A stretch of DNA of 25,995 bases from a virus, in the IMG/VR virus record IMGVR_UViG_3300046675_000452, positions 1 to 25,995 of that record, one strand, 5' to 3'. Below are positions 1 through 25,995 of the stretch, piece after piece. The notes beneath the pieces are model-generated. The model was not told the DNA's origin and did not search any database. It saw nothing but the letters and a program-made list of their open reading frames with translations. Positions within the stretch are counted from its first letter, which is position 1; the number at the start of each line of letters is the position of its first letter. The position numbers were made by a program, and so were the translations under genes.

Positions 1-1
1 C

Positions 2-3000
2 GTCGAGAACATGTCCCAGGCGATGGGTGTCCTGAACGGCATCGTCGGTACCGGTGACATGACGATGCAGAACCTGGCGGACGCTTTCGGAAACGGCATG
101 GTTGCCACTGTCAAGGGCTTCGGTCTCAGCCTGACAGATGTGGGTGCCGCTCTTGCCACATTCGGTGACAGTAATATCCGTGGTGCTAACGCAGGTACTC
201 AGCTCCGTATGTCCGTCATGGCTCTGGCGCACCCCGTGGCCACAGGCGCGGATGAGCTGAAGCGGCTGGGGCTTGAGTCTGACACCCTGTCCAAGGACAT
301 GCAGTCCGGTGGTCTCCTCAAGGCTCTGGAAGACCTTGAGTCGCACATGAAGAAGGCTGGTGTCAGCGCCAAGGAGCAGGGCGACGTCATCACTACCGTC
401 TTCGGCCGCAAGGCTGGCGCTGGTCTTAATGTCCTTCTCGACCAGATGGACCGCCTGAGGTCTAAGTATCCGGCTCTCCAGACCGCCTCCCAGCAGTTCG
501 GCAAGGACTGGGAGATTGCGTCCAAAACGTTCTCCGTCCAGGTGAAGAACCTGGAAGGCGGCCTTCAGGCGCTGATGATCACCATCGGCAACAAGTTGAT
601 TCCTTCTGTGCAGAAGCTCGTCAACCTCATGCTGAACAACAAGGGCGCTACCGTTGATCTGGCAGCGGCTTTTGCTGTTCTGCTCGGTGTGATCATCACG
701 ACCTCGCTGGCGATCAAGACATACAACGCTTATGTCTTGATCGCCGCAGGACTGAACAAGTTCTTTACAGAGACTGCTGTCGGCATGCGCGTTGCCACTC
801 TTGCTACGGCTGCGGCAACTAAGATATGGGCAGCTGTTCAACTGGTGGCGTCTGGGGTCGCCAGCATAGCGGTAGCTGCTTATGATGCCATCAGCACATC
901 GTTGATGTTCATGAAGGCCGCGTACGTCAACAATGGCCGTGGCTTCAGTGGCATGATGGCAGCCTTTTCGCAGCTGACACCACTCAAGGGTGTCAAGGAT
1001 GCCTTTAATGCCATGCGATTGGCCTCCGTTCAGGCTGGCGGGGGTATCGCCGGAATTCAGGCAGCATTTGCCTCTATGAGTACCGGGGCCAAGCTCGGCG
1101 GAACCATTGTTGTTATCGCTGGGCTTGTCCTCGCTCTGAAGAGTATTGCTGATCTGAGCAAGCAGGCTCCAGCGGACATTGACGCTCTGACTACATCACT
1201 CACCAATCTCGGCCGAACAGGTGCAGTATCCGGCGAAGCTCTACGTGTATACGGAAGTGACCTGAGCGGACTGATCGAGTCCCTCAAGTTCGATCCGTCC
1301 ACCATGAACGGATTCCAGCAGTTCTTCGATAAGGTCGGCAGCGGATTCGGACTTTTCGGTGACACACTGAAGGAGACCGCAGAATCCGACATCAAGCCTC
1401 TTGACCAGGCTCTCGCTAATCTTGTCCAGAGTGGTCATGCAGATATCGCCGCAGCCGCCCTGAAGAAGGTCATTGATGCGGGCGCAAAGACTGGTACGAG
1501 TGCGGACAAGATCAAGAGTCAGCTGACCCAGTACAACAATGCGCTAGACGGAACCAAGACCGCCAGTGACCTTGTTGCGGACTCTCAAGGCAAGTTCGGT
1601 GAGGCTGCGCAGAAGGTTCAGACGAATCTCGCAGCTCAGAAGAAGGTGGCCGATGGTCTCCGCGAGTCTCTTCAGGCGCTTGATGCTGTCAATCAAGCGG
1701 CGTACGGCTCGGAGACAGCGTTCTATCAGGCCATCCACGACCTGAATAAGGGTCTCAAGGACAATGGTAAGACGCTCAACGTCCATACCGAGGCCGGTCG
1801 TAAGAACCGTACGCTGATCCAGAACATGGCGGCGGCTACTGATGACCTGACAGCGAAGATGGCCGACCAGCACCGTTCATGGACTTCCATCAACAAGAAG
1901 TACGACGAGGGCTACAAGGCCCTTGTCAAGGCTGCGCGCGGTATGGGTGACACGAAGGAGGAGGCGGACAAGCTCGCGAAGTCGCTTCTTCACCTCCCCA
2001 AGGACACCACCGTTGCCCTCAAGACCAACGCTGACGTCATCCAGGAGAAGATCGACAAGCTCAAGGCGAAGATGCGCAGTCTTCCACCGAGCCAGCAGGT
2101 TTACATCAAGGGTCAGATCAAGGACCTGGAAGCGAAGCTGGCTCAGGCCAAGGCTGACATTGCCGGAGTCCACGGCAAGACCGTGACGCTCTACTCCAAG
2201 TACGTCAGTGTCGGTAAGCAGCCTGGTACCGGAACCGTTCTCAAGGCTGCGGGCGGATTGCTCAGTGGTCCTGGCACCGGGACTTCGGACGATATTCCTG
2301 TCATGGCGTCCAATGGTGAATACGTCATCACCGCTGCCGCCGTCCAGAAGTACGGACCCAGGTTCCTGGACGCCCTGAACAGCAGGTCCCTCCCGGCACT
2401 CGCCAGCGGTGGCGGTGTCAGCAGCGGTGAGAAGTCTGCCCGGAGCGGAGCGGCCGGACAGTTCGGTATCTCGTTCTTCGGAAGGATGGCTGGATACCAG
2501 CGGAATCCTTTCGAGAGTTCCACAGCGAACGCCGGATCACTGAGCGAGCTTGTCAACACCTTGAATCAGTGGCGCTCCACGATCAAGCAGGCTCTGCACG
2601 GAGCGCAGGAATCCAGGCTGCTGGAGCACCTGACCAGTTTCGGCAGGAGCATGATCGCGCACGAGAAGGCTCTCACCAAGGTAAACGCCGCATTGGACGC
2701 GGCGAAGACCAAGTTGTCGAGCCTGAAAGACGCGGCGGCGCAGCTGAAGGACTCCGTGTCCTCCGGCATCATCTCCGGCGCGAACATCACCGGGACAGCC
2801 CAGGCAAACGGTCTTACGTCCACTGGCCGCATTCTCGACCAGCTCACCCAGGACCGTGACAAGGCGCAGTCCTTGGCCGGTGCCCTGGCGGAACTCAAGA
2901 GCCGTGGCCTGAACAGCCAGTCGCTCAGCGAGATCGCACAGGCTGGCGTATCCGGCGGTGGCCTGGCTACTGCCTCCGCGCTGATGTCGGCTTCGGGTAG

Positions 3001-3484
3001 CGACATCCAGCAGATCAACCAGCTGGAAGCTCAGCTCAAGGGATCCGCCACGGCCGCTGGTAAGACCACAGCGGACGCGATGTATGCCGCGAGCATCAAG
3101 GGTGCCGACAAGGTCGTCAGGAGCCTGGAGAAGCACCAGGCGGCCCTCGTGAAGGCGATGGACCGGCTGGCCAAGCGCATGGAGACGCTGATCGAGAAGG
3201 CGTTCCACATCAACGGGCATGCTGCCGGTGGAGCTGCTGGCGGCTGGTCCATGATCAATGAGATGGGCGCGGAACTCGTGCACCTTCCGAACGGCTCGAC
3301 AGTGTACCCGGCCGGTCAGTCCCGGCAGATGATGTCCCGACATGGCGGCTCGAACGAGCCGATCGTCATCAACCTGGAACTCGGAGGTAAGCACTTCGAG
3401 CAGATCTGGGTGGATACCGGCCGCCGCGCGGTCCGTACCCGTGGCGGAAACGTTCAGGTCGCTCTCGGCCGTCCAGGATCGTAA
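2..3484 (+). CDS. Tape measure protein, C-terminal part (5' truncated by window edge)
   Basis: The frame enters from the left edge without a start, so only about the last 1,160 residues are present. Tape measure proteins set tail length and occupy the tail lumen before DNA ejection. The visible N-terminal part carries the Gly/Ala-rich core typical of TP901-type tape measures (NLADAFGNGMVATVKGFG near the left edge). Hydrophobic, membrane-like segments lie at about residues 213-236, 265-300 and 355-380, followed by long Ala/Lys-rich helices (about 640-725). Two copies of the Gly-rich motif seen in tape measure C termini occur: a GxSDDIPVMASNGEYVI type near residue 760 and MGAELVHLPNGSTVYPAGQ near 1090. 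It is followed by an intrinsic terminator and then tail genes, the usual siphovirus order. Confidence 0.93.
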   Translation, partial: VENMSQAMGVLNGIVGTGDMTMQNLADAFGNGMVATVKGFGLSLTDVGAALATFGDSNIRGANAGTQLRMSVMALAHPVATGADELKRLGLESDTLSKDMQSGGLLKALEDLESHMKKAGVSAKEQGDVITTVFGRKAGAGLNVLLDQMDRLRSKYPALQTASQQFGKDWEIASKTFSVQVKNLEGGLQALMITIGNKLIPSVQKLVNLMLNNKGATVDLAAAFAVLLGVIITTSLAIKTYNAYVLIAAGLNKFFTETAVGMRVATLATAAATKIWAAVQLVASGVASIAVAAYDAISTSLMFMKAAYVNNGRGFSGMMAAFSQLTPLKGVKDAFNAMRLASVQAGGGIAGIQAAFASMSTGAKLGGTIVVIAGLVLALKSIADLSKQAPADIDALTTSLTNLGRTGAVSGEALRVYGSDLSGLIESLKFDPSTMNGFQQFFDKVGSGFGLFGDTLKETAESDIKPLDQALANLVQSGHADIAAAALKKVIDAGAKTGTSADKIKSQLTQYNNALDGTKTASDLVADSQGKFGEAAQKVQTNLAAQKKVADGLRESLQALDAVNQAAYGSETAFYQAIHDLNKGLKDNGKTLNVHTEAGRKNRTLIQNMAAATDDLTAKMADQHRSWTSINKKYDEGYKALVKAARGMGDTKEEADKLAKSLLHLPKDTTVALKTNADVIQEKIDKLKAKMRSLPPSQQVYIKGQIKDLEAKLAQAKADIAGVHGKTVTLYSKYVSVGKQPGTGTVLKAAGGLLSGPGTGTSDDIPVMASNGEYVITAAAVQKYGPRFLDALNSRSLPALASGGGVSSGEKSARSGAAGQFGISFFGRMAGYQRNPFESSTANAGSLSELVNTLNQWRSTIKQALHGAQESRLLEHLTSFGRSMIAHEKALTKVNAALDAAKTKLSSLKDAAAQLKDSVSSGIISGANITGTAQANGLTSTGRILDQLTQDRDKAQSLAGALAELKSRGLNSQSLSEIAQAGVSGGGLATASALMSASGSDIQQINQLEAQLKGSATAAGKTTADAMYAASIKGADKVVRSLEKHQAALVKAMDRLAKRMETLIEKAFHINGHAAGGAAGGWSMINEMGAELVHLPNGSTVYPAGQSRQMMSRHGGSNEPIVINLELGGKHFEQIWVDTGRRAVRTRGGNVQVALGRPGS

Positions 3485-3488
3485 TTCG

Positions 3489-3520
3489 GCGGCTGGCGTG
3501 TAACAGCGCCAGCCGCTTTT
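3489..3520 (+). terminator. Intrinsic terminator after the tape measure gene
   Basis: A perfect 10-bp stem (GCGGCTGGCG at 3489-3498 with CGCCAGCCGC at 3507-3516), an 8-nt loop and a TTTT run at 3517-3520 lie just after the tape measure stop codon. This is a textbook rho-independent terminator on the plus strand. It may be leaky, since the downstream tail genes continue in the same direction. Confidence 0.8.
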
Positions 3521-3540
3521 CGCAGAGGGAGATACGACTC

Positions 3541-4050
3541 GTGCCGTACAAGATTTTCAATGCGGCTATGGCCACGACTGCGGCGACAGCCAAGGTCACC
3601 ACGGGCACGGCCATCAAGACAATGCTACAGATCGCCACACCGGCTACCCGCCAGTTCCAGGTCATCTCGTGGGGATACACGTGCGATAACGCACCGACCT
3701 CCTCCTCAGTTGTCGAACTGCTCCAGACAGACGTGGCAGCCACTGTCACGGCGCATGTAGCATCCGGTGTCCAGCCCATCGATCCGAATGGCACTGCATC
3801 CCTCTTGACACTGGGAACCTCCGCAACCGGCTACACCGCCACAGCAGAGGGCACGACAACCGCTTCCCGCATCTTTGACGCAGTGGAGATTCCGCCGTCT
3901 TCGTCTGGTGCTGCTGGCCTGTGCTACTACCAGCAGTTCATGCCGGATGAGCGGCCGATTATCCCCATCTCGAAGTTCTTGCGCGTGCGCGTGACATTTG
4001 GCAGCGCCGTGAATATGCTGTGCTGGGTTACTGGCATTGAGGTGGGATAA
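3541..4050 (+). CDS. Minor tail protein (hypothetical)
   Basis: A 169-residue protein starting at GTG, with GAGGGAG about 9 nt upstream. No catalytic motif is visible. It is rich in Thr, Ala and Ser with alternating hydrophobic residues, consistent with a beta-rich virion protein, and has no signal peptide or membrane segment. Its position directly after the tape measure gene and 3 nt before the next tail gene argues for a distal-tail or minor tail component. I recognise the positional pattern from actinobacteriophages but no named domain, so the function is inferred from context. Confidence 0.7.
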   Translation: MPYKIFNAAMATTAATAKVTTGTAIKTMLQIATPATRQFQVISWGYTCDNAPTSSSVVELLQTDVAATVTAHVASGVQPIDPNGTASLLTLGTSATGYTATAEGTTTASRIFDAVEIPPSSSGAAGLCYYQQFMPDERPIIPISKFLRVRVTFGSAVNMLCWVTGIEVG

Positions 4051-4053
4051 CAC

Positions 4054-6324
4054 ATGACCAGCGGTCTCGCTGCGCGGCTGGACGGATGGCGGCGTTGGCG
4101 TGGTGCGTGGGTCAGCCCACCTGCCGCGTCAGGCGAGGCCAGCAATGGCAATCCCGTTCAGGCAGAGTTGTACCTCAACGGCGTCTGGACGGACATCACG
4201 TCGTACATCATGGTGCGCGACAACTCCGGCAACATCGCTATCACTAAAGGCCAGCCGAACGAGAGCACCCTGCCGGACAAGTCCACCTGTACTTTCCTGC
4301 TGAACAACCGGGACGGCAGGTTCTCCCCGCGTAACCCATCTGGCGCTTACTACGGTCTTATCGGTCGCAACACCCAATTCCGTATCAGCGTCCCCTTGAA
4401 CACGGGGAAGAATTACCGGTTCTGGGGCGAGATCTCCGAGTGGCCGCAAAAGTGGGACACCACCGGAACCGACATCTGGGTGGAGGTTCAGGCGTCAGGG
4501 CCGTTTCGTCGTCTCAGCCAGGGACGCGCTCCGACGAAATCCGTATTGTATGAGGCCTTCACTGACGGCTCCCTTGGGACCTTCCAGGAGTACTGGCCGT
4601 GTGAAGACCCGGTGGATTCAACTCTGGTTGTATCGGCGCTGGTCAACCATTCGCCCATGACGATCTCCGGGGCTCCGGTCTTTGCCGCGTTCGACCAGTT
4701 CCCCACATCGGATCCGCTGCCGACCATGACAGGTGCGCAGTTTACTGGTGGGGTAGCCAAGTACGACAACCCCACAGCCACGCAGGTTCGCTTCCTGCTG
4801 TTCATTCCGGCAGACGGCGCGCCAGACGGCAAGGTCATTTGTCGGATCGCGCAAGAGAATAGTTCAGCTACCACAGGATTTTGGGAACTTGTCTACACTA
4901 CAGGCGCCAGTGTACTTCCCCTGGGGTCGATAAGCCTGTACCAGCTCGACGGTGACGGCGCCCAGCTGGGGATCACCCTTGATTATCCGCATGATGTCCG
5001 GGGCAAGCTAGTTCGGGTTTCCATAGAGCTGGAGGAAAGTGGCACGAGCATCACTCGTGCTCTGCGTGTTCTCACCCTGGGAGACACCGAAGCAGTTAGT
5101 GTCACAGATACAGCGTCACTTACAGCGCTCACACGAGTTCTCTCTATTGACATGTGTCCGGACTCAATTGCCGCAACAGTCACTCACCAGGGACGGGGAC
5201 TCACCAACGGTTCAGTAGGTCACGTCACTCTCCAGACTTCGATTACCTCTGTGACGGATCTCGGCCTGCGTTTCGACCCGATCGGGGAAGTCGCCGGACG
5301 CCGCATTCAGCGCGTATGCAGCGAGCACGCCATTGCTTTCGACAGCATCGGTAACCTGGACAACACCGAAGCGATGGGCAACCAGACCAAGCTGAAGCCT
5401 CTGGACCTCATCAACGAAGGCGCTGCCGCCGATCTCGGAATCGTCTATGAGAATCTCAACGCTCTCGGAGTCGGCTACCGGACCAGGGAATCCCTGTACA
5501 ACCAGGATGCCGCGCTGACTCTGACGTACGCGTCCGGCCAGCTCTCCGAGATCCCTCTCCCAACAGATGACGATCTCCTCAGTCGGAACAGCATCGCGGT
5601 CACCAACAGCAGCACGAGTAACTCATCCACAGCGGAGCAGACAACGGGCACGCTCTCCACACAGGACCCACCCGTGGGTATCGGCGTGTATGGCGAGTCC
5701 TCGTCCATCAACGTGGCCTCGGATACGCAGTTGCCCAACCAGGCTTACTGGCGGCTGAATCTGGGAACGGTGGATGAGGCGCGGTACCCGCAGATCTCCG
5801 TCAACCTGGCGCACCCGCAGTTCGCCAATAACGTTGCGCTGAAGAATGCCGTTCTGTCCCTGCGAGTAGGCGACAGAATTGATCTCATCGGTCCTCTTCC
5901 CCAGCAGGCACCGGATAACATTTCGGTGCTGGTGGTCGGATTCTCCGAAACCATCACGCATTTTGAGCACCGGCTGACATTCAACTGCGCTCCGGAAAGC
6001 CCCTGGCGGGTCGGGGTCGTGGAAGATTCTGTCCTTGGGCGACTGGACACGGCAGGATCGACGCTGGCAGCAGATGTCACTTCTGCCGATGTGACGTTCA
6101 GCGTGACTACGACGTCCGGGCCGGTGTGGATCGACTCGGCCACCTACCCGACGCACTTTCCATTCGATGTGCGTCTCAGTGGCGAGACCGTCACCGTCAC
6201 CGCCATCACCAGTACCACCAGCCCGCAGTCTTTTACCGTGACTCGCAGCATCAACAGTGTCGTCAAAGCCCAGACGGCAGGCACCGCTATCAGCCTCGCC
6301 ACCCCGACGCTCATAGCCCTGTAA
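4054..6324 (+). CDS. Large minor tail protein
   Basis: A 756-residue protein whose ATG follows the previous stop by 3 nt, with GAGGTGGG upstream. The region around residues 30-110 contains a motif common in actinobacteriophage tail proteins: WTDITSYIMVRD, then a pairing of K-Q-P-N-E and STCTFLLNNRDGRFSPRNP, then a GxNTQFRISV strand. This suggests a distal-tail or baseplate-hub-like beta domain. The middle (about 170-330) resembles a beta-sandwich with spaced aromatic residues and could be carbohydrate-binding. The C terminus is Thr/Ser-rich. It probably belongs to the tail tip and may contact the host surface. Tail assignment is strong from context; the exact role is not visible. Confidence 0.82.
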   Translation: MTSGLAARLDGWRRWRGAWVSPPAASGEASNGNPVQAELYLNGVWTDITSYIMVRDNSGNIAITKGQPNESTLPDKSTCTFLLNNRDGRFSPRNPSGAYYGLIGRNTQFRISVPLNTGKNYRFWGEISEWPQKWDTTGTDIWVEVQASGPFRRLSQGRAPTKSVLYEAFTDGSLGTFQEYWPCEDPVDSTLVVSALVNHSPMTISGAPVFAAFDQFPTSDPLPTMTGAQFTGGVAKYDNPTATQVRFLLFIPADGAPDGKVICRIAQENSSATTGFWELVYTTGASVLPLGSISLYQLDGDGAQLGITLDYPHDVRGKLVRVSIELEESGTSITRALRVLTLGDTEAVSVTDTASLTALTRVLSIDMCPDSIAATVTHQGRGLTNGSVGHVTLQTSITSVTDLGLRFDPIGEVAGRRIQRVCSEHAIAFDSIGNLDNTEAMGNQTKLKPLDLINEGAAADLGIVYENLNALGVGYRTRESLYNQDAALTLTYASGQLSEIPLPTDDDLLSRNSIAVTNSSTSNSSTAEQTTGTLSTQDPPVGIGVYGESSSINVASDTQLPNQAYWRLNLGTVDEARYPQISVNLAHPQFANNVALKNAVLSLRVGDRIDLIGPLPQQAPDNISVLVVGFSETITHFEHRLTFNCAPESPWRVGVVEDSVLGRLDTAGSTLAADVTSADVTFSVTTTSGPVWIDSATYPTHFPFDVRLSGETVTVTAITSTTSPQSFTVTRSINSVVKAQTAGTAISLATPTLIAL

Positions 6325-6334
6325 GGAGGTCATC

Positions 6335-6892
6335 GTGTCTTCGCAGTACCCGACATTCTTGGCTGGGCAGATCCTCACGGCGTCCCTGCTGTCCTCCTCG
6401 CAGCCCATGGTGGCGATCAAAGCCAGTGATACCGCACGGTCGTCCACCACGACGACAGCGGCTGACCCGGAACTCCAGTTCTCCGTTCTGGCCAATGCCG
6501 TTTATGTGATGGACGGATGGCTCAAGGTTTCTGGCGACGCCACTGGCGACATCAACCTGGACTGGTCCCCGCCAACAGGATCCACAGGTGAGTGGATGGG
6601 GCATGGGCCAGGAAACAACGTCATTTCTGCGACCGGCGGTCCCGGTGTTCTTGCTGCTGATACAGCGGAAACTCGCGGCTACATGGTACGGCTGGAAAGC
6701 AACGACATCGCCGCCGCGCGAAGCTTCGGATTGATCACCTCTACCGACCTGCTCACCATCGTTCTCAACGGAACACTGCGCGTCGGGTCCAGTGACGGAA
6801 CCTACTCTCTGGACTGGGCGCAGGTATCCTCGGTAGCAACAGCCACCACTATCTATGCCGACTCGTGGATTCGTCTTCAGCGCATAGCATAG
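6335..6892 (+). CDS. Minor tail protein (small, beta-rich)
   Basis: A 185-residue protein starting at GTG 6 nt after AGGAGG, a very strong ribosome site (TAAGGAGGTCATCGTG). The motif [20 protein letters not shown] at the N terminus is typical of small actinobacteriophage tail-associated proteins that follow the large minor tail protein. The middle has strands with GW and NLDWSPP, suggesting a jelly-roll-like fold. There is no membrane segment and no enzyme motif. It ends 20 nt before the peptidase gene, so it sits at the junction of tail and lysis genes. The tail role is inferred from neighbours. Confidence 0.7.
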
Positions 6893-6912
6893 AAAACCAA
6901 GGGGAGAAACAC

Positions 6913-7764
6913 ATGGCACTGCATTACATCGAACAGCGTCCCCTGCCCGATCGCGGCCTCGGACGCCATGTCCATCACGATCCGCGTTCCCTGGGATACG
7001 CCCACGGTGTGCTGCCGAAGTCGGCGATCAAGTCGGTGGATTGGACGCGGCGGGCGGCAATTTTCAATCAGGGAAACCTTGGGTCCTGCACGGGAAATGC
7101 CGCCACCGGACTCCTGGCGACTGATTCCGCAGGCCGGGTGGCCTCCACAACAGTATTCATCACAGCCGCCGGAGCTGCCGCATCCCACGGTCTTTTCACC
7201 AACGCCTCGTACGTTCTGGATGAGGCTTTCGCTGTCAAGCTGTACAGTCTCGCGACGATCCTGGACAGCTACGCAGGGCAGTACCCGCCGACCGACACCG
7301 GTTCCTCGGGTATCGGCGTGGCGAAGGCTCTGAAGGCACTGGGGCTGGCTTCCAGCTACACGCACGCCTTCTCCCTGGCTGCACTGACCTCCGCGCTCCA
7401 GAGCGGTCCTGTGATGATCGGCATCCCCTGGCTGAACTCGATGTTCTCGCCCGGAGTCGACGGCCGGATCCTGGTGGACGAGATCTCGGGAATCGCTGGC
7501 GGTCATGAGATCGCCCTGACCGCATACGACGCTGCCACCAACGAATACCGCATCGACAACTCGTGGGGCACCTCATGGGGAGTCGGCGGATCCGGGTACT
7601 TCTCAGCCACCGACCTGACATGGCTGCTCTCCCAGCAGGGCGACGTCACTGTTCCCGCCTGGACAGCCGCGCCAACTCCTCCACCAGCACCCGTGCCGAC
7701 AGGAATCACGGCGGCTGAGCTGGCGAACAGCGTGCGCGCGCTCTTCACGTCGCAGGGTGTGTGA
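6913..7764 (+). CDS. Papain-like (C1A) cysteine peptidase
   Basis: A 283-residue protein. I chose the ATG at 6913 because GGGGAG lies 7 nt upstream; the longer frame from 6865 would overlap the preceding gene. The papain-family active site is complete: oxyanion-hole Gln53 and nucleophile Cys59 in [12 protein letters not shown], His198 in [11 protein letters not shown], and Asn216 in the hallmark DNSWGTSWG. The papain core spans about residues 40-235. A Pro-rich linker ([11 protein letters not shown]) leads to a short C-terminal helix. No signal peptide is seen. It lies 12 nt before the endolysin gene, so it may act in lysis or be carried in the virion to cut host surface protein. Family assignment is firm; the substrate is unknown. 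Confidence 0.9.
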
Positions 7765-7776
7765 GGAGGTAACGGC

Positions 7777-8700
7777 ATGACCATTCAGGGTATCGACGTC
7801 TCCAACTACAACTCGGCGACGTATTCGCTGACCGGATTCGATTTCGTCGTGGTCAAGGCAACGCAGTCCACGAGTTACACCAACCCGAAGCACGCCGCCC
7901 AGGTAACGCGGGCTCGTGACAACGGTCGAGTAGTCGGCATGTATCACTTCCTGGTGACTGGCAATATCCAGGCGCAGGCCGATTACTTCGTCCAGCACGC
8001 GGCACCACAGGCCGGTGAATTCCTGGCGTGCGACTGGGAAGTGAACCCGCTCGACAAAACCAACCCGACCAACGCCGAAAAGGACGCCTTTATCAAGGCG
8101 GTCAAGAAGCTCAAGCCCGGGTTGAAGGTCGGACTGTACACCGGCCAGAGTCAGTGGAAAACACGGGACACCACGAATTACTACGGTGATTTCCTCTGGA
8201 TTGCCCGCTATGGCGCGACGTCTCCGGGGGTAAGTACTCCAGTAACGATCTGGCAGTACACCAGCACACCGCTGGACACCAATATCGGCTACTTCGGCAG
8301 CAGGTCGGAGATGGTGGCATGGGCCGCCGGGGAGAATCAGGAGACAGACGTGGCCATTACCACGGCAGAGTGGGACAAGTTCACAAGCATTTTGCAGGAT
8401 GTTGTGCCAGCAGCTGTGCTCACCAGGGATGGCATCATCGCCAACCCCAACCCGGACACGGCTACTGACAACCCCTACATCGCGCTGGCGACGTCACTGC
8501 GGAACATCGAGACCGTGGTTCGCCGTGCGGAAACTGCGGACAGGGCAACTGCTGCCGCTTCGGCAGCCGCGATCACCACGCTCACCAACACCGTGGCCAC
8601 GCTGGCAACGAACACCGCAGAGCTGGATCCCGCAGCCCTCATCGCCGAGATCAAGGCGGAGATCGCCAAGGTCACCATTTCTCTCGTACCCGGCAGCTGA
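7777..8700 (+). CDS. Endolysin, GH25 muramidase (lysozyme)
   Basis: A 307-residue protein starting at ATG after GAGGAGG. The N-terminal ~195 residues are a glycoside hydrolase 25 domain, which cleaves the N-acetylmuramyl beta-1,4 bond in peptidoglycan. The conserved features are GIDVSNY (Asp7), the FVVVKATQ strand, YHF, the catalytic pair in CDWEVN (Asp86, Glu88), VGLYTGQ and WIARYG. After about residue 200 comes a helical, Ala/Thr-rich tail resembling the C-terminal part of Streptomyces phage endolysins, possibly a wall-binding or oligomerisation segment. There is no signal peptide, so release should need the downstream holin-type proteins. Confidence 0.93.
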   Translation: MTIQGIDVSNYNSATYSLTGFDFVVVKATQSTSYTNPKHAAQVTRARDNGRVVGMYHFLVTGNIQAQADYFVQHAAPQAGEFLACDWEVNPLDKTNPTNAEKDAFIKAVKKLKPGLKVGLYTGQSQWKTRDTTNYYGDFLWIARYGATSPGVSTPVTIWQYTSTPLDTNIGYFGSRSEMVAWAAGENQETDVAITTAEWDKFTSILQDVVPAAVLTRDGIIANPNPDTATDNPYIALATSLRNIETVVRRAETADRATAAASAAAITTLTNTVATLATNTAELDPAALIAEIKAEIAKVTISLVPGS

Positions 8701-8712
8701 ACGGAGCCTGTC

Positions 8713-8970
8713 ATGTCTTTCCCCGACACCAACGTCATTTTCAAGACTGCTCAGACCTACGCCAAGGATCTGGCGGAACGCGTCATCTGGACGTTCCTGC
8801 TGGCCGCTGGTGGAGTAGCTCTTGCCTCTGGTCCTGCGGACATGTTCCATGTCTCGTTCTGGCAGACCGTCGGAACCGCTGGCCTGGTCGCTGTCGGTTC
8901 TCTCGTCAAGGGCATCGTTGCGAAGTTCCGGGGTGACCCGAACAGCGCATCCCTGGCCAGGGACGTCTAA
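8713..8970 (+). CDS. Holin-like membrane protein
   Basis: An 85-residue protein starting 12 nt after the endolysin stop with a modest GGAG site. It has two hydrophobic segments, about residues 24-42 (VIWTFLLAAGGVALASG) and 48-68 (FWQTVGTAGLVAVGSLVKGI), and a charged C terminus. Size, topology and position match small actinobacteriophage holins that permeabilise the membrane for the endolysin. Its stop overlaps the next gene's start (TAATG), so the two are translationally coupled. Confidence 0.8.
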   Translation: MSFPDTNVIFKTAQTYAKDLAERVIWTFLLAAGGVALASGPADMFHVSFWQTVGTAGLVAVGSLVKGIVAKFRGDPNSASLARDV

Positions 8971-9224
8971 TGGCCCAGCCTGTAGACAGCATCGCAATCG
9001 AGCTGGAGCGTCTACGGGGCACTTGCTCGGAAGGTTTCGCACGGATCAACGGCCAGCTCGACGTTTTAGTGGAACGATCAGACCGCACCGAGAGAGATCT
9101 CGAAAAGCTCCAGAACAGAGTTAATGCTCTGGAGCGGGCTCGGTGGGCAGCAGTAGGTGCTGGAACAGTCCTGGGGGTCGCCTCAGGAATTGTGTCCAGC
9201 ATCCTGAGTAACGCAGGGAAGTGA
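8970..9224 (+). CDS. Second holin-like protein: coiled coil plus one membrane helix
   Basis: An 84-residue protein whose ATG overlaps the previous TAA. Residues 5-55 form a charged heptad-patterned coiled coil (LERLRGTCSEGF...LEKLQNRVNALER), followed by a single C-terminal membrane helix (AAVGAGTVLGVASGIVSSIL). This coiled-coil plus single-TM layout is common for the partner of the two-TM holin in actinobacteriophage lysis cassettes. It may be an antiholin, a second holin or a membrane-associated accessory; the sequence does not decide. Confidence 0.7.
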   Translation: MAQPVDSIAIELERLRGTCSEGFARINGQLDVLVERSDRTERDLEKLQNRVNALERARWAAVGAGTVLGVASGIVSSILSNAGK

Positions 9225-9225
9225 T

Positions 9226-9483
9226 TCAGGACAGGGGAAGGTCATACCACTGACCTTCCCCTCGTCCATGGGGGCTGGCCACAACGTAATGCCATGCGGG
9301 CCCGTCCAGGAATACGTGGAGATTGGCACACGTACTGGGCGGCGACCCCGGGTTCACGATGATGGCAGCCGCCTGCTGACCCGCCCGGAAACCATCAGGT
9401 AGGTGTCCGGCCTCATGCAGCATGGACGTCACATCCGCCTGGCTCAGGGTGTACTTGACGATCTTGCCGAGAGCCGGAAGCAT
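9226..9483 (-). CDS. Small hypothetical phage protein (85 aa)
   Basis: The start is set at the ATG at 9483 because AGGAGG stands 6 nt before it; an in-frame ATG further upstream (9513) has no such site. The 85-residue product has no recognisable domain. It has an amphipathic N-terminal half with an EAGH...GFRAGQQAAAII pattern and a C-terminal half rich in aromatic residues and glycine. There is no membrane segment. It is the last gene of the leftward run that includes 9522-10420. Confidence 0.7.
   Translation of the reverse strand: MLPALGKIVKYTLSQADVTSMLHEAGHLPDGFRAGQQAAAIIVNPGSPPSTCANLHVFLDGPAWHYVVASPHGRGEGQWYDLPLS
9234..9261. terminator. Bidirectional hairpin between convergent transcription units
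   Basis: A perfect 11-bp stem (GGGGAAGGTCA at 9234-9244, TGACCTTCCCC at 9251-9261) with a 6-nt loop lies where the rightward late genes meet the leftward genes. It lies inside the last codons of the leftward gene ending at 9226. No T-run follows on either strand, so it is a plausible but not classical terminator. Confidence 0.55.
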
Positions 9484-9521
9484 GACATTCCTCCTGTGGA
9501 CACGGACTGCCACACGAGCCC

Positions 9522-9800
9522 TCAGACGGATCCGGGGCCGATGTGCGACAGAGTGTCGTAAGCCTTGATCAGGTCAATGGAGTTATAGACCCTAGCATAC
9601 CGACCGGAAGTACCGTAAGAGGTTGTGCGCCTTTTTCCTACCGGCTCCAGGCCGTGGAGGTCGATGAGCTGCCTGACCTTCGCTGGAGTGAGCTTCTTCT
9701 CCGCCGGTCCCAGCAGCTCCGAGGCCTGCGCGACAGTCCAGAGCGTGTCGTCGTTGCCCACGGCTTTCAGCCCTTGTGAGGACCACCCACGGCCGCTCAT
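9522..9800 (-). CDS. Helix-turn-helix-like small DNA-binding protein
   Basis: A 92-residue protein. Residues 18-50 (TLWTVAQASELLGPAEKKLTP..KVRQLIDLHGLEPVGKR split around a short insert) look like an excisionase/MerR-type winged helix-turn-helix: 'vaeAselLg...pakVrqLi..hgl.pvGkr', followed by a Tyr-rich segment that could form the wing. Its start overlaps the upstream gene's stop (ATGA at 9797-9800), so the two are translationally coupled. The likely role is a transcriptional regulator or recombination directionality-type factor; no integrase is seen in the window, so I favour regulator. The domain call is by pattern only. Confidence 0.6.
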   Translation of the reverse strand: MSGRGWSSQGLKAVGNDDTLWTVAQASELLGPAEKKLTPAKVRQLIDLHGLEPVGKRRTTSYGTSGRYARVYNSIDLIKAYDTLSHIGPGSV

Positions 9801-10420
9801 GCCGCTTCACCTCCCAGGAGACGCCAGGAGAAGCGCAGGAGGCTGTTCACGACTTCATACTCAATGGACCATCGTGGAGCCACGCCGTCATCCGTAACGC
9901 ACGTGGGGTTGATGCAAAACGCTACGCCCTTTGGTGGACTCCACCGCATGGTCTGGAAAGTGCAGTAGGGGCACCTGGCTTCACCTTCCCCCGGATTGCG
10001 GGGCAGATGGTGGATGGCCTTCTCAGGTCCGAGGACGGACTCCCCACGCCTCGTCCACCGCTCCAGATGGATGACGATGTCCAGCGTCTCGTTCTCCGAG
10101 AACCCTTGCGCCAACTTGGGCAGAGCCTCCAGGGAATACCGTGTATTCTCCGGCGAAGCTCCTCGTACCAGCCGGATCTTCCCTGAGAGCTTCTGTGCCA
10201 TCTGTGCTTCCAGGCGCCGGACGTGTTCATGGAGTTCAAGGACGAGGTGCGCAGCCTGCCCATGCCAGGCCGGTGATGAGGCGACCAGTTTCCCCTTACT
10301 GATACGTTCGCCATGCTTTGTTTCTGGGTAGGGGATAATCGCTTCCAGCGCGCAATAGACTTTCCACGCGTGGAGGACACCCTCGTCCAGACGTGCTCGT
10401 ACACTCCCCGGCTCGTGCAT
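9797..10420 (-). CDS. Zinc-ribbon-containing phage protein
   Basis: A 207-residue protein. I place the start at the ATG at 10420, not the in-frame ATG at 10447, because a consensus TATAAT sits between them, suggesting a leaderless message. The middle is helical (coiled-coil-like around residues 60-85). Residues about 147-175 contain CPYC...CINPTC, a four-Cys zinc-ribbon arrangement. Similar zinc-ribbon proteins of unknown role occur in actinobacteriophages; nucleic-acid binding is plausible but inferred. The stop overlaps the downstream helix-turn-helix gene. Confidence 0.7.
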   Translation of the reverse strand: MHEPGSVRARLDEGVLHAWKVYCALEAIIPYPETKHGERISKGKLVASSPAWHGQAAHLVLELHEHVRRLEAQMAQKLSGKIRLVRGASPENTRYSLEALPKLAQGFSENETLDIVIHLERWTRRGESVLGPEKAIHHLPRNPGEGEARCPYCTFQTMRWSPPKGVAFCINPTCVTDDGVAPRWSIEYEVVNSLLRFSWRLLGGEAA

Positions 10421-10426
10421 GATCGC

Positions 10427-10457
10427 ATTATACCCGGTAAAGATCACAGCAAATCAA
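10427..10457 (-). promoter_or_regulatory. Probable sigma-70-type promoter driving a leaderless mRNA
   Basis: On the minus strand a perfect TATAAT (10432 to 10427) is followed by only six bases before the ATG at 10420, so the expected transcription start is the A of the ATG. A weak -35 (TTGATT, 10457 to 10452) sits 19 nt upstream. No Shine-Dalgarno sequence precedes the ATG. Leaderless messages are common in actinobacteria. Confidence 0.5.
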
Positions 10458-10488
10458 GCCCCACACCATCCCGGTGTGGGGCTCTTTT
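10457..10488. terminator. Strong hairpin terminator
   Basis: A perfect 11-bp stem (AGCCCCACACC at 10457-10467, GGTGTGGGGCT at 10473-10483), a 5-nt loop, then CTTTT on the plus strand. On the minus strand it lies between the 49-aa gene (10501-10650) and the promoter for the zinc-ribbon gene, so it probably insulates the two leftward units, although its T-run faces right. Confidence 0.65.
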
Positions 10489-10500
10489 CGCGTGTATGGG

Positions 10501-10650
10501 CTATCGCAGCGCCTGGCGTTCCTCGTCAGACATCCACAGAGGATCCACCAGGTGATGTTCGGCGTTGATCACGGCCTGGATCTCCGGCGGTTCCGGGTCT
10601 GACCCGAAAGCGTTGAGGGTGTCGTAGAAGGCTTCTTCCTTCTCGGTCAT
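10501..10650 (-). CDS. Small acidic protein (49 aa)
   Basis: A short open frame of 49 codons from ATG to TAG, with AAGGGAAG about 10 nt upstream. The product is acidic (starting MTEKEEAFYDTLNAFGSD, ending MSDEERQALR) with no membrane segment or known motif. Its codon use matches the neighbouring genes and it fills an otherwise empty interval between two hairpins. Function unknown. Confidence 0.55.
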   Translation of the reverse strand: MTEKEEAFYDTLNAFGSDPEPPEIQAVINAEHHLVDPLWMSDEERQALR

Positions 10651-10680
10651 AGTCGTAGTCTTCCCTTCATTCCTGTGGCT

Positions 10681-10741
10681 GAACCAGGCCCGCAGTGAAC
10701 TCCGACCACTGAGGGCCGGTCTACTGCTGCGAACCTGGTTC
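10681..10741 (-). terminator. Long imperfect hairpin downstream of the deaminase gene
   Basis: GAACCAGG (10681-10688) pairs with CCTGGTTC (10734-10741). Nested inside are GCAGT/ACTGC and GACC/GGTC pairings, giving one extended rod. It begins 10 nt after the leftward dCMP-deaminase stop. There is no T-run, so it may be a terminator, a 3'-end stabiliser or a small structured RNA. Confidence 0.4.
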
Positions 10742-10750
10742 CTTCGTACT

Positions 10751-11203
10751 CTACACCTTCGGAGCGACCACCACGCGCTCGATGCCGACTCCGGCGATCA
10801 GCCTGGAGCAGCCCTGGCACGGCTCGGCAGTGACGTAGATGGTACTTCCACGCATACGGCTGGGATCCGCCCATAGCAAGGCGTTTCCCTCCGCATGGTT
10901 CGCGTGGCATGTCCCGGCTCCGGTGTCGTATGAGCTGCCGGGCTCGGAGGCTTCTGTACAAGGCCACTCCCGGCCGCAGCGGCACAGGTGGTTGTCCTGG
11001 TAGTGGAGGCCACGGGGACACTCTCCAGCAAGGCAGGATGGGCCGCCGGGAGGGGATCCGTTATACCCAGTGGAAATGATCCTCTGGTCCGCCCCGACCA
11101 GGACGCATCCGACCTTTCGCCTGGTGCAGTCCGCGCGAGCCGAGACGGCCTGGGCGACGCCTAGCCAGTACTCGTTCCACCCGATGCGCGTATCTGAAGA
11201 CAA
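10751..11203 (-). CDS. Deoxycytidylate (dCMP) deaminase-like enzyme
   Basis: A 150-residue protein. I place the start at TTG (11203), which has GGGAG just upstream; a longer frame to 11398 would run through the tRNA-Asp gene. It has the cytidine/dCMP deaminase fold: an N-terminal helix (NEYWLGVAQAVSARADC), VGCVLVG strand and TGYNGSPPG. The zinc site is complete: His103-Ala-Glu105 in HANHAEGNALL (Glu105 the proton shuttle) and Cys129/Cys132 in AEPCQGC. A Cys-rich insert (CPRG...HLCRCG...PC, residues 62-82) is seen in many phage dCMP deaminases. The product, dUMP, feeds dTMP synthesis. Confidence 0.85.
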   Translation of the reverse strand: MSSDTRIGWNEYWLGVAQAVSARADCTRRKVGCVLVGADQRIISTGYNGSPPGGPSCLAGECPRGLHYQDNHLCRCGREWPCTEASEPGSSYDTGAGTCHANHAEGNALLWADPSRMRGSTIYVTAEPCQGCSRLIAGVGIERVVVAPKV

Positions 11204-11223
11204 GGCTCTCCCGCTTTCGTAAG

Positions 11224-11295
11224 CGCCCAAGACCGGACTCGGACCGGCACCCTCCTGGCTGACAACCAGGCGCTCCACCTTTGAGCTACTTAGGC
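11224..11295 (-). tRNA. tRNA-Asp (GTC)
   Basis: Full cloverleaf on the minus strand: acceptor GCCTAAG/CTTGGGC, D-arm, anticodon arm CCTGG-TTGTCAG-CCAGG and a TTCGAGT-type T-loop; discriminator G; CCA not encoded. First tRNA downstream in the array's transcription order, directly upstream of the deaminase gene. Confidence 0.93.
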
Positions 11296-11309
11296 TTGGA
11301 GTGCGGGCA

Positions 11310-11325
11310 GGATATGCGCATATCC
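11310..11325. repeat. 16-bp perfect palindrome in a 145-bp non-coding gap
   Basis: GGATATGCGCATATCC is its own reverse complement. It lies in the 11296-11440 gap between tRNA-Val and tRNA-Asp, where I see no gene. It could be a dimeric-protein operator or a transcript hairpin; nothing else distinguishes the gap. Confidence 0.4.
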
Positions 11326-11440
11326 CATTCCCCCGTCCACGTTCGGGAGGCCTTCCCGTCCATGGCAGTAGAGGTGTTGTATCCAGTCCAACCGGCAAGA
11401 CGCAAGAGACTGGACCCGCAACGTGGATCAGCTTACTGGG

Positions 11441-11513
11441 TAGGGACGGCAGGAGTCGAACCTGCGACCTGCGCCGTGTAAAGGCGCCACTCTGGCCTCT
11501 GAGTTACATCCCC
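11441..11513 (-). tRNA. tRNA-Val (TAC)
   Basis: Cloverleaf on the minus strand: acceptor GGGGATG/CGTCCCT (one wobble at the end), anticodon arm GCGCC-TTTACAC-GGCGC, T-arm GCAGG-TTCGACT-CCTGC; discriminator A; no encoded CCA. Confidence 0.92.
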
Positions 11514-11623
11514 AAGCGGCGAGCTGATCTGACACAAGTTTACAGAATCTTTCCTGGTTGTCCACACCTTATTTGATCATGAAGCGTTATACTGGGTGGT
11601 TGCCGGAACCGCGAGGAGGCCGG

Positions 11624-12088
11624 ATGGATACGAGCGAGGACTGGCTGCGTCTTGCCACTCTTCAGCTAGCGCTCAGCAACGGTGAGCGCGATGTGTTTAC
11701 CGTTGCCGACGAATACTTCGCCTGGATCTCCAAGCGAACACCAATTCGAATGACCGTGACAGCAGGTCCGGTTACCCCGCAGACAGAGGAGATTCCTATG
11801 CAGATCCACGACAACGAGCAGTTCACCCTGTCCGTCACCGAGCAGGACGCCAAGGGCTTTCCCGTTATCGACGCCGTCGAGTGGACCGTCTCCGACCCCA
11901 CCGTGGTCTCCCTGGTGGTGGCCGACGACAAGCAGTCCGCCCTTGTCGTAGCCGGTAACCCAGGCTCCGCCGTCATCACCCTCACCGACGGCACCCTGTC
12001 TGTCACCGAGGCCGTAGACGTCATCCCTGGCACGGCTACCGCCATCGTCGTCACCGAGGGCCCTGCCGAGCCCCAGCCGACCGTCTAA
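11624..12088 (+). CDS. Ig-like (BIG2-type) domain protein, possible dual start
   Basis: A 154-residue rightward gene inserted in the leftward tRNA array. The ATG at 11624 has GAGGAGG 4 nt upstream. Residues 1-55 are helical (MDTSEDWLRLATLQLAL). Residues 62-140 form a bacterial Ig-like fold: strands FTLSVTEQDAKG, VEWTVSDPTVVSLV, SALVVAGNPGSAVITLT and LSVTEAVDVIPG. The second in-frame ATG (11798), exactly at the Ig domain, has its own GAGGAG site 6 nt upstream, so a 96-residue Ig-only product is likely too. Phage Ig-like domains are usually on virion surfaces and bind carbohydrates weakly. The separate location suggests a decoration protein. Function is inferred. Confidence 0.75.
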   Translation: MDTSEDWLRLATLQLALSNGERDVFTVADEYFAWISKRTPIRMTVTAGPVTPQTEEIPMQIHDNEQFTLSVTEQDAKGFPVIDAVEWTVSDPTVVSLVVADDKQSALVVAGNPGSAVITLTDGTLSVTEAVDVIPGTATAIVVTEGPAEPQPTV

Positions 12089-12096
12089 GTAGAAGT

Positions 12097-12119
12097 CCCT
12101 CCCCGCCGAACAGGGAGGG
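12097..12119 (+). terminator. Hairpin after the Ig-like gene
   Basis: CCCTCCC (12097-12103) pairs with GGGAGGG (12113-12119) across a 9-nt loop, 9 nt after the stop codon. No T-run follows. It is probably part of a double terminator with the larger hairpin just downstream. Confidence 0.5.
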
Positions 12120-12129
12120 CCTCCTATAA

Positions 12130-12173
12130 CTGAAGGCCGTGTCAGGAGCTAGCACTCCAGGCACGGCCTTCAG
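12130..12173. terminator. Long bidirectional hairpin at the Ig gene / tRNA junction
   Basis: CTGAAGGCCGTGTC (12130-12143) pairs with GGCACGGCCTTCAG (12160-12173): 14 bp with one G-T, and an inner GGAG/CTCC. It separates the rightward Ig-like gene from the leftward tRNAs starting at 12228, so it can stop transcription from either side. Confidence 0.65.
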
Positions 12174-12227
12174 CGCCCCTGCTAGGGGACTTGATCACGC
12201 ACTGGGTTATGAGGCCAGGCTGACCCG

Positions 12228-12301
12228 TCGGGATGACGCGATTCGAACGCGTGGCCTTCCGCTCCCAAAGCGGACGCTCCACCAAACTGAGCTACATCCC
12301 A
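12228..12301 (-). tRNA. tRNA-Pro (TGG)
   Basis: Minus-strand cloverleaf: acceptor TGGGATG/CATCCCG (terminal wobble), anticodon arm TCCGC-TTTGGGA-GCGGA, T-arm ACGCG-TTCGAAT-CGCGT; discriminator A. Confidence 0.92.
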
Positions 12302-12302
12302 G

Positions 12303-12375
12303 TGAACGTGACAGGATTTGAACCTGCAATCTCCAGATCCGGAATCTGGTGCCCTATCCGCTGGGCCACACGTTC
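12303..12375 (-). tRNA. tRNA-Arg (CCG)
   Basis: Minus-strand cloverleaf: perfect acceptor GAACGTG/CACGTTC, D-stem GCCC/GGGC, anticodon arm CCAGA-TTCCGGA-TCTGG, T-loop TTCAAAT; discriminator A. It starts one base after the tRNA-Pro end. Confidence 0.93.
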
Positions 12376-12379
12376 TCAG

Positions 12380-12452
12380 TAGACACGGCAGGACTCGAAC
12401 CTGCAACCTCTTGATCCGTAATCAAGTGCACTATCCATTGTGCTACGTGTCC
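12380..12452 (-). tRNA. tRNA-Arg (ACG)
   Basis: Minus-strand cloverleaf: acceptor GGACACG/CGTGTCT, anticodon arm CTTGA-TTACGGA-TCAAG, T-loop TTCGAGT; discriminator A. The A34 would be deaminated to inosine by TadA to read CGN. Confidence 0.93.
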
Positions 12453-12453
12453 G

Positions 12454-12534
12454 TGGACGAGGGTGGAATTGAACCACCACAGCCGAAACGCCTGATTTAC
12501 AGTCAGGTGGGCTCAACCAGTGCCCAGCTCGTCC
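12454..12534 (-). tRNA. tRNA-Tyr (GTA)
   Basis: Minus-strand cloverleaf: acceptor GGACGAG/CTCGTCC, anticodon arm CCTGA-CTGTAAA-TCAGG, an extended variable region (about 12 nt) as expected for a bacterial tRNA-Tyr, T-loop TTCAATT; discriminator A. Confidence 0.93.
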
Positions 12535-12535
12535 A

Positions 12536-12624
12536 TGGCGGAGAGGGCGAGGGTCGAACTCGCACGACCGAAGTCAGACTGTTTTCGAGACAGTTGCCAC
12601 CGCCACCTATTGGCTGGCCTCTCC
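12536..12624 (-). tRNA. tRNA-Ser (CGA)
   Basis: Minus-strand class II tRNA: acceptor GGAGAGG/CCTCTCC, anticodon arm ACTGT-CTCGAAA-ACAGT, long variable arm (CTGACTTCGGTC), T-loop TTCGACC; discriminator G. CCA is encoded (12536-12538), unlike most tRNAs here. Confidence 0.94.
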
Positions 12625-12641
12625 AAGTATGAAGTTGTGTG

Positions 12642-12726
12642 TGGAGAGAGCGGGATTCGAACCCGCGAGTCCGAAGACTACGGCATTAGCAGTGCCGCGC
12701 ACTAGGCCATACTATGCGACCTCTCC
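12642..12726 (-). tRNA. tRNA-Ser (GCT)
   Basis: Minus-strand class II tRNA: acceptor GGAGAGG/TCTCTCC, anticodon arm CGGCA-CTGCTAA-TGCCG, long variable arm (TAGTCTTCGGACTC), T-arm GCGGG-TTCGAAT-CCCGC; discriminator A where tRNA-Ser usually has G. Confidence 0.92.
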
Positions 12727-12734
12727 GAGCTGTA

Positions 12735-12944
12735 TCAGTCTACCGTTTCCCACGTCGTGGTGAGGAAGACTTCACGCGACATGATGCGTGTCTGCACGAT
12801 CACGTCCGACGGGTGCGCCTTCGCGTCAGCGCCCACCATGAAAATGTAGTCCTCGTCCACGCTACGGAACTCCCACAGCGTTGTGGTCTGAGACTCCTTG
12901 GCGTGCGTGCCGCGTACGATCTGGTCATGGCTGATGGCGGGCAT
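12735..12944 (-). CDS. Small hypothetical protein (69 aa) inside the tRNA array
   Basis: The start is set at the ATG at 12944, which has AAGGAAGG six bases upstream; an in-frame ATG two codons earlier abuts that site directly and is less likely. The 69-residue product (MPAISHDQIVRGTHAKESQ at its start) has alternating polar and hydrophobic residues suggesting a small beta-barrel or beta-sandwich. There is no membrane segment and no known motif. It lies between tRNA-Asn and tRNA-Ser in the same direction, so it is probably on the tRNA precursor transcript. Confidence 0.65.
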   Translation of the reverse strand: MPAISHDQIVRGTHAKESQTTTLWEFRSVDEDYIFMVGADAKAHPSDVIVQTRIMSREVFLTTTWETVD

Positions 12945-12969
12945 GAGCATCCTTCCTTGGAGTCTTACG

Positions 12970-13042
12970 CTCGCCCACCTGGACTCGAACCAGGAACCGT
13001 CCGGTTAACAGCCGGAAGCTCTGCCAATTGAGCTATGGGCGA
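12970..13042 (-). tRNA. tRNA-Asn (GTT)
   Basis: Minus-strand cloverleaf: acceptor TCGCCCA/TGGGCGA, anticodon arm TCCGG-CTGTTAA-CCGGA, T-arm CCTGG-TTCGAGT-CCAGG; discriminator G. Confidence 0.93.
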
Positions 13043-13102
13043 AAGAAAGTGCAGGGGTCCTGTAGCCTGGACCGTACGAAGATCTTACATGAGGAGAGCC
13101 GC

Positions 13103-13141
13103 CACGCGGGTCACTCAAGTTGGCCTCGTCGCACCCGCGTG
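13103..13141 (-). ncRNA. Hairpin in the Asn-Phe spacer with partial Y-RNA-like motifs
   Basis: In the 130-nt gap between tRNA-Phe and tRNA-Asn, CACGCGGGT pairs with ACCCGCGTG (9 bp) on the minus strand. Its loop side reads GGGTGCGA and CTTGAG, close to the GGTGCG and CTTGA parts of the Y-RNA motifs found at 17664-19184. It lacks the full TGAWCTC and a second stem. It may be a remnant or a coincidence. No gene is seen in the rest of the gap. Confidence 0.25.
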
Positions 13142-13172
13142 AAGTCGGCTGTCGTCTTCACTGGCACTGCCG

Positions 13173-13246
13173 TGGGACCTGCTGGAATCGAACCAGCGGC
13201 CTCTCCCTTTTCAGGGGAACGCTCTACGCAACTGAGCTAAGGTCCC
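13173..13246 (-). tRNA. tRNA-Phe (GAA)
   Basis: Minus-strand cloverleaf: perfect acceptor GGGACCT/AGGTCCC, anticodon arm TTCCC-CTGAAAA-GGGAG, T-arm GCTGG-TTCGATT-CCAGC; discriminator A. Confidence 0.93.
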
Positions 13247-13256
13247 TTGTACTGCG

Positions 13257-13330
13257 TCGCGCCGGAAAGATTCGAACTTTCGACCACCCGGTTATGAGCC
13301 GGACTCTCTAACCAGCTGAGATACGGCGCG
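13257..13330 (-). tRNA. tRNA-Met elongator (CAT), or tRNA-Ile2
   Basis: Minus-strand cloverleaf: perfect acceptor CGCGCCG/CGGCGCG including pair 1-72, so not an initiator; anticodon arm built on CCGG-CTCATAA-CCGG; T-arm GAAAG-TTCGAAT-CTTTC; discriminator A. A CAT anticodon could also be modified to lysidine and read AUA; sequence alone does not decide. Confidence 0.88.
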
Positions 13331-13334
13331 TTAC

Positions 13335-13369
13335 GCGGAAGCCGTCGGCATCACCGTTACGACTTCCGC
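13335..13369. other. Inverted repeat in the Met-Ile tRNA spacer
   Basis: GCGGAAG (13335-13341) pairs with CTTCCGC (13363-13369) over a 21-nt loop in the 68-nt spacer between tRNA-Ile and tRNA-Met. It could be a processing or pausing hairpin in the precursor; there is no T-run and no gene. Confidence 0.35.
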
Positions 13370-13398
13370 AGACGTGGACCTTCCCGGATCAACGTCAG

Positions 13399-13472
13399 TC
13401 CCCACAGCAAGATTTGAACTTGCGACCGTTCGGTTATCAGCCGAATGCTCCACCAGACTGAGCTACATGGGG
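13399..13472 (-). tRNA. tRNA-Ile (GAT)
   Basis: Minus-strand cloverleaf: acceptor CCCCATG/TGTGGGG (two wobbles), anticodon arm TTCGG-CTGATAA-CCGAA, T-arm GCAAG-TTCAAAT-CTTGC; discriminator A. Confidence 0.92.
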
Positions 13473-13482
13473 TTGTTCTACG

Positions 13483-13556
13483 AGCCGCCTGTCGGATTCG
13501 AACCGACGACCCTCTTCTTACAAGGAAGACGCTCTGGCCAGCTGAGCTAAGGCGGC
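13483..13556 (-). tRNA. tRNA-Thr (TGT)
   Basis: Minus-strand cloverleaf: perfect acceptor GCCGCCT/AGGCGGC, anticodon arm TCTTC-CTTGTAA-GAAGA, T-arm GTCGG-TTCGAAT-CCGAC; discriminator T. Confidence 0.92.
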
Positions 13557-13567
13557 ATATTTAATTG

Positions 13568-13641
13568 TAGGGACGGCGAGACTCGAACTCGCGTCAGCCG
13601 CTTTTTGAGAGCGGTGCCTCAGCCAGCTGGGCTACGTCCCC
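13568..13641 (-). tRNA. tRNA with Leu anticodon (CAA), short variable loop
   Basis: Minus-strand cloverleaf: acceptor GGGGACG/CGTCCCT, anticodon arm CCGCT-CTCAAAA-AGCGG, T-arm GCGAG-TTCGAGT-CTCGC, discriminator A. The anticodon CAA reads UUG (Leu), but the variable loop is only 5 nt (CTGAC), whereas bacterial tRNA-Leu is class II with a long arm. Confidence 0.88.
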
Positions 13642-13642
13642 G

Positions 13643-13715
13643 TGGGCCTGGAGAGATTCGAACTCACGTCAACTAGCACCTCATGCTAGCGCCTCATCCA
13701 CTGGGCTACAGACCC
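13643..13715 (-). tRNA. tRNA with Leu anticodon (GAG), short variable loop
   Basis: Minus-strand cloverleaf: acceptor GGGTCTG/CAGGCCC, anticodon arm CTAGC-ATGAGGT-GCTAG, T-arm GTGAG-TTCGAAT-CTCTC, discriminator A. The anticodon GAG is Leu; the variable loop is 5 nt (TTGAC), again without the class II arm. Confidence 0.88.
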
Positions 13716-13729
13716 TTATTCAGTTAACG

Positions 13730-13802
13730 TACCGTCGAGAGGATTTGAACCTCCAACATCTTGGACCTGAACCAAGCGCCTCTACCATTGGGCTACGACG
13801 GC
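13730..13802 (-). tRNA. tRNA with Leu anticodon (CAG), short variable loop
   Basis: Minus-strand cloverleaf: acceptor GCCGTCG/CGACGGT, anticodon arm CTTGG-TTCAGGT-CCAAG, T-loop TTCAAAT, discriminator A. The anticodon CAG is Leu; the variable loop is 5 nt (ATGTT). Its D-arm (GCCC..GAGGC) closely matches the two neighbours, so the three are probably paralogues. Confidence 0.88.
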
Positions 13803-13874
13803 TCGTCTGGTCGGCAGCCAGAGACTGACCGACCGGACTCTGTGCACCGGACCTGCCACGCCGAGCAGCTGTCC

Positions 13875-13909
13875 GGCTGGCTCCCCTCGGGGGCGATGAG
13901 AGCCAGTCC
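13875..13909 (-). terminator. Hairpin between the leftward genes and the tRNA array
   Basis: GGCTGGCTC (13875-13883) pairs with GAGCCAG plus TCC (13900-13909) with one bulged base. It lies 9 nt beyond the stop of the leftward membrane-protein gene. There is no T-run. A second weaker inverted repeat (GGTCGG/CCGACC) lies near 13810-13832 in the same gap. No gene is seen in 13803-13917. Confidence 0.45.
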
Positions 13910-13917
13910 TTCAGATC

Positions 13918-14130
13918 CTACTGGCTTACCGCCCAATAGAACCACACATAAAGCGATCCGATTGCCATCAGAGCGCATCCAACAAGGATGACCAACATAC
14001 ACACCAGGAACAGAAGCACATCCAGCGCCCACTGACCCGCAGTCTTCGGCAGCTCTTCTTCCACATGCTCACGCGGGCAGTCAACCACTATGAGCTGCGC
14101 CAGCGGGATCCTGTCCAGCGTATCCGTCAT
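13918..14130 (-). CDS. Small single-pass membrane protein (70 aa)
   Basis: The start ATG at 14130 overlaps the upstream HAD gene's TGA (ATGA), so the pair is translationally coupled. Residues 1-33 are polar and acidic, and residues 36-66 form one long hydrophobic stretch (LDVLLFLVCMLVILVGCALM then AIGSLYVWFYW). It is predicted to have one or two membrane helices with the N terminus most likely cytoplasmic. No family is recognised. The longer frame up to 14448 is antisense-like sequence over the HAD gene and is not used. Confidence 0.65.
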   Translation of the reverse strand: MTDTLDRIPLAQLIVVDCPREHVEEELPKTAGQWALDVLLFLVCMLVILVGCALMAIGSLYVWFYWAVSQ

Positions 14131-14579
14131 GTCCCCCACCCCGGCACAACAGTTACGGGGTAGCCACGTCGCTCCCACAGGGCAACGATACCCGGATTGT
14201 CGTCGGTGGCGTGAAGGATGTTGTAATCCTCCTCCAGCTCGTTGGCAATCCTGGCCTTGAGCACCACATCCGCGCACCAGTCGCCGTCGGGCCGCATACG
14301 CACAACGGCAGGATGGATCATGTACGTGGCGAGCCACTGACCCAGTCCGGTGCGGAATACGTCGGTCATGCCGGAAACAACGAGAATGTCCAGACCGTCC
14401 GCATGATCGCGCTGGCACTGCTCCAGGACTTCCCAGTTCGGCGGACACACCAGTGTGGCGTTGTGGAAGGCGTCGAAATCCTTCTTCGGGCCTTCAACCA
14501 GGTGGCGGATACTCAGGACGTCGATCAACGTACCCTGGACGTCGTAGATCACGGCGTCCCTTTTGTCCTTGTCGTTCAC
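14127..14579 (-). CDS. HAD-family phosphatase (polynucleotide kinase 3'-phosphatase-like)
   Basis: A 150-residue protein starting at GTG 4 nt after AAGGAAGGGAAG. The HAD core is visible: motif I VIYDVQGTLID (residues 10-20), motif II in LDILVVSGMTD (about 64-74), the motif III lysine in DVVLKARI (about 105-112) and motif IV HATDDNPGIVALW (about 122-134). The layout matches the phosphatase domain of T4-type polynucleotide kinase, which removes 3'-phosphates in nucleic-acid repair. In motif I the second Asp of DxD is Gln, which would remove the usual general acid, so activity may be altered. No kinase (P-loop) domain is present. An alternative is another HAD subfamily. Confidence 0.7.
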   Translation of the reverse strand: MNDKDKRDAVIYDVQGTLIDVLSIRHLVEGPKKDFDAFHNATLVCPPNWEVLEQCQRDHADGLDILVVSGMTDVFRTGLGQWLATYMIHPAVVRMRPDGDWCADVVLKARIANELEEDYNILHATDDNPGIVALWERRGYPVTVVPGWGT

Positions 14580-14700
14580 CAGGCTTCCCTTCCTTTTCCT
14601 GGCGTCAGCCTACCACATTCGGATTGGGCGCTCCGCAGGCACAAGGATCTCTTCGCGTCTCATGACGGCGGCGGCAAGCTCCGCAGATCCAGCTCAACTG
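14580..14700 (-). other. 121-bp gap with two overlapping micro-ORFs
   Basis: No convincing gene. On the minus strand two 17-codon frames occur in tandem, joined by an ATGA overlap (the second starts MRREEILVPAERPIRMW). Neither has a good ribosome site, so I do not call them genes. The left part contains the ribosome site for the HAD gene. Confidence 0.3.
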
Positions 14701-14985
14701 CTACTTCTTCCATGGCGAGATGAACGTCAGGGCGGAGGCAACTACGTCACGCACGTCGCGGAGGAGCGACTCTGCCGCCTCAGCCCGGTTGTATTGTGCC
14801 ATGTACTGCCCCGGGGTGGGGGCAGCCTCATCCCGGCCGCACTCCAGACAGTCCCCAGGAGACACGCTCTCCAACGCCGCCAGCCGGATGAGCACTGCTT
14901 CCAACTCATACCGGGGAACGGCAATATGCGCGGCGTCCGGATACACGTCCAGCCATAGCCGTAACTGCTTCGCTGGGTCAATCAT
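14701..14985 (-). CDS. Hypothetical protein (94 aa) with a CxxC motif
   Basis: ATG start with GAGAGGA 8 nt upstream. The 94-residue product is largely helical: residues 1-40 (AKQLRLWLDVYPDAAHIAVP...) and 55-90 (YMAQYNRAEAAESLLRDVRD) are separated by a short CLECGRDEAAP loop with two cysteines. A single CxxC could bind metal only as a dimer. There is no membrane segment and no known family. Confidence 0.65.
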   Translation of the reverse strand: MIDPAKQLRLWLDVYPDAAHIAVPRYELEAVLIRLAALESVSPGDCLECGRDEAAPTPGQYMAQYNRAEAAESLLRDVRDVVASALTFISPWKK

Positions 14986-15030
14986 GCTCTGTCCTCTCGT
15001 TCATTCCTGGGGACAGAGTAGCAGGTCAGG

Positions 15031-15183
15031 CTACCTGCGCTTACGCCGGGCCCGGTACTTCCTGGTGGACACCGCCACGGCTTGCCGCGTCTTCTGAACA
15101 GCAGCCCAATCTCCGAGCCAGTGAGTCATCAGATCCTCCGCAGACTGCCAGAACCACTCTTCGGAGGTCATCCACTCATTCAT
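15031..15183 (-). CDS. Small Trp-rich, basic-tailed protein (50 aa)
   Basis: A 50-codon frame from an ATG overlapping the end of the SLOG gene (GAATGAATGA) to TAG. The N-terminal 30 residues are acidic and contain six Trp (MNEWMTSEEWFWQSAEDLM..HWLGDW). The last 10 are strongly basic (RKYRARRKRR), suggesting nucleic-acid or membrane-surface contact. Its reading frame is intact in an otherwise empty interval and overlaps by 8 bases as coupled phage genes do. Function unknown. Confidence 0.6.
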   Translation of the reverse strand: MNEWMTSEEWFWQSAEDLMTHWLGDWAAVQKTRQAVAVSTRKYRARRKRR

Positions 15184-15544
15184 TCGTGGCCACCTCCAGA
15201 TCAACGGGGATCTCCGCGTTCATCGCCATCCGCATACAACCGCCCGCCACGCGTGAGTCGTTCAGGATGAAAGCCAGACAGATGTCCGCACCCAGATCCA
15301 CCATGAGCTGGTTACGGCGGGGACCAGCGCCTCGTCCATACGTAGCCCAGTCGGCGTGGTAGCGCTCGATCTCTACATCACCCTTAGCTGTCGCCCACTC
15401 GTCCGCATGCGCATCAGCACCTGTGGGGCACGCTCCGTGGACGAGAGTGACGCGGTCTTCGGCCACACGGTACAGGCCGTCGAGTTTGCGCCAGACCATC
15501 TCCGGGAAAGGCCAGTCGCGGCTGCCAGTCACCAAAATCCGCAT
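15176..15544 (-). CDS. SLOG/DUF2493 (YspA-like) nucleotide-binding protein
   Basis: A 122-residue protein. Motifs of the DUF2493 / YspA-type SLOG family are clear: MRILVTGSRDW at the N terminus, LVHGACPTGADAHADEWA (about 34-51), YHADWATYGRGAGPRRNQLMV (split here at GRG; residues 62-82) and GADICLAFI. SLOG domains adopt a Rossmann-like fold, bind nucleotides or nucleotide-derived ligands, and occur in several phage and anti-phage contexts. The partner gene here is the small 50-aa protein overlapping its 3' end. Family call firm, role unknown. Confidence 0.82.
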   Translation of the reverse strand: MRILVTGSRDWPFPEMVWRKLDGLYRVAEDRVTLVHGACPTGADAHADEWATAKGDVEIERYHADWATYGRGAGPRRNQLMVDLGADICLAFILNDSRVAGGCMRMAMNAEIPVDLEVATNE

Positions 15545-15567
15545 GCGGAGATCCTTCCAGATAGACG

Positions 15568-15601
15568 ACGGCGCCCCCGCAGTCTCCTACGAGGGCGCCG
15601 T
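15568..15601 (-). terminator. Hairpin downstream of the Ro60 unit
   Basis: ACGGCGCCC (15568-15576) pairs with GGGCGCCGT (15593-15601), 9 bp with a 16-nt loop. It lies 10 nt past the stop at 15611 on the minus strand and before the SLOG gene's ribosome site. It is a likely terminator of the Y RNA/Ro60 transcript, without a T-run. Confidence 0.5.
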
Positions 15602-15610
15602 GTGTGCAAT

Positions 15611-15817
15611 CTACGTGCCGTCCGGAACGAAGTACAGACCGAACGAATCCTCAGGCACGTCCAGCATGAGGCTGACGTACTGCCGCGCCATCTTCTCCGG
15701 CGTGTCCTCCGGGTAGTTCACGTGGGTCTGGGTGCTGCCCACACCATGGATGTGCAGCACCAGGCCATGTTCCCATGGCTGGGTGGCTACGGAATACACC
15801 TTGATCTCAGGCGGCAT
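15611..15817 (-). CDS. Small hypothetical protein (68 aa) coupled to Ro60
   Basis: The start at 15817 has GGGAGG 6 nt upstream and overlaps the last codons of the Ro60 gene, so it should be translationally coupled to it. The 68-residue product (MPPEIKVYSVATQPWEHG...) looks like a small alpha/beta domain with a beta-strand pair VLHIHGVGSTQTHV and a helix EDTPEKMARQYVSLML. No catalytic motif is seen. Coupling suggests it may act with Ro60, but nothing in its sequence shows how. Confidence 0.65.
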   Translation of the reverse strand: MPPEIKVYSVATQPWEHGLVLHIHGVGSTQTHVNYPEDTPEKMARQYVSLMLDVPEDSFGLYFVPDGT

Positions 15818-17516
15818 CCGGAACCTCCCACATCCAGCAGCCATTGATCCCGTTTTCCAGGCGCTCGATCTGGAGTGCGGCATCGCCAGTCAGGCCGCCG
15901 AGAGTGAAGCGGCCCTTGTGTCCGGTGTTCATCGCGCCTGCCTTGTAGCCCGCCATGTTCCATACGAAAACTGGAACGTTCAGTGGGATGTACGCATCGA
16001 TCGATGTCTCCACGACACGACCGCTCATATTGGAGGGCAGGTACCCCGGCCGGGTCTGCTCGTCGGTGACGATGACGACGCGGTCGTGATTGGCGTAGTG
16101 CTTCTTGATCGCCGACGGGATGTCCGTGCCGTTGCTCTGCCCGAACGCCTCGCCCACCATCTTCAGCACGCTGCCGCCCTTGGGCACCGCGATCTCCTGG
16201 GACTCCCCGCCGAACTCCACCAGCGTCGGAGCCTGTGCCCGCAGAGCCAGTGTGGAGCCGAAGACGGCCGCCTGGTCCGCCAGTGAGATGTCCGACTTGT
16301 TGGGGGTGGAGAAGTAGTAGCCGGGGAACATGCTCGGGCTACGGTCCACCAGGATCAGGGTGCGGCCGGTCAGCACCGGGATCTGCCGGAGTGAGATCTC
16401 CAGCGCCATCTCCAGCGCCTGCGCCCAGCGCAACGATTTGGTGTGCTTGAACGCCGAGAAGAACCGGTAGGGGAACTGGCGGCTCTTCAGCACCTCGGTC
16501 TCGTCCACCAGCCGCGCGACGACGGCGTTGGCGACCTTGTTGCTGACGCCCGCCTCATCGAAGTTCCTGAGGTTCTTCAGGAGAGCGCCGTATCCCATGG
16601 ATGGGATCATGGCTTCCCACAGCTTGGCCTTGTCCACCTTGCTGCCGACAGCCGAGAACGCGTCCTCCCAGGTCATGCCCGCAGCCTTGAGAGTGTCCGG
16701 GTTGCACCAGGAGTTCGGATTGGTATCCGCGCGCAGAAGCCGATTCCAGTGCACCATGTGCAGAGAATCAGGAATGTCTTCGTCCCGGCTGTGACGGCGG
16801 TCGATGGCGTGCTTGAACAGGTCGTACTGCCAGACCTTGCCGTCAGCGGGCTTCGGGTGGCACAGCTCCAGCACATCCGCAAAGCGCACTGAATGCGTGG
16901 CGGTGTCGTACTTGAGCATGGAGTACTCGTTGTACAGCCGCTTCGCCGCATCCGCCACGCCACGCTTGATCGGCTGCGGAATCTTCGGTGCCTTGCCAGG
17001 ACGCTCCACGCCGTACTTCGCGAACCAGTACGCCAGCAGCTCGCCCGGCTCGTCCGCACGCTGGCAGACCTGGTCGATCAGGCGGCGGTTGGTGATCGGC
17101 GTCCAGGCGGTGAACTCGACAGGCACGGAAACGCGCGTGCCTACAGCGCCATGCTCACCGGCTTCCAGGCGCGCGTGGACAGCCTCTACCGCAAGCATGA
17201 TGGGAGCGGTGCGCATGTTGCCCTTGGCACGCAGCCAGGTGAGGAAGCCAAAGACCCAGTCGAAATCCTCGACGGCCATCTGACGGATCAGCTCGATGGC
17301 ACGGGCGTCACGAGCAGTCGCGGACTCGTGGAACTTGCCCTCCATGCCCAGGAAACCGCCAGCCGCCAGGAGGTACAACTCCGCCTGCGCTTCGCGCTCC
17401 CAGCCCTGTGCACCGAGCGCCGTATGCAACGTCGGCTGCTCGGTGGACGAGCGGATGGGGCTGGTCACCGCCAGAACGGCGGGCTTCATCTGAACGTTAC
17501 GGTTGAACTTGGACAC
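15807..17516 (-). CDS. rsr: Ro60/Rsr ortholog (TROVE + vWA RNA-binding protein)
   Basis: A 569-residue protein. I place the start at GTG 17516, 6 nt after GGAAGGAAAG; the longer frame to 17615 would run into the tRNA-like element. The TROVE module (helical repeats, about residues 10-375) includes LWEAMIPSMGYGALLKNLRN and FRFFSAFK-like helices that in Ro60 form the RNA-binding ring. The vWA domain (about 380-569) has an intact metal site: DRSPS (Asp391, Ser393, Ser395), Thr464 in GTDIPSAI and Asp485 in IVTDEQT. Ro60 proteins bind misfolded RNAs in the ring and Y RNAs on its outer face; in bacteria Y RNA tethers Ro60 to exoribonucleases such as PNPase. Six Y-RNA-like genes lie directly upstream on the same strand. 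Confidence 0.92.
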   Translation of the reverse strand: MSKFNRNVQMKPAVLAVTSPIRSSTEQPTLHTALGAQGWEREAQAELYLLAAGGFLGMEGKFHESATARDARAIELIRQMAVEDFDWVFGFLTWLRAKGNMRTAPIMLAVEAVHARLEAGEHGAVGTRVSVPVEFTAWTPITNRRLIDQVCQRADEPGELLAYWFAKYGVERPGKAPKIPQPIKRGVADAAKRLYNEYSMLKYDTATHSVRFADVLELCHPKPADGKVWQYDLFKHAIDRRHSRDEDIPDSLHMVHWNRLLRADTNPNSWCNPDTLKAAGMTWEDAFSAVGSKVDKAKLWEAMIPSMGYGALLKNLRNFDEAGVSNKVANAVVARLVDETEVLKSRQFPYRFFSAFKHTKSLRWAQALEMALEISLRQIPVLTGRTLILVDRSPSMFPGYYFSTPNKSDISLADQAAVFGSTLALRAQAPTLVEFGGESQEIAVPKGGSVLKMVGEAFGQSNGTDIPSAIKKHYANHDRVVIVTDEQTRPGYLPSNMSGRVVETSIDAYIPLNVPVFVWNMAGYKAGAMNTGHKGRFTLGGLTGDAALQIERLENGINGCWMWEVPDAA

Positions 17517-17560
17517 GGCGATCTTTCCTTCCGCACCAGTAGGTTGGTGAGCCATTACAG

Positions 17561-17648
17561 AGGAGCTGGCGGGGTTCGAACCCGCTTGGCTTTGAAGTGA
17601 TCTAAGCCTACTCACCAGAACGCCGGGGGATCAGTCCCGACCAGCTCC
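17561..17648 (-). ncRNA. tRNA-like element without a normal anticodon arm
   Basis: On the minus strand an 8-bp acceptor (GGAGCTGG/CCAGCTCC), a D-arm-like hairpin (CGGG-ACTGATC-CCCG) and a perfect T-arm (GCGGG-TTCGAAC-CCCGC) are present in normal tRNA order. The 35-odd nt between D- and T-arms form no 5-bp/7-nt anticodon arm; the options are GGTGA/TCACT or GGCTT/AAGCC, both with 11-nt loops. It ends 44 nt before the Ro60 start. It may be a degenerate tRNA, an unusual tRNA, or another Ro-associated RNA; it holds GGTGAGTA and CTTAGATC, loosely like the Y motifs. Confidence 0.5.
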
Positions 17649-17663
17649 ATGTCAGCCCCGTTA

Positions 17664-17805
17664 CCGGATCCCCGAGTTCAAGTCTGCTGCTCCATGTTAC
17701 GTGTGCTAGGCCGCTAACACCATGAGGACTAAGCCCCAGTGGGATTCGAACCCACGCCCCGTCCTTGATAGGGAAGTAGGAGAAGCATGCGCACCGGGGA
17801 TCCGG
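17664..17805 (-). ncRNA. Y RNA 6 (Ro60 partner), with tRNA-like module
   Basis: The ends pair perfectly over 10 bp (CCGGATCCCC, 17805-17796, with GGGGATCCGG, 17673-17664). Just inside are GGTGCG (17795-17790) and TGAACTC (17680-17674), shared with the other five. A second stem (TGCTTCTCC/GGAGCAGCA, one mismatch) closes a tRNA-like module: T-arm GTGGG-TTCGAAT-CCCAC, a closed acceptor-like hairpin TGGGG-CTTAGT-CCTCA, and a D-arm-like hairpin GTGTTAG-CGGC-CTAGCAC that is more divergent than in Y1, Y3 and Y4. Confidence 0.75.
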
Positions 17806-17808
17806 CTG

Positions 17809-17900
17809 GATGACAGCGTACCCGAGATCAAGGACTCCAGCGCTTCGGTTTCTTTTGCAGAGAAGTAAGCGCCAAATACGCACCGGGTACCGCTGTCATC
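17809..17900 (-). ncRNA. Y RNA 5, without tRNA-like module
   Basis: The ends form a 16-bp stem with one bulged G: GATGACAGC plus GTACCCG against CGGGTAC plus GCTGTCATC. The GGTGCG (17884-17879) and TGATCTC (17830-17824) motifs face each other just inside. The interior is only a hairpin (GCGCTT/AAGCGC) with an A-rich loop, with no T- or D-arm. It begins 5 nt after tRNA-Glu and ends 3 nt before Y RNA 6, so all probably come from one precursor. Confidence 0.75.
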
Positions 17901-17905
17901 AAACG

Positions 17906-17980
17906 TACCGCTAGTGGGATTTGAACCCACGATCTTCGCCTTGAGAGAGCGACGAGCTTTCCAGACAGCTCCATAGCGGC
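17906..17980 (-). tRNA. tRNA-Glu (CTC)
   Basis: Minus-strand cloverleaf in normal order: acceptor GCCGCTA/TAGCGGT, D-arm GAGC-TGTCTGGAAA-GCTC, anticodon arm TCGCT-CTCTCAA-GGCGA, T-arm GTGGG-TTCAAAT-CCCAC; discriminator A. Confidence 0.9.
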
Positions 17981-17985
17981 TGGTG

Positions 17986-18012
17986 CTAGGTCCAGGGTTC
18001 AACCCTACCCAG
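17986..18012 (-). other. Hairpins in the Gln-Glu tRNA spacer
   Basis: In the 95-nt spacer, CTGGGT-AGGG-TTGAA-CCCT-GG-ACCTAG folds into a 10-bp hairpin with a GG bulge directly before tRNA-Glu, and CCAGG/CCTGG forms a second one near 18033-18050. Its loop side reads TTGAACCCTGG, close to the Y-RNA 3' motif, but no matching 5' GGTGCG partner is present. It may be a decayed Y RNA or a processing hairpin. Confidence 0.35.
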
Positions 18013-18075
18013 AAGCATGGGGTTCGCGCGGACCAGGCGGGCCCTCCTGGCGATCGACCAAGAGGTGCTTCATCG

Positions 18076-18148
18076 CTGGGGTACCAGGACTCGAACCTGG
18101 AATCTTCTCGTCCAGAGCGAGACGGATTGCCAATTCTCCCATACCCCA
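18076..18148 (-). tRNA. tRNA-Gln (CTG)
   Basis: Minus-strand cloverleaf: perfect acceptor TGGGGTA/TACCCCA, anticodon arm TCTCG-CTCTGGA-CGAGA, T-arm CCAGG-TTCGAGT-CCTGG; discriminator G. Confidence 0.93.
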
Positions 18149-18153
18149 CTAAG

Positions 18154-18224
18154 AACCGCTGACGGGAATCGAACCCACACTTTCACTTTGGAAGAGTGAC
18201 GCGCTACCACTACGCTACAACGGC
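18154..18224 (-). tRNA. tRNA-Gly (TCC)
   Basis: Minus-strand cloverleaf: acceptor GCCGTTG/CAGCGGT (two wobbles), anticodon arm TCACT-CTTCCAA-AGTGA, T-loop TTCGATT; discriminator T, usual for tRNA-Gly. Confidence 0.92.
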
Positions 18225-18227
18225 TTG

Positions 18228-18599
18228 TTACTCCAGACGTTTCCGTGATCTTCTATCACGAGATCGTTTCGCATTAGCGGCACGACACTCATCGCAGTGA
18301 CACCCGGCCTCATATCGCCGACGCGTGCCATGGCCGCCCCACCCAAGCTCATTTTTAGTTTTCTCCCAATGACAGGAACGGCAGAGAACTTGGCATTTAG
18401 CCAATTCAACTACTCGACGTTCTTCCGACCATGACCAAACATTGTGGCTGATCTTATGTGCGGCGTGTATGTGATCCAGCTCAAGATCATCATCGCTACC
18501 ACACTGCACACATACCTTGCCTGAGAAGAATTCTGACCTAATCGAGGCAGCCCGCTCACGCGCATGTTGACGCCGTTTATCCACATCTTTGTACGGCAC
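18228..18599 (-). CDS. HNH endonuclease (free-standing, homing-type)
   Basis: A 123-residue protein starting at GTG with GGGAG about 10 nt upstream. A basic N-terminal helix (KDVDKRRQHARERAA) precedes the HNH core: zinc-binding C30xxC33, catalytic LDHIH (Asp42-His43), SHNVWSWSEERR, and C73xxCH77 in CQVLCRSCHWEKT. A second small zinc cluster (C100-H-C-x-x-C105) and a basic tail follow, probably for DNA contact. It sits between tRNA-Gly and Y RNA 4. It is a clear paralogue of the protein at 19769-20155. Such enzymes spread by cutting alleles that lack them; tRNA-rich regions are common sites. Confidence 0.88.
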   Translation of the reverse strand: MPYKDVDKRRQHARERAASIRSEFFSGKVCVQCGSDDDLELDHIHAAHKISHNVWSWSEERRVVELAKCQVLCRSCHWEKTKNELGWGGHGTRRRYEAGCHCDECRAANAKRSRDRRSRKRLE

Positions 18600-18659
18600 T
18601 GCCAGAGTTCTCCCGATTGAAAGGCCGCCGAGATAGGCCGCTACTCTACGAGGATATGA

Positions 18660-18774
18660 TCATGTCCGAGATCAGAGCGGAAACTGAGTGCTCTACCAGT
18701 TGAGCTACAGGCCCAAGAGCGGGCCCGCATGGAGTTGAACCACGAAGGAACAGCGTCCAACGCACCGGACATGA
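18660..18774 (-). ncRNA. Y RNA 4, with permuted tRNA-like module
   Basis: The ends pair over 9-10 bp (TCATGTCCG/CGGACATGA). The motifs GGTGCG (18766-18761) and TGATCTC (18674-18668) lie just inside. The second stem is GGACGCTG/CAGTTTCC with one mismatch. The module then reads T-arm CGTGG-TTCAACT-CCATG, a closed acceptor hairpin CGGGCCC-GCTCTT-GGGCCTG (7 bp), TA, and D-arm GCTC-AACTGGTA-GAGC. This is tRNA order starting at the T-arm, with acceptor strands joined by a 6-nt loop, so no free 3' CCA end is possible. Confidence 0.82.
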
Positions 18775-18779
18775 CGTCT

Positions 18780-18922
18780 GTGTGCCAGAGTTCAAGGCAT
18801 CGTCGGGCTTACTCACATGCTCTACCCGCTGAGCTACCCAAGGGGACTACCCGAGGGACAGGATTCGAACCCGTGACCTTGTGACCCAATTGAAGGATCC
18901 GACGACTACGCACCTGGCACAC
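18780..18922 (-). ncRNA. Y RNA 3, with permuted tRNA-like module
   Basis: The ends pair perfectly over 9 bp (GTGTGCCAG, 18922-18914, with CTGGCACAC, 18788-18780). The motifs are GGTGCG (18914-18909) and TGAACTC (18794-18788). The second stem TCGTCGG/CCGACGA is perfect. The module has T-arm ACGGG-TTCGAAT-CCTGT, an acceptor-like hairpin CCCTCGG/CCTTGGG with two mismatches and a 7-nt loop, and D-arm GCTC-AGCGGGTA-GAGC. It ends 5 nt before Y RNA 4. Confidence 0.82.
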
Positions 18923-18943
18923 GATTCAGTTTTCAATGTTCAA

Positions 18944-19016
18944 CGGCAGAGATCAAGCTGACCAGCGGGTGTGATTTCATCAATTGAAGTACCCGCCAGA
19001 TCGAACGCACCTGCCG
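18944..19016 (-). ncRNA. Y RNA 2, without tRNA-like module
   Basis: A compact RNA of about 73 nt. The end stem CGGCAG/CTGCCG (6 bp, possibly longer with a TTC/GAA extension) encloses GGTGCG (19011-19006) and TGATCTC (18955-18949). The interior stem GGCGGGT/ACCCGCT is capped by an A/T-rich loop containing TTCA/TGAA. No T- or D-arm is present, as in Y RNA 5. It lies 8 nt after Y RNA 1 and 21 nt before Y RNA 3. Confidence 0.72.
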
Positions 19017-19024
19017 AAGTCTTT

Positions 19025-19184
19025 ACTGAAGATATCGCCCGAGTTCAAATCGGTTCCGCGTTCGTAGGTGCTCTGCCAACTGAGCTACAGAGGAAATCTC
19101 TCTCCCCCGACGGGACTCGAACCCGTGACCACCCCATTAACAGTGGAAGAATTCGAAACCTGCGCACCGGGCAACATCTTCAGT
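19025..19184 (-). ncRNA. Y RNA 1, with permuted tRNA-like module
   Basis: The end stem is ACTGAAGAT/ATCTTCAGT (9 bp), a small internal loop, then GCCCG/CGGGC. The motifs are GGTGCG (19168-19163) and TGAACTC (19047-19041). The second stem is GGTTTCG/CGGAACC. The tRNA-like module is T-arm ACGGG-TTCGAGT-CCCGT (19126-19110), a closed acceptor hairpin CGGGGGA/TTCCTCTG-type with a 7-nt loop, and D-arm GCTC-AGTTGGCA-GAGC (19085-19070). It starts 33 nt after the coiled-coil gene, so it is probably first in the Y RNA precursor. Confidence 0.82.
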
Positions 19185-19216
19185 TAAGTCGTCCTGTTGC
19201 CTTGCGGCTTCAGTGA

Positions 19217-19765
19217 CTACACACTAGCACTGGCGGGCTTCTCGTCCAACACTTTAGCCTCAACCAGTGTGACAGGAGGCTTCCCCAGTGGGACGATCTT
19301 CAGCACCCCTTGCGTCTGGACAGGGATGATCGCCCTGGTGATGTCCTTGATGAGGATGTCCTGGAGAGTCTTCTCGTCCAGCTCCGGCATCAGCTCGTCC
19401 ACCGGCTCCACGTACTCGGGAAGCTCGTACGCCTGGTGCACGACCTGGCGGGGAAGGTAGTCGGCTGGGGCCGCCTCCAGCACCTGGATCCGGCTGCCAG
19501 CGACCTCCAGCGCGCGCTTCAGGTCCAGGATCTCCAGCCCGGCTGCCAGCAGCTCGCCTTCACGGGAACGGATCTGTGCGCGGAGTGCATCCTGACCCTG
19601 GATGAGGCCCTGGATCTTGGTGAGCTGCTCCCGGCAGCTGGTCTCCACCTGCTCGATGACGGCGAAGAGCCTGAATTCCCCGTGCTCCTTGGAGAACATG
19701 TGGACGATTCTGATCCAGATCAGGCGGAACTTTCCAGGCCGACGGTGAGCACCTGTAGCGAGCAT
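19217..19765 (-). CDS. Coiled-coil hypothetical protein (182 aa)
   Basis: ATG start, preceded by AGGAA that overlaps the HNH gene's end, so coupled to it. Residues about 30-95 form a continuous amphipathic, heptad-like helix (VIEQVETSCREQLTKIQGLI ... LKRALEVAGSRIQVLEAA). A Pro/Glu-rich linker follows (YELPEYVEPVDELMPELDE). The C-terminal 50 residues look like a small beta domain (AIIPVQTQGVLKIVPLGKPP). There is no membrane segment and no catalytic motif. It lies immediately upstream of the Y RNA cluster on the same strand. No family recognised. Confidence 0.7.
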   Translation of the reverse strand: MLATGAHRRPGKFRLIWIRIVHMFSKEHGEFRLFAVIEQVETSCREQLTKIQGLIQGQDALRAQIRSREGELLAAGLEILDLKRALEVAGSRIQVLEAAPADYLPRQVVHQAYELPEYVEPVDELMPELDEKTLQDILIKDITRAIIPVQTQGVLKIVPLGKPPVTLVEAKVLDEKPASASV

Positions 19766-19768
19766 CTT

Positions 19769-20155
19769 TCATTCCTGTTCTACTTGGCGCAACTTTCTGC
19801 GTGCATGGTACTGTCGCGCCCGTTTCGCTCTTGCCTCCGTGCACGGTGCACAACGACATCCCACATTGTACGTACTTGGCTGGCCATGAAGAAGCCACCC
19901 GAAGTCACTGCAAGTCTTGTCCCGGTGACATGCGTGGCACAAAACTTGGCACTTCGATAGTTCTTCATTCATGCGAGTCAGAGACCACGACCACACATTG
20001 TGCGATACTTTTTCCGCTGGGTTTATGTGATCAACCTCAAGTTGATCAATTGCCCCACAATGAACGCAGAACTTTTCCAGCATCCAGTCAGCGCGTCGTC
20101 TGGCAGCGCGAATTCTTTGATACTCACGCTGCTTATCTGGATCCTTGTACCCCAT
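19769..20155 (-). CDS. HNH endonuclease, paralogue of 18228-18599
   Basis: A 128-residue protein. The ATG at 20155 aligns with the start of the paralogue (MGYKDPDKQREYQ versus MPYKDVDKRRQHA), so I reject the longer frame through the tRNA. The HNH core matches residue for residue: C30xxC33, VDHIN (Asp42-His43), SHNVWSWS, CQVLCHACHRDKT, then C100-R-C-x-x-C105. It begins two bases after the 3' end of the initiator tRNA gene, with no ribosome site unless within the tRNA itself. Together with the other copy it brackets the Y RNA 1-4 cluster. Confidence 0.87.
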   Translation of the reverse strand: MGYKDPDKQREYQRIRAARRRADWMLEKFCVHCGAIDQLEVDHINPAEKVSHNVWSWSLTRMNEELSKCQVLCHACHRDKTCSDFGWLLHGQPSTYNVGCRCAPCTEARAKRARQYHARRKLRQVEQE

Positions 20156-20157
20156 AG

Positions 20158-20230
20158 TGGCGGAGGCAGGGCTCGAACCTGCGACCTCTGGGTTATGGGC
20201 CCAGCACGCTACCAACTGCGCTACTCCGCG
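20158..20230 (-). tRNA. Initiator tRNA-fMet (CAT)
   Basis: Minus-strand cloverleaf: acceptor CGCGGAG/CTCCGCC with a C1xC72 mismatch, anticodon arm CTGGG-CCCATAA-CCCAG carrying the three consecutive G-C pairs of initiators, T-arm GCAGG-TTCGAGC-CCTGC; discriminator A. An unpaired 1-72 position plus the GGG/CCC stem are the defining initiator features. Confidence 0.88.
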
Positions 20231-20251
20231 AAGGCCAGAATAGCTCAGGCG

Positions 20252-20713
20252 TCATGCCGGGTCAAGATCATCCTCTTCGTCCTCACTCAGATCGATTGCG
20301 GAAACTTCAGGCCCAGGCACAAGAACGAGTTCCGGTCCCTGAGCTGCCGCAGCAGCCAGATTTCGGAGCGCTACGTCCATCCCCAGCTTGTCCGTATACC
20401 GCCGGGCCAGCTCCTTGTCCGTGCACCCGACGGCGGTGAGCATACTGCCCACGCAGCCCAGCATGGTCACGATGTTGTCCACGAAGGAACTGCGGTTGTC
20501 TTCCCATGCCTTGCGCTGAGTTTCCTCATGCATTCCATGGGAGGGGACGTTCATCCGCGCGGTTTCCATGGTGTCCAGCGCGGAGTGCATCTGCGTCAGA
20601 ACGTAGCGGGACATCTGGTACGGGTCACATGCCAGCTCGCGGTGGTCCACATCATGCTGAGTCTCTTGATGCATACGCTGGGTGATGAGCCAATCATTGA
20701 ATTCCACGGACAT
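20252..20713 (-). CDS. Hypothetical helical phage protein (about 153 aa)
   Basis: I use the ATG at 20713 (MSVEFNDWLI), preceded by AAGGAAGGG; a GTG two codons later has better spacing from the same site and may be the true start. The protein is mostly helical (WLITQRMHQETQHDVDHREL; MSRYVLTQMHSALDTMETAR; ARRYTDKLGMDVALRNLAAA) and ends in a very acidic tail (DLSEDEEDDLDPA). There is no membrane segment or known motif. It is separated from the replication genes by a hairpin and probably opens the unit that leads into the fMet tRNA and HNH genes. Confidence 0.68.
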   Translation of the reverse strand: MSVEFNDWLITQRMHQETQHDVDHRELACDPYQMSRYVLTQMHSALDTMETARMNVPSHGMHEETQRKAWEDNRSSFVDNIVTMLGCVGSMLTAVGCTDKELARRYTDKLGMDVALRNLAAAAAQGPELVLVPGPEVSAIDLSEDEEDDLDPA

Positions 20714-20731
20714 CCCTTCCTTGCGCCCTAA

Positions 20732-20772
20732 GGACACGGCGCCCACCCTATGCAGGGCAGGCGCCGTTGTCC
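20732..20772 (-). terminator. Terminator hairpin after the replication/recombination genes
   Basis: GGACA-CGGCGCC (20732-20743) pairs with GGCGCCG-T-TGTCC (20760-20772), 12 bp with one bulge and a 16-nt loop. On the minus strand it follows the ssDNA-binding-protein stop by 9 nt and is followed by only a short TTA, so termination may be partial. Confidence 0.6.
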
Positions 20773-20781
20773 AGACTTCTT

Positions 20782-21360
20782 CTAGTACGGCAGGGCGGGT
20801 GCGTTCTCGTCCGCCGACATGTACTCCGAGGTGGTCGGCGCCTCGTCCACCGCGACAGGTACCGGAGCCGGAGGAGGCGTCTGAGCGACCAGCTGCGCCT
20901 TCGGCTGAGCCTTGGGCTGCGGAGCCGCTGCCATCACCGGAGCCGCTGCCGCCCCACCGAGCGGCGGCATGACCTTCTTGACCTCGTCACGCTCTTCGTC
21001 GTTGAACGAGCCCTTGCCGACCTCGATGCGGCACACCTTGCCGACCAGCGTGGCGGCCACCACCTGCGGCGTGGGGTTGGTCTGGAAGAACTCGGCTGGG
21101 AGGCCCATCGCCTTCATCTCACGGAAGAAGAAGCCCAGCGCCATCGGGCTCTCCGGCGAGATGGTCATGTTGTTCTTGATCTTGCGACCCATGTGCGGGC
21201 CGGTCAGGATCTCGTACTGGATGGCGAACATGTCCTTGCCCTTGCCGGACTTCTTCGCCTCCACCGCGAAGACCTTCACGTCATAGGGGCCGTTGGGCAG
21301 GAGGGAGAAACCGGCGTCTCCCGCTGCTGCCAGCAAGTCCGAAAAGCTGATTGCCGCCAT
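20782..21360 (-). CDS. ssDNA-binding-type protein (DUF669-like)
   Basis: A 192-residue protein that starts right after the Sak4-like gene. Residues 1-135 show the DUF669 pattern: LPNGPYDVKVFAVEAKKSGK, MFAIQYEILTGPHMGRKI, then VAATLVGKVCRIEVGKG, an OB-like beta domain. The last 55 residues are a Pro/Ala/Gln-rich flexible linker ending in an acidic, aromatic tip (SADENAPALPY), similar in style to SSB C-terminal tails that recruit partner proteins. DUF669 proteins pair with Sak4-type recombinases in phages. The likely role is coating ssDNA for annealing and replication. Function inferred from fold pattern and context. Confidence 0.72.
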   Translation of the reverse strand: MAAISFSDLLAAAGDAGFSLLPNGPYDVKVFAVEAKKSGKGKDMFAIQYEILTGPHMGRKIKNNMTISPESPMALGFFFREMKAMGLPAEFFQTNPTPQVVAATLVGKVCRIEVGKGSFNDEERDEVKKVMPPLGGAAAAPVMAAAPQPKAQPKAQLVAQTPPPAPVPVAVDEAPTTSEYMSADENAPALPY

Positions 21361-21361
21361 G

Positions 21362-22090
21362 TCAGGCCACCTCTTCGTTCGTCATGTCTCCGCCGCGCAT
21401 CATGTGCAGCATGTCTTCAATGTTGGGGTTGTCGATGAACGTCCCCAGTCGGTCCCCGCCACGTGCTCCCGTGGCGAATCCCGGTGTCGGACCGATTAGC
21501 AGCCTGCGCACCGGCTGACCCATGGCGTCATAGACGATCTGGAGATACGCCAGCACATCCGGCACGTACGGAGCGGTGTCCGACAACTGTCCCTGGATGT
21601 AGGGGATGTAGACGTTGTCGCGCTGGCGCGTCATGGCAATGAACATGACCACGTCCAGAGGCTTGACGGGGTTCCTCGTCAGGTCACGGAAACGACGGAC
21701 GGTGGCGTAGACATCCCGGAAGATGACACCCCAGTCACGAAGCTCGGGTGCGTTCGTTCCGGCCACATCGTCAATCTTCCGGGACTGCGTCTCGCTGAGT
21801 GAATCGATAATCACCGAGCGGAACCGGTGCTTCCCCGACACCAGGTATTCCAGCGCGCGAGTGACTGTCCGGTAGTCCTGCACACTGACAATGCAGGTGT
21901 CCCAGGTGCCGTCAGCCTCTGGCGGTGCGTACTTGTTCGGGTCCCAGAAGACCTTCCGTGACGCGAGATGCGACGCGCCCATTTCGGAATCCAGGAACAG
22001 GCGTGGCGCTGGGGCGGTCTCCCCCAGTGAGGTCTTCCCGACCTTGGCCAGGCTGTGGACGAGGATGGACATACCTGGCTGGCTAGTCAT
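21362..22090 (-). CDS. Sak4-like RecA-fold ATPase
   Basis: A 242-residue protein. The Walker A is SLAKVGKTS (residues 13-21), lacking the usual first glycine but keeping GKTS. The sequence LFLDSEMG follows, and Walker B is RSVIIDSLSE (Asp96). This is the compact single-domain RecA core of the Sak4/AAA_24 group, ssDNA-annealing or recombination ATPases of phages. The start overlaps the end of the Cas4-like nuclease gene by 8 nt. Adjacent ssDNA-binding and nuclease genes support a recombination role. It lacks RecA's N- and C-terminal extensions. Confidence 0.82.
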   Translation of the reverse strand: MTSQPGMSILVHSLAKVGKTSLGETAPAPRLFLDSEMGASHLASRKVFWDPNKYAPPEADGTWDTCIVSVQDYRTVTRALEYLVSGKHRFRSVIIDSLSETQSRKIDDVAGTNAPELRDWGVIFRDVYATVRRFRDLTRNPVKPLDVVMFIAMTRQRDNVYIPYIQGQLSDTAPYVPDVLAYLQIVYDAMGQPVRRLLIGPTPGFATGARGGDRLGTFIDNPNIEDMLHMMRGGDMTNEEVA

Positions 22091-23066
22091 CAGCTTCCAC
22101 CTTGAATCGCGTTACGACCTTAGTTATCAATGGATCGTCGTAATATTTCATCGGATCTGTGGAAATGAACTGCGACTTCATGGCGTCCCCCGCACGGGAT
22201 CCGTCATCATGCAAGGAGCACACCTTGGAGAACGGACACATCCATTCGCAGCGCTCATCCGGATTCGGATACGCCACGTACCGGTGGTCGGTACCCATCG
22301 CTAGCTCGTTATGCATCCGCTCCATATCCACCAGCGTGCCGATAAGGCGCTTCTGCATGGAGCGGTGGTCGTCGGTGTTGTACGAGACCTCAAGCTGCTC
22401 GTAGAACGGGCCGGTGGCACGCGCGGTCCTTTTCGAGCGCAGCAGCATGTTGTACAGGCCGCCGTCCACCCGGATACGTCCGTGACCGCCGCCCGTGTCC
22501 AGCAGCATCAGCAGGCTGTACAGACGCATCTGCTCATCACGGACGAGACCGTTGGCCTTGCCGAGAGTGCCGACGGTCTTCCAGTCTCTGAAGAGCAGCG
22601 CACCGTCCATAGCGCGGCGCACAACCTGATCCAACTTGCCCTTGACCGTCACGGTGTTACCATTGGGCAGAAGAACAGGAACAGATACGACAGACTCGGT
22701 TGAGACGACCTGATGGTCTTCATCGATGCCCTCTTCGGCTGCCCATTCCAGGAAGCCCGAGACCATGACAACGGCTAGCTGACACTCCTTGCGAAGGTCT
22801 TCTTCGTAGTCCGGCCGCTCATCGATGACCAGATCGTAAATGAATCCGAGCGCGTCCAGCGGATCGATGTCGTATCCGTAGTACGCCTCCAGGGCACAGT
22901 GGATCCGCGTGCCCAACTCCCGTGGACTGGCCGGGTTGGTGGTGCGAGGGTCGCGATCCCAGCGCTCGATGTACTGGAAGTAGTACTTCCGCCTGCATTG
23001 CTTAAAAACGCGCATACTTGAGTTGCTCACGACAAGGCTGGTCTTCGGCACAACAGCATCAGTCAC
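22083..23066 (-). CDS. Cas4/RecB-like PD-(D/E)XK nuclease with Fe-S cluster
   Basis: A 327-residue protein. Nuclease residues are Asp146 in VKGKLDQVV, Asp161 and Lys163 in LLFRDWKTVG, and the Gln-Tyr motif in DEQMRLYSLL (about 178-183). His57 in GTRIHCALE matches the upstream helix of this superfamily. Four cysteines placed as in Cas4/AddB clusters (Cys24, then Cys273, Cys277 and Cys283 in CEWMCPFSKVC) should hold a 4Fe-4S cluster. Expected activity is metal-dependent ssDNA exonuclease, processing ends for the recombinase. There are no CRISPR genes nearby, so it is a phage recombination nuclease and not an adaptation protein. Confidence 0.87.
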   Translation of the reverse strand: MTDAVVPKTSLVVSNSSMRVFKQCRRKYYFQYIERWDRDPRTTNPASPRELGTRIHCALEAYYGYDIDPLDALGFIYDLVIDERPDYEEDLRKECQLAVVMVSGFLEWAAEEGIDEDHQVVSTESVVSVPVLLPNGNTVTVKGKLDQVVRRAMDGALLFRDWKTVGTLGKANGLVRDEQMRLYSLLMLLDTGGGHGRIRVDGGLYNMLLRSKRTARATGPFYEQLEVSYNTDDHRSMQKRLIGTLVDMERMHNELAMGTDHRYVAYPNPDERCEWMCPFSKVCSLHDDGSRAGDAMKSQFISTDPMKYYDDPLITKVVTRFKVEADD

Positions 23067-23257
23067 TCGGCCACCACCCAGTCACACGGGCCCTGGCACA
23101 TCCAGCGGCGCAGCGACATGCCCTCGCGGAGCTGCACATCCACCCAGCGCGTTCCAGCGTTACCGCAGTTACGGATCTGCCGTTCCTCGCCGACGAACAC
23201 AATGCCCTCACACCGGTCCGGTGGAAGCTCCATCTGCCCTGGAACCTGCTCGCTCAC
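23063..23257 (-). CDS. Small Cys-containing protein (64 aa)
   Basis: The GTG start overlaps the SNF2 helicase stop (GTGA), and its own stop overlaps the Cas4-like gene's ATG, so it is sandwiched by translational coupling on both sides. Four cysteines (C16, C31, and C54/C58 in MCQGPCDW) suggest a small zinc-binding fold. The middle (RQIRNCGNAGTRWVDVQL) looks like a beta-hairpin. Probably an accessory subunit of the neighbouring DNA enzymes; inferred from coupling only. Confidence 0.65.
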   Translation of the reverse strand: MSEQVPGQMELPPDRCEGIVFVGEERQIRNCGNAGTRWVDVQLREGMSLRRWMCQGPCDWVVAE

Positions 23258-25137
23258 TTCGCCCCCAGCAGCTTCAGCAGAGTTGGACCGTCCCGCACGA
23301 TCTCCTCCATACGCCGTCCCTTTTCCAGGAGCACCTCACGCTTGTGCTCCTCCACCGTGTCCGGTGTGACCTGCTCGATGTAGCGAATGCAGTCGTGGTG
23401 CTCCGAACCAATGCGGTCGATACGTCCACGGCCCTGCATGTTCTTGACTTCGGACCAGTCGTTCTGCATGAACAGCATGGTGTTTGCCCGGGTCAGCGTA
23501 ATGCCTTCCGCACCGGCTCCGAGCGTCATCAGGACGACCCGGATGTTCCCCGCCTGGAATCGCTGTACAGCCTGCTGGCGTTCGTATGCGTTCTGTGCCC
23601 CCGTGATAAGCCCATGGCTGATCTTCAGCTTCTCCAGACGAGCAGCAGCCAGCTCGATCAGCTGCCGGGAAACCGCAGCGACCACCAGAGGTTCTCCGCC
23701 CATCTCTTCCAGCAGGTCCACCATATCATCGACCTTCGCCGATGGGGCGGTGAGCTGGACCTTTTGTTCTTCGTACTCTTCCGTGCGCTTCTCGGTGACG
23801 ATGTCCCCGTTCTCGTCCCGGAGATAATCAGGGACTGCACGGCCGTTCGCGTCAACGAAATCACCCGGGAGCCTCACAGGAGTCTCCACCGTTCGCGTCC
23901 TCTGCACCGTGATGATCTCAGCAGAAGCTGCGGCGAATTGCGCCAGCCGGGTCAGCTGAGAGAGCGGATTCGGCGCGACCAGGAGTTCGTTCAGGTTCGC
24001 GATCATGTCGTCGCGCATCTGGGCGTACGCCTTGGCCTGCTTCGGCGACATCGGCGTGTGCCGGTACTGCGTCGGCAGCTTCGGCGGGAGCTGAGGCAGC
24101 GCGGCGGCTTTCGGGATGCGCCGGATCAGCGGGTCCACAGCCTTGCGGAACTCCGCTTCGGTGTGCGGATTCAGCCCGAGGACCTCCATGCCGCCGAAAT
24201 AATTCATGGACGTGGCGGCCCACCGGTTCAGGAACTTGGTCTTCGCCGGGAACCACGTGGGCTCAATGGCGTGCAGCAGGGACCAGAGGTCGCCCACATC
24301 CTGAGAGATCGGCGTGCCGGTCATGACGATGCGATTGTCCGCCTCGTGCATGACTTCCCAGACGGCTCGTGACTGCGCCGCTTTCACATCCTTGATCTTG
24401 TGCGCCTCATCGGAGATCACCGTCTTGAAGCCGATGTGGTTCAGCTCCTTGAGCGTGGTCTCCTTCTCGGTCAGCGCGATGGAGCCGTAGCCAGCCAGCT
24501 TGGAGTGCAGCCGCATCGACTCATAGTTTATGACGTAGATCTGGGCGTCGGTCTCCAGCTGCTTACGCCGCTTAACTGCTCCGCCATCCACCACCTGGAC
24601 TGAGAACTCAGGTGCCCATGTGGCCAGTTCATCCTGCCAGGTGGCGAACTTCAGCGAGTTCGGGCAGATGATCAGCGCCGGGAAAGGATGCTCGTTCTTC
24701 TTCTGAAGCATCTGGAGGAAACGGATGACGACACCCGTCTTGCCCAGTCCTGGCTCGTTTGCAAGAAGCGCCCGCCGGTTGGTCAGCAGGAACTTCAGGT
24801 CCACGCGCTGGTAGTTGTAGAGCTTGCGGTCGCGGTCGGCTTCCAGCTCGTCCAGCAGCGGGAAGGGCTCGTCCAGCTCCAGCTGATCGCGCATCCGCAT
24901 AGCCGGTTCGATACGAGTCCGGTAAAGCTCCCAGGACCACGCCGCCAGCTTCTCACCTGCCGTGAACGTATCGCCGTACAGACCGCGCAGGGTGATACAG
25001 CTCGTCCAGCTCAGAGGTACGCGCCAGCGCTCAGCGTGTGTGTCGTAACGCGCGCCGGGAACCTCTTTGACCAAGTGCCGGTCATGGAAGTCAGTCTGGA
25101 CGGAGATTTTTCCGTCAACGATTTCGCAGAAGGGCAC
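23254..25137 (-). CDS. SNF2-family (SF2) DNA helicase/translocase
   Basis: A 627-residue protein starting at GTG with GGGGAG 5 nt upstream. The N-terminal 70 residues (RYDTHAERWRVPLSW) resemble the HARP-like substrate domain of SMARCAL1-type annealing helicases. Helicase motifs: Q-like LYNYQRVDL (about 106-114), Walker A EPGLGKTG (128-135), Ia LIICPNSLKF, DEAH (243-246), III TGTPIS (273-278). In the second RecA-like domain are VVLMTLGAGAEGITLT (motif V) and NMQGRGRIDRIG (motif VI). It probably remodels replication forks or recombination intermediates with the linked nuclease, Sak4 and RuvC-like proteins. Confidence 0.92.
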   Translation of the reverse strand: MPFCEIVDGKISVQTDFHDRHLVKEVPGARYDTHAERWRVPLSWTSCITLRGLYGDTFTAGEKLAAWSWELYRTRIEPAMRMRDQLELDEPFPLLDELEADRDRKLYNYQRVDLKFLLTNRRALLANEPGLGKTGVVIRFLQMLQKKNEHPFPALIICPNSLKFATWQDELATWAPEFSVQVVDGGAVKRRKQLETDAQIYVINYESMRLHSKLAGYGSIALTEKETTLKELNHIGFKTVISDEAHKIKDVKAAQSRAVWEVMHEADNRIVMTGTPISQDVGDLWSLLHAIEPTWFPAKTKFLNRWAATSMNYFGGMEVLGLNPHTEAEFRKAVDPLIRRIPKAAALPQLPPKLPTQYRHTPMSPKQAKAYAQMRDDMIANLNELLVAPNPLSQLTRLAQFAAASAEIITVQRTRTVETPVRLPGDFVDANGRAVPDYLRDENGDIVTEKRTEEYEEQKVQLTAPSAKVDDMVDLLEEMGGEPLVVAAVSRQLIELAAARLEKLKISHGLITGAQNAYERQQAVQRFQAGNIRVVLMTLGAGAEGITLTRANTMLFMQNDWSEVKNMQGRGRIDRIGSEHHDCIRYIEQVTPDTVEEHKREVLLEKGRRMEEIVRDGPTLLKLLGAK

Positions 25138-25186
25138 ACCGTCTCCCCGCTATGCCGCGTCCTGAAACGATCACCCGTTCAGGCGG

Positions 25187-25678
25187 TCAGTGTACAACAT
25201 CTTCTGTGCTGCGGAACAACAGGTCATGAATGTGCTGGGGAAGGCGGCGGCTTTTATGATTGCGAAGCATATCCGCGAGCAGATGACGGGATGCGTCTAC
25301 AGCGTGCCCGCCTGGCGTTGGCTTATGCCAGCCCAGCGTTTTCAGCTTGTTGACGCTACCGAGCTTGCGCATCCCCGAGGGCACCAGCGGCAGCATCTGG
25401 ATTCCGTAGTCATGGCACAGCCACTTCACCATACCGATGACTTCGAAGCTGTAGCGCGGCGTCCCCGTCCTGCCGACCGCCAGATAGTCCTCGCAGCCGA
25501 TGGCGAACTGTTCCACCGGAATGGCTGTCGCTACAGCCTGGATGCGCTCGCCCATGCCAGTGAGGTCTTCCTCGCCGCAGACGAAGGACTTCGCGATCCA
25601 GTCGTATGCGGCCCATCCTGAGGATTTTCCTGGATCTATCCACATCACGAACTGGGGATCAGATGTCGCGAGGGGCAT
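25187..25678 (-). CDS. RuvC-like Holliday junction resolvase (RNase H fold)
   Basis: A 163-residue protein. Acidic active-site residues are in the RuvC positions: Asp15 in WIDPGKSSGWA, Glu63 in AIGCEDYLA, and His125/Asp128 in GGHAVDASRHLL. GTPRYSFEVIGMVKWL matches the helix between the second and third motifs. Its ATG lies within the 3' end of the upstream small gene, with GAGG about 9 nt before it. It should cut branched DNA arising in replication or recombination before packaging. Length fits phage RuvC-like proteins. Confidence 0.83.
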   Translation of the reverse strand: MPLATSDPQFVMWIDPGKSSGWAAYDWIAKSFVCGEEDLTGMGERIQAVATAIPVEQFAIGCEDYLAVGRTGTPRYSFEVIGMVKWLCHDYGIQMLPLVPSGMRKLGSVNKLKTLGWHKPTPGGHAVDASRHLLADMLRNHKSRRLPQHIHDLLFRSTEDVVH

Positions 25679-25880
25679 ACAGTCGTTCCTCGATCTCCTG
25701 CGCGCGCTCGACCGACTTGTACGCCATGACGATCAGCGCCATCCCGAGTTCCCTGGCCTCCGCATTGCTGAGGAAGCACAGGTGTTCCGCCAGGAAGTAG
25801 ACCTGACCAGTCCCGTTGACCGACTCGTACCCGACGACAGCCTGCCCGTTCAGGACGGGTTCGGTGTTGTAGTTGCCCAC
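25659..25880 (-). CDS. Small hypothetical protein (73 aa)
   Basis: GTG start shortly after an AGGAGG that also covers the end of the preceding gene. The 73-residue product has an N-terminal beta-rich half (VVGYESVNGTGQVYFLAEH) and a C-terminal amphipathic helix (EARELGMALIVMAYKSVERAQ) ending close to the RuvC-like start. No known motif. It overlaps the resolvase gene by 20 nt, so the two are coupled. Confidence 0.68.
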   Translation of the reverse strand: MGNYNTEPVLNGQAVVGYESVNGTGQVYFLAEHLCFLSNAEARELGMALIVMAYKSVERAQEIEERLYAPRDI

Positions 25881-25886
25881 CTGGAA

Positions 25887-25995
25887 TCAGTCCTCCTGAT
25901 CCAGCGGGATCCCGGCGAGCATCCTCATGACAGCGGATTCCGGGAAAATGCGCATTCCGCCAGCTGTCTTGTCGTGGGGGAGCCTCCCTGCTTTG
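25887..25995 (-). CDS. C-terminal end of an unidentified leftward gene
   Basis: An open frame enters from the right edge and ends at TGA (25887-25889), giving 35 residues (KAGRLPHDKTAGGMRIFPES... ending LDQED). Its last codons contain the AGGAGG that serves the next gene, as expected for packed phage genes. Too short to assign. Confidence 0.55.
   Translation of the reverse strand, partial: KAGRLPHDKTAGGMRIFPESAVMRMLAGIPLDQED

Follow-up and report, generated by a model that had tools for sequence, protein, structure and literature searches.

The stretch of DNA analysed here (the window) is an IMG/VR virus fragment of 25,995 bases, for which a search of the phage collection found no close DNA relatives. 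On its minus strand, a gene for a Ro60 protein has upstream of it six stem-closed RNA elements (17664-19184), all of which were confirmed. The features of the locus are listed below in the order of transcription, with the elements numbered as predicted Y RNAs.

19025..19184, minus strand: Y RNA 1, with a tRNA-like body and an outer stem of 17 bp; UUCUUC at 19146-19151
18944..19016, minus strand: Y RNA 2, short type without a tRNA-like body; UACUUC at 18986-18991
18780..18922, minus strand: Y RNA 3, with a tRNA-like body; UCCUUC at 18892-18897
18660..18774, minus strand: Y RNA 4, with a tRNA-like body, the shortest of the four; UCCUUC at 18744-18749
18228..18599, minus strand: HNH endonuclease gene (phrog_4234, E 9e-38)
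17905..18224, minus strand: three genuine tRNA genes (Glu, Gln, Gly) within the array
17809..17900, minus strand: Y RNA 5, short type; UACUUC at 17862-17867
17664..17805, minus strand: Y RNA 6, with a tRNA-like body whose D-arm is divergent; UACUUC at 17773-17778
15807..17555, minus strand: Ro60 (TROVE and vWA), by PF05731, phrog_850 and an AlphaFold fold match

The HNH gene and the three tRNA genes divide the array into four and two elements, a division that had been missed in the original prediction. A second HNH endonuclease gene, which like the first belongs to phrog_4234, lies beside the RNA cluster at 19769-20215 (minus strand); both are possibly homing genes, of which the one at 18228-18599 splits the array. 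The tRNA set of the phage is large, with 21 ARAGORN calls, one of them within Y RNA 1. In addition, an unusual tRNA-like RNA was observed at 17561-17652 (minus strand), just upstream of Ro60, which is built from an acceptor-like stem of 8 bp, a hairpin with a CUGAUC loop, a central arm and a T-arm. It has a counterpart of about 74% identity at 3908-3999 of another locus of our collection (L023), there too just before Ro60, and is partially conserved at about 330-456 (minus strand) of a further one (L263); its sole Rfam match is to tRNA-Sec, sub-threshold at 25 bits.

The original prediction had taken the adjoining gene for a TROVE gene, and its domain, its fold and its Y-RNA-contact histidine identify it as a true Ro60. 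The TROVE domain (PF05731) scores 60.1 bits against a Pfam cut-off of 23. The AlphaFold model of the protein (pLDDT 81, pTM 0.80) has the fold of a HEAT-repeat ring with a vWA domain, and all 13 of its PDB matches at E<=0.001 are Ro60, Rsr or TROVE entries, including the Ro60 proteins of Thermus phage phiLo, Xenopus, human and Deinococcus. Two invariant residues of the window protein, K215 and H233, coincide in a profile alignment with K170 and H187 of Xenopus Ro, of which K170 is a residue that matters. In mammals, Ro60 carrying H187S shows no Y RNA binding (PMC11277228). The start of the Ro60 protein is more likely the GTG at 17516, preceded by GGAAGGAAAG, than the codon at 17555, because proteins of the Ro60 family begin with MxKFN.

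All six elements carry GGTGCG on the 5' side and TGA(A/T)CTC on the 3' side, just inside a self-pairing terminal stem, and lie exactly where the original prediction had placed them. A scan of the window for this motif pair with a closing stem of at least 6 bp gave six matches, which are the six elements, and shuffles of 19 loci gave 0.2 matches in total. The outer stems of the six are unrelated in sequence; the build is common, and consists of the variable outer stem, the internal loop GGUGCG/UGA(A/U)CUC, an inner stem and, directly after the inner stem, a CUUC element. This element reads UACUUC in most relatives, and in the window UACUUC (three copies), UCCUUC (two) or UUCUUC (one). In four of the six elements there is a tRNA-like body, in which a T-arm, an acceptor-like hairpin, the dinucleotide UA and a D-arm follow each other in an order permuted as in YrlA, with the Y stem occupying the place of the anticodon arm. 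The body of the two short copies (17809-17900 and 18944-19016) is a small hairpin. Neither the CUUC element nor the division into tRNA-like and short copies had been recognised originally. According to PMC4030889, Y RNAs have a conserved bulged C. Of 335 elements, 311 have the C of NGCG, and the invariant C in GGUGCG of the window may be either bulged or paired.

The relationship of the six elements to each other and to RNAs elsewhere was assessed with two covariance models, R1 for the short form and R2 for the tRNA-like form, which were built from other phages and bacteria without any window sequence and which together recover all six. R2 matches Y RNA 1 (19036-19173, 111.2 bits, E 4.5e-24), Y RNA 3 (18783-18919, 97.2 bits, E 7.4e-21), Y RNA 6 (17669-17800, 74.7 bits, E 1.1e-15) and Y RNA 4 (18663-18771, 74.3 bits, E 1.3e-15), and R1 matches Y RNA 5 (17819-17889, 57.4 bits, E 4.3e-12) and Y RNA 2 (18944-19016, 46.6 bits, E 1.9e-9); a seventh copy was sought in the window with both models and none was found. 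The Rfam model of YrlA matches three of the six at 31-38 bits, namely Y RNA 4 as a full-length match (37.8 bits, E 2.9e-6, the best of the three), Y RNA 1 over its tRNA-like core (35.6 bits) and Y RNA 3 (31.5 bits), with none reaching the gathering cut-off of 69 bits. The Rfam model of animal Y RNA (RF00019) has no match at E<=5 among the six elements. The Y RNA reading stands up to the computational checks that had been proposed along with the original prediction, with the correction that the nearest relatives are the bacterial, YrlA-like RNAs that mimic tRNA and not the animal ones.

The original prediction had also read the differing stem sequences as covariation, and this covariation proves real across lineages. 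In RNAalifold alignments of 47 tRNA-like and 42 short relatives, none of them from the window, compensatory changes are present in 23 of 31 and 7 of 13 pairs, respectively. Since the short relatives had been selected with a stem requirement, a set of 192 elements picked independently of the stem offers a fairer test of pairing. The arms pair (at least 5/6 Watson-Crick) in 95% of these elements, compared with 23% after swapping arms between elements and 2.6% after swapping them within a locus.

The association with Ro60 extends well beyond the window. In Ro60 loci collected from phage records, IMG/VR and GTDB genomes, Y RNA elements were found beside Ro60 in the window and in more than 150 loci, including those of phages of Streptomyces and of Gordonia, Arthrobacter, Caulobacter, Brevundimonas, Xanthomonas, Microcystis and Bacillus, where R1 and R2 also find copies; the same RNAs are thus present at the other phage Ro60 loci to which the original prediction had pointed for a check. 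Inspection by eye of isolated actinophages placed elements upstream of Ro60 in Kela (3), Quantum (3), GiJojo (5), BRock (4) and VanLee (4). No convincing Y-like array was seen in archaeal virus HGTV-1, Vibrio phage pv27, a 635-kb uncultured phage or a Desulfovibrio phage. A structure-free word count in the 600 nt upstream of Ro60 (164 loci) has TACTTC as its top hexamer, with 370 occurrences against 18 expected, followed by GGTGCG, TGATCTC and words of the T-loop/T-arm and D-arm. A structural descriptor anchored on TACTTC gave 356 matches on the Ro60 strand, 27 on the opposite strand and 12 in shuffles, and 263 of the 356 lie within 500 nt before Ro60. Conversely, a search of IMG/VR by RNA patterns alone returned 102 stretches, 86 of which have a Ro60 gene on the same strand within 2.5 kb, at a median RNA-to-Ro60 distance of 256 nt. 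The internal-loop pair is common to the copies within one phage and different between phages, for instance GAUGCG/UUUUCUA in BRock, AGCG/UUGG in Kela and UGGCG/GUUCC in CcrPW. Coevolution of this loop motif with Ro60 was considered and rejected: the loops become more alike as Ro60 identity increases (Mantel r 0.41), yet the outer stems do so too (r 0.54), and therefore shared ancestry explains the trend and no coevolution is claimed.

Several further observations were made in individual genomes. In the gut phage crAss001 (L283), an unannotated region downstream of TROVE (about 3440-4160) contains TACTTC four times in similar surroundings (e.g. GTGTA...TACTTC), and two of these sites pass the hairpin descriptor; this pattern suggests a Y RNA array in this crAss-like phage. 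In Bacillus phage G (L018), five Y-like elements precede the TROVE gene and two are farther off (2970-3666, 1498-1653 and 9077-9147), of which only the element at 1498-1653 appears tRNA-like. In Streptomyces phage Frankenweenie (L004), an annotated tRNA-Pro at 4763-4853 overlaps a Y-like RNA upstream of Ro60, so that the tRNA annotations of phages may include some Y RNAs. In two other Streptomyces phages (L009 at 6967-7199, L010 at 7079-7242), matches to manA RNA slightly below the gathering score lie among tRNAs near Ro60. Finally, virus contigs of up to 64 kb (L181, L190, L194, L208, L220, L234, L247 and L262) carry Y-like elements and no TROVE gene in the fragment; these viruses may be incompletely represented by their contigs or may depend on another Ro60.

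With the window entered at its verified six copies, the descriptor counts across 162 distinct Ro60 loci show two copies to be commonest (61 loci) and two or three to be usual, with a mean of 2.5 and a maximum of 7; these counts are approximate, as the descriptor misses copies visible by eye (e.g. in Kela and Frankenweenie) and adds a few false ones (e.g. the most distal match in L037). An antisense control of the count gave zero in 146 loci and at most two in the rest. Six or seven copies occur in four of the 162 loci, the window included, and six is therefore rare, not unique. The original prediction had called six copies in one short cluster exceptional; the window indeed stands near the top of the range, but Caulobacter phage CcrPW is counted at seven and two other virus contigs at about six, where two to four are typical. 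In most related phages and bacteria, Ro60 comes with a small Y RNA array, and the cluster of the window is real and large for its kind.

The anatomy of the elements, their covariation and homology, their linkage to Ro60 and the identity of this Ro60 lead us to propose that the locus holds six Y RNA genes in an array whose RNAs serve the phage's own Ro60 as gates and adaptors, a reading to which we give a probability of roughly 85%. The identification as Y RNAs, made in the original prediction, is supported computationally by the Ro60 identity, the YrlA matches and the new models. In the proposed mechanism, each RNA would be transcribed separately and its ends would form a clamp stem. The predicted Ro60 binding site is the internal loop GGUGCG/UGA(A/U)CUC with its flanking helices, and the CUUC element would mark the junction to the body. 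Stem and loop would serve as a common socket, and the variable part would be the bodies, of which four are permuted tRNA mimics and two are small hairpins. If Deinococcus and Salmonella are a guide, the bound RNAs would keep Ro60 stable and act as a gate to its ring, and their bodies may tether it to partners such as PNPase or tRNA-handling enzymes, so that several adaptors could be fitted to one Ro60 during infection. In Deinococcus, a Y RNA tethers Rsr to PNPase in the decay of structured RNA (work summarised in PMC7790460), and a survey of jumbo phages groups TROVE proteins with RNA repair (PMC7824862).

The job of the bodies is also where a live alternative, or addition, to this mechanism differs from it, the two otherwise overlapping. 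The Y RNAs might serve mainly to decoy anticodon nucleases or tRNA-modifying enzymes of the host, as a counter to tRNA-cutting defences, with Ro60 merely stabilising them. PMC7790460 puts forward the possibility that YrlA competitively inhibits an anticodon nuclease, and the tRNA mimicry of four copies and the large tRNA set of the phage would suit such a role; the mimic, however, is without an anticodon arm and two of the six copies have no mimic at all, and we consider decoy action unlikely to be the main function. Still less probable, in our judgement, are cis-acting stem-loops, i.e. a leader or attenuator by which Ro60 would regulate its own mRNA. The usual position of the elements, on the same strand and just upstream of Ro60 (median 256 nt), would fit such a leader. 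In Atuin, crAss001, the Microcystis phage and Thermus phage phiLo, however, most of the elements are found on the downstream side of Ro60; several contigs of viruses have the elements but, within the fragment, no TROVE gene; and two to seven bodies of two kinds exceed the needs of a leader. That the elements are decayed tRNA genes or chimeras of such genes, originating in the tRNA cluster around them, their Y RNA likeness being incidental, we reject as hardly credible in spite of the T-arm and D-arm segments in four copies, the real tRNAs between copies and the ARAGORN call of tRNA-Asn at 19102-19174 inside Y RNA 1, because the arm order is permuted (T-arm before D-arm) with the anticodon arm absent, the acceptor-like stem is loop-closed and covarying, the Rfam tRNA model gives that miscall 18.2 bits and none of the six elements a complete cloverleaf above its threshold of 29 bits, two copies are without a tRNA part and the Y-type stem is kept in hundreds of copies.

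If the array does provide Y RNAs to the phage Ro60, a wider, tentative picture may be drawn, which we think possible but would not favour. Such loci could be modular adaptor cassettes, in which Ro60 is combined with diversified Y RNAs whose clamp stems are mutually non-complementary and whose near-universal UACUUC docks a common partner (e.g. an exonuclease or Ro60 itself), some viruses carrying the RNAs only and borrowing another Ro60. Cross-pairing within arrays amounts to 31 perfect cases, compared with 84.7 +/- 11.4 in type-matched shuffled arrays, an expectation that is inflated because stems in different loci are homologous. The cleaner comparison of short with tRNA-like elements gives about 3% against 7%. 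That neighbouring stems avoid cross-pairing is suggestive only, as judged from these sequences.

To our knowledge, work on bacterial Ro60 proteins and their Y RNAs has covered very few organisms. Y RNAs at Ro60, with tRNA mimicry, were known from bacteria and mycobacteriophages (Chen et al. 2014, RNA 20:1715, as related in PMC12282133). Like YrlA (RF02553) and other bacterial Y RNAs, the window RNAs lie at Ro60 and have an outer stem, an internal loop, an inner stem and a permuted tRNA-like body; unlike YrlA, they score below the Rfam cut-off, have another loop motif and a UACUUC element absent from the Rfam consensus, and occur as six copies with unrelated stems. In Salmonella, with its YrlA and YrlB, a tRNA-like form likewise lies next to one that is not tRNA-like, as in the window. 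The Rsr-Y RNA-PNPase system of Deinococcus radiodurans joins Ro60 with a Y RNA, as is proposed for the window, and its protein has the same fold (2nvo). With vertebrate Y RNAs (RF00019) the elements share paired ends that form a stem with bulges, in the window the predicted Ro60-binding stem, and GGUGCG/UUGA of the window presumably resembles GGUCCGA/CUUGAC of animal Y RNA, as the original prediction had noted; the bodies, however, are unrelated. Among phages, Listeria phage CKA15 has highly transcribed ncRNAs near an Rsr homologue, which have been proposed as Y RNAs with the same role (PMC12282133), the only direct precedent that literature searches for phage Ro60 with Y RNA brought up. CKA15 and the window, likened by description only, both have phage RNAs near a Ro60-like gene, for which the basis is transcription in CKA15 and comparative structure in the window. 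The Ro60 of Thermus phage phiLo (PDB 9l5y), a phage Ro60 of solved structure, is among the best PDB matches of the window protein; unlike in the window, the candidate Y-like hairpins of phiLo lie downstream of its Ro60 gene. As far as checked, the breadth of the arrays, the UACUUC element, the possible avoidance of cross-pairing and the Y-like RNAs on virus contigs without Ro60 are new.

Two models and a motif code now define phage Y RNAs and catch the short forms that the Rfam model of YrlA misses. In actinobacteria and their phages, Ro60 is as a rule accompanied by a multi-copy array, and such arrays are also present in phages of other phyla. Two features of these arrays can be tested, i.e. 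the near-universal UACUUC and the possibly insulated clamp stems. If the array is indeed a set of interchangeable adaptors, a phage would offer a compact system in which to ask what Ro60 is linked to by its Y RNAs.
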